NCBI GenBank assembly: GCA_017983515.1
Contig: JAGOBF010000002.1
Location: forward strand, 62,001-126,000
Length of the DNA: 64,000 nucleotides
Direction of reading: 5' to 3'
From: Promineifilum sp.
Lineage (GTDB): Bacteria; Chloroflexota; Anaerolineae; Promineifilales; Promineifilaceae
Of the stretch, positions 1 to 64,000 are shown piece by piece. How positions within the stretch are numbered: the first letter of the stretch is position 1; every line of letters begins with the position of its first letter. Both the position numbers and the translations under genes were made by a program. The notes below the pieces were generated by a model. That model was not told the origin of the DNA. It worked only from the letters and a program-made list of their open reading frames with translations, and did not search any database.

Positions 1-1
1 T

Positions 2-826
2 GGCATGTACCGGCTGTTGACCAGCTATCTGGCCGATACGCCGTGGGCCGGCAAACTGGTGTCGGCCGCGCCCATCATCGCCGCCTTGCGCGGCCGCAAG
101 ACGCCGGCCGAGATAGAACGTGTGCGCCGGGCGGTGGAGACGACGGAGCGGATATTCGACGAGATCGAAGCCTTCGTCCGGCCGGGCATGACCCAAAAGC
201 ATATCGCCGATTTCGTCCACGAGCGTATCGACGGCATGGGACTGGATTATGCCTGGCCCAAGCCGTTTAATCCCATTGTCACCTGTGGGCCTGAATCGGC
301 CGGGGGCCACGCCGCGCCGGGCGACGTCGCCCTGCAACGTGGTCACACCTTACATATCGATCTGGGCATCAAGCAGAATGGCTACTGCTCCGACATCCAA
401 CGCATGTGGTACGTCCTGGGGGAGGGTGAAGATGCGGCCCCACCCGACGTCCAGCGCGCGTTCGACGTGGTGCTGGGGGCGATTCAAGCGGGCGAAGTGG
501 CCCTCCGCTGTGGCGCGGCCGGGTGGCAGGTCGATGAGGTGGCCCGCGAGTTCATCGTTGACAATGGCTATCCCGAATATATGCACGCCTTGGGGCATTT
601 GCTGGGCCGCTCGGCCCACGATGGTGCTACCGTGCTTGGCCCCCGCTGGGAACGATATAAAGGCATCTGTGACCTGGAAGTCGAGGCGGGCAATATCTTT
701 ACCCTGGAATTGCACGTCATCGTGCCGGAGCGCGGGATGATGAGTCTGGAAGAGGACGTAGTCGTCACCGAAACGGGCGTCGACTATCTGAGCACACCCC
801 AAACGAGCCTGCGTTACATTCGCTAA
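2..826 (+). CDS. M24-family metallopeptidase (Xaa-Pro aminopeptidase-like), 5'-truncated by window edge
   Basis: The C-terminal pita-bread domain of an M24 peptidase. Counting from the Met codon at position 5, the five expected metal ligands are visible: Asp119 (HIDLG), Asp130 (YCSD), His198 in HALGHLLG, Glu235 (FTLEL) and Glu250 (LEED). Such enzymes remove N-terminal residues, usually next to proline, in the cytosol with a dinuclear metal centre. The reading frame stays open to the window edge and family members usually carry an extra N-terminal domain of 100 or more residues. The true start is therefore probably outside and the Met at 5 is internal. The exact substrate (Xaa-Pro peptidase, prolidase or creatinase-like) cannot be decided. 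No terminator is obvious after the stop. Confidence 0.85.
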   Translation, partial: GMYRLLTSYLADTPWAGKLVSAAPIIAALRGRKTPAEIERVRRAVETTERIFDEIEAFVRPGMTQKHIADFVHERIDGMGLDYAWPKPFNPIVTCGPESAGGHAAPGDVALQRGHTLHIDLGIKQNGYCSDIQRMWYVLGEGEDAAPPDVQRAFDVVLGAIQAGEVALRCGAAGWQVDEVAREFIVDNGYPEYMHALGHLLGRSAHDGATVLGPRWERYKGICDLEVEAGNIFTLELHVIVPERGMMSLEEDVVVTETGVDYLSTPQTSLRYIR

Positions 827-933
827 TACCTTTGTCCCCGATCGTTATTTCAACAAGCGCTTCGCGACGGACGTAGGTTAAGTGGCGGACGGGCCATTAT
901 CCCGCGCTATTGTGGAGAGCGTGACGGGACGGC

Positions 934-1143
934 TCATAACCTGGATATGACGTGTTCTTCGAGGTCGCTGAGGCGCGCCTGGGCCTGGGCATACCTGTCC
1001 AACAGATCGAGCGCGCCTTCTTCCAAGGAAGTGCTTTTCTGATAGTACCATACGATCAGAGCGGTCAATGATGCGATGATAAAGCCGATAATAAAAGTCG
1101 AGCGTCTCCAATTACACATAAGCGTTTCTATTACCCTGCCCAT
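934..1143 (-). CDS. small single-pass membrane protein, unknown function
   Basis: A 69-residue ORF with one strongly hydrophobic stretch (about residues 16-34, FIIGFIIASLTALIVWYY). A short acidic helical tail rich in Leu, Glu and Ala follows and could form a coiled coil. It starts 12 bp after the stop of the gene at 1156-1539 on the same strand, which suggests co-transcription and translational coupling. An alternative start at 1119 (MCNWRR) would shorten it by 8 residues. No family was recognised. The coding call rests on the clear membrane helix plus the operon-like spacing, so it is moderately sure. Confidence 0.5.
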   Translation of the reverse strand: MGRVIETLMCNWRRSTFIIGFIIASLTALIVWYYQKSTSLEEGALDLLDRYAQAQARLSDLEEHVISRL

Positions 1144-1155
1144 AATGGCGGGCCA

Positions 1156-1539
1156 TCAAACTTTAGACTTGCTCCCTGAATTGACCAGATAGCGATTAAT
1201 CGCCTCGCGCGCCGCCGGCAAGTGCTGCATAGCGCGCCAGTCGCCGGGAATGTTGGCGGGGGCATCAATTTCCAGTAACAGACGAAACGGATCGGTGGCG
1301 GTGGCTTTGCCGGCCGCCTGGGTCAGTTGCCAGTAGGGCCGCAACACTGCCTCCCACTGGGGATATTGCTCTTTGAGCCACGGCCACACCTGTTCATAGT
1401 CGGCCGTCGCCGCCGTCACGGATATTTTGCTGCGATAGACGTCGATGATGAGGCGCTCCAGTATGTCCCATTGCTCGACGAAGGCGAGAAATGGCCGGTC
1501 ATCTGACTTCGTGCCGAGGAATTTGGAGAATGGATTCAT
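1156..1539 (-). CDS. hypothetical protein, 127 aa
   Basis: A soluble, mostly helical protein without signal peptide or membrane helix. It is rich in Trp (EQWDILERL, QVWPWLKEQYPQWEAVLRPYW), which suggests a compact folded domain rather than a spurious ORF. It is not recognised as a known family. It has its own candidate promoter upstream (-10 at 1582-1577 on the minus strand), is divergent from the his operon, and is followed after 12 bp by a small membrane protein gene. The two may work together, but nothing in the sequence says at what. Confidence 0.65.
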   Translation of the reverse strand: MNPFSKFLGTKSDDRPFLAFVEQWDILERLIIDVYRSKISVTAATADYEQVWPWLKEQYPQWEAVLRPYWQLTQAAGKATATDPFRLLLEIDAPANIPGDWRAMQHLPAAREAINRYLVNSGSKSKV

Positions 1540-1576
1540 AAGTTAACGCCCTCATTAAGGCTAATCCTTGAATCTG

Positions 1577-1604
1577 ATTATAGCAGGCCGACGGCCGGTG
1601 GAAA
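1577..1604 (-). promoter_or_regulatory. sigma-70-type promoter for the 1539-1156 gene
   Basis: On the minus strand a perfect TATAAT (1582-1577) lies 16 bp downstream of TTTCCA (1604-1599), a weak -35 box. The -10 box is about 38 bp upstream of the start codon of the hypothetical gene. The -10 match is exact; the -35 match is poor, so confidence is moderate. Confidence 0.4.
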
Positions 1605-1688
1605 CGTTGTTTAATCTGGAAGCCGGATGAGGCGAGGGAATTCGGGCCTCACTCGCGTGGCTTGCCCTTGAAGCGCGTAATCGTCTCG

Positions 1689-1717
1689 TTGACGCGCTCA
1701 TATCGATATGCTAGACT
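1689..1717 (+). promoter_or_regulatory. his operon promoter
   Basis: TTGACG at 1689-1694 and TAGACT at 1712-1717 are separated by 17 bp, a good sigma-70-type match (5/6 and 4/6). Transcription would begin at about 1724, directly at the ATG of the his leader ORF at 1725, so the leader message would be leaderless. This fits the absence of a Shine-Dalgarno sequence before that ATG. Confidence 0.55.
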
Positions 1718-1724
1718 CTTGCGC

Positions 1725-1811
1725 ATGCTCTTAACCTGTGCGTCCACTGGCTGGCTCGGCCGCCCGACCCACCACCATCACCCTATGGTTGTTGAACGTT
1801 GCCCGGGTTGA
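1725..1811 (+). CDS. hisL: his operon leader peptide (28 aa, four consecutive His codons)
   Basis: A short ORF starts at ATG 1725 and stops with TGA at 1809-1811. Codons 16-19 (1770-1781) are CAC CAC CAT CAC, four histidines in a row, a composition typical of his-operon attenuation leader peptides. It lies between the promoter and an intrinsic terminator that precedes hisG. The stop codon sits in the segment 1807-1813, which can pair with 1855-1861, the loop-side part of the 5' arm of the terminator. A ribosome reaching the stop codon would cover that segment and leave the terminator free; one stalled at the His codons would leave the alternative helix free to form. No ribosome binding site is visible upstream; leaderless initiation is likely. 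Too short for usual gene callers. Confidence 0.75.
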   Translation: MLLTCASTGWLGRPTHHHHPMVVERCPG

Positions 1812-1849
1812 GGCCACCGGTGAACCGGTGGCATACGCGAGAAATCAGC

Positions 1850-1880
1850 ACCCTCCTCAGCTCCTGGGGAGGGTTTTTTT
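1850..1880 (+). terminator. his attenuator: intrinsic terminator in the hisG leader
   Basis: Arms 1850-1859 and 1865-1874 form a 10-bp stem with one G-T wobble and a 5-nt loop, followed by seven T (1874-1880). It ends 15 nt before the hisG ATG, so it can only work as a conditional terminator. Just upstream, 1813-1832 is a perfect 8-bp hairpin (loop TGAA). The flanking segment 1807-1813 can pair with 1855-1861 (7 bp, one wobble) and would open the terminator. Together with the His-rich leader ORF this is a textbook ribosome-mediated attenuator. Confidence 0.8.
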
Positions 1881-1895
1881 ATTTGATGAGGGATT

Positions 1896-2954
1896 ATGAC
1901 ACGAACCGACATTCGTCTGGCATTACCCAGCAAGGGTATCCTGCAGGACGGAGCCATCGCGTTTCTGGAGGCCTGCGGGCTGAGAGTTTACCGGCCAAAT
2001 CCGCGACAGTATGCGGCGACGATTCCCAGCCTGCCGGGCGTCGTCGTGTTGTTCCAGCGGCCAGGCGACATCGTTACCAGTGTGCAAGCGGGAAGCATTG
2101 ATTTCGGCATCACCGGCTATGACGTGCTGGCCGAGAAAGGGGCGGCGACTGGGGGGCCGGTGCTGGTCATACACGACGATCTTGGCTTCGGGGCTTGCAC
2201 ACTAAATCTGGCCGTGCCCGAGACGGCCCAGGCGCACTCCATTGCCGACCTGCGCCAATGGGCTCAAGAATCAGCTACTGCCGGACAGATCATTCGCATA
2301 GCCACCAAGTTCCCGCACGTGACGGCTACCTTCCTTGATCAGAATGAGATCGGCCCTTTCCAGTTAATCACTGTTGACGGAACACTGGAGATCGCCCCGG
2401 CTATCGGTTATGCTGATCTCATCTGCGACCTTGTATCGTCGGGTATCACCTTGCGTGATAATCACTTGCGGATATTAGATGGGGGGGAGGTCTTGCGTTC
2501 GCAGGCGGTGCTCATCGCCAATCGTCTGGCCCTGCGAGCGCGGCCCGAAGTTCTGGCCATCGCCCGGCATTTTTTGGAGTATATTGAGGCTTACTCGCGG
2601 GCCAGGGGATCGTTTCTGATCACGGCTAATATGCGCGGAGACTCGGCCGAGGCCATCGCCCAGCGTATGTTCGCCCAAACCAGCCTGGGCGGCTTGCAAG
2701 GCCCGACAGTCGCCCCAGTCGTCGCGCGGGAACACCTGCGGTCGGAGGCGACATGGTTCGCCATCAACATCATTGTCCGCCAGGAAAAACTGTTTGAGGC
2801 CGTTGACGAGCTGCGGGCCATTGGGGGCAGTGGTGTCGTCGTCGTGCCCTGCGCCTATATTTTCGAGGAGGAGCCGGTTCGTTTTCGCGCCATGCTAGAC
2901 GCCTTGGCGAAGCCGGATGGCGCTTCCGTTCTCAACCAAACGAGTTCATCATGA
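1896..2954 (+). CDS. hisG: ATP phosphoribosyltransferase, long form
   Basis: First enzyme of histidine biosynthesis: it joins ATP and PRPP to give N1-(5-phosphoribosyl)-ATP and is the feedback-controlled step in the cytosol. The N-terminal catalytic part begins LALPSKGIL and includes GSIDFGITGYD. The PRPP-loop region reads TVDGTLEIAPAIGYADLICDLVSSG. The C-terminal part (about 275-330, FEAVDELRAIGGSGVVVVP) is the ACT-like regulatory domain of the long HisG form, so no HisZ partner is needed. At 352 residues it is longer than the usual 290-300, mainly through a C-terminal tail. The ATG at 1896 follows GAGGG and the attenuator. Its stop overlaps hisD by 4 bp. Confidence 0.93.
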   Translation: MTRTDIRLALPSKGILQDGAIAFLEACGLRVYRPNPRQYAATIPSLPGVVVLFQRPGDIVTSVQAGSIDFGITGYDVLAEKGAATGGPVLVIHDDLGFGACTLNLAVPETAQAHSIADLRQWAQESATAGQIIRIATKFPHVTATFLDQNEIGPFQLITVDGTLEIAPAIGYADLICDLVSSGITLRDNHLRILDGGEVLRSQAVLIANRLALRARPEVLAIARHFLEYIEAYSRARGSFLITANMRGDSAEAIAQRMFAQTSLGGLQGPTVAPVVAREHLRSEATWFAINIIVRQEKLFEAVDELRAIGGSGVVVVPCAYIFEEEPVRFRAMLDALAKPDGASVLNQTSSS

Positions 2955-4276
2955 TCACGATCTATTCTGTGGAAGAGGCTCGACGGACCATATTACGCCG
3001 GGATGGGCCACTGGAACCCAGCGTGCCGGCCGCGCTTCGCGACGGCATCACGCGAATATTTGGCGAGGCGCTGACGCCGGCGGCGGCCGTGGAGCGTGTT
3101 CTGCACGATGTGGCGACGCGCGGCGACGCCGCGTTGCAGGAGTGGACGGAGCGCATTGACGGCGTGCGGCTTGATACGTTTGCGGTGGATCCGGCCGACA
3201 TTCGGGCTGCTGCGGCGGCACTCGATGCTGACCTGCGCGATGCCTTGTGTCTGGCGGCCGAGCGAATCCGTGCCTACCACGCTCTGCAACCCATCGCTTC
3301 ATGGACGTCCGACACATTGGGCGGCCGTTTGGGCCAGCGAGTGACGCCGTTGCGGCGAGTGGGCGTCTACGTCCCCGGTGGCACGGCGTCGCTGCCGTCC
3401 TCGCTGCTGATGTCGGTCATCCCGGCGCAGGTGGCGGGCGTGGACGCGATCGTTGTCGTCACGCCGCCGGGGAGCGATGGCCGCGTGCCGCCGATCATAC
3501 TGGCCGCGGCGGCGACGGCGGGCATCGAGACGATCTACACGCTGGGCGGGGCGCAGGCCATCGCCGCACTTGCCTTTGGCACGGAGAGCATCCCTCGGGT
3601 AGACAAGATCGTCGGCCCCGGCAATTTGTTCGTCACGTTGGCGAAACGACAGGTTTTCGGGAGGGTCGGCATCGATGGTCTGAACGGCCCGACGGAGACG
3701 GTTGTCATTGCCGACGCGTCGGCCAATCCGGCCTGGGTCGCGGCCGATCTGCTGGCCCAGGCCGAGCACGACACACTAGCAACGGCTATTCTGCTGACGC
3801 CTTCGCGCCTTCTGGCCGAGGCCGTGCAGACCGAAGTTGCCCGACAGCTGGAGCTCCTGAGCCGGGACCGGGTGATCGCCGTGGCGTTGGCCGGACAAGG
3901 GGGGATAGTCGTCACAAATGATCTGGCCGAGGCGGCCGAGATGGCCGACGCTTTTGCCCCGGAGCATCTCTGTATTGCCACCCGGAACCCCCAGGCGCTG
4001 GCGGATTCGCTGCGCAATGCCGGCGGGTTATTCTTTGGCGAGCGCTCATTCGAGGTGCTGGGCGATTACGTGGCCGGCCCCAGCCACACGATGCCAACCG
4101 GCGGCACGGCCCGCTTTGCTTCGCCGCTCAACGTATTGGACTTTGTGCGCATCACCAGTATCATCGATCTGGATGAGCGGACAGTCAACCAACTGGCCCC
4201 CGTGGCGGCCCGGCTGGCGCGCGCCGAGGGGCTGACCGCCCATGCCGCGGCGGCTGAGATGCGAGTGAGTCGATGA
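2951..4276 (+). CDS. hisD: histidinol dehydrogenase
   Basis: Catalyses the last two steps, histidinol to histidinal to histidine, using two NAD+ and zinc. Family signatures are clear: the GGTASLPSSLLM glycine/serine segment, GGAQAIAALAFGT, DKIVGPGN, and the zinc/catalytic region QAEHD. The C-terminal GPSHTMPTGGTARF segment is also typical. Its 441 residues match the usual 430-440. Start ATG overlaps the hisG stop (ATGA), and its own stop overlaps hisC in the same way, so translation is coupled along the operon. Confidence 0.96.
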   Translation: MITIYSVEEARRTILRRDGPLEPSVPAALRDGITRIFGEALTPAAAVERVLHDVATRGDAALQEWTERIDGVRLDTFAVDPADIRAAAAALDADLRDALCLAAERIRAYHALQPIASWTSDTLGGRLGQRVTPLRRVGVYVPGGTASLPSSLLMSVIPAQVAGVDAIVVVTPPGSDGRVPPIILAAAATAGIETIYTLGGAQAIAALAFGTESIPRVDKIVGPGNLFVTLAKRQVFGRVGIDGLNGPTETVVIADASANPAWVAADLLAQAEHDTLATAILLTPSRLLAEAVQTEVARQLELLSRDRVIAVALAGQGGIVVTNDLAEAAEMADAFAPEHLCIATRNPQALADSLRNAGGLFFGERSFEVLGDYVAGPSHTMPTGGTARFASPLNVLDFVRITSIIDLDERTVNQLAPVAARLARAEGLTAHAAAAEMRVSR

Positions 4277-5397
4277 TCGCCGAGCGTCTTTTGCGTCCCG
4301 ACATCCGCGAGATGGAACCTTATGCGCCCATCGTGCCGTTCGACGTCCTATCGGCGCGGCTTGGTCGCCCGGCAGCCGACATCGTCAAACTGGACGCCAA
4401 CGAAAACCCCTATGGCCCGCCGCCCGGCGTGGCCGCGGCGTTGGCCGCCGAAGCTTACTACCATATCTATCCTGATCCGGAAGCCGGCGTCCTGCGCGAA
4501 AGAATCGAACGGTACGTGGGCGTCCCCAAAGAGTCACTGGTAGCGGGCATGGGTGCGGATGAGCTGATCGATCTCGTCTTGCGGGCCATCCTCATGCCGG
4601 GCGATGCCGTGATCGATTGCCCGCCCTCCTTTGGCATGTATCCCTTTTCCACGGCGGTGAACGGCGGCTCATATGTCTCTGTCCCACGTCTGGCCGACTT
4701 CAGCCTCGACCTTGAGGCTATCGAAAAGGCCGTGGCCCAAACACCGCGCGCCAAAGTGCTGTTCGTTTGTTCGCCTAATAACCCGGACGGCAGCATCGTC
4801 GGTGATCGCACGCTGGGTCGCCTGTTGGCCCTGCCGGTTCTGGTCGTGCTGGATGAGGCCTACATCGACTTTGCCGAGCCGCAGGGGTATGCAAGCCGGG
4901 TATCATGGGTCGGCCGATACGACAATCTGGTCGTGTTGCGTACGTTCAGCAAGCTGGCCGGCCTGGCCGGCCTAAGAGTAGGCTATGGCGTTTTTCCCGA
5001 CTGGTTGCTGCCTCATCTCTGGAAGATCAAGCAGCCGTACAACATCAATGTCGCTGCCTCGCGGGCGGCCGTCGCTGCGTTGGAGGATGTCGATTGGCTA
5101 AAAGAAAAGCTGGGCCTGCTGGTGGCCGAGCGCGAGCGAATTGCGCGGGAGCTGGCGAACTTCGATTTTTTGCGGCCGTATCCCAGTCACTCGAATTTCA
5201 CCCTGTTCCGCGTCTTGGGTCGTTCGGCGGCCGGCCTCCAGCGGGAGCTGGCGGCGGAAGGCGTTCTGGTGCGCCATTTCGACAAGCCGGGCCTCGCCAA
5301 CTGTATTCGAGTCAGCGCCGGGCGGCCGCAGGATACGGAGCGTCTGGTGGCGGCGTTGCAGAAAATAGCCGCGACACAGGAAGATAGTAACTTGTGA
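4273..5397 (+). CDS. hisC: histidinol-phosphate aminotransferase
   Basis: A PLP-dependent class I/II aminotransferase that converts imidazole-acetol phosphate plus glutamate to histidinol phosphate. Visible landmarks are [15 protein letters not shown] near the N-terminus, CSPNNPDGS, the PLP-contacting DEAYIDFAE, and the Schiff-base lysine in [16 protein letters not shown]. The 374-residue length is normal. It overlaps hisD upstream and hisB downstream by 4 bp each (the hisB start is a GTG inside GTGA). Confidence 0.95.
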
Positions 5398-5990
5398 ATC
5401 AACGACGCGCGACGATCAAACGACGAACGAACGAGACCGACATCACTATCACCATTGATCTCGACGGCCGTGGCACCTGTGAGGTAGCGACGGGTATCGG
5501 TTTTCTCGACCATATGCTCGCCGCGTTTGCCGTTCACGGGCTTTTCGACCTGAACGTGAGTGCCGTGGGCGATCTGCACATTGACGTGCATCATACCATC
5601 GAAGACGTCGCCATCGTCCTGGGTCAGGCGGTCCACGAGGCCTTGGGTGGGCGCGTGGGCATCCAGCGTGTCGGGCACGCCTACGTCCCGATGGATGAGG
5701 CGCTCGGTTTCGTGGCCATTGATTTGAGCGGCCGTCCTTACACTGTCTTTCGCGCCGAGTGGCGCACGCCGGCCGTCGGTCAATTTCCTACCGATCTGGT
5801 GGAGCACTGGTTCGAATCGTTTGCTGTTCATGCGCGGCTGACGCTCCACGCGCGATGCGAGAACAATCGCAACGATCATCATGGGGCCGAAGCGTTGTTC
5901 AAGGCGCTGGCGCGGGCCTTGCGCATGGCCGTGGATGTCGATCCGCGCCGCGTCGGTGTCCCGTCAACGAAGGGGACTCTGTCACGATGA
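5394..5990 (+). CDS. hisB: imidazoleglycerol-phosphate dehydratase (monofunctional)
   Basis: Dehydrates imidazole-glycerol phosphate to imidazole-acetol phosphate. The metal-binding repeats typical of IGPD are present: GFLDHML with DVHHTIEDV, and [11 protein letters not shown] with [19 protein letters not shown]. At 198 residues it is the monofunctional bacterial type, without a fused histidinol-phosphatase. No hisN-type phosphatase gene lies in the window, so that step must be encoded elsewhere. It starts with GTG at 5394, overlapping the hisC stop. Confidence 0.95.
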
Positions 5991-6643
5991 CGGGCCTGAC
6001 CGGCGAAAAACGGGTGACGATGGTGGACTATGGCGGCAGCAATCTGCGCTCGGTGCAAAAAGCATTTGAAGCCGTTGGCGTCACGCCTGAAGTGACGTCC
6101 AACCCGGATATAGTTCGTCGCGCGGCGCGGCTGGTGCTGCCTGGCGTCGGCGCCTTCAGACCGGGGATAGACGCCCTGCGGTCGCGCGGGCTGGACGAGG
6201 CCATTGTTGAGGCCGTGGCGAAAGGCACTCTGTTACTGGGTATTTGCCTGGGCATGCAGCTGTTGTTTGCAGAAAGCGAGGAGATGGGACGGCATAAGGG
6301 CCTTGGTCTTCTAGCGGGACAAGTGGTGGCGTTCGTGGGCCGCCCGTCCACGGCCGAGAATCCAGGCCTGAAGGTGCCGCACATGGGCTGGAACCGGATT
6401 CGCCATGAAGGAGAGCATCCTCTGTTGGCGGGCGTTGGCAATGGGTCATATGTCTACTTTGTCCACTCCTATTACTGTGCGCCGTCTAACCCGGAGGATA
6501 TGCTGGCGACCACCGATTACGGCGTGGAATTTGCCGCGATCGTCGGCCGCGACCGCCTCTACGGCATCCAGTTCCATCCGGAAAAAAGCCACCGGATCGG
6601 GTTGGCTATCCTGCGCAACTTTGCCGAGATGGCGACGGGATAA
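5987..6643 (+). CDS. hisH: imidazole glycerol phosphate synthase, glutaminase subunit
   Basis: A class I glutamine amidotransferase that supplies ammonia to HisF. The nucleophile elbow [10 protein letters not shown] carries the catalytic Cys, and GIQFHPEKS carries the His and Glu of the triad. The start ATG at 5987 overlaps the hisB TGA by 4 bp, as elsewhere in this operon. Upstream in-frame Met codons would lie inside hisB and are rejected. That gives 218 residues, slightly longer than the usual ~200 through a short N-terminal lead before [10 protein letters not shown]. Confidence 0.94.
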
Positions 6644-6644
6644 T

Positions 6645-7382
6645 ATGGACTTCACAATTTACCCGGCAATCGATCTGCGTCAGGGCCGCGTCGTACGGTT
6701 GCAATTGGGCGATCCCGACCGGCAGACGATCTTTGGCGACGATCCGGTGGCCGTGGCCGGCCGCTGGCTCGATGCCGGGGCGCGCTGGATTCACGTCGTC
6801 AATCTCGATGGGGCGTTTGCCGAGGAGGCAAGCGCCAATTGGGCGGCCCTGGAGCGGCTGGGCAAGTTACCGGTGCGGCTGCAATTTGGAGGCGGCATCC
6901 GGGCAACGGCCGAGGTCGACCGGGCGCTGGCCTGCGGCGTCAGTCGCGTCGTGCTGGGCACGGCCGCCCTCGAACGACCGGCGCTGGTGGCCGAGTCCAT
7001 CGAACGTTTCGGCGGCGAGTGCGTGGCCGTGGGTATCGACGCCCGCGAGGGCCGCGTGCGCACGCGGGGCTGGAAACACGAGACGGCGGTTACGCCGTCA
7101 GATTTGGCCGGAGAGATGGGCCATCTGGGTGTGCGCACGATTATCTATACCGATATCAGTCGCGATGGCGTCTTGAGTGGTGTCAACGTCGCCACGACGG
7201 TCGCTCTGGCCGAGGCTTCGGGGCTGGAGGTCATCGCTTCCGGGGGCGTCAACTCCCTGGCTGACGTTGGCGCGATTGTAAAAGAGGCAGCTTCGGGGAT
7301 AGGCGGCGTCATCATTGGCCGCGCGCTCTACGAAGGACAGGTCAAGCTGGCGGCAGCGCTGGAACTGGCGGCGAGAGGGTAA
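6645..7382 (+). CDS. hisA: ProFAR isomerase
   Basis: 1-(5-phosphoribosyl)-5-[(5-phosphoribosylamino)methylideneamino]imidazole-4-carboxamide isomerase, a TIM-barrel Amadori enzyme. The N-terminal [15 protein letters not shown] carries the first catalytic Asp and YTDISRDG the second. Phosphate-binding GGG/GG motifs appear at QFGGGIR and IASGGVNS. The ATG at 6645 follows the hisH stop by one base and gives 245 residues, the usual size; the earlier in-frame Met codons lie inside hisH. Sister fold of HisF, which follows. Confidence 0.94.
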
Positions 7383-7387
7383 ACAAT

Positions 7388-8158
7388 ATGCTTGCCAAAC
7401 GGATCATACCTTGCCTGGACGTGAAAGACGGCCGCGTCGTCAAAGGGATCAACTTTGTGGAACTGCGCGACGCCGGCGATCCGGTGGAGCAGGCGAGATT
7501 CTACGATGCCGAAGGCGCCGACGAACTGGTGTTTCTGGATATCACCGCCACTCACGAGGCGCGCGAGACGGTACAGGCTATGTCTCGGGCGGTGGCTGAC
7601 AGCGTGTTCATCCCCTTCACGGTCGGCGGCGGCATCGGCAGCGTCGAGGATATGCGCGCTATCCTCCGGGCAGGGGCCGATAAGGTGAGTATCAATTCGG
7701 CCGCCGTGCGCCGGCCCGACCTGATCGCCGCCGGTGCGGCCCAATTCGGCCGGCAGGCAATCGTCGTCGCCATTGATGCGCGCCGCCGCGCCGATGGACA
7801 AAACGCCTGGGAAGTATTTATCAACGGCGGACGTGTGGCTACGGGAATGGATGCGGTCACCTGGGCGCAGCGGGTCGAGGCCTTGGGCGCGGGCGAAATC
7901 CTGCTGACCAGTATGGATGGCGACGGAACGAAACAGGGCTACGATGTAGCCTTGACGCGAGCGGTGGCCGATGCCGTCGCTATTCCGATCATCGCTTCCG
8001 GAGGAGCGGGCACACCGGAACATTTTGCCGAAGTATTGACCGAGGGCCGGGCCGACGCGGCATTGGCGGCTTCGCTTTTCCACTACCGGCAGTTATCCGT
8101 GGCCGATCTTAAATCCTATTTGATGGAACGAGGGATCACGGTGCGCCATGACGATTGA
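7388..8158 (+). CDS. hisF: imidazole glycerol phosphate synthase, cyclase subunit
   Basis: A TIM-barrel enzyme that uses ammonia from HisH to form imidazole-glycerol phosphate and [21 protein letters not shown] holds the first catalytic Asp and VVAIDARR the second. [12 protein letters not shown] and [13 protein letters not shown] are the usual C-terminal phosphate-binding parts. Its 256 residues are standard. It is preceded by a 5-bp gap after hisA and overlaps hisI by 11 bp. Confidence 0.96.
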
Positions 8159-8489
8159 ACTTCGCTACGATGAGCGGGGGCTGATCCCGGCCGTGGTGCA
8201 GGACGCAACTACTTTGGAGGTCTTGATGGTGGCCTACATGAACGCCGAAGCGTTGCGGCTGACGCTGGCAACGAGCGAAGCCCACTTCTGGAGCCGTAGC
8301 CGTCGAACTCTATGGCACAAAGGAGCCACCTCCGGCAACGTACAACGCATTCGACAAATCCGGTATGATTGTGATGCCGACACATTATTACTGCTGGTCG
8401 AGCCGGCCGGCCCGGCTTGCCACACGGGCGAAACGTCCTGTTTCCACCGAACATTGCTTACGACCTCGCCAAAGGAAGACGATAGATGA
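8148..8489 (+). CDS. hisI: phosphoribosyl-AMP cyclohydrolase
   Basis: Opens the adenine ring of PR-AMP (third step). The zinc and magnesium residues lie in the segment from [11 protein letters not shown] to [12 protein letters not shown], with [16 protein letters not shown] as the substrate-binding signature. At 113 residues it is a stand-alone cyclohydrolase. The PR-ATP pyrophosphatase is a separate, overlapping gene (hisE) rather than a HisIE fusion. Confidence 0.95.
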
Positions 8490-8776
8490 CCGACGCTATC
8501 TACGAATTGGAATCCACCCTCTTGCGCCGCAAGCAATTATCTGTGCCAGAATCGTATACGGCTCGCCTGCTCGCCGCCGGTGAGGATGAGATCATCAAGA
8601 AGATCGGTGAGGAGGCCGTCGAGGTTATTTTGGCGGCCAAGGGACAGGGGGATCAACGGGTGATCGAAGAATCGGCCGACCTCATATTTCACTTGCTCGT
8701 CCTGCTCATTTCTCGCGATCTATCATGGTCGGATGTGGAAAAGGAACTGGAAAGGCGCAAAGTGCCGCGTGAATAG
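8486..8776 (+). CDS. hisE: phosphoribosyl-ATP pyrophosphatase
   Basis: Hydrolyses PR-ATP to PR-AMP (second step). It is a small all-alpha NTP pyrophosphatase of the MazG-like fold with the metal-binding helix [17 protein letters not shown] and the second Glu/Asp helix [16 protein letters not shown]. At 96 residues it is a typical stand-alone HisE. The ATG overlaps the hisI stop by 4 bp. It is the last gene of the his operon; no terminator hairpin separates it from the next gene 43 bp on. Confidence 0.94.
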
Positions 8777-8818
8777 CGAAGCCGGCTCGATCATCATGCG
8801 TATCGCGCGAACCAAGTC

Positions 8819-11689
8819 ATGCACCATCGCCTGAATTCGCTCCCGATCAATAGCCTCATCCGGTACGCTCCCGGCCTGGTGCTCGGTTTGTTTCTGAGTC
8901 GCGTGCTTGGGGAGTGGTTCGGATTGCCGGGTCTAGGGGCGGCGGCCGGCCTGGCTCTGTTGCTGGGCGTCGGCGGCGCTTGGGCGCTGGCGCGACGGCC
9001 GTCGGCTCAAACGTGGCCCGCGCTCATCCTGATAGCTTACGTCGCCTACCCCCAACTCGACTTGCAGTGGGCGGCTCGCGTGGCGGCTGTCACGCTAGTC
9101 GCCTTCCTGTGGGCCGCGTTTAATTATCACCGAGAGGCATCGACCGGAACGCCATCCATACGTGCCGGGCAGGCCGCTGTGTGGCTTCCGGCCATTGGTT
9201 TGGCGGTTGCGTTCTTTTTCCTCTACGTGCTGACCCTGGCCCCGGATGTGCTGGCGGCCGATGGCGGCGAACTTCAGATCGTCGCCGCCCAACTGGGCGT
9301 GGCCCATCCGCCGGGATTCCCGCTCTATGTGATCGCGGCCCACCTGTTCACGCGGCTGCTGCCGTTCGTTTCTCCTGCTTATGCCGTCAATCTGTTTTCG
9401 GCCGTGGCCGGCGCTCTTGCGGTCGGGGTGGTCTACGTCACAGCCGCGCTCATCACACGCAAGCCGCTGCCGGGTCTCATCGCTGCCGTTGCGCTCGGAT
9501 CGGCCACAACGTTTTGGTCGCAGGCGACGACGGCCAACGTGCGCAGCCTGACGGCTTTGTTTGCCGCGCTGATCCTGGGCGTCCTCGTGTGGTATCGTGC
9601 AGCCGCCGAGGCAAAAGACCGGCGCGCGGCCGATCGGCGGTTGACGCTGGCGGCTTTGTTCATGGGCTTCGGTCTGACTCACCATATCTCGCTGATGTTT
9701 CTGGCTTCGGTGGGATTGATTTTTGTGCTCATGGTGGAACCCGGGCTCATTCGTTCGCCACGACGGTGGGTGCGGCCGCTCATGGCCGGTGCGTTAGGTC
9801 TGCTGCCGCTGCTCTATCTGCCGTTACGAGCTGGGGCCGACGTGCGCGGAGCATTGCCCAGCCTGGCGACGTGGTCGGGGTTTCTGGAACATGCCCTGGC
9901 GACCGGATTTCGCGGTGACCTCTTCTATTTCACCTCTCCAGCCGATTTCTGGCAGCGGCTGCGCGTTATGGGCAACGTGATGTCCTTTCAGTTCAGCATT
10001 CTTCTGCTCGTCATCATGCTGATCGGGCTGCTGCTGGTCATCAAGCGCGACCGTCCCCTGGCCGTGCTGCTCGGCGGGTCTTTCGCTATCTTTACCGTGG
10101 TGGCCGCTACCTACCGGGCCCCTCAGACGGTCGAATACATGATCCCGGCCTACGTGGCCGCCGTCCTTCTGCTGGCTTATGGACTAGCTGCGTCGGCGGA
10201 GTTCTTGAGCCGGCTCGGCCGCCCGGGTTCCGTGTTAACGACCTTATTGACCGCGGTGGCGGCCGTGGCGGCCATCGGTCAGATCGTCGATAGCCAATCC
10301 GCGTCCGGGCTAACCCACGAGGGGACTTCGGCGCGCGACTATGCCGGGACATTGCTGGCGGCTGCGCCCGCGGGCAGTGTGATCCTAAGCCACTGGCACT
10401 GGGCCACACCGCTCTGGTATCTGCAAGAGGTCGAGGGTCAGCGGCCCGATGTCGAAGTGCAGTTCGTCTTTCCGGAGGGTGAATCGTACGAGGCCACCTG
10501 GGAGCGCCGCACGCGCGAGGCGTTTGCCGCCGGCCGGCCGGTGATAACGACCTGGATCCCGCCCGTTTCGCAGGAGGGACTGCCGGTTCCGGAGCCTATC
10601 GGTGAAGCGATGCTGTTTCCGCAAGATACACGGATAGATCTTCCCGATAGTTTCGTGGAATCCGACCTTATGCTGGGAGACGCGGTGGCGGTAGTGGGCT
10701 ATCAACTGGCGACGCCAGACGGCGTCGCCGCCGGGGAAGAAGGGGTGGTGACCATTGCCTGGCGGCCGGTTGCCGAACTGTTGCCTGATATGGGTCTGTT
10801 CGTCCACCTCGTCGGGCCGGATGGTGTGTTGTATGGGCAGGATGACAGGCCGGCGGTAGCGGCCGAGGGCATCACCCTGACCCAATTTCGCGCTACTTTG
10901 CGTCCCGGCACACCATTAGGCCGGATATCGATTTTCATCGGTGTGAGCGGCCCGATCACCGGCCGCCAGGCGCTGGCCGAGCTGGCCGTACGTCCGTCTT
11001 TTACTGCTCCCTACACGCGCCATCGAGTAGAGCGCAAGCCAGTCGCTGAGTCGGCCGCTGTTTTGATCGGTTATGATTGGGACCATACGTTGGCCGACCG
11101 CTCGCGACTTTACCTGCATTGGCGATTGGCCGATGGATATACGACCCAGGTATACGATGATCTGGCGGCGGCCGATTTAACCTTGCCGCCTTATCGTGGG
11201 GCCTGGGGCGTGCCTGTTCGCGCGTGGCGCTTTCCCCGGGGCGAACAAAGCGGCCACTATGTTCCCCTGGGTCAGGGCATCGTCTGGACGGGCGAGACGT
11301 TGAACGGGTTGGCCCTATCTCCGGGGGATTCAATCGTCGTCGATCAGGAATTTCATAGCGCGCGGCCGATCAATCGCGACTACGTTGTCTCCGTCCGGCT
11401 CATCGGACTCGAACCGGATGGCATTCACTGGGCGTGGTGGGATTTGCAGGATTCGATCCCGGCGATGGGGGCCATTCCGACGCTCAAATGGGTGAGCGGG
11501 TCGTTCGTTCGCTCGCCGCATCGGGTGAGGGTGGCCGAATCGGCCTTGCCAGGGCAAACACTCACCGGAGCGTTGACCTTATACGATGCTTTCACCAACC
11601 GGCCATTGGCTATTCTCGACGAACGCATCACGGCCGATAACCCGTGGATTCCACTGTGTCGGGCCGTGGTTCAGGCAGCCGAGCAGTAG
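8819..11689 (+). CDS. DUF2723 family multi-pass membrane protein (putative glycosyltransferase-like)
   Basis: A 956-residue protein. The first ~500 residues hold about ten or more hydrophobic helices, and the rest is a beta-rich extracytoplasmic domain. The diagnostic DUF2723 segment is ADGGELQIVAAQLGVAHPPG followed by FPLY (about residues 142-166); this family is related in topology to GT-C glycosyltransferases (TMEM260 / O-mannosyltransferase type). The likely role is transfer of sugars to proteins or cell-surface material, which is inferred from the family only. It follows hisE by 43 bp and may share the his transcript, but nothing in its sequence links it to histidine. Start ATG 8819 chosen because the first membrane segment begins soon after. 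Confidence 0.75.
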   Translation: MHHRLNSLPINSLIRYAPGLVLGLFLSRVLGEWFGLPGLGAAAGLALLLGVGGAWALARRPSAQTWPALILIAYVAYPQLDLQWAARVAAVTLVAFLWAAFNYHREASTGTPSIRAGQAAVWLPAIGLAVAFFFLYVLTLAPDVLAADGGELQIVAAQLGVAHPPGFPLYVIAAHLFTRLLPFVSPAYAVNLFSAVAGALAVGVVYVTAALITRKPLPGLIAAVALGSATTFWSQATTANVRSLTALFAALILGVLVWYRAAAEAKDRRAADRRLTLAALFMGFGLTHHISLMFLASVGLIFVLMVEPGLIRSPRRWVRPLMAGALGLLPLLYLPLRAGADVRGALPSLATWSGFLEHALATGFRGDLFYFTSPADFWQRLRVMGNVMSFQFSILLLVIMLIGLLLVIKRDRPLAVLLGGSFAIFTVVAATYRAPQTVEYMIPAYVAAVLLLAYGLAASAEFLSRLGRPGSVLTTLLTAVAAVAAIGQIVDSQSASGLTHEGTSARDYAGTLLAAAPAGSVILSHWHWATPLWYLQEVEGQRPDVEVQFVFPEGESYEATWERRTREAFAAGRPVITTWIPPVSQEGLPVPEPIGEAMLFPQDTRIDLPDSFVESDLMLGDAVAVVGYQLATPDGVAAGEEGVVTIAWRPVAELLPDMGLFVHLVGPDGVLYGQDDRPAVAAEGITLTQFRATLRPGTPLGRISIFIGVSGPITGRQALAELAVRPSFTAPYTRHRVERKPVAESAAVLIGYDWDHTLADRSRLYLHWRLADGYTTQVYDDLAAADLTLPPYRGAWGVPVRAWRFPRGEQSGHYVPLGQGIVWTGETLNGLALSPGDSIVVDQEFHSARPINRDYVVSVRLIGLEPDGIHWAWWDLQDSIPAMGAIPTLKWVSGSFVRSPHRVRVAESALPGQTLTGALTLYDAFTNRPLAILDERITADNPWIPLCRAVVQAAEQ

Positions 11690-11735
11690 GCAAATTGGTA
11701 AGCTGAATTAGTATCGGCCGTAAGAAAGGGGGAAG

Positions 11736-11807
11736 TGGGCCCGCAAGGATTCGAACCTTGAACCAATCGGTTATGAGCCGACCGCTCTGCCGTTGAGCTA
11801 CAGGCCC
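11736..11807 (-). tRNA. tRNA with CAU anticodon (elongator Met or Ile2)
   Basis: A 72-nt cloverleaf with a 7-bp acceptor stem (GGGCCTG / CGGGCCC, one U-G), discriminator A, short D-loop, anticodon loop CTCATAA and a T-arm with GGTTCGAATCC. CCA is not encoded. Base pairs C4-G69 and C5-G68 are the pairs that in E. coli mark tRNA-Ile2 as a TilS substrate and are absent from elongator tRNA-Met. An Ile2 identity is therefore possible, which would fit the neighbouring tilS. It is last in a Pro-Gly-CAU cluster. Confidence 0.9.
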
Positions 11808-11820
11808 TCCGGGAAACGAG

Positions 11821-11891
11821 AGCGGCAGACGGGATTCGAACCCGTGAAAACAGCTTGGAAGGCTGTTGTGTTACCACTACACCACTGCCGC
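11821..11891 (-). tRNA. tRNA-Gly(TCC)
   Basis: A 71-nt cloverleaf with acceptor stem GCGGCAG / CTGCCGC, anticodon loop CTTCCAA (TCC) and T-loop GGTTCGAATCC. The discriminator is T and CCA is not encoded. It lies 13 bp upstream of the CAU tRNA and 7 bp downstream of tRNA-Pro, so all three are probably one transcript. Confidence 0.93.
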
Positions 11892-11898
11892 GTATCAG

Positions 11899-11972
11899 TC
11901 GGGGCGGCCGGACTTGAACCGGCGGCCTCTCGGTCCCAAACCGAGCGCTCTGCCAAGCTGAGCTACGCCCCG
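11899..11972 (-). tRNA. tRNA-Pro(TGG)
   Basis: A 74-nt cloverleaf with acceptor stem CGGGGCG / CGCCCCG, discriminator A, anticodon loop TTTGGGA (TGG) and T-loop GGTTCAAGTCC. It is the first gene of the three-tRNA cluster, starting about 20 bp after a good promoter -10 box. Confidence 0.93.
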
Positions 11973-11991
11973 CTAGCCGACCTCATCGGCT

Positions 11992-12020
11992 AGTATACGC
12001 GGTCACGGATGAGCCGTCAA
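11992..12020 (-). promoter_or_regulatory. promoter of the tRNA Pro-Gly-CAU cluster
   Basis: On the minus strand TTGACG (12020-12015) and TATACT (11997-11992) are spaced by exactly 17 bp, a strong sigma-70-type match. The -35 box overlaps the last codons of tilS (stop at 12017), and the predicted start at about 11985 lies 13 nt before tRNA-Pro. The tRNAs thus have their own promoter but could also receive read-through from tilS. Confidence 0.65.
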
Positions 12021-13468
12021 CTGGCTTCGAGGCTGGCGGGAGGCAAGCAGCGCAGGCACAGCAGGCGCTCAGTACTGTCCAGGACGGCGGCACGCTGATC
12101 GATCAGATGCCCAACGACCCAAATCGCATGGCCGTCTGCGGCGACAATGGGCCACAGCGCGCGCGCATGGGCGGGTATCTTGCGGTCGATCATGAGCTCC
12201 TTCACCTTTCTTTCGCCGCCCAGGCCCATCGGGCGCATCTTCTCGCCCGGATACCGAGGGCGGACGGTGAGCGATGCGGCTGCATCGTGACTTACGTGGG
12301 CGCGCCATGGATCACGGTTATGATGAATGTCATCCCGTTCAACGGCGGCCGAATCCAACCATTCGGCGGTCAGCTTCCACCCTCCCGCCAGCTCTATGTG
12401 GCCCGGAGTCGGTAGCCACATCACTGTCGTATCAGCTAATTGAGGCAACCCGCTGCTCAGGGCGGCCGCCGGCGTGTATAGAGTGATCTCTCCGTAGTTC
12501 ACGAGTAATATGACCCCGCCCGGCAATTCAGCGCGCGAGCCTGTTTGGCTGCTCATAGCCACCAGTCGGGCAGATTCGAGCGCTCGAAAGCTGACGTCGC
12601 GTAGGCCGGGCCGGAGCCCAGCCAGGGCGCGACGGAGCAAACGCCGTTGCAAGGCCGTGGGCTGCTCTCGCCAATCTCTCCGCTTCAGGGTCACCAAAGA
12701 CTCAGTTTCGTTGAGGACGACATCCATCCAGGCCGCTTCCTCCATAGAAGAGAGCACTTCTTCTTCCGCATCAAAGATGAGACCCATCTCCCGCAGCCGT
12801 TGATGAATTTGAGGATTATAAGTCTGCAAGATGGGCAGCAGCGCGTTTCGTAGCCGATTGCGGAAGAACGCCGGATCGGCGTTGCTCTCGTCCCTGATCG
12901 GCTCCAAGTTGTAGGTATCGCAATAGTGCTCAATCTCTCGGCGGGTCACAGCCAGCAGCGGCCGCAAAAGCCACAAGTTCGATTCGCCCATCAGCCTGGA
13001 TGACTCTTGCATTCCGCGCAGTCCGGCCGGGCCACTGCCGCGCAGAAAGTGCATCAGGATCGTCTCGATCTGATCATCCTGATGATGTCCCACAGCGATG
13101 TGGTTTGCCCCCACCTGTCGCGCCACCCGCGCCAGAAACGTATAGCGGGCGAGGCGCCCCGCTTCTTCAACCGATTGCCGGTCCACGCGGGCGCGTTCAG
13201 CAACGTCGACGCGCTCAGAGAAGAAACGCAAGCCCGCAGCCGACGCGCCGGCCGTTTCGGCATCGGCCGCGGAGGTCGGGCGCAATCCATGATCGAGATG
13301 GGCAACGACGAGATTGTCGTGGGGAATGTGCTGGCGCAGGATGTGGAGAAGGGCCAAGGAATCGGGGCCACCAGAGACGCCCACGACGAGAGGGTCATGC
13401 TTCGGATCGAATCCACTCGATTGGTTGGCTCGTCTTAGGGCGGCCGACACCTGCTCGCTCGGGTTCAC
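12017..13468 (-). CDS. tilS: tRNA(Ile)-lysidine synthase
   Basis: Converts C34 of tRNA-Ile2 (CAU anticodon) to lysidine with ATP and lysine, so that the tRNA reads AUA as Ile instead of AUG as Met. The N-terminal PP-loop motif VVGVSGGPDSLALLHIL (about residues 28-44), AHLDHGLRP, and the HHQDDQIETILMHFLRG motif are diagnostic. The N-terminal domain is followed by the helical substrate-binding domain and the C-terminal TilS domain. Its 483 residues match long bacterial TilS. It sits directly upstream of a tRNA cluster containing a CAU tRNA on the same strand. Confidence 0.92.
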   Translation of the reverse strand: MNPSEQVSAALRRANQSSGFDPKHDPLVVGVSGGPDSLALLHILRQHIPHDNLVVAHLDHGLRPTSAADAETAGASAAGLRFFSERVDVAERARVDRQSVEEAGRLARYTFLARVARQVGANHIAVGHHQDDQIETILMHFLRGSGPAGLRGMQESSRLMGESNLWLLRPLLAVTRREIEHYCDTYNLEPIRDESNADPAFFRNRLRNALLPILQTYNPQIHQRLREMGLIFDAEEEVLSSMEEAAWMDVVLNETESLVTLKRRDWREQPTALQRRLLRRALAGLRPGLRDVSFRALESARLVAMSSQTGSRAELPGGVILLVNYGEITLYTPAAALSSGLPQLADTTVMWLPTPGHIELAGGWKLTAEWLDSAAVERDDIHHNRDPWRAHVSHDAAASLTVRPRYPGEKMRPMGLGGERKVKELMIDRKIPAHARALWPIVAADGHAIWVVGHLIDQRAAVLDSTERLLCLRCLPPASLEAS

Positions 13469-13588
13469 GTTAGCCTTCTACGAGCGGATCGTCGGATGTA
13501 AATAGTGGTCTTGCGGAAAGCGCGTATATCTGGCCGTCAGGCCGCGCATATTTCCACAATATTGCTCTTGCATGGTGATCATTTTGAG

Positions 13589-13671
<83 letters not shown>

Positions 13672-13689
13672 ATCATTGGTGCCACTCGT

Positions 13690-13718
13690 ATTGTAGCCGT
13701 CAATGAGTCTCCCATCAA
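13690..13718 (-). promoter_or_regulatory. promoter of tRNA-Leu(TAA)
   Basis: Minus-strand TTGATG (13718-13713) and TACAAT (13695-13690) are separated by 17 bp. The -10 box is 18 bp upstream of the tRNA 5' end. Good box quality and position. Confidence 0.55.
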
Positions 13719-13747
13719 CCATCGTCGCCGCCCGCCCGTCGAAATGT

Positions 13748-13753
13748 TATAAT
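13748..13753 (+). promoter_or_regulatory. -10 box of the thyA-folA promoter
   Basis: A perfect TATAAT 28 bp upstream of the thyA ATG. The expected -35 position (about 13725-13730) has no good match, so only the -10 element is reported. Confidence 0.4.
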
Positions 13754-13781
13754 CCGGCCGATCTCGCAACGGGAGAGACTT

Positions 13782-14576
13782 ATGCAACAGTACCTCGAGC
13801 TGATGGCCCACGTCATGAAAAATGGTGTTCGGAAGACGGATCGCACAGGTGTGGGTACGCTCAGCGTATTCGGCTATCAGATGCGCTTTGATCTGGGCGA
13901 CGGATTTCCATTGGTGACGACCAAGAGGATGCATCTGCGCTCGATTATTCACGAGTTGTTGTGGTTTTTGCGCGGCGATACCAATATCCGCTACCTCCAC
14001 GAAAACGGCGTGACCATTTGGGATGAATGGGCCGACGAATCCGGCGACCTTGGGCCCGTCTATGGTCAACAATGGCGCTCCTGGGCCGCGGCCGACGGCC
14101 AGACTATTGACCAAATCACCGAAGTTGTCGAACAGATTCGGACGAAGCCCGATTCCCGTCGTCTCATCGTCAGCGCCTGGAACGTGGGCGACATTGATGA
14201 GATGGCCCTTCCGCCCTGTCACTGCCTGTTTCAATTCTATGTGGCCGACGGCCGCCTCTCTTGCCAGCTCTACCAGCGCAGCGCCGACATCTTCCTGGGT
14301 GTCCCGTTTAATATCGCCTCGTATGCCCTCTTGCTGCAAATGGTGGCCCAGGTGACGGGCCTTGAGCCGGGAGAATTCGTCCATACCTTCGGCGATGCCC
14401 ATCTCTACCTCAATCATCTGGAGCAAGCCGGACGGCAACTGGAGCGCGAGCCGTTCCCCCGGCCGACCATGCGGCTCAATCCCGCCGTGGATACGATTCT
14501 TGGGTTCCAATACGAGGATTTTGAGTTGCAGGATTATCAATCTCACCCGCGCATTGCCGCCCCCATAGCGATTTAG
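13782..14576 (+). CDS. thyA: thymidylate synthase
   Basis: Methylates dUMP to dTMP with 5,10-methylene-tetrahydrofolate, leaving dihydrofolate. The catalytic Cys is in the [12 protein letters not shown] motif (about residue 146). Other family blocks are [60 protein letters not shown] and the C-terminal region PRPTMRLNP. Its 264 residues are identical in size to the E. coli enzyme. A GGGAGAG ribosome site precedes the ATG. The next gene, folA, recycles its dihydrofolate product. Confidence 0.97.
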
Positions 14577-14584
14577 GTTCCCTG

Positions 14585-15121
14585 ATGGCCCACACTTCCC
14601 GCATTGCCTACGTCGTAGCGATGGATGACAACCGGCTCATCGGCCGCAATAACGCTCTGCCGTGGCGTTTGCCCGACGATATGGCCTGGTTTCGGCAGCA
14701 GACGCTGGGCAAGCCCTGCATTATGGGTCGCAAGACCTACGATTCGTTGCCTGTGCGATTTCGGCCGCTGCCCGGGCGACTCAATATCGTTATCACCCGC
14801 AACATGGATTACGAGGCGCCAGGGGCGATAGTCGTGCATTCGATGGAAGACGCCCTGCGGGCCGCCGGAGAGGTTGAGGAGATCGTGATAGTCGGCGGAG
14901 CCGATCTGTTTCGCCGATTGATGCCCGTGGTGGATCGTCTTTATCTGACCCAGGTTCACGGCGCGGCCGAGGGAGACGTTTTCTTTCCTGAGTACGACCG
15001 CGCTCAGTGGCAAGAGATTTATCGCCAGGAACACGCGGCCGATGAGCGCCATCCCTATGCCTTCACCTGGTTAATCCTCGATCGTAGCCGCCAACCAATC
15101 GACCCGCTCACGGATGAATGA
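14585..15121 (+). CDS. folA: dihydrofolate reductase
   Basis: Reduces dihydrofolate to tetrahydrofolate with NADPH, closing the cycle with ThyA encoded 8 bp upstream. The N-terminal IAYVVAMDDNRLIGRNNALPW and LPDDMAWFRQQTLG (substrate-binding acidic residue in the DD) are typical. CIMGRKTYDSLP (NADPH-binding) and EEIVIVGGADLFRRLMP are also typical. 178 residues, normal size. Co-transcribed with thyA by spacing. Confidence 0.95.
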   Translation: MAHTSRIAYVVAMDDNRLIGRNNALPWRLPDDMAWFRQQTLGKPCIMGRKTYDSLPVRFRPLPGRLNIVITRNMDYEAPGAIVVHSMEDALRAAGEVEEIVIVGGADLFRRLMPVVDRLYLTQVHGAAEGDVFFPEYDRAQWQEIYRQEHAADERHPYAFTWLILDRSRQPIDPLTDE

Positions 15122-15216
15122 TTGTGCTCACTAGCTGGGCACATACTTGCATGAGCCTCATATACTCAGTAGACTTATTCGACGTTTGCGAAAATCCACA
15201 ACAGGTCTGATTCTCC

Positions 15217-15585
15217 ATGGAACCCGAACTCATCACGATTATCGAAGGCCCCACACCCGAATTCATGCCCAACCCCCAAGGCTGGATGCAGTCGGTGTAC
15301 GAAGGCCCACAGGAGATAGACGTTGCCCTATGCCAGTTGCGAACCGGCAATGGCGAAGACATTAGGGAACGCTGTCTGCACGCCTGGGAGGAGGGACGGC
15401 CTGTTCGTCTCGATTACCCGGATGATTTGCGATTGCGCCAGCAGGTGGACGTTGTCGCCTTGCGCCTGACGCAAATCGACGAGGGTCAACTCCTGCTGCT
15501 GTGGGTTACCATGCCTTGGGAAATGGAAGATGTCGAGGAAGAGGACGAGGCCGGCGACGACTTCGATCCGGACATTCCATTCTAA
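15217..15585 (+). CDS. hypothetical protein with acidic tail, 122 aa
   Basis: A soluble small protein without recognised domain. The C-terminus is strikingly acidic (EMEDVEEEDEAGDDFDPD, about residues 101-118). The central part (DYPDDLRLRQQVDVVALRLTQ) looks like a beta-rich fold. It lies 96 bp after folA in the same direction and may belong to that transcript or have its own promoter; a TATACT box occurs near 15162 without a good -35. Function unknown. Confidence 0.65.
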   Translation: MEPELITIIEGPTPEFMPNPQGWMQSVYEGPQEIDVALCQLRTGNGEDIRERCLHAWEEGRPVRLDYPDDLRLRQQVDVVALRLTQIDEGQLLLLWVTMPWEMEDVEEEDEAGDDFDPDIPF

Positions 15586-15704
15586 GGAATTGCGCATTCA
15601 TCGATCTGCTGGATGGCACAGATTCCCAGAGGTTCGCCGGGGAAGTTTGTGACATTTCCTTGTAGCTTATCTGCAAGACAGGTTAATTCTCAGCGAGACG
15701 GCCC

Positions 15705-16490
15705 ATGACGTACGAGACCATTCTGTATGATGTGAGCGACGGCGTGGGGCGCATTACGCTCAATCGCCCGGCTAAGCTCAACGCCTTTAACGACCGGATG
15801 ATCGCCGAAACGACCGACGCCTTCAAGAGCGCTGGTCGAGAGACGGCCGTTCGCTGCGTGGTCATCACCGGAATGGGGCGCGGGTTTTCGTCTGGTCAGG
15901 ATTTGGCCGACTTCCGGGAGCGTGGCGAAAACGTTTCCGTGGGCGAGCACCTGCGCCACGGGTATCATCGTCTGATACGTCAAATGCTCGCCCTGGAGAA
16001 GCCGATCATCGGGTCGATAAACGGCATTGCCGCCGGCGCGGGCTGTGGCATCGCCCTGGCCGCGGACATTCGCATCGCTGCCGACACGGCCTCCTTCATG
16101 CTTGCCTTCAGTCGCCTGGGACTTATTCCCGACAGCGGCCTGAATTGGCTCCTGCCCCGTCTTATAGGCTATGCCCGCGCCTACGAGATGGCCGTCACCG
16201 CCGATCGCGTCCCCGCGAGTCAGGCCCTGGAATGGGGGATGGTCAATCACGTCGTGCCCGCCGATCAGCTGCCCGAAATCACCGCTGCCTGGGCGCGGCG
16301 TCTGGCCGACGGCCCCACGCTGGCCTATGGATTGACCAAACGGGCTATGATTCGCGGCTGGGAGATGACGCCGGATGAGGCGCTGGGGTACGAAGCGCAC
16401 CTACAGGAAGTTGCCGGCCGGAGCGCAGATAATCGCGAGGGCATCGCCGCCTTTCTGGAGAAGCGCGAGGCGCATTTCAGCGGCCGGTAA
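15705..16490 (+). CDS. enoyl-CoA hydratase/isomerase (crotonase) family protein, PaaG-like
   Basis: A 261-residue crotonase-fold acyl-CoA enzyme. The oxyanion-hole motifs are GRGFSSGQDLADF and INGIAAGAGCGIALAADIRIA. The helix with GLIPDSGLNWLLPRLIG carries an Asp that is catalytic in PaaG-type isomerases (epoxyphenylacetyl-CoA isomerase), whereas classical hydratases use two Glu. A PaaG-type isomerisation or Delta3-Delta2-enoyl-CoA isomerase role is thus more likely than hydration; substrate unknown. No phenylacetate or beta-oxidation neighbours are present, so it stands alone. Confidence 0.85.
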   Translation: MTYETILYDVSDGVGRITLNRPAKLNAFNDRMIAETTDAFKSAGRETAVRCVVITGMGRGFSSGQDLADFRERGENVSVGEHLRHGYHRLIRQMLALEKPIIGSINGIAAGAGCGIALAADIRIAADTASFMLAFSRLGLIPDSGLNWLLPRLIGYARAYEMAVTADRVPASQALEWGMVNHVVPADQLPEITAAWARRLADGPTLAYGLTKRAMIRGWEMTPDEALGYEAHLQEVAGRSADNREGIAAFLEKREAHFSGR

Positions 16491-16498
16491 GCGACCGG

Positions 16499-18742
16499 CT
16501 AATCGCGGGCGGCCACAAAAAGCTGCTCGCCGGCCACAACGAATATCCGCGTCGGCGAATCCGTCACTCCAAAATCGGCCGCTTTCGTCAGAACTTCACG
16601 CCCCGTCTCGTCGAAAATTCGATATTGTGTCAACACCGTCCCCCCGCGGCTCAACTGCAATAGACGGCCGCTGCCGGGATCGAGGACGAAGATCGAGGCG
16701 TTCAACCCGCTGCCCACTATCTTGACGGCTACCGGGGCGATGAGCGGCGTCACCATGCCGTTCTGGGCCAGCGTTGTTTCGTCCCACTGGATTCGCCCGG
16801 AGCGCGTATCGTAATATCGAATCCGGCCGTCCTTGTACACAATGACCAGGCTGCCGTCCTCAGCATAGAGATCGAAATCCGCGGCCTGATCTAGTTCCGC
16901 TTCGCCGCCGAAGAAGATCGCCTCGTCGCCTTCGAGCTGGCTATAGTTGGTGGAGGCATAATACTTCCAGATCTGACGCGCTTCCGTATCCAGAATGTAG
17001 AGCCGATCCAAATAAGAAGCCATCGCGGTCGGATTATTCCATTTGCTGCTGTTGCCCAGAATCACGCCACTGGTGTCGCCCAGGTTGGGGTAAAAGCTGA
17101 AGAAGCCGCCGGTGGTGTCAACCATACTGACGCTGTCACGGGTGGCCGCAGCGCTTCCCGGTAGCCAAAGGATATCGAAGATCGTTCGCATTGTATTGGC
17201 GCCGACCGCCTGACCGCCGAAACCGATTGTCGATGGGTCTTCGCTCGTCAGGTTCCGGAAGCTGTCGTCCGTCGCATGCAGCATGACTCGATTGGACGTC
17301 TGATCGAGAACGGCGATGCCGCCGTCCTGACGCCGCAGAGCAATGCGTGTCAGATTCGTTCCGGCAGCATAGCGATAGAACGTCTCGGCCGTCAGGCGGC
17401 TCACGCCGTCGATCCGGTCCAGAGCCGTCAGGGCGTCGGCGCGCAATGTGGCGACTTCCAGATCGCCCGGTCGCAAGACTTCTGCCTCGCTCGCCAGCGA
17501 TAAGAGGCGCAAATAGTGGGCCTGTCCCTCAGCCGAATCGCCGCCGGCGCTTTCGGCGGCCGTCATCTCATCCAGCATCTGCTCCTTGATTTGCGATAGC
17601 TCGTTGACCATATCGCGCTGAATATAGACGCTGGTAGCCACGGCGCCGATAATCAGCGGGACGATCAGCGCCACAGTGGTCGGGACGGCCCAATGCACGG
17701 CCGGCTCATCGCTCTTGTGACTCAGCAGACGCCCCAGCACCTCCGCCAGCCAGGCCGTGAAACGTGACAAACCACGCGCCGAACCGGATGCCACGCGCCG
17801 TGCGCCGGTCTCGACGGTCGACGGCGCGTCGAAGAGCGCGGATGGGAGGTCATCGGTTGACGGGGCGGCATCGGCCGGAGAACTGACTGGTTGGGGAATG
17901 GCCTTGGCCGCGGGTTGCGGCGCCGAGCGGATGGCAGGTTGCGCCGGCTTGGCCGGCGGACGCGAGGCAGGTTGCCGGCTATGCTGAAAGGTCAACGGCA
18001 GGGTAGACGGCAATTCGTCGGCGAATTCAACCAACAGAAGCCGGGCGCTATCCTGGGCCATCACTTCCAACAGCGCGTCCATACCGCTCTCTATCTCCGT
18101 GTTGACCAGAACCGGGGCCAGCGTCTCGCCGGTCAGGTACGACATGCGCGGATCGCCGAGGAGCATCATGTCGCCAGGTTGTAGCTGGTGGAAAGCGAAG
18201 CGGATATCGATGCCCGCGCTGCGGCCGAGAGGGGTCAGATGCTGAGGCGGCCGGGCCGGCAGCCGCTCGATACCGAAATTGTGGCCGAGAAAAGCCAACC
18301 CCTCGCCGACTTGCAAGGAATACAGCTCGCCGTTGTGCAAGACGGCACAACTCAACGCCCCTTCGTGGAGGGAGCGAGTCGTCACGTTGTGGCGCAGCAG
18401 GGTCTCGTTCGTCTCGATGACCGCCCGGCGCAAGGCTGATGTCACGCTGCCCGCGGCCGCAAAAAATCGTGTGCCTAAGGCTTCGACCAGTTCGCGCGCC
18501 AAGTCATCCGTCTCATCGTGGGGGCCGGAGAGGGACAGATGGACGAACAGGAAGTCGTGCTCTCGCCCCCGCCCTGGCTTGGGCGGAGCCGGACGAGCCA
18601 GGATCCCCGCGCTGGTTCCTTCGTCCTCGATGACGCCGTTGACGATTGAGAGTTGGGCCGTGATGGCGAGTAAGTCCACAGTGTTTTGGGCGATTACCAG
18701 TAGGTCGGCGGCCTCAGGGAACCTGTCGTTTTCCTGAGGCAA
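16499..18742 (-). CDS. membrane-anchored PP2C-like (possible pseudophosphatase) plus beta-propeller protein
   Basis: Three parts are visible in 747 residues. Residues ~1-240 resemble a PP2C/SpoIIE-type phosphatase core (LHEGALSCAVLHNGELYSLQVGEGLAFL, then PGDMMLLGDPRMSYLTG). The metal-binding Asp of the usual DGMGG and GDSRAY motifs is not seen (VGEGLAF instead of VGDS), so catalysis is doubtful. Then comes a Pro/Ala-rich linker (~255-345) and one transmembrane helix (VALIVPLIIGAVATSVYI, ~357-374). The C-terminal half (~430-747) is an extracytoplasmic repeat region resembling a beta-propeller (DGSLVIVYKDGRIRYYDTRSGRIQWD). It may sense or scaffold in the envelope; the function is inferred only. 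Convergent with the crotonase gene. Confidence 0.65.
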   Translation of the reverse strand: MPQENDRFPEAADLLVIAQNTVDLLAITAQLSIVNGVIEDEGTSAGILARPAPPKPGRGREHDFLFVHLSLSGPHDETDDLARELVEALGTRFFAAAGSVTSALRRAVIETNETLLRHNVTTRSLHEGALSCAVLHNGELYSLQVGEGLAFLGHNFGIERLPARPPQHLTPLGRSAGIDIRFAFHQLQPGDMMLLGDPRMSYLTGETLAPVLVNTEIESGMDALLEVMAQDSARLLLVEFADELPSTLPLTFQHSRQPASRPPAKPAQPAIRSAPQPAAKAIPQPVSSPADAAPSTDDLPSALFDAPSTVETGARRVASGSARGLSRFTAWLAEVLGRLLSHKSDEPAVHWAVPTTVALIVPLIIGAVATSVYIQRDMVNELSQIKEQMLDEMTAAESAGGDSAEGQAHYLRLLSLASEAEVLRPGDLEVATLRADALTALDRIDGVSRLTAETFYRYAAGTNLTRIALRRQDGGIAVLDQTSNRVMLHATDDSFRNLTSEDPSTIGFGGQAVGANTMRTIFDILWLPGSAAATRDSVSMVDTTGGFFSFYPNLGDTSGVILGNSSKWNNPTAMASYLDRLYILDTEARQIWKYYASTNYSQLEGDEAIFFGGEAELDQAADFDLYAEDGSLVIVYKDGRIRYYDTRSGRIQWDETTLAQNGMVTPLIAPVAVKIVGSGLNASIFVLDPGSGRLLQLSRGGTVLTQYRIFDETGREVLTKAADFGVTDSPTRIFVVAGEQLFVAARD

Positions 18743-18759
18743 CCGGATAACGTCGTTGC

Positions 18760-19863
18760 TTACGCCTCGTAGGCGGAATAATCAAGGTCGAAAGCCTGGG
18801 CCACGGCCTCATAGGTGCACTGGCCCTCATAGGTATTTAGCCCCTTTTGCAGGCCTGGGTCCTGGGCCATGGCCTTCTCCGCGCCCAGTCGAGCCAGCCG
18901 CAGCACGTATGGCAAGGTCGCGTTGCTGAGAGCTAGCGTACTGGTTCGCGGCACGGCCCCGGGCATGTTGGCAACCCCATAATGCACCACGCCGTCGACG
19001 ATGTAGACCGGATCGGAATGGGTAGTGACGTGGATAGTCTCCACACACCCCCCCTGATCGACGGCCACGTCGACGACGACGCTGCCCAGGTTCATGGTCG
19101 AAATCATCTCGCGCGTGACCAGCCGCGGCGCGCGTGCGCCCTTGATCAGTACCGCTCCGACGACGAGATCGGCATTCTGAACGGCCTCGGCGATGTTGTA
19201 GGAGTTGGAGGCGACGGTCGTCAGCCGGCCGTGCAGCACGTGCTCCAAAAAGCGCAACCGATCCAGATTCGTATCGAGGATAGTCACGTTGGCGTCCATG
19301 CCCAGGGCGATGTGGGCCGAATTGGTGCCGACGACACCCCCGCCGATAACCACTACATTTGCGCCGGGCACGCCGGCGACGCCGCCCAACAACATGCCGC
19401 GACCCAGATGCGGCCGCTCCAGAAAGTGAGCGCCGACCTGGATGGCCATGCGCCCTGCCACTTCGCTCATGGGCGTCAGCAGCGGCAGGCTCCCGTCGGG
19501 CGCTTCCACCGTCTCGTAGGCAATGCCGGTTACGCCGGAATCGATCATCGCCCGAGTCAGGCTTTCCTCGGCTGCCAGATGTAAGTAAGTGAACAGGACG
19601 AGGTCGGAGCGCAGGAACGGGTACTCAACAGCTATGGGCTCTTTGACCTTGATGACCATCTCCGCGCTCCAGGCGTCGGCCGCCGTGGGCACGATCGTCG
19701 CGCCGATGCGCGCGTAATGTTCATCGAGGAAGCGGCTGCCATCCCCGGCCGAGGTCTCGATCAGCACCTTGTGGCCTTGCTCAACGAGTTGCTGCACGCC
19801 GGCGGGCGTCATAGCCACGCGATATTCGTTATTCTTTATCTCTTTGGGAACACCGACAATCAT
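18760..19863 (-). CDS. ald: alanine dehydrogenase
   Basis: NAD-dependent interconversion of L-alanine and pyruvate plus ammonia. The N-terminal [20 protein letters not shown], the catalytic region VKVKEP-like ([13 protein letters not shown]) and the Rossmann motif [23 protein letters not shown] are all typical. So is the C-terminal [13 protein letters not shown] / [21 protein letters not shown]. 367 residues against about 370 in the family. Unusual dyad sites upstream (19946-19965) may regulate it. It is followed 17 bp downstream by the PP2C-like gene on the same strand. Confidence 0.95.
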
Positions 19864-19945
19864 GGGAAACTCCTTGGTGGATTCTGTGGGCGCTCGTATT
19901 GTACCCGAATCCCTTCGTCAACCTAAATGATCACCCGCCTCGTTC

Positions 19946-19965
19946 ACCTGACCGGTCAGTCAGGT
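19946..19965. promoter_or_regulatory. palindromic operator-like site (TetR type) upstream of ald
   Basis: A perfect 7-bp inverted repeat ACCTGAC-N6-GTCAGGT; the inner TGACCGGTCA (19949-19958) is itself a 10-bp palindrome. Nested palindromes of this type and length resemble TetR-family operators. It lies about 85 bp upstream of the ald start and about 45 bp after the end of the epimerase gene. No TetR gene is nearby. Confidence 0.35.
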
Positions 19966-20009
19966 TTGATAAGCCGAATAGGCCACCGCCCTTACGCCCC
20001 GTAGTGGTG

Positions 20010-21002
20010 TCAGACCTGTGTTTGACGCCATGCCGCCAGCAGGCTTGCTTCGCGCTCGGCCGATAATCCATTGCGCCAGACGTAGTCAGACGGGCGCCCC
20101 TGTGCCCACTCCAGCGTATCGCGCACCGTCTCCGCGAACGGCCGGAAGATCAGACCGTCCGCCAGGGCCTTGTCGACGTTGAACGAATTGAACGCACCCA
20201 GCTCGGCCGGAACCCAAAGCGGCATTTCCGTGTAGGGCTCTACTTTATGATCGACCAGGAACGACTCTTCGGCCCACATGAAGCGCGCGTCGCTGCCCGC
20301 TATCACGCGGCACGTGTCCAGCAAGAGACCTAAAGGTAATGGCCGGCCCGGGCCGGTAACATTGTAGGGGCCGGTCAGCCGAGCGGCCGTGGCGCTGAGG
20401 ATCCAGCGGGCCAGATCGCGCACGTCGATGAACTGCACGCCGTAGTCGGGCGAGCCCGGCGCGAGCACTTCGCCGCCGCGAGCGACACGCACCGGCCAAT
20501 ATGTTAAGCGGTCGCTCAGATCGTGGGGGCCGACGATCAGGCCGGCGCGCACATGGAGCACGCGGCCGTCCATCGCCTCGGTCGCCGCTTGTTCGCACAG
20601 GGCTTTCAATGGGCCGTAGGTCTCGCCGGTTATTTCCTCGGTCGTTTCATCCTCGATGGTCCCCACCGGCGCTCTCTCGTCGATCCCGCTCGACAGCGGT
20701 TCGGCATAGACGGACATCGTGGAGATGAATGCATAGTGCTCGACCGAATCGGCCAGGTATTCGGCCGATTGGCGGACGGCGCGGGGCACGTAGCCACAGG
20801 TATCGATGACGGCATCCCATTGGCGGCGGCCGAGCTTCGCCAGATCGCTGTTCCGGTCGCCATGGATTTGCTCTATGTGGGGATAGAGATCGGGATTGGA
20901 TTGTCCTCTGTTGAAGAGGGTGATTTCATGACCATCCAGCAGGGCTTCGTCTACCAAGGCCCGGCCTAAAAAGCGAGTACCGCCCAGGATCAATAAATTC
21001 AT
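20010..21002 (-). CDS. NAD-dependent epimerase/dehydratase (extended SDR), 330 aa
   Basis: An extended short-chain dehydrogenase with an N-terminal Rossmann motif MNLLILGGTRFLGRALVDEAL (GGTxFxG). A core with YAFISTMSVYAEP follows, and the active-site region reads GETYGPLKALCEQA (Tyr-x3-Lys). It belongs to the subgroup that includes plant CSP41-like and isoflavone-reductase-like proteins rather than classical GalE; substrate unknown. It has its own promoter region to the right and is followed by ald on the same strand after 146 bp. Confidence 0.8.
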   Translation of the reverse strand: MNLLILGGTRFLGRALVDEALLDGHEITLFNRGQSNPDLYPHIEQIHGDRNSDLAKLGRRQWDAVIDTCGYVPRAVRQSAEYLADSVEHYAFISTMSVYAEPLSSGIDERAPVGTIEDETTEEITGETYGPLKALCEQAATEAMDGRVLHVRAGLIVGPHDLSDRLTYWPVRVARGGEVLAPGSPDYGVQFIDVRDLARWILSATAARLTGPYNVTGPGRPLPLGLLLDTCRVIAGSDARFMWAEESFLVDHKVEPYTEMPLWVPAELGAFNSFNVDKALADGLIFRPFAETVRDTLEWAQGRPSDYVWRNGLSAEREASLLAAWRQTQV

Positions 21003-21251
21003 GCGCTTGCGTCTCCTAAGATTAGGGTGACCAGGTCGAACCCCGCGCCAAGGATAACCAACGCGGCACCCGTTGTCTAGCCTATCCTCTAAGGAGACAA
21101 AGCTTTTCAGTTGGCAGTCGATTTGAAATGGTGCGCCGGACTCTTATCCGACGGCAAGGTGGGCCGGGGCCACGGCTAAGAAACCGGCGCTACAGAGATC
21201 GGCCGATTGCTGAATAACCCTGTCTAATGCGAGAATCACGGGTAATATTCA

Positions 21252-21275
21252 GAACGACCGACGACGGTCATGTTC
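21252..21275. promoter_or_regulatory. imperfect dyad upstream of pepA
   Basis: Nested inverted arms GAAC (21252-21255) / GTTC (21272-21275) and GACCG / CGGTC around a 4-nt centre lie 20 bp before the pepA ATG. Such a site could be an operator or an mRNA hairpin near the ribosome site. Neither is shown. Confidence 0.25.
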
Positions 21276-21294
21276 AGGCGATTAAGGAGATTCC

Positions 21295-22797
21295 ATGCAA
21301 ATATTAGTCAAGCAGGGTGATATCGTAGCGGCCGAGGCTGATACGTTGATCGTGAATTTATTCGAAGGGGTTGCCGTTCCCGGTGGGGCGACCGGCGCGC
21401 TGGACCGCGCCCTGGCCGGGGCGATAGCCGACCTGATCGCCGGCGGCGATTTGAAAGGCAAGGCGGGCGAAGTGGCTGTGGTCTATCCTCGCGGGACGAT
21501 TGGGGCGCGGCGAATTCTCGTCGTTGGCCTGGGGCAGGCCGAAAAATTCGATCTGGACGGCGTTCGCCGGGCCGCGGCCGTTGGCATCAAGCGCGCCCGA
21601 GACCTGGGCGCACGGCGGGTTGCCTCTATCGTCCACGGGGCCGGCATCGGCGGGCTGGATGTGGCCGCCGCCGCGCAGGCTACGGTGGAAGGCTCGCTGC
21701 TGGCCGTCTATCGCTTCGACGCCCAGAAGAAGAAGGAAGCGGCTCATGATATCGACTCGTTAACGCTGGTCGAGAACGACGGCGCACGTATCGAGGCCGT
21801 GACGATGGGCGCGCAGAGGGCTGAGGCCATCGTCGCCGGCGTCGAATTGGCGCGCGATCTGGTCAACATGCCGCCCAACGTGGCTACCCCGACGCGCCTG
21901 GCCGCCGCCGCGCAGGACATCGCCGACGTTCACGGCCTCGCACTGACCATCGGCGACCGGGAATGGGCCGCCGAGCGCCACATGGGGGCCTATCTGGCCG
22001 TGGCCCAGGGCGCGGGCGAACCGCCGAAGTTCATTGTGCTGGAGCACAACGGCGACCGCACGGATTTGCCGACCGTGGTGCTGGTGGGTAAGGGCATCAC
22101 CTTCGACACCGGTGGCATATCGATCAAGCCAAGCGACCGCATGGGGGATATGAAGTCCGACATGGGCGGCGCGGCGGCCGTGCTGGGGGCGATGGAGGTC
22201 GTGGGCCGGCTCGACCTCCCACTCCGGGTCATCGGCATCACGCCGTGCACGGAGAATATGCCTGATGCCAATGCCTATCGCCCGGCCGACGTCATCACCG
22301 CCTCCAACGGCAAGACGATCGAGATCATCAGCACCGACGCTGAGGGCCGCATGGTGCTGGCCGATGCCCTGGTTCTGGCGGAGAGTTACAAGCCCAACGC
22401 CGTGATTGACCTGGCGACGCTGACCGGCGCGTGCGTCATCGCCCTGGGGGCGGGCGTATCGGCGGGTGTATTTTGCAATGACGAGGGGCTGCGCGACCAG
22501 CTGCTGACGGCGGCCGATTCAACCCGTGAACGCCTTTGGCCGTTGCCGCTCTTTGACGATTACCGCCGGATGATTAATTCCGAGGTGGCCGACATGAAGA
22601 ATAGCGGCGGCCGATTCGGCGGCGTGGGCACGTCGGCCGTTTTCCTCCAGGAGTTTACGAATTATCCCTGGGCCCACATCGATATCGCCGGCATGGCCCT
22701 GGCCGAGAAGGCCGGTGAGTATTCGCCGGTGGGTGGCACCGGCTTTGGGGTGCGCCTGCTGGTAGCCTATTTGCAGCAGTTGGCCGACGCCGGCTAA
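21295..22797 (+). CDS. pepA: leucyl aminopeptidase (M17)
   Basis: A cytosolic hexameric M17 aminopeptidase that removes N-terminal residues using two divalent metals. The catalytic domain shows VGKGITFDTGGISIKPSDRMGDMKSDMGGAA (Lys/Asp ligands) and the signature STDAEGRMVLADAL (the family NTDAEGRL motif with Asn to Ser). The N-terminal macro-like domain covers about residues 1-170. 500 residues is normal. AAGGAGA sits at good distance before the ATG. An imperfect dyad lies at 21252-21275, just upstream. Confidence 0.93.
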   Translation: MQILVKQGDIVAAEADTLIVNLFEGVAVPGGATGALDRALAGAIADLIAGGDLKGKAGEVAVVYPRGTIGARRILVVGLGQAEKFDLDGVRRAAAVGIKRARDLGARRVASIVHGAGIGGLDVAAAAQATVEGSLLAVYRFDAQKKKEAAHDIDSLTLVENDGARIEAVTMGAQRAEAIVAGVELARDLVNMPPNVATPTRLAAAAQDIADVHGLALTIGDREWAAERHMGAYLAVAQGAGEPPKFIVLEHNGDRTDLPTVVLVGKGITFDTGGISIKPSDRMGDMKSDMGGAAAVLGAMEVVGRLDLPLRVIGITPCTENMPDANAYRPADVITASNGKTIEIISTDAEGRMVLADALVLAESYKPNAVIDLATLTGACVIALGAGVSAGVFCNDEGLRDQLLTAADSTRERLWPLPLFDDYRRMINSEVADMKNSGGRFGGVGTSAVFLQEFTNYPWAHIDIAGMALAEKAGEYSPVGGTGFGVRLLVAYLQQLADAG

Positions 22798-22849
22798 AGG
22801 TTTTGTTTTCGAAGGGCGGGTATTTTAGTGCCGGCGTTATCTGTCGTGC

Positions 22850-22855
22850 TATAAT
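22850..22855 (+). promoter_or_regulatory. -10 box of the carboxylate-amine ligase gene
   Basis: A perfect TATAAT 76 bp upstream of the ATG at 22932. No clear -35 hexamer is present at 16-19 bp. This supports a separate promoter after pepA and argues against the far-upstream in-frame start at 22803. Confidence 0.4.
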
Positions 22856-22931
22856 TCCCGCCCATCAAATCAATCGGCGCAGCTACGGCCCGAAACTCGC
22901 TTGGAACGCCGCAGTCTGGAGAGGAAGAATC

Positions 22932-24089
22932 ATGTCAGCCCCAACTCAGCCGCTAACCCTTGGTATTGAAGAAGAATATCAGATCATCGATCCCAAAACG
23001 CGCGACTTGCGCACCTACATCAGCGAATTGCTGACGCAAGATCAAGTTCGGCCGAAAAAGCTCGACCTGAAGCCGGAATTGATGCAGTCGCAGGTGGAGG
23101 TCGGGAGCCGGATTTGCCAGGACATCAAGGAGGCCCGTTCCGAAATTATTCGCCTCCGCGGTGATGTGCTGGAGCTGGCCGACGAGAATGGACTGATGAT
23201 CGCCGCGGCATCGACCCATCCCTTCGCCCGTTGGGAAGACCAGATCATTACTGAGGGTACGCGCTACAAGGAACTGCTCGACGACATGCAGGGGGTTGCC
23301 CGCCAGTTGCTGATCTTCGGCATGCACGTTCACGTCGGCTTCGGTGAAGATCCGGAGTCTCGCGAGTTACTCATCGCCATCATGAATCAGGCGCGTTATT
23401 TCATTCCCCACTTGCTGGCCCTGTCCACCAGTTCGCCTTTCTGGCGTGGACAAAACACGGGGCTGAAGTCTTACCGCAGCGTGGTTTTCGAATCCCTGCC
23501 GCGGACCGGCATCCCGCACTCGTTCATCTCGTGGGGGGATTATAAACGCTACGAACAGATGCTGGAGCGGGTGGGTGCCTTTGGCAAGGTGGACAAGCGG
23601 GCCAAAATCTGGTGGGATTTGCGGCCGCACCCGATCTACAGCACGATGGAGTTCCGCATCAGCGACATTTGCACCAGCGTCGATGACTGTATCTGCATCG
23701 CCGCCCTGTTCCAGGCCATCTGCGCCAAGCTGATCAAACTGCGTAAACAAAATATGTCCTGGCGACAATACCGCCACGTTCACATCAGCGAGAACAAGTG
23801 GCGCGCCGTTCGCTATGGGATCGAAGGCGAGTTGATCGACTTCGGCATCGAGTCGGCCGTGCCCTTCGCGTACCTGATGAATGAACTGCTGGAGCTACTC
23901 GACGATGTCGTCGATGAACTGGGCAGCCGCAAGGAAGTAGAACACGTCCACAACATACTTCGGGACGGCACAAGCGCCGACAAGCAATTGCGTGTCTACC
24001 GGGAACATGGCGGTGATGATAACCGTGAAGAAGCATTGCGCGCCGTCGTCGATCACCTAGTGGTGGAAACGAAACGCGGCATTGTCTGA
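22932..24089 (+). CDS. carboxylate-amine ligase, YbdK / GCS2 family
   Basis: A 385-residue member of the GCS2 superfamily, ATP-dependent enzymes related to glutamate-cysteine ligase type 2. The N-terminal LTLGIEEEYQIIDP with the metal-binding Glu triplet, and HVHVGF, are diagnostic. The start is placed at ATG 22932 because GAGAGGAAG lies just before it and the family begins here; the upstream in-frame region from 22803 contains the promoter. The physiological substrate in this organism is unknown; weak glutamate-cysteine ligase activity has been reported for family members. Confidence 0.85.
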   Translation: MSAPTQPLTLGIEEEYQIIDPKTRDLRTYISELLTQDQVRPKKLDLKPELMQSQVEVGSRICQDIKEARSEIIRLRGDVLELADENGLMIAAASTHPFARWEDQIITEGTRYKELLDDMQGVARQLLIFGMHVHVGFGEDPESRELLIAIMNQARYFIPHLLALSTSSPFWRGQNTGLKSYRSVVFESLPRTGIPHSFISWGDYKRYEQMLERVGAFGKVDKRAKIWWDLRPHPIYSTMEFRISDICTSVDDCICIAALFQAICAKLIKLRKQNMSWRQYRHVHISENKWRAVRYGIEGELIDFGIESAVPFAYLMNELLELLDDVVDELGSRKEVEHVHNILRDGTSADKQLRVYREHGGDDNREEALRAVVDHLVVETKRGIV

Positions 24090-24149
24090 CGGCCGAGCGC
24101 GACGTGTCACGATAGAGGGGGCAGGGGGACGGCTCTTGGATTCCGACTG

Positions 24150-25751
24150 CTACCACGTGCGGTGGCGGAATTCCCCTCCCACGATGGTTCCAGCGATGCC
24201 CACCCCCAAAAGCTCATCGGGCTGTACTTCGAATAGATCCTGATCGAATATGGTCAGGTCGGCCAGCGATCCGGGGCTGATACTACCCTGGGTTTTCTTC
24301 TGACCGGAGGTAATGGCCGCGGCCCGGGTGAAGGCATACAGAGCTTCTTCCAACTCCAGCCGCTCCTGAGGATACCAGCCCTCCGCATCGGGATAGCCGT
24401 TGGCTTGCTGCCGGGTCACAGCGGCGTGGATACCCGGCAAGGGATCGATTCGCTCGACGGGTGCGTCGGAGCCGAAGACGACCAGCGCGCCGCTATCCCA
24501 CATCGTTCGCCATGCATAGCTATAGCGGGCGCGAGCGCCCCAGTACCGATCGGCCATGTCGATATCGGAAGTCGCATGAATTGGCTGCATGGAGGCGACG
24601 ATGTCCAGAGCCGCCAGGCGATTGAGATCGCCGGGATGCAACACCTGAACGTGCTCGATACGATGGCGCAGGCGGGGGCTGTGTCGCTCCTTCTCTTCCC
24701 GACGCAGCAATTCATATACGTCGAGCACGTCGTGGTTGGCCCGGTCCCCGATGGCGTGGATGGTCAGGCTAAGTCCACCGGCGCTGGCCAGACGTGCTTT
24801 CTCCAGCATTTCCTCTTTATCCGTCACCACAATGCCAAAATTATCGGGCTCTCCCTCGTAGGGGGCGATCATGGCCGCGGTTCGCGAGCCGAGCGCGCCA
24901 TCGGCAAACATCTTGACTCCGCCGATGCGCAGCCAGTCGTCGCCGAAGCCGGAGCGCAGGCCCACGCCGAGCGCGTGTTCCAGACGATAAACGGGCACGT
25001 TTTTGACGACGCGCAGGCCCAACTCGTTGGCCTCGCGCAACATCTGGAGGGCCAGAAAGCAATCGCGGCCGTCGAAATCGTGCAGGCCCGTCAGCCCGAC
25101 CGACCAGCAATAGGCCTGTGCGGCGCGCATGGCGTCGGCTATTTCGGCCGGTGTGGGGCGCGGGATGTGGGTGGCGATCAGGTCCATGGCATCCTCGAAG
25201 AAGATACCCGTCGGCCGCCCGGCCCCATCGCGCTGGATCTGGCCGCCGGGCGGATCGGCCGTGTGCTCGTCGATGCGGGCTATTTTCAGGGCCTGACTGT
25301 TGACCCATGCCGCATGTCCGCTCTTGTGCGAGAGGTAGACCGGGCGATTGGACACGATGCCGTCGAGATCGGCGGCCGTCGGGAAGGCGCGATCGGGCCA
25401 GGCGTCCTGCGACCAGCCGCGCCCGCGCAGCCAACCCGTGCCCTGTTGGCCATCGTTGAAGGAAACGACGCGGTCGAGCGCCGCCTGCCGGGTAGACGCG
25501 CCGTCCAGATCGGCGTTTCGCAGGCTAAGCGCGAAGTGTTGGAAGTGAACGTGGGCATCGACCAGACCGGGTGTCACGAAGCGGCCGCCCAAGTGGACCC
25601 ATTCGGCTCCCTGGCCCAGCAAGGCTTTCATCTCGTCGTCGCCGCCGACGCCGACGATATGACCGTTTCGAATGGCGACGGCCGTCGCCAGCGGCCGCGC
25701 CGGGTCCAGCGTGTAAATTCGTCCGTGGGTCAAGGCAATCGATGCCGGCAT
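24150..25751 (-). CDS. amidohydrolase family 3 protein (YtcJ-like)
   Basis: A metal-dependent hydrolase of 533 residues. VTPGLVDAHVHFQHF contains the HxH metal ligands after the small N-terminal beta domain. Further blocks are the His of TIHAIGDRAN and RHRIEHVQVL, and the Asp of VFGSDAPVERIDP. YtcJ-type proteins hydrolyse amides or formamides with unsettled natural substrates. It is the last gene of a minus-strand group DUF177-obgE-methyltransferase-amidohydrolase, 30 bp downstream of the methyltransferase. Confidence 0.87.
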   Translation of the reverse strand: MPASIALTHGRIYTLDPARPLATAVAIRNGHIVGVGGDDEMKALLGQGAEWVHLGGRFVTPGLVDAHVHFQHFALSLRNADLDGASTRQAALDRVVSFNDGQQGTGWLRGRGWSQDAWPDRAFPTAADLDGIVSNRPVYLSHKSGHAAWVNSQALKIARIDEHTADPPGGQIQRDGAGRPTGIFFEDAMDLIATHIPRPTPAEIADAMRAAQAYCWSVGLTGLHDFDGRDCFLALQMLREANELGLRVVKNVPVYRLEHALGVGLRSGFGDDWLRIGGVKMFADGALGSRTAAMIAPYEGEPDNFGIVVTDKEEMLEKARLASAGGLSLTIHAIGDRANHDVLDVYELLRREEKERHSPRLRHRIEHVQVLHPGDLNRLAALDIVASMQPIHATSDIDMADRYWGARARYSYAWRTMWDSGALVVFGSDAPVERIDPLPGIHAAVTRQQANGYPDAEGWYPQERLELEEALYAFTRAAAITSGQKKTQGSISPGSLADLTIFDQDLFEVQPDELLGVGIAGTIVGGEFRHRTW

Positions 25752-25781
25752 ATTCTTTCTCCCTAATCAATGATGGGCCAG

Positions 25782-26987
25782 TCAGGTTGAGGTAAGGATG
25801 GATCGCAGGTCCTCGCCGAGCAATTCTTCCAGGTAAGGAGTGACACCCCAGTACGCTTTCAACGCTACGTACTCGTCGATGAGCGCGGCGAGAGGCGGGG
25901 CATTGACCAGGACGGCGCGAATCATCAGGTTTTTGGGTGTATGCTCAACGGCCACGAATTCGAGCACTTCGGCCCGATAGCCCATCAGTCTCAGGATGTG
26001 GGCGCGAAAGGCGTCGGTGAGGACGTCGCCCAGTCGCTCGCGCATGATGCCGTGGCGCATAACGGGTCTGAACGGGTCGGGCGTGTCGGCCGTGGCCAAT
26101 TGCGCTTGCAGGTGATGGTGGCAGCAGGGGGCGCTGAAAATGAATGGGCTGCACCAACGCACCGCCTGGGCCAGGGCCTCATCGGTGGCCGTGTCGCAGG
26201 CGTGGAGGGCCAGCACGATGTCGGGCCTCTCGGCCGGCTCAAAGTCGATGATGCGCCCGGTCACGAATTTGATTTGGTCCCAGCCCAATCGGCCGGCCGT
26301 CTCCTGATGACGTTCCATCAGATGCGCTTTTGTGTCCACGCCGGTCAGCGACGTGGGCAAGCCCTTGACGTCGTTGAAGTAATGATAAGTCGCGAAGGAC
26401 AAAGCGGCGCTGCCGCACCCCAAATCCACGACGCTGAGGGGGCCGGGGCGCAAGGCGTCGATCTCATCTATCTCTTCGACTAAGCGCAGGAACTCGTTGA
26501 TCTGGCGAAATTTGCGCTGCTGGCTGGCGCGAATGCGGCCGTCGGCGGTCATTACGCCGATCTCGGTCAGGAACGGCCGGCCGGTCTCTTCATCCAAAAG
26601 GCTCGGCTTGGCGCGATTGTGCGCCATGTCCAACTCAATCCGTTTCGCTTCAAGCGGTTGGCGATGGATGATGGGGCGGCCCTTCTTGCTGTATTGTATG
26701 CGAATGGTCTCTTCGGTTGTGGTGGCTTGGATACTTTTGAAGGACGCATCCAGCAGTTCTTTCAACGCTTCTTCGGCCGCCTGGTCATGGTAATTCCTGG
26801 CGAACGTTTGCCTGCCATCGAAAAACGAAAATTGTAGGTAGCGTTGCCCTCTGAGCAGGATCGGCCGAATGGTGACGCGCTGCCAGTGAGCGTGGTCAGG
26901 TTGACGAATGCCCTGGAAAACGGCCTCGACAAAATTCCCGGCGTTCAGGATGACAGCACTTAACAGGGTCTCAGACGAATCGGACAT
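25782..26987 (-). CDS. class I SAM-dependent methyltransferase
   Basis: Residues ~1-140 form a separate N-terminal domain without recognised match. From ~165 a class I methyltransferase is seen with motif I VVDLGCGSAALSFATY. ALHACDTATDEALAQAV and SAPCCHHHLQAQL follow, with clustered His and Cys as in the Methyltransf_32/GSTCD-like family. The substrate may be tRNA/RNA or a small molecule; it cannot be decided. It lies between obgE and the amidohydrolase on the same strand with 30-36 bp gaps. Confidence 0.8.
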   Translation of the reverse strand: MSDSSETLLSAVILNAGNFVEAVFQGIRQPDHAHWQRVTIRPILLRGQRYLQFSFFDGRQTFARNYHDQAAEEALKELLDASFKSIQATTTEETIRIQYSKKGRPIIHRQPLEAKRIELDMAHNRAKPSLLDEETGRPFLTEIGVMTADGRIRASQQRKFRQINEFLRLVEEIDEIDALRPGPLSVVDLGCGSAALSFATYHYFNDVKGLPTSLTGVDTKAHLMERHQETAGRLGWDQIKFVTGRIIDFEPAERPDIVLALHACDTATDEALAQAVRWCSPFIFSAPCCHHHLQAQLATADTPDPFRPVMRHGIMRERLGDVLTDAFRAHILRLMGYRAEVLEFVAVEHTPKNLMIRAVLVNAPPLAALIDEYVALKAYWGVTPYLEELLGEDLRSILTST

Positions 26988-27023
26988 GGGCAGCGTACGT
27001 ATTAGGAGGCAGCGGGCGAAGCC

Positions 27024-28292
27024 CTATTCACCCCATTCCAGTTCCTGATCGCCGATATGGACCGTATCGCCCACCCGGACGCCGGCTTTAGTCAGGGCGT
27101 CGGTGATGCCTGAGCGCATCAGCGTCGTCTGGAAGCGCATGAGGGAGTCGTCAAATTCGAAGTAGGTCATCGCCGCGATCCGTTCGATTTCCTGGCCACT
27201 CACGCGCCAGTCGCCGTTGCTCTCGCGCTTGATCGTGAAGGGCTGTTCTCCGATCGTCGGCCGTATCACGACAGGCTCGTCGGCGGCCGTCGGGACGGTT
27301 CGTGGTGCGGCGTCGGCCATGCGCTTGATCTCGTAGAGCATCGGCTTGACGCCTTCGCCGGTGACGGCCGAGATGCTCATGAAAGGGTAGCCGGCCTTGC
27401 GAATGCCGTCGCGTATCTCTGCCTCGCGCTCGCGCACGTCGGGCAGGTCGAGCTTGTTTAGGACAACGATCTGTGGTTTGACGGCCAACTGGGGATTATA
27501 GAGAGCCAGTTCGTTGTTGAACATCTCCCAGTCGGCCAAAGGATCTTCGGCCATGCCGTCCAGCAGGTGGATGAGCACGCGGGTTCGCTCGATGTGGCGC
27601 AGAAAATCATGACCCAGCCCCACGCCCTCGGAGGCGCCCTCGATGATGCCGGGGATGTCGGCCAGGACGAGCGTCTCGTAGCCGTCGATTGCCGCGACGC
27701 CCAGGTTGGGTTGCAGAGTGGTAAAAGGGTAATCGCCGATCTTGGGCCGGGCAGCGCTGACCACCGACAACAAAGTCGATTTCCCGGCATTAGGCACGCC
27801 GACAACGCCGACGTCGGCGATCAGCTTCAGTTCCAGGGCCAGCCACAATTCCTCGCCCGGTTCGCCGCGTTCGGCGATGCGCGGGGCCTGGTGGCGGCTG
27901 TTGGCGAAATGCTGGTTGCCGCGGCCGCCCTTTCCCCCGGCTAAGATCACGACTTCCTGGTCGGGTTCAATCAGATCGGCCAGAATCTCGCCCGTTTCAG
28001 CATTGCGAACGATGGTGCCGAGCGGCGCTTCCAGGCGCAAGTCTTGACCACTTGCGCCGTTCATCCGCTGCACAGTGCCGTGGGTGCCGTTCTTGGCCCT
28101 ATAATGTTTGTTGCGCTGGAACGTAACCAAACTGTTTAGGTGGCTGGAAACGACGAACACAACGTTACCGCCGCGGCCGCCGTCTCCCCCATCCGGCCCC
28201 CCCTGGCGCACATACTTTTCGCGTCGAAAGCTGATCATGCCGTCGCCGCCGTCGCCGCTGCGGACGTGAATTTTTGCCTCATCGTAGAACAT
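27024..28292 (-). CDS. obgE: GTPase ObgE/CgtA
   Basis: A ribosome-associated GTPase involved in 50S assembly and stress control. The N-terminal glycine-rich Obg fold (residues 1-160; GDGGDGMISFRREKYV, GGPDGGDGGRGGNVVF) precedes the G domain. That domain has G1 GVPNAGKSTLLS, G3 DIPGIIEGASEGVGLG and G4 NKLDLPD. The C-terminal OCT domain is at about 350-422. At 422 residues this is the three-domain Gram-positive/Chloroflexota type. It is preceded by the DUF177 gene, with 23 bp between. Confidence 0.96.
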   Translation of the reverse strand: MFYDEAKIHVRSGDGGDGMISFRREKYVRQGGPDGGDGGRGGNVVFVVSSHLNSLVTFQRNKHYRAKNGTHGTVQRMNGASGQDLRLEAPLGTIVRNAETGEILADLIEPDQEVVILAGGKGGRGNQHFANSRHQAPRIAERGEPGEELWLALELKLIADVGVVGVPNAGKSTLLSVVSAARPKIGDYPFTTLQPNLGVAAIDGYETLVLADIPGIIEGASEGVGLGHDFLRHIERTRVLIHLLDGMAEDPLADWEMFNNELALYNPQLAVKPQIVVLNKLDLPDVREREAEIRDGIRKAGYPFMSISAVTGEGVKPMLYEIKRMADAAPRTVPTAADEPVVIRPTIGEQPFTIKRESNGDWRVSGQEIERIAAMTYFEFDDSLMRFQTTLMRSGITDALTKAGVRVGDTVHIGDQELEWGE

Positions 28293-28315
28293 AAAGGGTT
28301 AATCAATCTCCGAAA

Positions 28316-28837
28316 TTAATCGCCGGGGCGGTCACTCTTTAGCAGGGATTCCAGCAGGGCGAAGCGCGGGTCGATGTCCAGCGGCGGACAGCCGCACTCG
28401 CCCTGATTTAGATTAGTCCCGCACACCTGACACAAGCCCTGGCAATCCGGCCGGCACAGCACCTTGATGGGCAAGCTCAGCAGGCTTAGCTCGCGCACCA
28501 GCGGCGCGAGATCGATCATACCGTCGTCGCCCACCCGATGTTCGCCCGGCGGCGCGATGTGGGGCGGGTAATAGAACAGCTCGTCGAGCGTGATTTGAAC
28601 CGGCACAGTAGCCTCTTCGAGACAGCGAACGCACTCCAGGCTCATCGAGCTTTCGAGCTGACCCTGAATGTAAATCCCTTCGGTCGTCCGCGTGGCTGTG
28701 ATGACGCCCACCAGAGGCGTCAGGATGACATCTTCACTCAGCTGGATGCTGGGATAGTCGAGTTCAATGTGCCGGATGGTGCCGTAGTCTGCCTCTAATA
28801 GAAAACCGAAATTAAAGCGCAGGCGTGATAATTTCAT
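28316..28837 (-). CDS. DUF177 / YceD family protein
   Basis: A 173-residue YceD-like protein, linked in other bacteria to 23S rRNA and ribosomal protein L32 supply. A central CVRCLEE motif and a C-terminal Cys cluster (CRPDCQGLCQVCGTNLNQGECGCP) suggest a bound metal. In many genomes the next gene is rpmF (L32); here it is followed by obgE instead, so the usual partner has been separated. A TATAAT box at 28876-28871 on the minus strand provides a likely promoter. Confidence 0.82.
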   Translation of the reverse strand: MKLSRLRFNFGFLLEADYGTIRHIELDYPSIQLSEDVILTPLVGVITATRTTEGIYIQGQLESSMSLECVRCLEEATVPVQITLDELFYYPPHIAPPGEHRVGDDGMIDLAPLVRELSLLSLPIKVLCRPDCQGLCQVCGTNLNQGECGCPPLDIDPRFALLESLLKSDRPGD

Positions 28838-28921
28838 GTTACACCTTCCAACTTGATGGGATAGAATGGGATTATAGCATAGCCGCCCGATTATGGGCAG
28901 ACGCTAGGCAAGGTATCAGTT

Positions 28922-29560
28922 ATGGTTAAGATTCACGCTCCGCGACTTCTGGTCGCCACGCACAACAAAGGGAAGTTGGGGGAATATATCGACATCTTGA
29001 CCGAGCGTTGGTCAGATTTGCTGACGCTGGATGAGGCGGACATTGTCGAAGATGTTCCGGAGACGGGTAGCACGTTTTTGGAAAACGCGACTCTGAAGGC
29101 CGTCGCTTACTCTCGTCAGGCGAATCTGTATACGCTGGCGGATGATTCAGGGCTGGAGGTCGACGCATTGGGGGGGCGGCCGGGCGTCCTGACCGCCCGG
29201 TTTGGAGGCCCCGGCCTTTCCCCGGCCGACAGGTATCGGCTACTGCTCGCGGCGTTGGCCGGCGTGCCCGATGCGCAACGTGGGGCGCGTTTTCGCTGTG
29301 CGATCGTACTGGCGGGGCCGGATGGGACCATCCTGGGCACGGCCGAAGGGGTGTGTGAAGGTGTCATCGCGCTGGCGCCGTCGGGAATGGGGGGCTTTGG
29401 CTACGACCCCATCTTCTACTTGCCCGACCACGGCCTGACGATGGCCGAGCTGCCGGCCGTCGAGAAACATCTGATCAGCCACCGCGGCCGGGCCGTCCGG
29501 GCCATCCAACCGCTCCTGGAACAACTGTGGACTGGCTCGGCATCGACTGGAGGTAATTGA
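28922..29560 (+). CDS. rdgB: non-canonical purine NTP pyrophosphatase (Ham1/RdgB)
   Basis: Hydrolyses dITP, dXTP and ITP to monophosphates, keeping deaminated purines out of nucleic acids. The N-terminal LLVATHNKGKLGEY contains the substrate-binding S/T-x-N-x-x-K signature. DDSGLEVDALGGRPGVLTARFGG includes the catalytic Asp, and GFGYDPIFYLPD and SHRGRAV are the C-terminal signatures. Its 212 residues are standard. Divergent from the DUF177 gene. Confidence 0.94.
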   Translation: MVKIHAPRLLVATHNKGKLGEYIDILTERWSDLLTLDEADIVEDVPETGSTFLENATLKAVAYSRQANLYTLADDSGLEVDALGGRPGVLTARFGGPGLSPADRYRLLLAALAGVPDAQRGARFRCAIVLAGPDGTILGTAEGVCEGVIALAPSGMGGFGYDPIFYLPDHGLTMAELPAVEKHLISHRGRAVRAIQPLLEQLWTGSASTGGN

Positions 29561-29561
29561 T

Positions 29562-30338
29562 CTAGAGGTCAGAGGCGGCGTTCAATTCGCTTAGGAAGTC
29601 GATCAGGAGATTCTTGATCGCCTCCGTGCGTTCGACCATCGTGAAGTGACCGCATCCTTCCAGAGTCGCCATCCGTCCATTCGGTAGGCCGGCGGCCAGC
29701 GATTCCGAATACCGCAGCGGGGTCATGCGATCCAGCGTCCCGGCCACGACGAGCGCCGGGCTGGCAATGGACGCTACTTCTGCGCGCAAATCAAAGCGAT
29801 TGCAAGCCAAAAAGTCGCCGTAGGTCGTCGTTCCTCCCGTCTCCAGGACTTGCCGATGGATGGTGTCTCGCTGGGCCGGCGTGGCCTCGATTAGGGCATT
29901 GGCGGCGATCCACGAGGCGACCACGCTGAGAGAATTGACCGAGCCGGTCAATATCGCGTCCGATACCGGCATGCGGGCGGCCGCGCCCAGCAGGAAAAGC
30001 CCGCCCAAATCGACGGCCGCACGGTGGGCAATACTCAGGGCAACGGCACTACCCATCGAGTGGCCGACCAGCACGGCGCGGGAGAGCGCTTGGGCGACGA
30101 TAAAATGTTCGACAACCTGAGCATACTGTTCAATCGACCGCCGGCCCGGTGGGAGCGATGCGCCGTGGCCCGGCAGATCGAGGGCAATGCTGTGAATGTT
30201 CGACAAATTAGTTAGTGTTGAGGGCCATACGGCAGAGGAACTCGCCGCGCCATGAATGAACAAGACGGCCGGGTCGAGAACCTGACTGTTGTTCTGGGTG
30301 AAAAATATGCTCTCTCCCCCTATAACTATAGTTGGCAT
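29562..30338 (-). CDS. alpha/beta hydrolase fold protein
   Basis: A 258-residue alpha/beta hydrolase: oxyanion region FIHGAASSSAVW, nucleophile elbow LVGHSMGSAVAL (Ser), acid in VVAGTLDRMTPL and catalytic His in GCGHFTMVE. The substrate is unknown. The start was placed at the Met at 30338 (MPTIVIGG) because the fold begins there and a TATAAT box at 30351-30346 ends only 7 bp before it. The longer ORF from 30383 would run through that promoter. If this is right, the mRNA is leaderless. Confidence 0.82.
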   Translation of the reverse strand: MPTIVIGGESIFFTQNNSQVLDPAVLFIHGAASSSAVWPSTLTNLSNIHSIALDLPGHGASLPPGRRSIEQYAQVVEHFIVAQALSRAVLVGHSMGSAVALSIAHRAAVDLGGLFLLGAAARMPVSDAILTGSVNSLSVVASWIAANALIEATPAQRDTIHRQVLETGGTTTYGDFLACNRFDLRAEVASIASPALVVAGTLDRMTPLRYSESLAAGLPNGRMATLEGCGHFTMVERTEAIKNLLIDFLSELNAASDL

Positions 30339-30345
30339 GAGAGAT

Positions 30346-30351
30346 ATTATA
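30346..30351 (-). promoter_or_regulatory. -10 box for the alpha/beta hydrolase gene
   Basis: Perfect minus-strand TATAAT, 7 bp upstream of the ATG at 30338. The -35 position has no clear match. The short distance implies a leaderless transcript. Confidence 0.35.
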
Positions 30352-30356
30352 GCTGG

Positions 30357-30384
30357 TTGCCGCCCGATAGCGTGCTGATACAAT
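30357..30384 (+). promoter_or_regulatory. promoter of the murA-type gene
   Basis: TTGCCG at 30357-30362 and TACAAT at 30379-30384 with a 16-bp spacer. The -10 box lies 41 bp upstream of the ATG at 30426. Confidence 0.5.
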
Positions 30385-30425
30385 GATACAGTGCCGGCTT
30401 TGCTGCCCCGGCCGAATACAAATCC

Positions 30426-31721
30426 ATGAGCAAATTCATAATCGAAGGGGGTCGGGCGCTGAGTGGTGAAGTAACCGTCAGCGGCAATAAAAACGCGGCC
30501 CTCAAACTCCTGCCGGCTTGCTTACTGACCGATGAGCCGGTGATCTTGCATAATATTCCCACCATTCGTGACGTTCAGAACACGATTCTCGTCCTGCGCG
30601 ACCTAGGCGTCGACGTGACCGATCTGGGTCGCGGCAGTTGGCGTATCCACGCTCGCCATGTAGAGAAGGTCGAGTTGGACCCCGCCCTGGCGGCGCGCAC
30701 GCGGGCCTCTTTTGTCTTCGCCGGGCCGATGTTGGCGCGGATGGGGCGGGTTGTCTTGCCCATTCCCGGCGGCGATGTCATCGGCGGCCGTCCGCTGGAC
30801 ACCCACGTCCAGGCCCTGACCGCGCTGGGGGCAAGCGTGAGCATGAGCCAACGGGGTGTTTTTGAAATGGCCGCCCCCCGGCTACGGGGTGCCGGGCATC
30901 TCCTCCTGGCTGAAGCCAGTGTGACCGCCACCGAGAACGCGGTAATGGCCGCCGTGTTGGCCAAAGGCGATACGATCATCAGCAATGCTGCCTGCGAGCC
31001 TCACGTGCGCGATCTGTGTGACTTCCTGAACAGCATGGGGGGCGAGATCGAGGGCATCGGCAGCAATCGGCTGACGATTCGCGGCGTGGACAAGCTACAT
31101 GGAACCGAGTTTCGCATCGGCTCTGACTTCATGGAAGTGGGTAGCTTCATCGGAGCGGCGGCCGTGACGGGGGGCGAGGTGCGCATCCGCGATGCTCAGC
31201 CGCGCAATCTGGGCATGATTCGCCTGGTCTACAAGCGGTTCGGCGTGCATTGGCAGGATGACGGCGAGGACATCATCGTGCCCGGCAATCAGGAGATGAT
31301 GATTCATGAGGGGCTGGGCGGCCGTATCCCGGAGATCAAGCCGTTGCCCTGGCCGGGGTTTCCACCAGACCTGATGAGCATCGCCGTCGTCCTGGGAACT
31401 CAGGCCGCCGGGTCCGTCTTGCTCCACGACTGGATGTACGAAAGCCGTTTCTTTTTCGTCGATCATCTGACGTTTATGGGCGCGCGCGTCGTGTTGTGTG
31501 ACCCGCACCGTGTGCTGGTGCAGGGGCCGTGCAAGCTGTTCGCCAACCCGGCCGGCGTGCCCAGCCCCGACATTAGGGCCGGCATGGCGATGGTGCTGGC
31601 CGCTCTTTGCGCGCGCGGCACCAGTACCATTCACAACATTCAACAGATCGACCGCGGCTACGAGCAGATCGAAAATAAATTGCGTGGGCTAGGGGCTCAG
31701 ATTGTTCGCGAAGACGATTAG
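30426..31721 (+). CDS. murA: UDP-N-acetylglucosamine 1-carboxyvinyltransferase (MurA-type, active-site Cys replaced by Asp)
   Basis: First committed step of peptidoglycan synthesis: enolpyruvyl transfer from PEP to UDP-GlcNAc. The N-terminal GEVTVSGNKNAALKLLPA holds the conserved Lys-Asn, IGGRPLDTH the conserved Arg, and the C-terminal QIDRGYEQIENKLRGLGA is a strong match. The catalytic-loop Cys (position 115 in E. coli) reads Asp here (IPGGDVIGGRP, codon GAT), a change known from fosfomycin-resistant MurA of Chlamydia and mycobacteria. Some blocks differ from the norm (DFMEVGSFIGAA for the usual DRIEAGT), so a divergent paralogue is possible. 431 residues, normal. Confidence 0.88.
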   Translation: MSKFIIEGGRALSGEVTVSGNKNAALKLLPACLLTDEPVILHNIPTIRDVQNTILVLRDLGVDVTDLGRGSWRIHARHVEKVELDPALAARTRASFVFAGPMLARMGRVVLPIPGGDVIGGRPLDTHVQALTALGASVSMSQRGVFEMAAPRLRGAGHLLLAEASVTATENAVMAAVLAKGDTIISNAACEPHVRDLCDFLNSMGGEIEGIGSNRLTIRGVDKLHGTEFRIGSDFMEVGSFIGAAAVTGGEVRIRDAQPRNLGMIRLVYKRFGVHWQDDGEDIIVPGNQEMMIHEGLGGRIPEIKPLPWPGFPPDLMSIAVVLGTQAAGSVLLHDWMYESRFFFVDHLTFMGARVVLCDPHRVLVQGPCKLFANPAGVPSPDIRAGMAMVLAALCARGTSTIHNIQQIDRGYEQIENKLRGLGAQIVREDD

Positions 31722-31793
31722 TACGGTCTTTGATGAGAAAATTCCGCTAACTGCCCGGAAATCGGCCAACCGGCCGGCGTAGCAAGGGTCAAT

Positions 31794-31823
31794 TTGACCT
31801 TGAGACTAGAATTACGCTATAAT
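31794..31823 (+). promoter_or_regulatory. promoter of the rpmH operon
   Basis: TTGACC at 31794-31799 and a perfect TATAAT at 31818-31823, spacer 18 bp. Transcription would start near 31830, giving a leader of about 95 nt before rpmH. Confidence 0.65.
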
Positions 31824-31830
31824 GTAGCAT

Positions 31831-31913
31831 TGCTTCCCCTGCATTCCGGCGAAGCATTTGGACACGTTTCAATCAGTTAGTTTGAGACACAGGGCGTATC
31901 GCCCTGTTTTTTT
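31831..31913 (+). terminator. structured rpmH leader ending in an intrinsic terminator (possible attenuator)
   Basis: Three hairpins follow the promoter: 31831-31836/31851-31856 (6 bp), 31866-31872/31882-31888 (7 bp, one wobble) and 31890-31896/31900-31906 (7 bp, perfect, 3-nt loop). The last is followed at once by seven T (31907-31913), i.e. a complete intrinsic terminator, only 12 nt before the rpmH ATG and inside its own leader. The segment 31837-31841 (CCCTG) could pair with 31890-31894 and open the terminator. This suggests conditional termination; it could also serve to stop read-through from murA. Confidence 0.6.
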
Positions 31914-31925
31914 GGAGAGAATAAG

Positions 31926-32150
31926 ATGACTAAACGTACCTATCAACCAAAAATTCGCCGTCGTATGCGCGTGCACGGATTCCGTTCGCGAATGGGGACT
32001 AAGGGTGGCCAGAAGGTTCTCAAGCGGCGTCGCGCCCACGGCCGCCGGGTGCTGTCGGTTAGCATGAACAGCCACGTCAAGCGCGTGAACTGGAACGGCA
32101 CCTCCGCCACGGCTTACCGTTCGGTCAAGCGCTATGGCGGCGGAAAATAA
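31926..32150 (+). CDS. rpmH: 50S ribosomal protein L34 with C-terminal extension
   Basis: Residues 1-45 ([35 protein letters not shown]) are the complete basic L34 core, which binds 23S rRNA. L34 is normally 44-50 residues; here a further ~29 residues ([13 protein letters not shown] to GGGK) follow in frame, still basic, and may contact rRNA. The GGAGAG ribosome site directly follows the T-run of the leader terminator. First gene of the conserved rpmH-rnpA-yidD-yidC-jag operon usually found near oriC. Confidence 0.92.
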
Positions 32151-32184
32151 TTCGCCTCATAGTAACGTGATCCCTACATGACAT

Positions 32185-32571
32185 ATGTTGCCGCCTCACT
32201 CTCGCCTGCGTCGCTCGGCCGATATCGGTCTGGTGCGGCAGCAGGGGCAACGCTGGCGGCATCCATTACTCATTCTGTTCGTTTACACGCAGCCACCGGA
32301 CACAAAGTCGGTCAGCCGGTTTGCGGTGGCCGTCGGCCGCCATATCGGTCAGGCCACCCGGCGCAATCGCATCAAACGCAGAGTGCGCGAGATAGTGCGC
32401 CTGCAATTGGGCCGGCTGGGGCCGGGGTACGATTGCCTCATCGTCGTCCGAGCCGGTGCGGTGCAAGCTAACTACAGCGAATTGGAAGCGGCGTTACACC
32501 AGCTCTTAATTCGCAGTGGGGTAATGAATGGCGACTCGAACGTAGCTGAGGGTGTAGAATCTCTATTGTGA
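32185..32571 (+). CDS. rnpA: ribonuclease P protein component
   Basis: Basic protein subunit of RNase P, which removes 5' leaders of pre-tRNAs. The signature [14 protein letters not shown] (RNR motif region, about residues 54-67) and an N-terminal [17 protein letters not shown] block match the family. 128 residues, normal. Canonical position after rpmH; its stop overlaps the yidD GTG start by 4 bp. Confidence 0.93.
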
Positions 32572-32777
32572 AACAAGTCGCGTTAATACTCATTAAGCTA
32601 TACCAGAAGACGATCTCGCGGGTACTTCCGCCAAGTTGCCGGTTTACGCCGTCGTGCTCTGTTTATGGATATCAGGCAATTGAGAAATATGGGTTTATCA
32701 AAGGCGGCTGGATGGCTGTCAAACGAATCAGCCGGTGCCACCCCTTTAACCCCGGCGGCTATGATCCGGTTCCGTGA
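32568..32777 (+). CDS. yidD: membrane protein insertion efficiency factor YidD
   Basis: A small protein that assists YidC/Sec-dependent insertion. The family signature is complete: [59 protein letters not shown] (three Cys, HPF/GGYDPVP). 69 residues, starting with GTG inside the rnpA stop (GTGA). Confidence 0.94.
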
Positions 32778-32789
32778 CGGAGGTGTTCC

Positions 32790-33944
32790 TTGCAACGAAT
32801 GAGTTGGCCGCTAAGGCGGTCCGCATTTTGGCTGCTTATTATGGTAGTCGGGGTCTTATCATTGAGCGCCTGTGGGGGGCGAATTGCCAATACGAACTGG
32901 GCCGGCCTTTCAACCGACGGCAGCTGGGTCTATGTGGCATTTGGCCCGCGCGTGCTGGCCTATAATCCCGACACACAGTCCCAGAGCTGGATTTTTCCCG
33001 CTGAGGATGGCGCTGTTCAATTTTATTCCGCCCCTTCGGCCGAAGGTGATCGGGTTGTATTTGGCGACTATGGCCGCGCGGGCGGGTTCTTCACGCCCCG
33101 CGTCACGGTTTCGGTCTATGCTGTCGAGAACGTTGAATCCGGCACACCGCGCGAATTGTGGACCAACCCGGAAGCCGCGACAGACAAGATCGTCGCCCCG
33201 CCGCTCCAGGTCGGCGATCAGGTTTTCGTCGGCACGTCGGACAACCACGTGTTGGCGCTGGACGCGGCTGATGGCAGCAAAGAATGGGACTACGAGACCG
33301 GGCACGCCATTTGGGGACAACCCTCATTTCGCGACGGCATACTCTACGTCAGCTCAATGGACAGGTCGGTATATGCGCTGGATGCTGCGACAGGTGATCT
33401 CATCTGGGAAACCCTCTTGGAGGGCGCGCTGCCCAGCCGGCCGGTGGTGGGGGATGACCTGATCTACGTATCCAGTTTTGACGGCAACGTCCACGCGCTG
33501 GATATCGCATCGGGTGACGTTCGATGGTCGGCGCCGGCGGCCGATTGGGTGTGGGGCGCCCCCGCTCTGGCGAATGGTGCCATTTACTATAGTGACATCC
33601 AGGGCAACGTTTACGCCGCTGATGCCGAGACCGGCGAGCAGAGGTGGACGCAGTCTACCGGTGTGCGCGTTCAGTCTACGCCCGTCATCGTGGGCGATAT
33701 GCTCTACATCGCCTCTCAGACGGGCGGCGAAACGCCGGCCGGCTCGCTGACCGCCTACTCGCTGACGGACGGCACGATGAAATGGACACAACCCACCGCC
33801 GTTCCCCTTTTGGCGACGCCGGTTGTGGTGGGCGATGATACTATTGTGGTGGGGTTGCAGAACGCGGACGCCCTGCTTATCGGATTCGACCTGGCGACGG
33901 GCCAGGAACTCTGGCGCTATTCGCTGCCAGAGAGTGCTAATTGA
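32790..33944 (+). CDS. PQQ-like beta-propeller lipoprotein (BamB-like)
   Basis: The signal peptide ends in a lipobox (FWLLIMVVGVLSLSAC, Cys at about residue 29), so it is a lipoprotein on the outer face of the membrane. The rest consists of PQQ-type repeats, each with an ALDAADGSKEWDYETG-like core (for example VYALDAATGDLIWETLL, VHALDIASGDVRWS, VYAADAETGEQRWTQ), giving a beta-propeller as in BamB. The TTG start at 32790 has GGAGG at the right distance; the alternative ATG is at 32799. Its place between yidD and yidC suggests a link to membrane protein insertion, but BamB partners (BamA) are not expected in a single-membrane cell. Confidence 0.85.
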   Translation: MQRMSWPLRRSAFWLLIMVVGVLSLSACGGRIANTNWAGLSTDGSWVYVAFGPRVLAYNPDTQSQSWIFPAEDGAVQFYSAPSAEGDRVVFGDYGRAGGFFTPRVTVSVYAVENVESGTPRELWTNPEAATDKIVAPPLQVGDQVFVGTSDNHVLALDAADGSKEWDYETGHAIWGQPSFRDGILYVSSMDRSVYALDAATGDLIWETLLEGALPSRPVVGDDLIYVSSFDGNVHALDIASGDVRWSAPAADWVWGAPALANGAIYYSDIQGNVYAADAETGEQRWTQSTGVRVQSTPVIVGDMLYIASQTGGETPAGSLTAYSLTDGTMKWTQPTAVPLLATPVVVGDDTIVVGLQNADALLIGFDLATGQELWRYSLPESAN

Positions 33945-33962
33945 TCGCGAGGGAAAGCCGCC

Positions 33963-34859
33963 ATGTGGGACACCCTTATTGTTAACCCCATGATCAACGC
34001 CCTGCTTTTCTTTTATGATTTGCTGGGCAACAACTTCATACTGGCGATCGCTGTTTTCACGCTCGTCATTCGGCTAATCACGCTGCCGCTCAACATGCGC
34101 CAACAGCGCTCAATGATGCGGACCCAGGAGATTCAGCCCCAGATCCAGGCCATCCAGAAGAAGTATAAAGATAATCCTCAAAAAATGCAGGAGGAGTTCC
34201 GCAGGATAGGCTACAACCCGGCCGATACACTGACCGGTTGTCTGCCCACGCTTATCCAATTCCCGATCCTTATCGGCCTCTATCAGGCGATAATCATCGT
34301 GTTGGGCTCGACTCCCCAGGCGCTTTTTGAACTGGTGCCGCGCGTTTATCCGGCCATCAACCTGACCGGGTTAATTCCGGTGGAAAACAAGTTTCTCTGG
34401 CTGAATCTCAGCCAGCCGGATCAGTTTTTTGTGCTGCCGCTCTTGGTTTTCGGCAGTATGTTCATTCAGCAAAAGCTATTGGCCCCCGCCACCAAGACGC
34501 AAGGTAAGGATGACAATCCGGCCGCGGCCATGACCCAGTCGATGCAATATACGATGCCGTTGATGTTCGGCTTTTTCTCGCTCCAATTTCCGGCGGGTTT
34601 GTCGATCTATTTCGTGCTAGCCAATATCATTGGTATTGTTCAGGGCCTCTATATGCGGCGGATTACCGATAGAGAAAAGGCCGAGCGCGCCGCGAACGGC
34701 ACTGCTGTGCCTTACGTGATCGACGCCGACGATGACAAGCCGGCCAAAGCAATCCCCGCTAAAACCAAGCAATCCGCCAACGGAGCAGGCGGTGCCAAGA
34801 GCAAATCGTCGGGTAGCCAACAGGCTTCCAAGCGCAAGAAACGGTCTGCAAAACGGTGA
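33963..34859 (+). CDS. yidC: membrane protein insertase YidC (Oxa1/SpoIIIJ type)
   Basis: Inserts membrane proteins alone or with SecYEG. Hydrophobic segments at about 8-40, 100-120, 160-175 and 205-225 match the Oxa1 core. The conserved Arg in FTLVIRLITLPLNMRQQRSM lies in the hydrophilic groove. The cytoplasmic hairpin (QPQIQAIQKKYKDNPQKMQEEF) and GCLPTLIQFPILIGLYQAI are typical. There is no large N-terminal periplasmic domain, which fits a single-membrane bacterium. The C-terminal tail is long and Lys-rich (from ~245), as in proteins that bind ribosomes. Confidence 0.95.
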   Translation: MWDTLIVNPMINALLFFYDLLGNNFILAIAVFTLVIRLITLPLNMRQQRSMMRTQEIQPQIQAIQKKYKDNPQKMQEEFRRIGYNPADTLTGCLPTLIQFPILIGLYQAIIIVLGSTPQALFELVPRVYPAINLTGLIPVENKFLWLNLSQPDQFFVLPLLVFGSMFIQQKLLAPATKTQGKDDNPAAAMTQSMQYTMPLMFGFFSLQFPAGLSIYFVLANIIGIVQGLYMRRITDREKAERAANGTAVPYVIDADDDKPAKAIPAKTKQSANGAGGAKSKSSGSQQASKRKKRSAKR

Positions 34860-34866
34860 TAAGATT

Positions 34867-35709
34867 ATGGATGCATCTTCTAAGAACGAAATAGAATCAC
34901 GTGGGGCGAGCGTTGACGCGGCCGTGGCCGCCGGGCTTCAACGCCTGGGCGTCCAACGCGATCAGGTCAGCCTCATCGTCATCGACGAGGGCAGCCGCGG
35001 CCTGCTGGGCATCGGTAGCCGCGAAGCTATCGTGCGGCTGATCGTCAAGTCCGCGCCGCCCGCGCCCGTTGCGCCGCCCGCGCCGGTTGTCAAGCCGGTT
35101 CCATCTACGCCACTGCCCGCGCCAAGACCAGCTCGGCCGGAGCCGAAGGCAGAGAACAAGCCTAAGAAACCAGTCGAACCTATCTCGAGAGACGTGGACG
35201 ATGAAGAATCCGACTCCGCCGGCTCCTCCGAAAACCTGGAGGAGGAGCGCGTGGTGGCGGTTGAGATCATTTCCGAGCTGCTGCAAAAGATGAGCGTGAG
35301 CGGGCAGGTTGCCGGCTACGTGACCGAGCCCGACGATCTGACCGGGCAGCGGGTGAATATCATCGACATCAGCGGTGACGACCTGGGCGTGCTCATTGGC
35401 CCGCGGGGCGAGACACTGGATTCATTGCAGTTTCTCAGCCGTCTCATGGCCGCCCACCGCCTCCACCGCCGGGCCAACTTCGTAGTCGATGTCGAAGGAT
35501 TCCGCAAGCGGCGAGAGCAGGCCCTGACCCGTCTGGCCGAGCGGATGGCCGATAAAGTGCGGCAGCGCGGCGAACCAATTGGCTTGGAGCCGATGTCGCC
35601 CTATGAGCGGCGGATCGTCCATATGACCCTGCGCGATGCGCCGGATGTCTACACCGAGAGCACGGGCGAGGGCAGGCAGCGGCGCGTCCGCATCATTCCA
35701 AAGTCGTAA
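34867..35709 (+). CDS. jag: RNA-binding protein KhpB/Jag (Jag-N, KH, R3H)
   Basis: Cytosolic RNA-binding protein linked to cell division and elongation control. Domains in order: Jag-N (1-62, GVQRDQVSLIVIDEGSRGLLGIG), a Pro/Ala-rich linker (65-105), a KH domain with LGVLIGPRGETLDSLQFLSRLM (~175-200), and R3H with LARLAERMADK-like helix and PMSPYERRIVHMTLRD. The start at ATG 34867, 7 bp after yidC, is chosen because the Jag-N domain begins there; the upstream in-frame Met lies inside yidC. Last gene of the operon, followed by a strong terminator. Confidence 0.93.
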   Translation: MDASSKNEIESRGASVDAAVAAGLQRLGVQRDQVSLIVIDEGSRGLLGIGSREAIVRLIVKSAPPAPVAPPAPVVKPVPSTPLPAPRPARPEPKAENKPKKPVEPISRDVDDEESDSAGSSENLEEERVVAVEIISELLQKMSVSGQVAGYVTEPDDLTGQRVNIIDISGDDLGVLIGPRGETLDSLQFLSRLMAAHRLHRRANFVVDVEGFRKRREQALTRLAERMADKVRQRGEPIGLEPMSPYERRIVHMTLRDAPDVYTESTGEGRQRRVRIIPKS

Positions 35710-35728
35710 AGCCGCTCTTGCTGCACAT

Positions 35729-35773
35729 AAAAAGGGCTGGGCGCGTCATCATTGACGCGCCCAGCCCTTTTTT
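35729..35773. terminator. strong intrinsic terminator between convergent jag and serA
   Basis: An almost perfect hairpin with arms to 35748 and from 35753 (loop TCAT), at least 15 GC-rich pairs, flanked by A-run on the left and T-run (35768-35773) on the right, so it can act in both directions. It ends the rpmH operon and the serA transcript. Confidence 0.9.
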
Positions 35774-35801
35774 GTTGCCATCACTCGATGGAAGAATGAC
35801 C

Positions 35802-37391
35802 TCACAACTTGACGACCTTTGCCTTCGTGACCGCGCTGATGCGGGACAGCTCCTGGAGGACATCCGCGCTTGGCTCGCTATCCAGGTTGATGAAGGACAG
35901 GGCCTGGCCGCCGGGTTGGACGCGACCCAATCGCCACTCGCCGATGTTGACGTGGTGTCTGGCCAGCAGGGTCCCTACCTGACCAATGACGCCGGGAACG
36001 TCCTGGTTTTGCATGACCAGCACGATACCCTCCGGATTCGCTTCCAGCCGATATTCATCGATCTGGACGATGCGAGACTTGCTGCCACCAAACAGCACCC
36101 CAGCCAACAGCCGCTGCCCGCCGGGCCATACGGCGCGGCAGGCGACCAGGTTGGGGTAATCCAGATTATTGAGGCCGACCGTCTGGGTGGTCGTAATGCC
36201 TCTTTCGTTGGCCAGTGTGGGGGCATTAACGTAGTTGACCGGAACATCACCGCCGGAACTCAGCACACCTTTTAAAATGCCCGCGCCGATAGCCCGCACC
36301 AGATTGCCGACGATGTCGCCATGCGCTTCGATCTCGATTCGTTGGATTGGCCCCTCGGCCAGACCGGCATGCAGCCGGCCCAGCGTCTCGGCCAGTTCCA
36401 GATAGGGCTTGATGGCCGAAAATTCTCCCTCTACCTCGAACGGCATGTTGATGGCATAGGAGAAATCCGTTCCCCGCAACGCAGAAACTACCTGATTGAC
36501 GATCTGAATGCCAACTTCCCGCTCGGCCTCGTGCGTGCCGGCCCCCAGGTGAGGGAGGTGAACGACGTTGGGGAGCCCGATCAGGGGATTGGCGGCCGCG
36601 GGCGGCTCTGAGGAATAGACGTCGATCGCTGCCGCGGCCAGCTTTCCGTTTTTCAACGCCTCGGCCAGCGCTTCCTCATCGACCAGCTTGCCGCGTCCGG
36701 CATTGATCAGGATCGCTCCCTCTTTCATCTGGCTGATTGTTGTGGCATTTATGAGTCTGGTGGTGACCGGAACGAGCGCGGCGTGGAGCGTGATGTAATC
36801 GGATTCGGCCAGCAGATCATCCAGCTCGACCAGCAAGACGCCCAGTTCGCGGGCCGTCTCTTCCATGACGGTTGGGTCATAGGCCAAGACCTCCATGCCG
36901 AATGCCTTGGCCCGTTCGGCTACGAGCTTGCCGACCCGGTCAAAACCGATCAAGCCCAGCGTTTTGCGGTAAAGTTGGCGGCCGATGAATTCGCTGCGCC
37001 GCCACTCACCGGCCTTCAGCGATTCGTGGGCCTGAGGAATGTTGCGGCTGGCGGCCAGCATCAGCGCAAACGTTAATTCGGCCGTGGCCATGCTGTTGGC
37101 GCCGGGGGTATTCATAACGACGATGCCGTGGGTCGAGGCGGCTTTGACGTCGATATTGTCGACGCCGACACCGGCGCGGCCGACCACGCGCAATTTCCCG
37201 GCCGCCGCCAATACCTCGGCCGTCACTTGGGTGCCGCTGCGCACGATCAAACCGTCGTATGCGGGAATGATCGCCAACAACTCTCCCTGACTGAGGCCCG
37301 GTTTCACATCGGCCGTAACGTCAGGAAACTCTCTAAATTTCTCAAGCGCCGCGGCACCCAATGTATCGGAGACCAGAATGCGATATGTCAT
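35802..37391 (-). CDS. serA: D-3-phosphoglycerate dehydrogenase (long form)
   Basis: Oxidises 3-phosphoglycerate to 3-phosphohydroxypyruvate, entry to serine. The NAD domain shows TLGLIGFDRVGKLVAERAKAFG (GxGxxG with Phe-Asp at one position), and the catalytic Arg, Glu and His lie in NAGRGKLVDEEAL and HLPHLGAGT. The C-terminal parts are the intervening (ASB) domain and an ACT domain (VLVMQNQDVPGVIGQVGTLLARHHVNIG), a serine-feedback type of 529 residues as in mycobacteria and Chloroflexota. The 5' leader (37392-37452) holds an 8-bp inverted repeat next to the ATG. Last of a minus-strand serine cluster. Confidence 0.95.
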   Translation of the reverse strand: MTYRILVSDTLGAAALEKFREFPDVTADVKPGLSQGELLAIIPAYDGLIVRSGTQVTAEVLAAAGKLRVVGRAGVGVDNIDVKAASTHGIVVMNTPGANSMATAELTFALMLAASRNIPQAHESLKAGEWRRSEFIGRQLYRKTLGLIGFDRVGKLVAERAKAFGMEVLAYDPTVMEETARELGVLLVELDDLLAESDYITLHAALVPVTTRLINATTISQMKEGAILINAGRGKLVDEEALAEALKNGKLAAAAIDVYSSEPPAAANPLIGLPNVVHLPHLGAGTHEAEREVGIQIVNQVVSALRGTDFSYAINMPFEVEGEFSAIKPYLELAETLGRLHAGLAEGPIQRIEIEAHGDIVGNLVRAIGAGILKGVLSSGGDVPVNYVNAPTLANERGITTTQTVGLNNLDYPNLVACRAVWPGGQRLLAGVLFGGSKSRIVQIDEYRLEANPEGIVLVMQNQDVPGVIGQVGTLLARHHVNIGEWRLGRVQPGGQALSFINLDSEPSADVLQELSRISAVTKAKVVKL

Positions 37392-37452
37392 GTTGTGACC
37401 TTTTGGGCGGACTTCTGCCTCACATGGATAACGTACCTGGGAATGTCACAAC
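37392..37452 (-). promoter_or_regulatory. inverted repeat in the serA leader next to the start codon
   Basis: GTTGTGAC (37392-37399) and GTCACAAC (37445-37452) are perfect 8-bp complementary arms 45 nt apart. On the minus-strand mRNA the distal arm ends at the serA ATG and includes the ribosome-binding area, so pairing could reduce translation. No known riboswitch was recognised. Confidence 0.35.
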
Positions 37453-37513
37453 CTTCTCGATCTCGCATCCGGCGAATCTGTGTCGCTTGTGAAATCGCTG
37501 GATGTTTCCTTTC

Positions 37514-38638
37514 TCAGGCAAAGAAGCCATCCATCGCGACGAAAAGCTCTTCCAGTTCGTGCATTTGGGTGTCGCCCATGTGAGCGATGCGGAAAGTTTT
37601 ACCCTTCAGGTCGCCGTAGCCGTTGGAGATAATCATCCCGTGGCCGCGCAGGTATTTGTTCAGCGCCGAGATATCGATCTCCAGGTTGTTCGAGGCACAC
37701 GATACCGTCGGGGATTCATAGCCGGCGGCGGAGAATATCTCGAAACCCTTGCCCTTGATCCAGTCAAGCGTCCGATCACGCATCGCCAGATGGCGGGTGA
37801 AACGATTCTCCATTCCTTCGGCCATCATGTCGTCTAGTTGGCGGTCGAGTGCGTAAAGCAGGGAAACGGCCGGTGTGGCCGGCGTCTGGTTCTTGGCGAT
37901 CGATTTAGCCAGGCTGATGAAGTCGAAATAATAGCCGCGTGCGGGAACGGTCTTAGCCTTGGCCATCGCCCGGTCGGAGACTGCGCAAAAGGCCAGGCCG
38001 GGTGGCAACGCGAAAGCCTTCTGACTGGAAGCCAGAACCATGTCGAGATCCCAGGCGTCCATCTCGATCCTGGCCCCGGCCAGGCCGCTAACCGAATCGA
38101 CCAGGATCATAATGTCCTGCCCGCCCGGCATGGCGCGAATGGCCTCCGCTATCTCCCGGATAGGACTGGTAGCGCCGGTGCTCGTCTCGTTGTGGACGAC
38201 CGTCACGGCGTCGAACTCGCCCGACGACAAGCGCTCGACTACCTGTTCGGGCAAGATGGGTTGGCCCCAGGGCACGGAAAGCACTTCCATATCTTTGCCG
38301 TTTAGCTCGACGACGTCGCTGAAGCGCGACGCGAAAGCACCATTGACGCAGGTCAGGGCCTTCTTGCCGATGCAATTACGCACGGCTGCTTCCCACAGCC
38401 CCGTGCCGGAAGACGCGGTGATCAAAACCGTTTGCTCGGTGAAGAATACCTGCGAAAGCTTCGGCAAAATGCTGCCGATCAGATCAGCGCATTCCGGCAT
38501 ACGGTGCCCGACCATCCAATTGGCTTGGGCGTCGAGGATTTCCGGCCGTACTTCGGTGGGGCCGGGAATGAAGAGCTTGACGTGCTGGCTACTGCGCGGC
38601 GAAGAACGCTCGCCTGAATTTTGATTCGAGGTGTTCAT
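37514..38638 (-). CDS. class V aminotransferase, probable phosphoserine transaminase
   Basis: A PLP enzyme of 374 residues in the serine-glyoxylate/alanine-glyoxylate (PucG-type) branch of class V. It starts with KLFIPGPTEVRPEIL. LITASSGTGLWEAAVRN, VHNETSTGATSPI and LVDSVSGLAGARIEMDAWDLDMVLASSQKAFALPPG follow in that order, the last with the PLP Lys in SSQKAF. Its place between a SerB-like phosphatase (overlap 50 bp) and serA indicates the SerC role, transamination of phosphohydroxypyruvate; this is inferred from context. Other members use glyoxylate or pyruvate. Confidence 0.85.
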   Translation of the reverse strand: MNTSNQNSGERSSPRSSQHVKLFIPGPTEVRPEILDAQANWMVGHRMPECADLIGSILPKLSQVFFTEQTVLITASSGTGLWEAAVRNCIGKKALTCVNGAFASRFSDVVELNGKDMEVLSVPWGQPILPEQVVERLSSGEFDAVTVVHNETSTGATSPIREIAEAIRAMPGGQDIMILVDSVSGLAGARIEMDAWDLDMVLASSQKAFALPPGLAFCAVSDRAMAKAKTVPARGYYFDFISLAKSIAKNQTPATPAVSLLYALDRQLDDMMAEGMENRFTRHLAMRDRTLDWIKGKGFEIFSAAGYESPTVSCASNNLEIDISALNKYLRGHGMIISNGYGDLKGKTFRIAHMGDTQMHELEELFVAMDGFFA

Positions 38639-39425
38639 CGTTAAATGTCACGACTCCTTTGTGGATTAAATATTGAGCTTTTAAACTTAATGATTGGTAT
38701 GGCATTGGCCACGTACTGAGTATACGCAGCTCGGCCGGGCCGCCGGCTAAACCCAGAAGGGGGGCCAAACTGGGACTATTGATGAAGGCTGGTGCTTCTG
38801 CCTTGACGTTGGAGCGGGCGACGACTCCGCCATAACCGACGAACAAGTCGACGGAATGACCGGCTACCAGATCGCTTTGGCCGTCGCCTATCAATAGAGA
38901 GCGGCCGAGCTGGTCGCCCAACAATTCGCGAACGATCTGAGCTTTGCCGTTGCTCACTGTGAGCGCGCCTTCAGCGTGCTTCAGATAATGCTTGCTATCT
39001 GTGTCGGATTTGTCCCACCACTGTCCCGATAACTCATTGTAGGCCAGTTCGACCGCGCGAATACGGTCGCGAGGGATGCCCAAAGAGATGCCGAATTCCT
39101 CAACCGGTTCGGCCAGCCCGCCACTTATGATATAGACCTTATGGCCCAATGCCTGAAGAGCGGCAACCACGCGAGCCGCATCCTCCACCATATTGCGCTT
39201 GTAGTCATGGCGCAGGTCCAGAACTTGTTGGCGGGTGGGGTTCAAGGTGTCTAGTCGCTTCTTGTAGATATCCTCCAGTTCGATTGTCCCATCCATGGCG
39301 GCCTGGGTTAACATCTCCACGCCCTGCCGCTTGCCCATTTTTTCGGCCAGGATGTCGATGCCTTCCACCGTCGTCAGCGTGGAATCGCAATCAAAGAAGA
39401 TGTGCTCAAATGGGGGCCATCGCAT
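38589..39425 (-). CDS. serB: HAD phosphatase, phosphoserine phosphatase-like (SerB)
   Basis: A HAD-superfamily hydrolase with motif I FFDCDSTLTTVEGIDILAE (nucleophile Asp and acid Asp), motif II YIISGGLAEPVEEFG, Lys in NGKAQIVREL and motif III LIGDGQSDLVAG. These closely match phosphoserine phosphatases, the last step to serine. The Met at 39425 is taken as start since motif I begins soon after. The C-terminal ~50 residues extend past the usual SerB length and overlap the aminotransferase gene by 50 bp. Function supported by the serA and aminotransferase neighbours. Confidence 0.85.
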   Translation of the reverse strand: MRWPPFEHIFFDCDSTLTTVEGIDILAEKMGKRQGVEMLTQAAMDGTIELEDIYKKRLDTLNPTRQQVLDLRHDYKRNMVEDAARVVAALQALGHKVYIISGGLAEPVEEFGISLGIPRDRIRAVELAYNELSGQWWDKSDTDSKHYLKHAEGALTVSNGKAQIVRELLGDQLGRSLLIGDGQSDLVAGHSVDLFVGYGGVVARSNVKAEAPAFINSPSLAPLLGLAGGPAELRILSTWPMPYQSLSLKAQYLIHKGVVTFNDEHLESKFRRAFFAAQ

Positions 39426-39551
39426 AGTCAATAAGTTCAAGCCATTGGGCGAGAGATGGGGTTTAGATCTGTAGGTGGAAGCCCAGCGCCAACAACGGAT
39501 TTTAGTAGCGAATGGGGTATTTGCCAATGAATAACTGTTGATACAGGGTGG

Positions 39552-40454
39552 TCACGGGGCGACGGCGGCGACCAGGCGCGCGATCCCCTCGGCCAACGGG
39601 ATGCCGGCTCGCCAACCGAGCAGTTCGGCCGTTTTTTCGGCGTCGGCTACCTGCCGCAGTTCTTCGCCCGGCCGGCCGGCCAATGCGCCGGGCCGGGGGC
39701 GGCCCCCGCGACCGACGACGCGGTAAACTTCCTCCACGGCCGACAGGACGCTGTGGGAACGGCCACAACCCAGCTCGACTGTCGTTCCGGGAGGGAGATC
39801 GGCCTCCAGAAGCGTCTGAAAACCGCGCACGATGTCATCAATGTAGACCCAATCCTTTTCTTGTTGGCCGGCGCTCATCGGGAAATCCTCTCCCGCCAGA
39901 GCGGCCTGCAGCGCAGCGGGTAGGAGCAGGTGGGGTGGCTGGTGCCCGCCATACGCCTGGAAAATCATCGCACCATGAATCGGCCAGCCGGCGGTGCGCG
40001 CATACATCCGGCAGAAGGCCCAGGCGGCCATCTTGCTGGCGGCGTAGACGTTCATCGCCGTTCGTTCGCCGGGTGTGCGGGCCATGATGAGTTGTTGCAC
40101 GTTAAGGTCGCCCTCGAAGCAGGCGCGCAGCAGATTGAGCGTGCCGGTGACGTTGTGGCTGACCGCTGTGTTCACCGGTAAGAACGGGTCGCTGACGCCC
40201 ACGGCGGCCAGGTGGATAACCTTGTCCGGCCGCGCCTGCCTGATGGCGCGCGCCGTGAGCTGGTAGTTGCGCAAATCGGCGTAGACCACATCCACTACCG
40301 GCCGCGTTTTGTTCAGCGGCGGCGGCAGCGACAGGCCACTGCCGAACTCTTCCAGCACCAACAGGGTGAGGTCAGCTTTGTCCAGCAGGAAGGGAACGAG
40401 AGAACGGGCAATAAAGCCCGTAGCGCCGGTGATGAGAATGCGCGGTCGGTTCAT
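39552..40454 (-). CDS. NAD-dependent epimerase/dehydratase, 300 aa
   Basis: An extended SDR sugar-nucleotide enzyme with Rossmann motif RILITGATGFIARSLVPFLL, VIHLAAVGVSD, and catalytic NVYAASKMAAWAFC (Tyr-x3-Lys). The ribose/substrate region reads DWVYIDDIVRG. Probably makes or converts an NDP-sugar for surface polysaccharide. It overlaps the upstream dehydratase gene by 4 bp, so the two form a pathway pair. Substrate unknown. Confidence 0.85.
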   Translation of the reverse strand: MNRPRILITGATGFIARSLVPFLLDKADLTLLVLEEFGSGLSLPPPLNKTRPVVDVVYADLRNYQLTARAIRQARPDKVIHLAAVGVSDPFLPVNTAVSHNVTGTLNLLRACFEGDLNVQQLIMARTPGERTAMNVYAASKMAAWAFCRMYARTAGWPIHGAMIFQAYGGHQPPHLLLPAALQAALAGEDFPMSAGQQEKDWVYIDDIVRGFQTLLEADLPPGTTVELGCGRSHSVLSAVEEVYRVVGRGGRPRPGALAGRPGEELRQVADAEKTAELLGWRAGIPLAEGIARLVAAVAP

Positions 40455-41443
40455 GCGTCCAGGTAGGCCTGATACCAGGCCATTGTTTCTTTCAACCCGC
40501 CGGCCAGCGTATATTGCGGCCGCCAGCCTATGGCTTGCCTGGCTTTGTCTGGGCTAAGGAACTCATCAAGGATTTCGTTCTCGACTTCGTTAAGAATGAC
40601 CGGCTCCAGTTTCGGATTGCCGGAAAGGGCAACGATGGTGCGCACCACTTCCAGCGCCGAGACCGCACATCCCGATCCCAGATTAAACGGCTCGCCCCGC
40701 ACGCCGGTCTCAGTCAGCTTTTCGGCCAGCATTAAGTAGCCGCGCACGGCATCGGCCACGTACAAGTAATCGCGCCGGAAGGAGCCGTCGGAGCGAATGA
40801 CGGGGGATTCGCCGTTAAGGACGCTGCGGATGGTTCCCGGTATCAGCCGGTTCCAGCTGAGATCTCCGCCGCCGAACAGATTCGAGCAGCGAGTCACGGC
40901 GATAGCCAGACCGTACGTGTGGGCGAACGATTGAGCAATCAGGTCGGCGCAACTTTTGGATACCTCGTAGGGATGGCGGCCCTGCAGCGGGTACTCTTCC
41001 AGGTAAGGGAGAGTGGTCTGTTCGCCATAGGCTTTTTCGCTGCTGGCCACGACGACGCCACGCACGGCGGGCGTGCGGCGCACCGCCTCCAGCAATAACC
41101 AGGTGCCGCGAATGTTCGTCTCGAAGGTGGTTGCCGGGTCCCGATTGGCGATGCCGACGATGGTTTGCCCGGCCAGGTGGAAGACGGTATCGATTTGTTT
41201 CTCGACCAATGTCTTTTGCAGGAGATCGTAATCCAGCAGATGGCCCTGAACCTGGTCGATGCGGCTGATGAGTCCGGTGCGCACTAACTGTGAGTCGGGC
41301 TCACGCATCCGAATTAGGCCGACGACGGCCGCTCCGCGCTCGAGCAGAGCGGCCGTCAGCCAGGAGCCGAGAAAGCCGGTGCAACCAGTGATGAACACCC
41401 GTCGCCCGTGCCAAAAGTTATCTCGCTCTCGTTCGCGGCTCAA
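40451..41443 (-). CDS. NDP-sugar 4,6-dehydratase (CDP-glucose 4,6-dehydratase/GDP-mannose dehydratase-like)
   Basis: An extended SDR with RRVFITGCTGFLGSWLTAALLERG and VFHLAGQTIVGIANRDPATTFETNIRGTW, resembling RfbG-type CDP-glucose dehydratases. The active site is VASSEKAYGEQ with HPYEVSKSCADLIAQ (Tyr-x3-Lys), and DYLYVADAVRGYLMLAEKL is the C-terminal block. 330 residues, slightly short of the ~350 usual. Paired with the downstream SDR by a 4-bp overlap. Expected to convert an NDP-hexose to the 4-keto-6-deoxy form; the nucleotide is not certain. Confidence 0.83.
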   Translation of the reverse strand: MSRERERDNFWHGRRVFITGCTGFLGSWLTAALLERGAAVVGLIRMREPDSQLVRTGLISRIDQVQGHLLDYDLLQKTLVEKQIDTVFHLAGQTIVGIANRDPATTFETNIRGTWLLLEAVRRTPAVRGVVVASSEKAYGEQTTLPYLEEYPLQGRHPYEVSKSCADLIAQSFAHTYGLAIAVTRCSNLFGGGDLSWNRLIPGTIRSVLNGESPVIRSDGSFRRDYLYVADAVRGYLMLAEKLTETGVRGEPFNLGSGCAVSALEVVRTIVALSGNPKLEPVILNEVENEILDEFLSPDKARQAIGWRPQYTLAGGLKETMAWYQAYLDA

Positions 41444-41472
41444 ATGGATTCTCCCGCAGTTACTATGATCGT

Positions 41473-42363
41473 CTACTGATTACGTTTAGCCAATTCTATT
41501 TCGGCCGCGCGCAGCGTATTCTTCATCAGCATGGCGATCGTCATCGGCCCCACACCGCCGGGAACAGGGGTGATCGCGCCGGCGACTTCCTTGGCCGATT
41601 CAAAGTCCACGTCACCGACCAGACGGTAGCCGCGCTTGGCGGACGGATCGGGCTTCTGGTTGATGCCTACGTCGATGACCGCCGCGCCTGGTTTAAGCAT
41701 GTCACCGGTGATCATCTCCGTCTGGCCAATGGCGGCGATGACGATGTCGGCGCGACGCACGTGCTCGGCCAGATCGCGCGTGCGACTATGGCAGATGGTG
41801 ACGGTGGCGTCGCGCTTCTGCAGCAGCATGGCAACCGGCAGCCCGACGATGTTGGAACGGCCGACGACGACCGCCTCGGCCCCGCGAATCTGAATGCCAC
41901 TTTCTTCCAATAAGACGATGCAGCCGTAGGGCGTGCAGGGAATAAAGAGCGGCTCGCGGCCTTTCATTGCCAGACGGCCGATGTTGACCGGGTGAAATCC
42001 ATCGACATCCTTTTCAAGGCTGATGGAGCTGAGCACTGCTTCCTCGTTGATGTGCTTCGGCAACGGCAGCTGAACGAGAATGCCGTTGATGGTGGGATCG
42101 GCGTTCAACGAAGCTACCAGTTGCTCAACCTGGGCCTGGGTGGCCGTGGCGGGCAATTCGTGGCCGATTGACCGGATGCCCAGCTCTTCGCACGTTTTCC
42201 GTTTGCTGCGGACGTAGGTCGACGAGGCGGGATCTTCGCCGACCAATACCGTCGCCAGGCCGGGCGTGTAGCCGTAATCTTCTTTCATCTGAACGACCGC
42301 TTGGCGAACTTGTTCGCGAACGGTTCCGGCAATCGCCTTGCCGTCGATAATAGATGCAGTCAT
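41473..42363 (-). CDS. folD: bifunctional methylene-THF dehydrogenase/methenyl-THF cyclohydrolase
   Basis: Interconverts 5,10-methylene-THF and 10-formyl-THF with NADP. The catalytic Lys lies in STYVRSKRKTCEELGI; other blocks are GILVQLPLPKHI, KDVDGFHPVNIGRL, the Rossmann region VVVGRSNIVGLPVAMLL and the C-terminal TPVPGGVGPMTIAMLMKNT. 296 residues, standard. It works in the same folate pool as thyA/folA elsewhere in the window. It is separated from the small upstream gene by a terminator. Confidence 0.96.
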   Translation of the reverse strand: MTASIIDGKAIAGTVREQVRQAVVQMKEDYGYTPGLATVLVGEDPASSTYVRSKRKTCEELGIRSIGHELPATATQAQVEQLVASLNADPTINGILVQLPLPKHINEEAVLSSISLEKDVDGFHPVNIGRLAMKGREPLFIPCTPYGCIVLLEESGIQIRGAEAVVVGRSNIVGLPVAMLLQKRDATVTICHSRTRDLAEHVRRADIVIAAIGQTEMITGDMLKPGAAVIDVGINQKPDPSAKRGYRLVGDVDFESAKEVAGAITPVPGGVGPMTIAMLMKNTLRAAEIELAKRNQ

Positions 42364-42388
42364 ATTGTTTACCTTCCTATTTGTAAAA

Positions 42389-42419
42389 CAAAAAAGCCTC
42401 TACCTGAATTGAGAGGCTT
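42389..42419 (-). terminator. intrinsic terminator of the small membrane protein gene
   Basis: On the minus strand an 8-bp perfect stem (arms 42419-42412 and 42401-42394, 10-nt loop) runs into a T-run (42395-42389). It ends the 42648-42451 gene before folD. Confidence 0.8.
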
Positions 42420-42450
42420 GAATATTAATCCGCAGGGGGAAAGGGAGCTC

Positions 42451-42648
42451 CTACTTAGGGAGGAGATTGGTACCCATGAACTTGTCGAGCCAGATACCCA
42501 GGGCGACGGCCAACGACAGAGTCGTGAAGATCATATAGATGGCACCATATTCGGCCGGCGTCGTGCCGATGAGCATGGTAATCAAGATGGTTAATCCGAA
42601 ACCAACGGCTATGGAAATGGCGGCCAGCGTGAGCCTTTTCACCAACAT
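42451..42648 (-). CDS. small two-helix membrane protein, 65 aa
   Basis: Two hydrophobic segments (about 8-28, LAAISIAVGFGLTILITMLI, and 34-53, YGAIYMIFTTLSLAVALGIW) with a short hydrophilic end. A clear ribosome site (GGAGGAAAGG) lies upstream of the ATG, a promoter upstream of that (42719-42692), and a terminator downstream. This makes it a complete single-gene unit and supports a real gene. No family recognised; function unknown. Confidence 0.75.
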   Translation of the reverse strand: MLVKRLTLAAISIAVGFGLTILITMLIGTTPAEYGAIYMIFTTLSLAVALGIWLDKFMGTNLLPK

Positions 42649-42691
42649 AAGTCCTTTCCTCCAGTTGTGTGTTCTGTCACAAACTGGATTA

Positions 42692-42719
42692 ATTGTAGCA
42701 TATTGCTTTTCCTCGGCAA
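42692..42719 (-). promoter_or_regulatory. promoter of the 42648-42451 gene
   Basis: Minus-strand TTGCCG (42719-42714) and TACAAT (42697-42692) with a 16-bp spacer. Between it and the gene an imperfect stem (arms CCAGTT-GTG at 42661-42669 and CACAAACTGG at 42678-42687) can form in the leader. Confidence 0.5.
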
Positions 42720-42841
42720 GCCTGGTTAGCGGCCGAAGGAGACATCAGATTCGACGAATGGAGCCGACGGCCGGCCCCGACGGAACCCATCCGTCGCCAG
42801 CTCTGTCAAACAGGTATCATCGTTCCAGCGTCATGAAGGCA

Positions 42842-42882
42842 TTAGATAATTACCTAATCTAAATCGGATAATATGCTATAAT
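42842..42882 (+). promoter_or_regulatory. promoter with overlapping dyad upstream of the heterodimeric ABC exporter
   Basis: A perfect TATAAT at 42877-42882. The -35 position (about 42854-42859) lies inside the inverted repeat TTAGAT-N9-ATCTAA (42842-42862), in which ATTAG/CTAAT (42841-42845/42854-42858) is a second, alternative pair. AT-rich ATTAG-type dyads over a -35 box are typical of MarR-family control of exporters. No regulator gene is adjacent. The stretch 42649-42979 holds nothing else coding. Confidence 0.45.
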
Positions 42883-42979
42883 TGCCCTGTATTGATTTGA
42901 ACCTAATCCTTCCAACCGATCACAACGCAGTAAGCAGTCCACCCCATCGGTTCCATCAATTTTAGGAGGAGGTAGACGT

Positions 42980-44785
42980 GTGACGAATGAACAAAGTGGC
43001 GCTCCACACAGAGCGTCTGCGACGACGCGACTCTTGGGTTACCTGCGCCCCTACAAACGATATGTGGCACTGGCCTATATAGCCATGCTAGTGGGTACTG
43101 GTCTCAACCTGCTCGTCCCCCAGATCATTGCCTGGGCCATCGACTACGGCGTTTCGCAGGGGCAGGCCTCAACCCTGATCGCTGCCGGGGCTCTCATCAT
43201 GGGTATCGCGCTGGTGCGCGGGGCGCTCGGCTTTGTGCAGCGCTACTTCGGCGAATGGTTGACCCATCGGGTTGCGTATGATTTGCGAAATGAGTTCTAC
43301 AACGCTGTTCAGTATCAGCCCTTTGCTTTTCACGACCAGAGCCATACCGGCGATCTAATGAGCCGGGCCACCAGCGACATTAGTGAGTCCGAGCGATTTG
43401 TCGGCATTGGGCTGATGGACCTGACAGCCACCGTCTTGCTCATGGTCGGTGTCATTGTCGCCATGTTGCTGGAGTCGGTGCCGTTGGCACTGTTAGCGAT
43501 GATCCCTCTACCTATCCTGATCTTCACGACGGTGCGATTCGGTATCACTATCGAGCCGATGTTCAAGCGCATTCAGGAGCAAATGGGAACGCTGTCGAAT
43601 GTCATGCAAGAGAGCCTGACTGGCATTCATGTCGTCAAGGCTTTCGCCCGCGAGCCTCACGAATTGGATAAATTCGACCGCGAGAACAACGAATGGTTCA
43701 GCCGCCGGCAGGGTCTCATCCGAAAATGGGCTAACAATTGGCCGTTCATGACGTTCCTGATCATGCTGAGCATCTTTTTCCTGCTCTGGTTTGCCGGGCC
43801 GTCAGCTTTGCGTGGAGATATTACCGTCGGCTCCCTGTTTGCGCTGATCTCCTACGTGCTGATGCTGAACTCGCCGGTGCAACGTCTCGGCTTCCTGGTG
43901 AATTTGGCGGCCACGGCCGGAGCCAGCGCCACACGCGTCTTCGAAATCATCGATTTGCCCCAGGAAGTAGTGGACCGAGCCGATGCCTTGGCTTTGACCG
44001 CGCCCAAAGGTGACGTCAAGTTTGAGCACGTATCGTTCGCCTATCGGGACAGACTCCCCGTGCTGGCCGACGTTGACTTCCACGCCAAACCGGGCGACAG
44101 GATCGCCCTTATCGGGCCGACCGGCTCCGGCAAGACCACCATCACGAACCTCCTGCCGCGTTTCTACGATGCTACGAGCGGCCGAATCCTTGTAGATGAC
44201 TACGATGTACGCGAGCTGCAACTTAAAAGCCTGCGCGGCCACATCGGCATCGTCCTGCAAGAGCCGTTTCTGTTCAGCCAGACGGTGCGGGAAAACATCG
44301 CCTACGGCCGCACGGATGCGAGTATGGAAGACATTGTGGCCGCGGCCCAAGTCGCCCGCGCCCACGAGTTCATTCTCGAACTGGAAGATGGCTACGATAC
44401 CCGGGTGGGCGAGCGTGGGGTGACGCTTAGCGGCGGCCAGAAACAACGTATTGCTATTGCTCGCGCGCTGCTGGCCGACCCACGTATCCTCATCCTCGAC
44501 GACTCGACCAGCAGCGTGGATACGGAGACCGAGCATCTTATTCAGGAAGCCCTGGGCGAACTAATGACTGGGCGAACGACGTTCATTATCGCCCAACGAC
44601 TGTTGACACTGAAACATGCGGACTGCATTTTAGTCGTGCAGGACGGCCGCATCGCGGAACGTGGAACCCACGACGAATTACTGGCCAGTGATGGTCTTTA
44701 CCGGCAGATCTATGATTTGCAGCTGAAAGATCAGGAAGAATTTGTGGCTCTACAGGGCCAGATGGCCACCAGCGCCGGGGGCTAG
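42980..44785 (+). CDS. ABC exporter, subunit 1 (degenerate ATP site)
   Basis: A type IV ABC exporter half: six transmembrane helices in the first ~320 residues and a nucleotide-binding domain from ~345. Walker A is IGPTGSGKTT (~378), the signature LSGGQKQRI and Walker B ILILDDSTSSVD, in which the catalytic Glu is Asp. The switch His is Gln (FIIAQRL). These are the marks of the non-hydrolysing site in heterodimeric exporters such as TM287/288 or BmrCD. GTG start at 42980 follows AGGAGGAGG. Followed after 11 bp by the partner. Likely exports drugs or lipids. Confidence 0.9.
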   Translation: MTNEQSGAPHRASATTRLLGYLRPYKRYVALAYIAMLVGTGLNLLVPQIIAWAIDYGVSQGQASTLIAAGALIMGIALVRGALGFVQRYFGEWLTHRVAYDLRNEFYNAVQYQPFAFHDQSHTGDLMSRATSDISESERFVGIGLMDLTATVLLMVGVIVAMLLESVPLALLAMIPLPILIFTTVRFGITIEPMFKRIQEQMGTLSNVMQESLTGIHVVKAFAREPHELDKFDRENNEWFSRRQGLIRKWANNWPFMTFLIMLSIFFLLWFAGPSALRGDITVGSLFALISYVLMLNSPVQRLGFLVNLAATAGASATRVFEIIDLPQEVVDRADALALTAPKGDVKFEHVSFAYRDRLPVLADVDFHAKPGDRIALIGPTGSGKTTITNLLPRFYDATSGRILVDDYDVRELQLKSLRGHIGIVLQEPFLFSQTVRENIAYGRTDASMEDIVAAAQVARAHEFILELEDGYDTRVGERGVTLSGGQKQRIAIARALLADPRILILDDSTSSVDTETEHLIQEALGELMTGRTTFIIAQRLLTLKHADCILVVQDGRIAERGTHDELLASDGLYRQIYDLQLKDQEEFVALQGQMATSAGG

Positions 44786-44796
44786 AGAAATCAACC

Positions 44797-46689
44797 ATGA
44801 CCACTAACGAACGAACGCACTTAAGTCCGGATGAGCGATTCGCCATGGAGGAGACTCAGTCCGCCCGCGAAGCGCGCGAGGCTAAAATTCGTCAGCTTCT
44901 TCGCGACGATGATGAGCTGCTGGGCAAGGCGTATGACAGTCGTTTGGTTCGGCGGCTGGGTGGCTATATGTCACCCTACAAGTCGAGCCTTATCATTGCC
45001 ATTATCCTGATGACGATCAGTTCCCTTCTCAGCGTGGCCGGCCCGGCGATTATCGGCTTCGCTATCGACCGGGGCATCCGCGCCGGTTCGCTAGACACCT
45101 TGCGGTTTTGGACGCTGGTATTTCTGGTCACGACCGTGGGCGAATGGCTCACGAACCGCGCGCGCGTTCACATTATGGCCTTTGTGGGCACCAAGATTGT
45201 GGCCGATGTGCGCAGCGAATTGTTTCGCCACCTCCATCAGCTCACACTGAATTTCTATAATAACTTTAGCGTCGGCCGCCTCATGAGTCGCCTAATCGGC
45301 GATGTTGGCGTTCTGCTTGACTTTGTCACCTGGTCGATCACCGGTCTTTTCCGCTCGGTGTTCAATCTGGTCGGCATCGTGGTCGCCATGCTCCTGCTCA
45401 ACTGGCAGCTGGCGCTGGTGGCCTTCGCGGTGATGCCGCTGATGGTTATATTGACCAACTACTGGCGGGATCGCGTGCGCCAGGCCTACCGAGCCACGCG
45501 CCAGCGCCTGGCCCTGATCAACGGTTATCTCAATGAGTCTATTTCCGGTATCCGGGTTACCAAGAGTTTTACGCGCGAGGAACGCAATTTCCAGCACTTC
45601 GACGACCTGAATCTTTCGTTTTTCGATGCCAATATCCAGGCGACCCGTCTTTCAGCTATTTTCTTTCCCGGCGTGGACTTCGTCGGATCGTTGGCTACCG
45701 CGCTGGTCGTCGGTGTCGGGGGGTGGCTGGTCTTGGGTGATGCCCTGACGGCGGGCACGCTGGTGGCCGTCGTCCTCTACGTCGAGCGCTTCTTCGACCC
45801 TATTCGCGAGTTGGCTCAGCGTTACAATACCTTTCAGGCCACGATGGCCGCCTCGGAGCGGCTGTTCGAGTTGCTGGATTTGGCGCCGGACATGACAGAC
45901 GCGCCCGGGGCCCATGCTCTGCCGCGCATTCGCGGTGAAGTTGAGTTCCAGGACGTATCCTTTGCCTATCGCCAGGACGGCCGACAGGTGCTACACGACG
46001 TTAACCTGTTGGCGAAACCCGGCGAGCGAATAGCCCTGGTCGGCGAGACGGGCGCGGGCAAGAGTACCATTATTCGCCTGGTGTCCAGATTTTATGACGT
46101 CACCGAGGGGGCATTGACCATCGACGGCCACGACATTCGCCAAGTCACCAGCGAGAGTCTGCGCCAGCAATTGGGCATTGTCTTGCAGGATACTTTTCTG
46201 TTCACCGGCTCCGTGGCCGACAATATCCGCTACGGCCGGCTGGATGCTACGGACGAAGAGGTGCTGGCCGCCTCGAAGGCCGTCGGCGCCGACGAGTTCA
46301 TCAGGCGCATGCCCGACGGTTATGATTCCGAAGTGGGCGAGAACGGCAGCAATCTGAGCGTGGGCCAGCGCCAATTGATCTCTTTTGCCCGTGCGTTGCT
46401 GGCCGACCCTCGTATTCTAATCCTCGACGAGGCAACCAGCAGCGTCGACACGGCCACCGAGCGCATTATCCAGCGTGCTCTGGATACGCTCATGGAGGGC
46501 CGCACGAGTTTCGTGATCGCCCATCGTCTGAGCACGATCATCAATGCCGACCAGATTCTGGTGCTGGATCACGGCCGCATCGTGGAACGGGGGACGCACC
46601 AGGAACTGTTGGCCCGGCGTGGGCGCTATTTCAATCTGTATACCATGCAATGGGCTCAACAGAACCAGCCCACGTTTAGCGCCAATTAA
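44797..46689 (+). CDS. ABC exporter, subunit 2 (consensus catalytic residues)
   Basis: The partner of the preceding gene, 630 residues with a ~50-residue hydrophilic N-terminal extension, six membrane helices and an NBD from ~385. Walker A VGETGAGKST (~413), Walker B ILILDEATSSVD with the catalytic Glu, and the switch His in FVIAHRLSTI are intact. The signature is LSVGQ instead of LSGGQ. This complements subunit 1: the degenerate site would be built from subunit 1 Walker motifs plus this altered signature. Co-transcribed with it. Confidence 0.9.
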   Translation: MTTNERTHLSPDERFAMEETQSAREAREAKIRQLLRDDDELLGKAYDSRLVRRLGGYMSPYKSSLIIAIILMTISSLLSVAGPAIIGFAIDRGIRAGSLDTLRFWTLVFLVTTVGEWLTNRARVHIMAFVGTKIVADVRSELFRHLHQLTLNFYNNFSVGRLMSRLIGDVGVLLDFVTWSITGLFRSVFNLVGIVVAMLLLNWQLALVAFAVMPLMVILTNYWRDRVRQAYRATRQRLALINGYLNESISGIRVTKSFTREERNFQHFDDLNLSFFDANIQATRLSAIFFPGVDFVGSLATALVVGVGGWLVLGDALTAGTLVAVVLYVERFFDPIRELAQRYNTFQATMAASERLFELLDLAPDMTDAPGAHALPRIRGEVEFQDVSFAYRQDGRQVLHDVNLLAKPGERIALVGETGAGKSTIIRLVSRFYDVTEGALTIDGHDIRQVTSESLRQQLGIVLQDTFLFTGSVADNIRYGRLDATDEEVLAASKAVGADEFIRRMPDGYDSEVGENGSNLSVGQRQLISFARALLADPRILILDEATSSVDTATERIIQRALDTLMEGRTSFVIAHRLSTIINADQILVLDHGRIVERGTHQELLARRGRYFNLYTMQWAQQNQPTFSAN

Positions 46690-46710
46690 TCCTGGACTAG
46701 CTAATCTGAA

Positions 46711-46746
46711 GCGGGCAGCAGAGGGTTTTCGGCCGCGGCTGCCCGC
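46711..46746. terminator. hairpin between convergent ABC exporter and tal-pgi genes
   Basis: A perfect 9-bp GC-rich stem (arms 46711-46719 and 46738-46746) with an 18-nt loop directly after the ABC gene and before the tal-pgi stop. There is no T-run, so termination activity is doubtful. Confidence 0.35.
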
Positions 46747-46753
46747 CTCGCGA

Positions 46754-49522
46754 CTATACATGGGCGGCCAACTCGCCGATGGCCTGGGCGGCCGACGTGC
46801 TTACTTCAAACGAGATGACGCGCCGGTGATTGTCGCGTAATGCCTGAGCGTCTCCCAAGGCCTGCGCTTTTTTCAGGACGTTGAACGACATGCTCGACGC
46901 ATCGGCCCCCGCCTCGTCGGGGATGGCGACGTCTTCGACCGCATCGGACACGAACTGAATAAACAATCCGTTCCCCCGGTCGCCCTTGTGGAGCTGGCCG
47001 GTGGAATGGAGGAATCGCGGCCCGATGCCCGCCGTCGTCGCCAGACCGGTTTTCAGATGGATCGATTGTCGCAGGGCTTGCAGCGCGGCATCGACGTCAG
47101 GAGTGGACTGGACATAGGCCTGGAGCGAAAGGTAATCACCCGGTCGGGCCTGCGCCAGAAAATCGCTCAACGACTGAGGCGATAACTCCGCGAACTCCCC
47201 GGCCGGCAGCGCGCCCTCGTCGCTATAGGCGGCGACGATGTCGCGGGCCTTAATCTTGGCCTCTTCGACGTTGGGCTGATCGAAAGGATTGATTCCCATG
47301 AAGTGCCCGGCGATAGCCGTCGCCATTTCCCACAGGAAGAATTGGCCGCCTATGTCGTATATATCTTTCAGTCTCAGGGTTATCGTCGGGTGTCCCGCCT
47401 CGGCCAGCCGATTGATGAAATCGTCGTGTTGTACGTCGCCTTCCAGCCGCAGATGGACGAATAACCGGTCCGGCTGGTAGGTGTCCACCGGCGCGATTGG
47501 TTCGCCGACGATCGGCAAGATGCCCTTGCCCTCTTTACCCAGGCTTTCGGCGATCAATTGCTCGACCCAATCGCCGAAGCTGTCTAGCGGGGAAGATGTA
47601 ATAAAGGTGATCTTGTCCCGTCCCGACCCGGCCAGGATGCCCATTGCTGTGCCGATGCGGGCCGCCAGATTGTCACCGATCGCCTCGCAATGGCAGACGG
47701 ACACATTGGCAGCGGCAATCGAGGCGCGCTCCAGCAGCTCGGCCACATCCGTGCCCACCAGCGCGGCCGGCACCAGACCAAAATAGGAAAGCGCAGAGTA
47801 GCGCCCGCCTATGTTAGGATCATTCAGAAAAACATCGCGGAACTGGTAGCGTTCGGCCATGGCGACGATTTTGCTACCGGGATCGGTAATGCCGATGAAA
47901 TGTTGCCCTACACGGCTGGCTCCCACCTGAGCCAGGAGCCGATTGTAGAAGTATTTAAAGGCCGAAAGCGTCTCCACCGTGCCGCCTGATTTGGTGCTGA
48001 CGATGAACAGGGTCTTCGTTAGGTCGACGGCCGCTTCGGCGGCTCGAATGCCGTCGGCATCGGTCGTATCCACGACCAGCAGTTCCAACGAAGGGACGGA
48101 GTCATTGGCCGGGCGAGCGGGGCGACCGAACGTCTTTTGGAACAGTTCCGGCCCAAGGCTGGAGCCGCCCATGCCCAGCAGCATGGCGTGGGTATAACCC
48201 TCGTTCACCACTTGCCGGGTAAAGTTCGAAAGACGTTCCACTTGCCCGGCCATCGCATCCATAACGTGCAGCCAGCCGAGCCGATTGGTGATCTCCGTCG
48301 GTTTGGGTTTCCAAACCGTGTGGTCGTAGGCCCAGATGCGGCAGACGATTTGTTGCCGGCACATCGTTTGCAGTCCGCGCTCGACCTCTTCTTCGTCTGT
48401 CCCCAGTTTCATCGAGCAGGAGCGCCACTCCTTGTCCATCTCGGTTCGCTTGTTAATCACGGCATCAATCAGCGCCTGGAAGCGTTGCGTCGATGCAGTC
48501 AGATGATCTTGCAGCAATTCGGCCGCAATAGCATCCAGATCGATTCCCAACGCTGCCAACTCGCCCACATGTGCTCGCGCCGCGTCGAGTTCATTCGTCA
48601 AGCTCTCCGTAGCTTGGCCCTGCTGCCGGAACGTGTTGAGCGTCAGACGCGAAAAGGTCAGGACGGTATCGGGGCCGATGAGTTGACTAACGTAGTGATT
48701 GGGCAAGTAGAGAAAATCGAGAGGGGTGACGCGCGTCCATTTCGGTCGCAGCGGACGCACGCCCTTGTCGGCCAACTCGAGCCAGTCCGAACCCTTGAGC
48801 ATGTCACGGTAACGCGCGTAGAGCATTTTGGCCTGGGCCACGGCCGTCCGACCGGTCAAATCGGGCCGGCCGGACGCTTTCAGTAGCGGATCGACGGCCG
48901 CGTCAATCGGGCTTAGCGAGAAGGAGGCCACGGCGGTGGGTGTCGTGCGCCAGGCGCTGTGGCGACGAATGTATTCCGCCAACCCCTCGGCGTAGGCCCG
49001 GGCGACTCGTTCAAACCCGTCCGGCGAAAAGAGATGGGTCGCGTTGATCGAAATACCATCGGCGATCAGAGCGCGAATTACTTCGATACCCACGTCGGTG
49101 GCTGGAATCTCCACCATGACGTTGTTGCGGTCAATAAGATGAGAAACGTGAAGGATATCGGCCACGGCGGTCGTCACGTCGCTAAAGATGGCCGGATCGA
49201 CTTCATAGCTCACGAAGCCATCGTTATGATCGCTTTTCTCAAAAACGGGGTGCAGGACGTCGGCCGCGCGTTGGATGTCATCGGCCATCAATAAGTGATA
49301 AACCTGTCGCGCGGGCTTGCCTTCGGCCATGGCCTGGCGAATCCCGGCATCATAGTCGCTGCTGCCGGCAATGGCCCTCTCGTAGACGAGGGCATTGGCT
49401 GTCACCCCCTGAAGACCGTCGCGCACTTCTTCGGCAAGCTCACCCGAGCGAATGAAGCTGTTGCGCAGATAATTTAGCCACGTCGATTGGCCTAGTTGGT
49501 GGAGATCTGTCAGGCTGGGCAT
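46754..49522 (-). CDS. Tal-Pgi fusion: transaldolase-like domain (catalytic residues lost) plus glucose-6-phosphate isomerase
   Basis: A 922-residue fusion known from several phyla. Residues ~1-380 follow the transaldolase fold but lack key residues. The Asp of the usual WLD motif is Asn17 (GQSTWLNYL), the Schiff-base Lys is Glu138 (VMVEIPAT, codon GAG), and the substrate Arg of SR(V)D is Pro (LSPID). Asn43, Glu107 and Thr162 remain. Transaldolase activity is thus unlikely. Residues ~400-922 are a glucose-6-phosphate isomerase with AMLLGMGGSSLGPE, VSTKSGGTVET, GGRYSALSYFGL and FFLWEMATAIAG, all apparently intact. The protein probably works as an isomerase with a structural first domain. Confidence 0.85.
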   Translation of the reverse strand: MPSLTDLHQLGQSTWLNYLRNSFIRSGELAEEVRDGLQGVTANALVYERAIAGSSDYDAGIRQAMAEGKPARQVYHLLMADDIQRAADVLHPVFEKSDHNDGFVSYEVDPAIFSDVTTAVADILHVSHLIDRNNVMVEIPATDVGIEVIRALIADGISINATHLFSPDGFERVARAYAEGLAEYIRRHSAWRTTPTAVASFSLSPIDAAVDPLLKASGRPDLTGRTAVAQAKMLYARYRDMLKGSDWLELADKGVRPLRPKWTRVTPLDFLYLPNHYVSQLIGPDTVLTFSRLTLNTFRQQGQATESLTNELDAARAHVGELAALGIDLDAIAAELLQDHLTASTQRFQALIDAVINKRTEMDKEWRSCSMKLGTDEEEVERGLQTMCRQQIVCRIWAYDHTVWKPKPTEITNRLGWLHVMDAMAGQVERLSNFTRQVVNEGYTHAMLLGMGGSSLGPELFQKTFGRPARPANDSVPSLELLVVDTTDADGIRAAEAAVDLTKTLFIVSTKSGGTVETLSAFKYFYNRLLAQVGASRVGQHFIGITDPGSKIVAMAERYQFRDVFLNDPNIGGRYSALSYFGLVPAALVGTDVAELLERASIAAANVSVCHCEAIGDNLAARIGTAMGILAGSGRDKITFITSSPLDSFGDWVEQLIAESLGKEGKGILPIVGEPIAPVDTYQPDRLFVHLRLEGDVQHDDFINRLAEAGHPTITLRLKDIYDIGGQFFLWEMATAIAGHFMGINPFDQPNVEEAKIKARDIVAAYSDEGALPAGEFAELSPQSLSDFLAQARPGDYLSLQAYVQSTPDVDAALQALRQSIHLKTGLATTAGIGPRFLHSTGQLHKGDRGNGLFIQFVSDAVEDVAIPDEAGADASSMSFNVLKKAQALGDAQALRDNHRRVISFEVSTSAAQAIGELAAHV

Positions 49523-49838
49523 GTTAGCTCCTGTTTAAGTGGCGAGTGGAGAAGGGCCGTCTTCCATGCTTAGCACGAGAGGCGGGTATTCCGAGCGGCT
49601 GTGTGGGAAATGCTTTCCCGCTGAAGGCTGATTGAATCCGATTATGACCACGTCAGCCAACGAATTTGAAGTTAGCATAACCCACAGCACACTAAATTCC
49701 AAGGTGTAGATGAGAGAAATGAACCGCCCTGTTTTCTATTAAGAAATTGATGGACATTATTATCTACGCTGGCGTTTGATTTCGGCGGATTCTTTTCCTG
49801 TCACAAAATGAAGCGTTGCGGTGTTTAGTAGATGGAGA
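49523..49838. other. 316-bp non-coding stretch between tal-pgi and the sigma-factor remnant
   Basis: No convincing ORF. It holds a small hairpin (GGGAAA 49605-49610 / TTTCCC 49614-49619) about 85 bp upstream of the tal-pgi start and an AT-rich part (about 49730-49820). The two flanking genes diverge, so promoters for both should lie here, but no clear -35/-10 pair was found. Confidence 0.4.
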
Positions 49839-50273
49839 ATGATCATTTCATCACCGGATAATAAATTGACGGCTTTAAGTGACTATTCCTTACTCGCTCG
49901 GATGGCTCATGGAGATGCCCATGCCTTTGATGCGTTGTTCCACCGCCACTACGACCGGGTGTATGGCGTCCTGTTTCGCCTGGTGGGTGAGCGGGCAGAG
50001 GCTGAAGATCTGGCGCAAGAAACCTTTTTGAGACTTTATAAGCGCGTTGATCGAGGGCGTCCACTGTCGATGGATGAGAACATCGGCGGCTGGCTCTATC
50101 GGGTGGCGATGAATCTGGGCTACAACGCCTTGCGCAGCCGCCGGCGCATGGACGAACGCAACGGATACATGATACCCGGCGACGAAGCTATAGTGGAACA
50201 AGAAGCGGACCGGCACGAAAAACAAATCGCCGTTCGCCCCTCTCTCGGCCTTCCAACCCCGCTCATTCAGTAG
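49839..50273 (+). pseudogene. ECF sigma factor truncated after region 2
   Basis: Region 2 of an RNA polymerase ECF sigma factor is intact: SLLARMAHGDAHAFDALFHRHYDRVYG, AEDLAQETFLRLYKRV and GWLYRVAMNLGYNALRSRRR (core binding and -10 recognition). Region 4, which binds the -35 box and should follow after ~30 residues, is missing. After HEKQIAVR the frame runs through 11 unrelated residues into a stop at 50271-50273. The DNA at the junction continues in another frame as the C-terminus of an apparent ABC-2 permease, so the gene was probably broken by a deletion. GTG at 49821 is an alternative start. Confidence 0.7.
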
Positions 50274-50400
50274 CGAGATGATGGCCGGCCCGTTCGCCGC
50301 TAGCACGGAACCCAGCACGTTGATGGTCGTTTACTCGGTCGGCTATCTCGTCGCCCTCGTGCTATTTGCTATGTGGAGCTTCAGCCAGCGCGATCTGTGA
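50227..50400 (+). pseudogene. C-terminal remnant of an ABC-2-type permease
   Basis: In a different frame from the sigma factor, codons from 50227 read SPFAPLSAFQPRSFSSEMMAG, continuing to a membrane helix (TLMVVYSVGYLVALVLFAMW) and ending FSQRDL-stop at 50400. A last helix followed by a short tail with RRDL/QRDL is typical of ABC-2 permease C-termini. No start, upstream domains or ATPase gene exist. It is read as the tail left after a deletion joined it to the sigma gene; the junction is at about 50226-50240. Confidence 0.55.
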
Positions 50401-50445
50401 AAAACTCGTGGAAACCTCTCCAATTTTTCTAACTATCCTTTACAA

Positions 50446-50451
50446 TATAAT
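50446..50451 (+). promoter_or_regulatory. -10 box upstream of the 50535 gene
   Basis: TATAAT at 50446-50451 overlaps TACAAT at 50441-50446 in an AT-rich stretch about 85 bp upstream of the ATG at 50535. The -35 is not clear. Confidence 0.3.
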
Positions 50452-50534
50452 CTGGAAGCAAAGGCACCGTTGAACAAGTTGACTGTTTGAATATTCTTCT
50501 TCGACAGTCGGCGCTCGCGAAAGTTGGAGGCAGC

Positions 50535-51107
50535 ATGTTGCAGAAGCCCCACATCGTTCGTCTCGTGGCCGATGAAGCCCGGAAAATATACTTTCGACCC
50601 CACGGCCGCTATGCCCTGCCTCGGCCCCGAATCCGGCACGAAGAAATCGGCGTGGAGTTTGTCGACCAGGAATTCATTCCCTATGCCGATCTGGGCTACA
50701 GCAGTGACATCGGTTTCTTCCGTCTGTCGAAAACCTTCAACGTCCCGAACGAAGCGGCGCCTTATGCCGCGGCGGGACGGCTGATCGATCCGGGCGGCAT
50801 CGTCGTCACCACCGGCGCCTCCCACTACTTAACGAACGACGAAATCCGCGGCTTGCTCGATCGCCATGTCGCTGGAGATTACGGGGAATTCGGCCAGTTC
50901 TACAACCTGGACGTGGATGACGCCATGCTCACCGCTGAATCGCCCGGTCTGTCCGATCGCGGGGCGGCCAATAAGGTTCACACGCTAACCGGCCTGGATG
51001 CGATTATCTCGGCCTACACGGTGCGCGAGTACCGCATCTGGGTCATCACTGAGGCGGGAGAGAACCGGACGACCTTGCTTCTGCTTGCCGGGCCTGCCGG
51101 GGGCTGA
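50535..51107 (+). CDS. conserved protein of unknown function
   Basis: 190 residues starting at ATG 50535, chosen for GGAGG 6 bp upstream. The C-terminal half (VVTTGASHYLTNDEIRGLLDRHVAGDYGEF, then ISAYTVREYRIWVITEAGENRTTLLL) matches in pattern a small family often labelled plasmid-related or hypothetical, in which a RHVxGDWG core and an IWVITEADR core occur. Biochemical role unknown. The N-terminal half (residues 1-85) has no recognised domain. The 3' end overlaps the convergent esterase gene by 62 bp. Confidence 0.7.
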   Translation: MLQKPHIVRLVADEARKIYFRPHGRYALPRPRIRHEEIGVEFVDQEFIPYADLGYSSDIGFFRLSKTFNVPNEAAPYAAAGRLIDPGGIVVTTGASHYLTNDEIRGLLDRHVAGDYGEFGQFYNLDVDDAMLTAESPGLSDRGAANKVHTLTGLDAIISAYTVREYRIWVITEAGENRTTLLLLAGPAGG

Positions 51108-51969
51108 AAGCCCACTCCAGAAAGACGGGCAACACCCGCGCCCATGTCTCAAAATCGTGCCGGCCGCCGGGAACCTCTACGTATGTGATCTGGTCCGGTT
51201 TGCAGCCGATACCCGACAACGTCGCGATCAGGTCCAGCGTATCCTGAATGGCGTCTATCACCCCATCGCCGTCCCGATCACTCACCTCATCGCGCGTACC
51301 GGCTTCGAAGAAAAGACGAAAGGGCGGGGGGTGGCCGGCTTTTCGTGCCAGTGAATGGGCGATGCGCCGCCCGGCGTCAATACGTTCCTCCTCATCGGCC
51401 GCGCGCCACCAAAAGCTGCCGGACATGATGCCCACCGCCGCGAAGCGTTCCGGATGGCTCCAGGCGATGTCGAAGGCCGAGAGACCCCCTAAGGAGACCC
51501 CCAGCAAGCTCGACCGATCTTTGGTTCGGAAAGTACGGTCAACCAATGGGATGAGTTCTTCCATGAAGAAGGCGGTGTAAGCCGGCGCGAGCACACCCAG
51601 CCCCAACGTATTGAGAGCCACGGCCGTGCCGTATTCGTGCAAGCGGTTGTCATTGGTCGGCACGGTGACGACAATGATTGGCCTGATCCGGCCGGCACCG
51701 GTCAGGCGGGCCAACGTCTCGTGCAGGCCAAGCGCTTCGTGTTCCTGGCCGTCGTTGATATATAAAACGTCAAATCGTTCGCCGTCGCGTTCCCGGTAGC
51801 GTGGCGGCAAATAGACCCGGATATCTCGTTTGTTGCCCAGCTTGGTGGCGGTAACATCGGGTAGGGTGACGACTTCAATCGTATTGAGCAGGCGTCGCCG
51901 GCGGCGTTTTCCCCATCGCGCCCATGCCGCCAGCAAGCCGCCCAGTACGGCCGCGAACACCCACACCAT
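51046..51969 (-). CDS. putative esterase (enterochelin esterase/EstA-like), membrane-anchored
   Basis: An alpha/beta hydrolase of the putative-esterase family: YLPPRYRERDGERFDVLYINDGQE, nucleophile elbow SLLGVSLGGLSAFDIAW (Ser) and a C-terminal His in PGGRHDFETWARVLPVFLEW. An N-terminal hydrophobic stretch (MVWVFAAVLGGLLAAWA) followed by many Arg/Lys suggests a membrane anchor with the catalytic domain on one side. Substrate unknown. It overlaps the convergent gene by 62 bp at its 3' end and follows the M20 peptidase gene by 5 bp. Confidence 0.8.
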   Translation of the reverse strand: MVWVFAAVLGGLLAAWARWGKRRRRRLLNTIEVVTLPDVTATKLGNKRDIRVYLPPRYRERDGERFDVLYINDGQEHEALGLHETLARLTGAGRIRPIIVVTVPTNDNRLHEYGTAVALNTLGLGVLAPAYTAFFMEELIPLVDRTFRTKDRSSLLGVSLGGLSAFDIAWSHPERFAAVGIMSGSFWWRAADEEERIDAGRRIAHSLARKAGHPPPFRLFFEAGTRDEVSDRDGDGVIDAIQDTLDLIATLSGIGCKPDQITYVEVPGGRHDFETWARVLPVFLEWAFSPRQARQAEARSSGSLPPQ

Positions 51970-51974
51970 TGAGA

Positions 51975-53348
51975 TTATTGGGCCTGGCTCAACAGAGCCA
52001 GGTAACGGATGCTGGTGGCGATGCCCGCGTCGAAATTAGGCAAGTAAAAGCGTTCGTTGGGCGAATGGATCCGGTCGCCCGGTAAACCAAACCCCATCAG
52101 AACCGTCGGCAAACCCAGATCGGATTCGAATTGATTGACTACCGGGATAGAGCCGCCTTCGCGCATGAAGACGGCGGGGTGATTAAACGTGGCTTCGTAT
52201 GCCGCCGCGGCCGCGCGCATGGGTGGCGTATCGCGCTCGATCAGCGCGGCCCTTGATCCCCCGGCAACGTGGATGTCTATGTTCACGCTGGGGGGCAATA
52301 TGGAGTGGGCGAACTGTTCGAAAAGCGTGGTTATCTCGTCCGGGTCCTGATCGGGCACCAGGCGCATGGAAATCTTGGCGTGGGCGCGTGCCGGTAAGAC
52401 GGTCTTGGTTCCCTCGCCGATGTAGCCGCCGTACATGCCGGTTATATCCAGAGTAGGGCGGGCGCTCAGGCGTTCGACAAGCGTATATTCCGGCTCGCCC
52501 CAGGCCGCCGGAGCGCCCGTTTCGCGTAGCCATGCAGCCTCATTCAGCGGAAACTGGGCCAGCAACTCGCGTTCTTCCGCGGAGAGCGGCCGTACTCGAT
52601 CGTAGAACCCGGGAATGAGAATGTGGCCGTTTTCGTCCTTCAGACGTGCGATGAGATGGGCCAGGGCGTTGAGGGGATTGTTGATGCCGCCGCCATAGGA
52701 GCCGGAGTGCAGATCGCGGCCGGGGCCAGTGATATCGATCATCACGTGGCAGTTGCCCCGCAAACCGTACACCAACGCCGGCTTGCCAACGCCCAGTATA
52801 GAGGAATCGGAGATGAGTGCGGAGTCGGCCGCCAGCCGATCTGGATGGCGGGAGATGAATTCGTGCAAGTTCTCGCTGCCGATCTCTTCTTCACCTTCGA
52901 TAATGAATTTGACGTTGAGCGGCAGGCGACCCTCGGTACGCAGATAGGACTCGACGGCCTTCACGTGGACGTAGAGTTGTCCCTTGTCGTCGGCCGCGCC
53001 CCGAGCGTAGATGTAGCTATCTCGAATGGTGGGTTCAAATGGCGGTGTTTCCCACAGGTCAAGCGGTTCGGCTGGTTGCACGTCATAATGACCGTAAATG
53101 AGAACAGTGGGGGCTTCGCTGCCGGCGTGCAGCCAATCGCCATAGACGATGGGATGTCCCTTGGTCGCTATGACTTCGACGTGTTCCAGGCCGGCGCGGG
53201 TCATGGCCTGGCCAAGCCAGTTCGCTGCCGCCAGCGTGTCGGCATTCCGCGCCGGCTGTGTGCTGACGCTGGGAATCCGCAGAAAATCGATGAGTTCGTT
53301 CAGAAACGTGTCGTGATTATAGTGGGCGTATTCTAATGGGGTCGGCAT
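51975..53348 (-). CDS. M20/M25/M40 family dipeptidase
   Basis: A zinc-dependent peptidase: LIYGHYDVQPAEPLDLWETPPFEP carries the first His and Asp ligands. ARGAADDKGQLYVHVKAVE has the bridging Asp, IIEGEEEIGSENL the catalytic Glu pair and RGNCHVMIDITGPGRDLHSGSYGGG starts the dimerisation domain. 457 residues, the CNDP/PepV-like subgroup that cleaves dipeptides. Upstream of the esterase on the same strand with 5 bp spacing; probably one transcript. Divergent from scpB. Confidence 0.92.
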   Translation of the reverse strand: MPTPLEYAHYNHDTFLNELIDFLRIPSVSTQPARNADTLAAANWLGQAMTRAGLEHVEVIATKGHPIVYGDWLHAGSEAPTVLIYGHYDVQPAEPLDLWETPPFEPTIRDSYIYARGAADDKGQLYVHVKAVESYLRTEGRLPLNVKFIIEGEEEIGSENLHEFISRHPDRLAADSALISDSSILGVGKPALVYGLRGNCHVMIDITGPGRDLHSGSYGGGINNPLNALAHLIARLKDENGHILIPGFYDRVRPLSAEERELLAQFPLNEAAWLRETGAPAAWGEPEYTLVERLSARPTLDITGMYGGYIGEGTKTVLPARAHAKISMRLVPDQDPDEITTLFEQFAHSILPPSVNIDIHVAGGSRAALIERDTPPMRAAAAAYEATFNHPAVFMREGGSIPVVNQFESDLGLPTVLMGFGLPGDRIHSPNERFYLPNFDAGIATSIRYLALLSQAQ

Positions 53349-53451
53349 GATTTATTTCATTCAGAGCAGGATGTGTTATCATCGGTATCATATCTCTTTG
53401 GCAGCAGATTGTCCCGTTTGGTCATGAGAGCGGCCGCGCATTCGAGAGTCA

Positions 53452-54000
53452 ATGACTATAACAGATTTATGGCCGTCAGAGGAAGTGGTAACGACTGCTT
53501 CGCCCATTATGCTGCTGGAAAGCCTCCTGTTTGTGGCCAGTGGGCCTGTCTCGCCTTCGCGGCTGGCCGCCGCACTGGAGGTATCGCCGGCAACGGTTCA
53601 GGAGCTATTGCGCGAACTGGAGGCGGATTACAGCCGCCGTGGCCTACGTTTACAGTGGAGCGGGGGAGCGGTGCAGTTGACGACCGCGGCCGAATCCGGC
53701 GCGGCGGTCGAACGCTTTCTCGGGCTTGAGTTGACAACCCGCCTCAGTCAGGCGGCGCTGGAAGTGCTCGCTATCGTGGCCTATCTGCAGCCGGCCACGC
53801 GGCCGCAGATCGACCAGTTGCGCGGCGTTAATTCAGATGGCGCGCTACGCTCCTTGCTCAGCAAGGGATTAATCGAAGAGGTCGGGCGTCTGGAGAAACC
53901 GGGCCGCCCTATTCTCTATGGCACGACCCCCGATTTCCTGCAATCCTTTGGATTGGGCGCGCTAACAGAAATGCCGCCGCTGGATGACGAGGAAGAATAG
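53452..54000 (+). CDS. scpB: segregation and condensation protein B
   Basis: A winged-helix kleisin-binding protein that with ScpA and SMC condenses and segregates chromosomes. The blocks LLESLLFVASGPVSPSRLAAAL and LSQAALEVLAIVAYLQPATRPQIDQLRGVNSDGALRSLL are typical, as is IEEVGRLEKPGRPILYGTTPDFLQSFGL. 182 residues, normal. scpA, usually just upstream, is not in the window. The ribosomal pseudouridine synthase gene and cmk follow, a common arrangement. Confidence 0.94.
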   Translation: MTITDLWPSEEVVTTASPIMLLESLLFVASGPVSPSRLAAALEVSPATVQELLRELEADYSRRGLRLQWSGGAVQLTTAAESGAAVERFLGLELTTRLSQAALEVLAIVAYLQPATRPQIDQLRGVNSDGALRSLLSKGLIEEVGRLEKPGRPILYGTTPDFLQSFGLGALTEMPPLDDEEE

Positions 54001-54056
54001 AGCCTGGACGACCGGCCGAACAGTTGCTTCGGCGTTGGTCATCGTGAGAGAACTTG

Positions 54057-54878
54057 GTGGAAGAAAGATTGCAAAAAATCATGGCGCGGGCTGGTTTTGG
54101 CTCGCGCCGTTCATGCGAGACGATCATCAGCGACGGACGCGTGACCGTCAATGGTCGCATTGCCAAATTAGGTGATAAGGCCGATCCGACCCAGGATCGA
54201 GTCGAGGTAGACGGCCGACCACTGGGGTCGCAGGCGCAGGGCGGCCCGGATAATGACCTCATCTATATCGCTCTCAACAAACCGCGCGGGGTCATCTCTT
54301 CCCTGGAAGATGAGTTGGAGGCGGGGCGCACCACGGTACGCGACCTGATCGATGTCGACAATTCCCATCATATTTATCCGGTCGGTCGCCTCGACAAGCC
54401 GAGCGAAGGGCTTGTTCTCATGACGAATGACGGAGCGCTGGCGCACCGCTTGACCCACCCCCGTTACGGACACGAAAAAGTGTATGACGTCATCCTGGAG
54501 GGACATATCTCCGAGCGCGCTTTGGAGCAGTGGCGGCGGGGGGTGATGCTGGACGGCCGCATTACCGCCCCCGCGCCTATCGAACTGGTTGAGCGCGGCG
54601 CGGATAGCACCCGATTGCGCATCATCCTGCGCGAGGGGCGCAAGAGGCAGATCCGCCGCATCGCCGCCGGGTTAGGTCATCCCGTGCGGCGATTGATACG
54701 CGAGCGCATCGGGCCGCTGAGCCTGGGCGATTTGCAGCCCGGCCAGTGGCGTTCTCTGACCAGCCGCGAAGTCACTGAGCTTAAGCAAAGCGTGGTCGAT
54801 GACGTACCATCCCGCGATCCATCCCCCAACTATCCGAACAGGAAAAGGGAATCCCGTGCAGCCCGATCATCTACCTGA
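54057..54878 (+). CDS. rRNA pseudouridine synthase, RsuA/RluB family
   Basis: An S4 RNA-binding domain (EERLQKIMARAGFGSRRSCE and ISDGRVTVNGRIAKLGDKAD, residues 1-50) is followed by the catalytic domain. The invariant Asp lies in VGRLDKPSEGLVLMTNDG, and GRKRQIRRIAAGLGHPVRRLIRERIGP is the C-terminal signature. Most similar to RluB, which modifies 23S rRNA helix 89-type sites; the exact target is inferred. GTG at 54057 is preferred, with TTG at 54054 possible. The 3' end overlaps the start of cmk. Confidence 0.92.
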   Translation: MEERLQKIMARAGFGSRRSCETIISDGRVTVNGRIAKLGDKADPTQDRVEVDGRPLGSQAQGGPDNDLIYIALNKPRGVISSLEDELEAGRTTVRDLIDVDNSHHIYPVGRLDKPSEGLVLMTNDGALAHRLTHPRYGHEKVYDVILEGHISERALEQWRRGVMLDGRITAPAPIELVERGADSTRLRIILREGRKRQIRRIAAGLGHPVRRLIRERIGPLSLGDLQPGQWRSLTSREVTELKQSVVDDVPSRDPSPNYPNRKRESRAARSST

Positions 54879-55566
54879 TGTCATCACTATTGACGGGCCG
54901 GCTGCTTCCGGCAAGTCGACAATTGGCTTGATGCTCGCCCAACGTTTGGACTATCTTTGCCTCGATACGGGCTCCATGTATCGTGCATTGACTCTGGCCG
55001 CCATTCTGCAGGGCATTTCACCCGACGATGAGACCCGCATCACTCGCCTGGCTTCGGAATGCGATCTGGACATTATCCCCTTGTCTAAAGAGACGGACGG
55101 CCGCCATTACACTGTGTTGCTCGACGGCGTCGACGTGACTTGGGATTTGCGCTTGCCGCAGGTTGATGCCGCTGTCTCGCAGGTATCGACTTTCCCCGGC
55201 GTCCGTGCGCGGATGGTGGAGCGCCAGCGTGCTGTGGGGCGGCGCGGGCGAGTCATCATGATCGGCCGCGACATCGGCACGGTGGTGATGCCCGATGCGG
55301 GGCTCAAGCTATACATCACCGCCTCCCCGGAGGAGCGCGCTCGCCGCCGGTTGATCGATCGGCTACGTCAGGGCAATGATGATGCATATCAATCGATTCT
55401 GGCCGACGTCGTTCGCCGCGATCAGATCGACGGCAGCCGCGTTCATTCGCCGATGCGGCCCGCAGCCGACGCCATTACCATCGACACGACCGGCCGTGAC
55501 GCCGAGATGGTCATCGAGGAGATCATGTCGATTCTCAATCACTCTCAACCTGAAGGACGAGCCTGA
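54856..55566 (+). CDS. cmk: cytidylate kinase
   Basis: Phosphorylates CMP and dCMP with ATP. P-loop ITIDGPAASGKSTIG (about residues 9-23), LDTGSMYRALTLAAI and VMIGRDIGTVVMPDAGLKLYITASPEERARRR are diagnostic. GTG 54856 with AGGAAAAGG upstream is taken as start (236 residues); ATG 54799 would lie well inside the upstream gene and add a non-conserved tail. Stop TGA overlaps the ATG of the next gene by one base. Confidence 0.93.
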   Translation: MQPDHLPDVITIDGPAASGKSTIGLMLAQRLDYLCLDTGSMYRALTLAAILQGISPDDETRITRLASECDLDIIPLSKETDGRHYTVLLDGVDVTWDLRLPQVDAAVSQVSTFPGVRARMVERQRAVGRRGRVIMIGRDIGTVVMPDAGLKLYITASPEERARRRLIDRLRQGNDDAYQSILADVVRRDQIDGSRVHSPMRPAADAITIDTTGRDAEMVIEEIMSILNHSQPEGRA

Positions 55567-57014
55567 TGGCGCTGTTCCAGGAAATTGACCCGTTGACCTT
55601 TGCCGGCGGCCGGATCGTTGGCATCCAGCCGGGTAGCGTAGCGGCTGGGCTTGATCTGCGACCGGGCGACGAGTTGTTGGCGATCAACGACCAGGCGGTC
55701 GAAGATATCATCGACGTGCAATTCTATGCTGCCGAAGAGGAACTCCAACTGCGCGTCCGCCGCGACGGCGAGATACTACTCTTCGAGGCCGACCGCAACT
55801 ACGAGCAGATGCTGGGATTGGAGTTTGCCCACCCAACTTTCGACGTTGACATTCGTCGGTGCAATAATCTGTGCGAATTTTGCTTCGTCCTCCAGATGGG
55901 GCCGCAGTTTCGGCGCACGCTCTACATTAAGGACGATGATTATCGCTACTCCTTTCTCTTTGGTCATTACGTCACGCTCACGAATCTGAGCGACCACGAC
56001 TGGTGGCGCATCGAGAACATGCGCCTGTCACCCTTGTACATATCGGTTCACGTGACGGATACGGAAGTGCGGCGCCGCTTTCTGCGCAACCCTCATGCCG
56101 GCGACATCATGGAACAGCTACGACGGCTGGCGGAATGGAACATCGAAGTCCACGCTCAGCTCGTCATCGTTCCGGGCTTCAACGACGGTGAATGGCTAGC
56201 CCGGTCTGTGCGCGAGTTGGCTACGCTGTGGCCGCAGGATGGGGGCGGCGGCGTGGTCTCGGTCAGTGTCGTCCCGGTCGGCCTAACGCGCCATCACAAG
56301 TACGGGATGCGGCCGCACACTCGTGAAGAGGCCGCGGCCACGCTGGACTACGTCGAATCTCTGCAACTCGAATTCCTCGACCGCTTTGATATTCGCTTTA
56401 TCTATCCAACGGACGAATGGTATCTGGTCACCGGCCGGGAAGTGCCGCCGCTCGATAACTACGACGGCCATGAATTACATGAGAACGGCCTCGGCATGGT
56501 GCGTGCTTTTCTCGATGACTGGGCCGTCATTCGTCGGGAAATCGCTGTGGCCCCCGCGAAGCCCGCACCGCGCGCGGTGACGCTGGTCACCGGCGCTTTG
56601 TTCGCGCCTACCCTGCGACAGACGGCCGCTGAATTCGCGTCTCTAACCGGTTGCGACGTCCGGGTCTTGGAAATTCGAAATGTGCGTCTGGGCGAGACCA
56701 TTACGGTCGCCGGCTTGCTCAACGGCAGCGACGTCTTGCAACAATTGCGCGACGCCGGCATCGGTGATCTGGTCGTCTTGCCGCGGGTCATGTTCGATCA
56801 TCCCGACGTCATCTCGCTCGATAATATTTCTCCCCAGGACGTTGCCAATCAACTAGATCGCCCCGTGGCTCTGGCCGACGCATTGGGCGACGTCTGGGAC
56901 GCATTGCTCGGAGAATCGAAATTAATGTACCGGCCGGGTGTAGCCCCGGCCAGTACGATTGACTTGAAGGTGTTGGGGAACGGCGCCAACGGATCGGCCG
57001 CCCATCTATCCTGA
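55566..57014 (+). CDS. DUF512 / PDZ-radical SAM-like iron-sulfur protein
   Basis: Domains: an N-terminal PDZ-like segment (1-75, GRIVGIQPGSVAAGLDLRPGDELLAIND), a radical-SAM-type core with the cluster motif RRCNNLCEFCFV (Cys-x3-Cys-x2-Cys, about residues 97-106), and the C-terminal DUF512 domain (~275-470, GALFAPTLRQTAAEFASLTG). The natural reaction of this family, common in Firmicutes, cyanobacteria and Chloroflexota, is unknown. It often neighbours der/engA; here it is the last gene of scpB-rlu-cmk. 482 residues, normal. Confidence 0.88.
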   Translation: MALFQEIDPLTFAGGRIVGIQPGSVAAGLDLRPGDELLAINDQAVEDIIDVQFYAAEEELQLRVRRDGEILLFEADRNYEQMLGLEFAHPTFDVDIRRCNNLCEFCFVLQMGPQFRRTLYIKDDDYRYSFLFGHYVTLTNLSDHDWWRIENMRLSPLYISVHVTDTEVRRRFLRNPHAGDIMEQLRRLAEWNIEVHAQLVIVPGFNDGEWLARSVRELATLWPQDGGGGVVSVSVVPVGLTRHHKYGMRPHTREEAAATLDYVESLQLEFLDRFDIRFIYPTDEWYLVTGREVPPLDNYDGHELHENGLGMVRAFLDDWAVIRREIAVAPAKPAPRAVTLVTGALFAPTLRQTAAEFASLTGCDVRVLEIRNVRLGETITVAGLLNGSDVLQQLRDAGIGDLVVLPRVMFDHPDVISLDNISPQDVANQLDRPVALADALGDVWDALLGESKLMYRPGVAPASTIDLKVLGNGANGSAAHLS

Positions 57015-57049
57015 CCCCGGTATGGAAGCGGTTGGCGGCCGCCTCGCGT

Positions 57050-60000
57050 TTAATGGCGCAAGATCGTCGGCAACAGGACTCTCTGCTCGCCTTCGGTCAC
57101 CCCCTTGATCTTTAGGCTGACAGTTGCCACATTCGAAAGCTGCTCATTGTCGGCCTGGTATGTGAAAGTGTCCGTACCGGCATAACCCGCATTGGGCACG
57201 TAGGTAAATGCCCCGTTGGCGCTCAGCGTCACTTTCCCGTGGCTGGGCTGGGCGCCTATCTTGGCCGTCATCACCCCCGACAGCGGATCGACATCATTGG
57301 CGAGGACGCCTGGCGCGGGAATTATTAGCGTCTCATCGGCGTTCATTTCGTAGGCATCGTCCACGGCGACCGGCGGCCCATTAGGGTCCAGAATCGTGAT
57401 CACGACCGTGGCCGTATTCGATGACAACCCGTTATTGGCCTGATACGAAAAGCTGTCCTGCGCCGAATAGTCGAAGGAGGGCGTGTAGCTGAACGAGCCA
57501 TTGGCATTAAGCGTCACAACTCCTTCGATCGGTTCACCGATCAGAATCGCTTCCATTGGCAGTTGCCCGGGGCTTTTGTCATTGCCCAATAAGCCCGGAG
57601 CCGGAACTGTCAAGGTTTCGCCAATGGCGACTGTATAGCTGTCAGCCACGGCCGTCGGTGGAACGAGCGTCACGTCGATGGTTACGCGAGCCACATTCGA
57701 CTCCAGACCGTTACTGGCTTTGTAGGTAAACTCATCGATGCCCACAAATTCGTTGTCCGGAGTGTAGGTCAGGCCGCCGTTCGCCTGTAGGGTCACTTTG
57801 CCGTGGGCGGGCGATTCGACAAGCACTGCTGCTAGCGGATTGGAAGACGGATTATCGTCGTTGCCCAGCACGCCGGGCGGGTTAACCTTCAATTGGCTGT
57901 TGATCGACGTGCTGAAGTTATCGGGATTAGCCAGAGGCATGCCGGCAAAGCGGTAATCGTCGGCATGGAGAGAGCCGGCCGCAACCCCCTTGAGCAGGAT
58001 CGAATCCCCGCCCGGCAAACTGATCAGCGTATCAGCTCCCTGGGCCTGAACAGTCAAATCGCCAGGTTTCAGGGCGCTGTGGGTGCTAAAGTCGAGGAAA
58101 TCATTGCTCTCCGGGCCGGGCGTGAAATCCGTCAGGTTGTCATCACCACTTCCGGCTTTGTAAAAGAAGGCGTCATTCCCCGGGCCGCCGGTTAAGGTAT
58201 CGTCTCCGCCGGCCCCTTCCAGCCGATTATTCAAAGAATCGCCCACCAGAGTGTCGGCCAACGGTGAGCCGATGATGCGCTCGATAGAGCGCAATGAATC
58301 CCCTGCAGCGTCCCCGCCTGCAGCGACGCCGGTGAACAGGTTAATGGTCACCGCGCTGGTTGACCCGGAATAGGAGGCCGTATCTTCACCGGTGCCCCCG
58401 ATCAGGCGGTCGGCGCCAGCCGCGCCAGTGAGGATATCATTGCCGGCTCCGCCCTTGAGTACGTCCAGTGCAGCACCGGCGTCGACCTGATCATGTCCTC
58501 GATGCGCCAGCATTACATCGTTGCCCGCCGTGCCGGAGAGCGCATCGGCGTCTGGCGTACCAGTGTGTGTCACCGGCAGGCTGATGCCCAGCGTGGGGCC
58601 ACCCTGGATGAGATAGACGTAGCCCATATCGTTATTCACACCGGGGCCGGCATTCGGCGCGCCGATGAGAAATTCATCGTAGCCGTCGCCGTTGATGTCG
58701 CCGGCCGGGCTGATGGTTTGTCCGGTTTGGTCACCCGACAGGGCGCCATCCAGTCGAAATCCGCCGCCACCCAGAGCGTCCAGCGATAGCGACGCATCAA
58801 AACTCGTCCGTCCCAATACGACGTAGGTCTTTCCGGCGAAGCGCATGCCGCCTGCGCCGGCGGTTGATGCGCCGATAATGACGTCTTCCAATCCATCGCC
58901 GTTCACGTCGGCCGCGCCAACCGCCGTACCGACCTCGCCATTGGCCTCGCTGCTGACGAGCCGGAACCCGTTGGAGCCGTTCAAGGCGGACAAATTAAAT
59001 GTGGCCGGATATGACGCTTGCCCCAACACGACATAAGCTTCGCCCGTATGGGCAGCGGCATAAGGCGCGCCGATGACCAGATCGAAGCGACCGTCGCCGT
59101 TGACATCGCCCGCCGGGGCGACAGACCGGCCGGCATTATCGCCTTTAGTGATGCCCTCAATGCGGAAGCCGTTGCTGCCATTTAGGCCGGCCAGATTAAA
59201 TTTATCCGTGAAGGTAGGTTGACCTAAGATGATGTAGATGGTTCCGGTGTCCAGCGAACGGCCGGTCAGATAGCTGCCGGCGACAATGGCGATGTCATCA
59301 TAGCCGTCCTGATTCAGATCGCCAGCCGATTGGAGAATCTTGCCGGTTGAGCTTTCGGCGGCCACGCCATTGATCAAAAAGCCGTTGGAGCCGTTCAGCG
59401 TGCCCAGGTCGATCACCGGTGAGAACGAATGACGACCCATTACGACAAATGCCTGGCCCACCCACTCTTTGCCGCCGACAGTGGCCTCCGGCGCGCCGAT
59501 GAGCATATCATCATAGCCGTCGCCGTTGATGTCGCCCGCCTGAGCTACGCCGGCTCCTGCCCGCGCATCGGCCACAATCCCGTCGATTCGAAAACCGTTG
59601 GTGCCGCTCAACGTCTCCAGATCGAGTTGTGCGGTAAACGTGGCTCGGCCGAAGATAACATAGGCTGCGCCGGCGTCTTCGATGTCGTCGTCAGCCTCTA
59701 CCCCGGGTGCGCCAATAATCAAGTCACCATAGCCATCTTTGTTGACATCACCAGCCCCACTCACTGCGTATCCGACTTCATCGTTGAACGCCAGGCCACT
59801 CACGCGAAAGCCATTGTTGCCATCCAGATCGTTGAGAGAGAGTGACGTGGGGTTGGTCGTCCGGCCAAATATAACGTAGGCTTCGCCCGCACTCTGCGTA
59901 CCGTTGGGAGAAGCCAACGGCGCGCCGATGATAAAATCATCTAATCCATCGCCGTTAATATCTCCGGTGTTTCGCAGCGATCGTCCGGCCTGATCGTCAT

Positions 60001-60241
60001 CGTTTCGCCCGGTGATACGGTAGCCGTTTGGCCCGTTTAATGAGCCCAGGCCGATCACAACGTCGGCGGCTCCACTCTTGCCATTCCCGTTTCCAAGCAC
60101 ATTTCCGGCCGTTAAAAAACAAACGAGCAGCGAGACCAGGCCAATGAAATAAGCGCGACGAGACAGGCCAACAACTCTGCTCCGGCCACCGTGCTGGCGC
60201 GTGACGGACACGCTGAAATGGATCAATTGAGCGATTTTCAT
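57050..60241 (-). CDS. secreted FG-GAP / RTX / Ig-like surface protein, 1063 aa
   Basis: An N-terminal signal peptide (hydrophobic ISLVSLLVCFLTAG-like stretch at ~31-50) is followed by seven FG-GAP (integrin-alpha type) repeats, each with a Ca-binding D-x-N-x-D-G-x-D loop (for example DINGDGLDDFIIGAP, DVNGDGRFDLVIGAP). This predicts a seven-bladed propeller at ~60-560. Then come RTX-like glycine/Asp repeats (GGAGNDILTGAAGADRLIGG, ~580-680) and three VCBS/Ig-like repeats of ~90 residues (PGVLGNDD..., PGLLGNDK..., PGVLANDVDP). Probably a calcium-dependent adhesin or matrix protein; it has no sortase motif and ends LLPTILRH. Confidence 0.88.
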   Translation of the reverse strand: MKIAQLIHFSVSVTRQHGGRSRVVGLSRRAYFIGLVSLLVCFLTAGNVLGNGNGKSGAADVVIGLGSLNGPNGYRITGRNDDDQAGRSLRNTGDINGDGLDDFIIGAPLASPNGTQSAGEAYVIFGRTTNPTSLSLNDLDGNNGFRVSGLAFNDEVGYAVSGAGDVNKDGYGDLIIGAPGVEADDDIEDAGAAYVIFGRATFTAQLDLETLSGTNGFRIDGIVADARAGAGVAQAGDINGDGYDDMLIGAPEATVGGKEWVGQAFVVMGRHSFSPVIDLGTLNGSNGFLINGVAAESSTGKILQSAGDLNQDGYDDIAIVAGSYLTGRSLDTGTIYIILGQPTFTDKFNLAGLNGSNGFRIEGITKGDNAGRSVAPAGDVNGDGRFDLVIGAPYAAAHTGEAYVVLGQASYPATFNLSALNGSNGFRLVSSEANGEVGTAVGAADVNGDGLEDVIIGASTAGAGGMRFAGKTYVVLGRTSFDASLSLDALGGGGFRLDGALSGDQTGQTISPAGDINGDGYDEFLIGAPNAGPGVNNDMGYVYLIQGGPTLGISLPVTHTGTPDADALSGTAGNDVMLAHRGHDQVDAGAALDVLKGGAGNDILTGAAGADRLIGGTGEDTASYSGSTSAVTINLFTGVAAGGDAAGDSLRSIERIIGSPLADTLVGDSLNNRLEGAGGDDTLTGGPGNDAFFYKAGSGDDNLTDFTPGPESNDFLDFSTHSALKPGDLTVQAQGADTLISLPGGDSILLKGVAAGSLHADDYRFAGMPLANPDNFSTSINSQLKVNPPGVLGNDDNPSSNPLAAVLVESPAHGKVTLQANGGLTYTPDNEFVGIDEFTYKASNGLESNVARVTIDVTLVPPTAVADSYTVAIGETLTVPAPGLLGNDKSPGQLPMEAILIGEPIEGVVTLNANGSFSYTPSFDYSAQDSFSYQANNGLSSNTATVVITILDPNGPPVAVDDAYEMNADETLIIPAPGVLANDVDPLSGVMTAKIGAQPSHGKVTLSANGAFTYVPNAGYAGTDTFTYQADNEQLSNVATVSLKIKGVTEGEQRVLLPTILRH

Positions 60242-60355
60242 TTGGTACTACCTTATATGATTTATTTTGGCTATAACTGCCGGGATTGGCTCAGCCACCA
60301 TGTCGGCGTCCGGACCGACGTCGGCATCCGGACCGACGTCGGCAATAGTACCAAA
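60241..60355. repeat. inverted repeat with tandem palindromic 18-bp units upstream of the surface protein gene
   Basis: Perfect 10-bp arms TTTGGTACTA (60241-60250) and TAGTACCAAA (60346-60355) enclose two and a third copies of an 18-bp unit (60302-60319, 60320-60337, 60338-60343; one base differs). The units contain the palindromes CCGACGTCGG and TCCGGA. The left arm covers the start codon region of the surface protein gene, so it could be a regulatory hairpin or a repeated operator. It does not look like a transposon end. Confidence 0.5.
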
Positions 60356-60429
60356 AAAATGGGAGGAACCAATTTTTACAGCCCGAATTCCTTCATGTGA
60401 CCCGCATGCCGGTTGTGGGATAATTCGCT

Positions 60430-60444
60430 GTCCTCAATGAGGAC
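60430..60444. promoter_or_regulatory. perfect 15-bp dyad upstream of the third ABC exporter
   Basis: GTCCTCA-A-TGAGGAC, 36 bp before the ATG at 60480. It could be an operator. It is followed by GGGATTGAAAC at 60462-60472, which resembles the end of many CRISPR repeats but is single. Confidence 0.35.
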
Positions 60445-60479
60445 TGCTCCGTCGGCAGATAGGGATTGAAACAAATTCT

Positions 60480-62243
60480 ATGGGTGAATTCGCAATCGAT
60501 GGGCTGAAGCCCACCAAGCACCGCTCGGCAAACAGATGGGTTCTATCTCATCTGCGGCGGCAGTGGCAATTGTTTATCGTCATGTCTGTTGGCGCTTTCG
60601 GCAATGCCGTGCTGGCGGCCGTTATGCCCATTCTGATCGGTATCGCCTTCGATGCCGCGCTGGCCTCGCCGCCTAACCTCAATACCATTGGCATGGCCGC
60701 GCTGGGCATTATCGCCAGCCAAACGCTGCGGGCCATTCTGCAACTGGGGCGTAACTTCGCCAGTTCCGTTATCGGTGAGCGCCTGGAACGGGATACCCGC
60801 CATGAGCTTTACGTCAGCTTGCTGGGCAAGAGCATGACCTTTCATGACCTCCAACCGGTCGGTGACACGATGGCCAGGGCCACAAATGACGTGCGCGAGC
60901 TCAATCTGATGATGTATCCAGGGGTTAACCTGGTGGTTGGCTCGGCCAACTTCATGATCATGCCTCTCCTGCTGGCGCCGCGCTACCACTGGCAATTGAT
61001 GTTGGCCCCGCTTTTCTTTATAGTGACCTATGTGTTGGCTCTGGGTCAGTACATGAACGTGCTCTCCCGCATTGCCGACCGGGTGCGGCTGACTTTCGGT
61101 GTGTTGAACGCACGGCTGGCTGAGGCAATCGACGGGATCGAGATGGTGAAATCCACGGCGCAGGAGGCGGCCGAAGTCGAACGATTCGAGCACAATGCCC
61201 ATGCTTTTCGCGATGCGACCGTGGCCCAAGGGCGCGAGGAAGCCAAATTCCTGCCCCTGTTGTTGTTGGGTATCACGGAGGGCATCGGTTTTGCCCATGC
61301 CATGCTGCTTCTGCAGGCTGGGCAGCTTCAGGTGGGCGATGTTGTCGCCTATATGGGCCTTCTGTCGCTCTTTGGATTTCCCACCAATATCTCCCTGATG
61401 GCCTATTCGCGGGTGTCGCTGGGCATGGCCGGAGCCAGGCGCATCCTGGAGTTGATCAATACCGAGACCGATCTGCATGAGAATGCCGACGGATATGCCG
61501 AAAGCATCGAGGGGGAAATACGATTCGAGAATGTGACGTTCGGCTACGTGCCCGAAGTGGATGTACTGAGCGAGGTATCGTTCGCCGTGCGGCCGGGGCA
61601 GACGGTTGCCGTCGTGGGACAGACCGGCGCGGGCAAGAGCACCCTGACCAAGTTAATTAACCGGACCTATGACGTGAACGAGGGCCGCGTATTGGTCGAT
61701 GGGGTAGATGTGCGTGACTGGAGCCTGGCCGCATTGCGCCGCCAAATCTCGATTATCGAGCAGGACATCTTCCTGTTCTCGCGAACCGTTGCCCAGAACA
61801 TCGCCTTTGGCGCGCCGGGAGCCGATCAGGAAGCGATTGAGGCAGCCGCGCGCGCGGCTCAGGCCCACGAATTCATCCTTGGCTTCGAAGATGGTTATGA
61901 GACGGTCGTCGGCGAGCGTGGTGTTACCCTCTCTGGTGGACAGCGCCAGCGCATTGCCCTGGCGCGGGCATTTCTGACCCATCCGCGCATCCTTGTGCTC
62001 GACGATTCAACCAGCGCCGTCGATAGCGAGACGGAAGATCAAATTCAGCGCGCCATTCGGCACGCTTCGGCAAACCGAACCACGTTTCTCATCACCCACC
62101 GCTTGTCGCAGATACGATGGGCCGATCTGGTGTTGGTGTTACGCAAGGGACGTCTGGAGGCGGTGGGCGATCATCAGACCTTGATGGAAACATCGCCGGC
62201 CTATCGACTCATTTTTGAGCAGTACGAGCTATCCGACGGCTAG
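60480..62243 (+). CDS. ABC exporter (half-transporter, probable homodimer)
   Basis: Six transmembrane helices in the first ~310 residues, NBD from ~340: Walker A VGQTGAGKSTLTK (~379), signature LSGGQRQRIALARAF and switch His FLITHRLSQ. Walker B is ILVLDDSTSAVD with Asp in the place of the catalytic Glu. Since no partner gene follows, an altered but functional homodimer or a pairing with another half is possible. The substrate is unknown; an inter-helix region at ~150-220 gives no hint. Followed after 7 bp by a small gene. Confidence 0.88.
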   Translation: MGEFAIDGLKPTKHRSANRWVLSHLRRQWQLFIVMSVGAFGNAVLAAVMPILIGIAFDAALASPPNLNTIGMAALGIIASQTLRAILQLGRNFASSVIGERLERDTRHELYVSLLGKSMTFHDLQPVGDTMARATNDVRELNLMMYPGVNLVVGSANFMIMPLLLAPRYHWQLMLAPLFFIVTYVLALGQYMNVLSRIADRVRLTFGVLNARLAEAIDGIEMVKSTAQEAAEVERFEHNAHAFRDATVAQGREEAKFLPLLLLGITEGIGFAHAMLLLQAGQLQVGDVVAYMGLLSLFGFPTNISLMAYSRVSLGMAGARRILELINTETDLHENADGYAESIEGEIRFENVTFGYVPEVDVLSEVSFAVRPGQTVAVVGQTGAGKSTLTKLINRTYDVNEGRVLVDGVDVRDWSLAALRRQISIIEQDIFLFSRTVAQNIAFGAPGADQEAIEAAARAAQAHEFILGFEDGYETVVGERGVTLSGGQRQRIALARAFLTHPRILVLDDSTSAVDSETEDQIQRAIRHASANRTTFLITHRLSQIRWADLVLVLRKGRLEAVGDHQTLMETSPAYRLIFEQYELSDG

Positions 62244-62250
62244 GAGAAGT

Positions 62251-62478
62251 ATGGCGCCACTCGTATACTACTGCCGCTGGCGAGGAGCCAAGCTTCGATT
62301 GCAAGGTCGTGATGGTCACCAGGTATGGGGTTGGCTGGCGTTTCCAAAGGAGGATGGTGGAGATTCCATCCCTTTCCAATTCGATACGAATACCTGGGAA
62401 CTAGCGTTGGGCGAGGGCGAGCGGATGGAGCATTATCAATTGGATGAGATGGGCGTTGTCGTGCCTGCCGGCTCCTGA
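62251..62478 (+). CDS. hypothetical protein, 75 aa
   Basis: Begins at ATG 62251, 7 bp after the ABC exporter stop, with GGAG in between (overlapping the stop region), giving translational coupling. Content: YYCRWRGAKLRLQGRDGHQVWGWLAFP, WELALGEGERMEHYQ; probably a small beta-barrel fold, with no membrane helix and no family recognised. The upstream in-frame ATG at 62215 lies inside the exporter and is rejected. Confidence 0.65.
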   Translation: MAPLVYYCRWRGAKLRLQGRDGHQVWGWLAFPKEDGGDSIPFQFDTNTWELALGEGERMEHYQLDEMGVVVPAGS

Positions 62479-62485
62479 TTGCCGC

Positions 62486-64000
62486 CTATGACCAGTGCCG
62501 GCGCTCAACCTTGAGCACCTTGCGCAAATTCCCAAGTTTGGTCATCAGCCAGTTGAGTTGATTGATGTCGGCCACCTCAGCGATCAGATAAACAGTCATC
62601 AGATTATCCGAGGTTACCAGCTTGGTCTTGGGCACGTTGATCTGCTGGCCGCGCAACGTGGAGACCAGGTCTTCGATGAGCGTGCCACGCCGAAAGGCGG
62701 TAACAACGATCGGGATAGGATACCGTTCATCTTCCGTTCCCCACTCGACCTCGATAAATCGTTCTGTATCCCGGATGTTCTGTAATTGGTCGCAGTTTTG
62801 CGAGTGGATGCTGACGCCTTGGCCGCGCGTGATGTAGCCAATGATAGGATCGGGCGGCAGTGGATTGCAGCATCCGGCAAAGCGAGTATATAAACCTTCG
62901 ACGCCGCGAACCGTTAGGCCCTTCCGCTTGGGAGAAGGGGGTTTGAACAGCGGCAGCAGTTCTTCGTCCTCGGCGCGCAAGGACTGCTGCATCAGGGCGA
63001 TGGCGCCCGTGATTTTGACGGCGTGAATATCCCCGAAGCCGACCTTGGACAAGAATTCATCCAGGTTATTGAACTTGAGCGCCCGGCCGATGTCCTCGAC
63101 GGTGAAAACATCGGTTAAGCCCAGACGTTTCAGCTCGCGCTGGACGACCTCTCGCCCCTGAGCGATATTTTGCGCGCGCTCCTGTTGCCGGAACCATTGG
63201 CGGATCTTGCTGCGGGTGCGCGAGCTTCCGGTGTATCCCAGACTGGGACTCATCCAGTCACGACTTGGCCCGCCTCGCTTACCCTCGATGATCTCGACTT
63301 TGTCGCCGGACTGTAGCTGGTAATCGATCCCTACCGGTTTGCCGTTGACCCGCGCTCCACGACAACGGTGGCCCAGTTCGGTATGGATTTGATAGGCGTA
63401 GTCGATTGGCGTCGAACCGGCCGCCAGGTCGATTACTTGCCCGGTAGGGGTGTAGACGTGGATTCGCTCATCCGGTTTATCGACTTCGATGAAGTCCTCG
63501 CCGTCTTCCTCGTCTTCCTGGAGATTCACGAGTAAGTCGCGAAGATTCTGGATTTGTTTTTGGGCGGCCGAGCTGACTACGTTTTGCTCCTTATAGGCCC
63601 AGTGAGCGGCGATGCCGCGCTCGGCTTCTTCGTGCATTCGCAACGTGCGGATTTGCACTTCCAGAACCTGCTTCGTTTCCGAATTGATGACCGCCGTATG
63701 CAGGGACTTATAGCCGTTGGCCTTGGGCGAGGCGATGTAGTCGTCGAATTCGCCTTGAATCGGCGTCCACAGGTTGTGGACAGCGCCTAATACTTGATAG
63801 CATAAATCGCGCTCCAGATCCTCCCGCTCCTTTTTGGCTCTGGCGATTTGCCGTTTGTTAGCGGGCGTGTGAGGCTTGTCGTTTTCGTCCTTGGACGTTG
63901 CCGCCTCCTGCGGCTCGATAATGACGCGGATAGCCTCGATGTCGTAGATCTTGCTGACGTCCTTTACCCCCAGGCCCTTGCGCTGCATTTTTCGATAGAT
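62486..64000 (-). CDS. relA: bifunctional or synthetase (p)ppGpp enzyme RelA/SpoT, N-terminus outside window
   Basis: The 3' part of a Rel/SpoT protein. Visible are the synthetase domain with YKSLHTAVI and EVQIRTLRMHEEAERGIAAHWAYK, the TGS domain (VYTPTGQVIDLAAGSTPIDYAYQIHTELGHRCRGARVNG), the helical/zinc-finger region (CCNPLPPDPIIGYITRGQGVSIHSQNC) and an ACT domain at the end. The N-terminal HD hydrolase domain lies beyond the right edge. An insert of about 30 charged residues (EPQEAATSKDENDK... to ERDL) sits within the synthetase domain. Makes and possibly degrades the stringent-response alarmone. Its stop lies 7 bp from the convergent small gene. Confidence 0.92.
   Translation of the reverse strand: MYRKMQRKGLGVKDVSKIYDIEAIRVIIEPQEAATSKDENDKPHTPANKRQIARAKKEREDLERDLCYQVLGAVHNLWTPIQGEFDDYIASPKANGYKSLHTAVINSETKQVLEVQIRTLRMHEEAERGIAAHWAYKEQNVVSSAAQKQIQNLRDLLVNLQEDEEDGEDFIEVDKPDERIHVYTPTGQVIDLAAGSTPIDYAYQIHTELGHRCRGARVNGKPVGIDYQLQSGDKVEIIEGKRGGPSRDWMSPSLGYTGSSRTRSKIRQWFRQQERAQNIAQGREVVQRELKRLGLTDVFTVEDIGRALKFNNLDEFLSKVGFGDIHAVKITGAIALMQQSLRAEDEELLPLFKPPSPKRKGLTVRGVEGLYTRFAGCCNPLPPDPIIGYITRGQGVSIHSQNCDQLQNIRDTERFIEVEWGTEDERYPIPIVVTAFRRGTLIEDLVSTLRGQQINVPKTKLVTSDNLMTVYLIAEVADINQLNWLMTKLGNLRKVLKVERRHWS

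Follow-up and report, generated by a model that had tools for sequence, protein, structure and literature searches.

A very probable histidine operon attenuator with a predicted leaderless leader peptide in Promineifilum, and its counterparts across the Anaerolineae

The his leader of Escherichia coli carries seven His codons, has more stems than the element described below and is translated from a start led by a Shine–Dalgarno (SD) site. As far as it is outlined in PMC9413887, the E. coli/Salmonella his attenuator (RF00514, His_leader) joins a His-codon leader peptide to mutually exclusive antiterminator and terminator structures ahead of the his operon, with the position of the ribosome serving as the switch. 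The same source, in its treatment of histidine, presents candidates for His attenuation in the Bacillus cereus group, Peptostreptococcaceae/Lutispora and Erysipelotrichales, whose leader peptides bear runs of three to five His codons; likewise, the corresponding part of PMC2965389 proposes His attenuators for hisS/hisZ of bacilli. These Firmicutes candidates are computationally found His leader peptides, accompanied in the case of the his operons by a terminator and an antiterminator. A further point of reference is trpL of the alphaproteobacterium Sinorhizobium meliloti, a ribosome-dependent attenuator responding to tryptophan, the RNA of which begins at the leader ATG, i.e., is leaderless, with a reported 5' end and a known role in trans (PMC7298713). 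For the Chloroflexota, we found no report of his attenuation in the open-access papers searched, though a comparative study from 2010 (Lopatovskaya et al., cited in PMC4833913) may hold an earlier mention.

Here, we describe a locus from Promineifilum sp. which shares with the enterobacterial and Firmicutes elements the His leader peptide and the alternative structures before the his operon, and with trpL a leader ORF that appears to begin at the RNA 5' end. In contrast to RF00514, whose covariance model finds no match here, this element and its relatives usually have 3–5 His codons, a simpler set of pairings (regions 1:2, 2:3 and 3:4) and a predicted leaderless start; unlike the Firmicutes candidates, it belongs to another phylum and is spread across a class, and a leaderless start goes unmentioned for those candidates in the relevant portions of PMC9413887 and PMC2965389; and, as against the trpL case, its 5' end is a predicted one. 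The window, i.e., the entire 64,000-nucleotide stretch of DNA that was analysed, invites a specific reading: going by its sequence and that of its relatives, we consider it highly probable that positions 1689-1880 constitute an attenuator through which ribosomes control transcription of the his operon, with a leader ORF predicted to be leaderless. As a mechanism this is classical and has been described before; the novelty lies in its distribution across a class and in the predicted leaderless start. A first-pass annotation of this DNA had recognised a histidine attenuator, described such attenuation as known from enterobacteria and suggested a wider spread or an independent origin. The published Firmicutes candidates already take His attenuation beyond the enterobacteria.

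The operon controlled by the putative attenuator is complete, with nine genes in the order hisGDCBHAFIE, each supported by an NCBIfam equivalog match. The first structural gene, hisG (1896-2954, plus strand), is of the long form with a C-terminal domain (TIGR00070 and TIGR03455), and hisD, hisC, hisB, hisH, hisA, hisF, hisI and hisE follow on the same strand at 2951-8776. Upstream, a consensus scan predicts a sigma70-type promoter on the plus strand at 1689-1717 (TTGACG, 17 nt, TAGACT, with the TG of an extended -10 element). It ends at 1717, placing the leader ATG at 1725, 7 nt past the -10 box, and the RNA is expected to start at about 1724-1725. The leader peptide ORF (1725-1811, plus strand) spans 28 codons from this ATG to a TGA at 1809-1811, has no SD site and translates as MLLTCASTGWLGRPTHHHHPMVVERCPG. 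Its likely sensor is a run of four consecutive His codons, CAC CAC CAT CAC, at 1770-1781, exactly where the first-pass annotation had placed it, and this run is kept with synonymous changes in relatives. Within the window CAYCAYCAYCAY is unique to 1770-1781, against 0.21 occurrences expected in shuffled sequences; the rarity of the four-His run is insufficient by itself, and it is its position upstream of hisG that counts. Elsewhere in the window, three tRNA genes cluster on the minus strand at 11736-11972 and a fourth tRNA gene lies on the same strand at 13589-13671.

Between the leader ORF and hisG lies a strong intrinsic terminator (1850-1880, plus strand; regions 3:4), with a stem of 11 pairs including one U-G (1850-1860/1864-1874), a loop at 1861-1863 and a T7 run at 1874-1880; the hisG ATG (1896) is only 15 nt beyond it. 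We also considered whether it could be the end of an upstream gene; this was ruled out, since the neighbour at 1156-1539 is divergently encoded on the minus strand, leaving no plus-strand gene for the terminator to end. A competing helix can be formed by region 2 (1804-1813), which overlaps the leader stop codon, and region 3 (1855-1863), which comprises the 5' arm and loop of the terminator. The 7-nucleotide complementarity proposed in the first-pass annotation (1807-1813/1855-1861) proved to be real and longer than claimed: GGGUUGAGG at 1805-1813 pairs with CCUCAGCUC at 1855-1863 over 9 bp as an antiterminator, with a stacking sum of -16.6 kcal/mol that is matched by 0.5% of dinucleotide shuffles. 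This figure comes from a contiguous helix energy test, which replaced a duplex prediction with free bulges that was too permissive. That annotation overlooked the promoter, the predicted leaderless start and a further pairing of 10 bp, in which region 1 (1729-1738) is the partner of 1804-1813 when no ribosome is on the leader (UCUUAACCUG/CGGGUUGAGG). In the window alone this 1:2 pairing is not above shuffles (p 0.26); in several relatives it is perfect over 9-13 bp. The perfect hairpin noted earlier at 1813-1832 was also recovered, with 8 pairs and -15.5 kcal/mol, between regions 2 and 3. Hairpins of differing sequence occupy the same place in several relatives (by eye: G006, G021, G028 and G029) and are absent in others; the hairpin is probably a spacer within the 2:3 loop, and probably acts to shorten the antiterminator loop. 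The single-sequence fold yields a weak z-score of -1.7, and is superseded by the comparative tests.

Briefly, we propose the following course of events. RNA polymerase would start at or beside the leader ATG, and a ribosome would load directly on the 5' end of the RNA by leaderless initiation. When charged tRNA-His is scarce, the ribosome would stall at the His codons (1770-1781) and leave region 2 (1805-1813) bare; this might then pair with region 3 (1855-1863) once the latter is made, preventing the terminator and allowing transcription of hisGDCBHAFIE. When histidine is plentiful, the ribosome would reach the stop codon at 1809-1811, inside region 2, and by covering that region allow the terminator at 1850-1880 to form. 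In the absence of any ribosome, region 1 (1729-1738) would pair with region 2, with the terminator again forming.

Folding with the nucleotides under the ribosome removed (assuming a footprint reaching 12 nt downstream of the first base of the A-site codon) is consistent with the geometry proposed in the first-pass annotation. With the A site at the fourth His codon, the central 2:3 pairs have probabilities of 0.96-0.97 as soon as region 3 has been transcribed; for a ribosome standing at the stop codon the 3:4 terminator is near 1; and without a ribosome 1:2 is about 0.97 and 3:4 near 1. Under the same assumed footprints, a stall at the first instead of the fourth His codon gives a 2:3 probability of just 0.2, because nearby nucleotides compete, such that the geometry is clear for one stall and weak for the other. 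In the full-length equilibrium the terminator is more stable than the antiterminator by about 5 kcal/mol, and read-through therefore needs the antiterminator to form first, which is the usual assumption for such attenuators. Counting against the mechanism is that in the window region 1, located about 31 nt before the first His codon, would be re-exposed behind the stalled ribosome.

Comparative evidence for the pairings comes from 66 leaders in 15 family groups, in which the energy of each region with its own partner was compared with between-family partner swaps in 5000 permutations. For 2:3, the own-partner mean is -14.3 kcal/mol versus -11.4 for permuted partners, with 0.12% of permutations as good; for 1:2, the corresponding means are -12.7 and -10.5 kcal/mol, with 0.38% as good. 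Compensating 2:3 changes are numerous between families, clear cases being UGACCGGGAGG/CCUCCCGGUCA (G293), AUGGUCGGG/CCCGACCAU (G245) and GAUCGGGAG/CUCCCGAUC (G401), while GCUUUAACCCAAA/UUUGGGUUAAAGC (L033) is a clear case for 1:2. Within the window's own family, ten loci, the window included, keep the 2:3 pairing in register (8 or 9 of 9 positions), and G022 offers a clean compensation, in which UGA becomes UAA in the leader stop codon and C becomes U in the terminator arm; several other genera of this family have a contiguous helix that is shifted in position or weak. Outside this family, region 2 is usually found after the His codons and before the stop. Taken together with the folding, the hallmarks of a classical attenuator seen at this locus are a short ORF with tandem His codons upstream of the cognate his operon, an intrinsic terminator between this ORF and hisG that recurs in relatives, and an antiterminator that is exclusive with the terminator and shows compensating changes, if weakly in some genera of the family. 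The first-pass annotation had held that its reading would fall if relatives kept hisG and lost the His codons or the compensating changes; relatives with hisG as the first gene in fact keep the His codons, the terminator and the alternative pairing.

The distribution of the element was surveyed in hisG upstream regions gathered from the window's family, the class Anaerolineae and the phylum. The full set, comprising a His-rich short ORF, a nearby -10 box and a T-run, is present in 32 of the 34 scorable hisG upstream regions of the family and, by the same scan, in none of 63 control upstream regions (trpE, leuA and ilvB, from genomes of the same family and class). Within the class, at least 16 family-level groups carry the element and others lack it (f21, f45, f30 and more). 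Across the leaders, the two His codons interchange (CAT 210 vs CAC 107) and the remaining peptide is divergent. When 52 genomes of the family were scanned throughout for the pattern, nine known hisG leaders and only two other places came up, the latter apparently chance matches. In the other classes of the phylum, a His-codon run in a short ORF was found at 2 of 39 hisG upstream regions (G468 and G461), a figure to be taken as a lower bound given that hisG is not always the first gene there; a third match was a long arginine-rich frame and was not counted. The two short ORFs, L161 (G468, family f88) and L162 (G461, family f65), belong to two families outside the class and may be independent cases; in L161 the start codon is a GTG close to a -10-like box, and there is a strong inverted repeat resembling a terminator. 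As for hisG itself, one genome of the same genus, G005 (97% complete), has no match to the long HisG or to the HisG domain PF01634, and is a possible histidine auxotroph within the genus; G003 and G004 likewise have no match to the long-HisG profile, the one applied to them.

The way in which translation of the leader begins deserves separate consideration. Promoters searched for blind to the start codon score far above shuffles in these leaders, and their spacing in relatives agrees with that in the window: in 64 of 67 leaders an ATG or GTG, the first in frame, follows the -10 box by 6-11 nt, a placement seen in 6% of shuffled sequences. An SD-like site was found in none of the 67, compared with 21 of 26 hisG starts in the same loci. 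The promoter spacing and the missing SD strongly suggest a leaderless, or almost leaderless, leader ORF. The spacing is bimodal: it is 7 nt or 9-10 nt and hardly ever 8, as could be expected if the RNA began either directly with the ATG or some three bases ahead of it. It is conceivable that the attenuation is real and yet starts from an SD-led codon or from an upstream in-frame TTG (1662, 1689 or 1719), as the frame is open upstream to 1662, and the bimodal spacing, observed for starts that are themselves predicted, would allow many leaders a 5' end of 2-4 nt. We think this unlikely, since the TTGs at 1662 and 1689 fall upstream of or within the predicted promoter and both the SD count and the blind promoter placement speak against it. 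In 4 of 12 Chloroflexi genomes, the predicted share of leaderless genes is 4-6% (PMC3160421); measured against those genomes, predicted leaderless starts are therefore strongly concentrated among his leaders. We would tentatively go further and entertain the idea, which we hold to be somewhat less probable than its converse, that the his attenuator is ancestral to much of the Anaerolineae and leaderless throughout, with direct loading at the 5' end being a working part of the switch. Were this so, the ribosome would join before the terminator region is made with no need for an SD, and the operon would also be sensitive to conditions that alter leaderless initiation.

Two other accounts would dispense with the His codons as the sensor of an attenuator. 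One is that the product is the peptide itself, a His-rich leaderless peptide (e.g., metal-binding or trans-acting) with its own terminator, with hisG being transcribed from a second promoter past that terminator. It draws on the precedent of peTrpL of Sinorhizobium, a leaderless leader peptide that can act in trans (PMC7298713), and on several relatives in which the terminator stands 60-200 nt before hisG, leaving space for a promoter. However, the 15 nt available in the window are insufficient for one; the peptide outside the His run is unconserved while the RNA complementarities covary; and the His ORF is found upstream of hisG, not elsewhere. We accordingly regard this account as very improbable. 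The other account, that a T-box or some other riboswitch-type attenuator senses tRNA with the His codons being incidental, seems to us hardly credible. The presence, ahead of an amino acid operon, of a terminator that competes with another pairing is indeed T-box-like, but searching the leader against Rfam gave no family match at the gathering threshold, T-box and RF00514 included, and relaxing the search to E-values up to 10 added only chance-level PyrR and L31 matches, with neither T-box nor RF00514 among them. Moreover, tens of genera retain the in-frame His run and the promoter-proximal ATG despite divergence of the RNA around them, and a T-box needs neither. The ribosome-mediated attenuator thus remains our preferred reading.

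If this is correct, classical translation-coupled attenuation is placed in a large and mostly uncultured phylum, implying coupled transcription and translation there, and its retention and loss across one class would make it possible to test how His attenuators originated. The fixed start, predicted to be leaderless, suggests that SD-led initiation is dispensable for attenuation, and the more than 60 natural variants would lend themselves to studying the timing of ribosome loading against that of RNA polymerase.

Among the upstream regions searched at other amino acid operons, the same device was found at none of those before trpE. Before leuA there is one leucine-type leader (L228), and a second attenuator-like device occurs upstream of ilvB (L261, L259, L260, L253, L256, L258, L249, L254, L257, L255, L247, L244, L246 and L251). 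In this ilvB/leuA device, a leader peptide rich in Leu, Ile and Val (e.g., MNFVISLVLISLIIIVLLEQEAVPVG) precedes a terminator that takes the form CCGCCCAACAGGGCGG-T7, and the leaders are not leaderless in all cases. In most family members, the terminator arm can pair with the leader end (CTGTTGGGTGA or TTGGGTGA), the complementarity extending over 8 exact bases by script in L254 and L257 and as judged by eye in the others.
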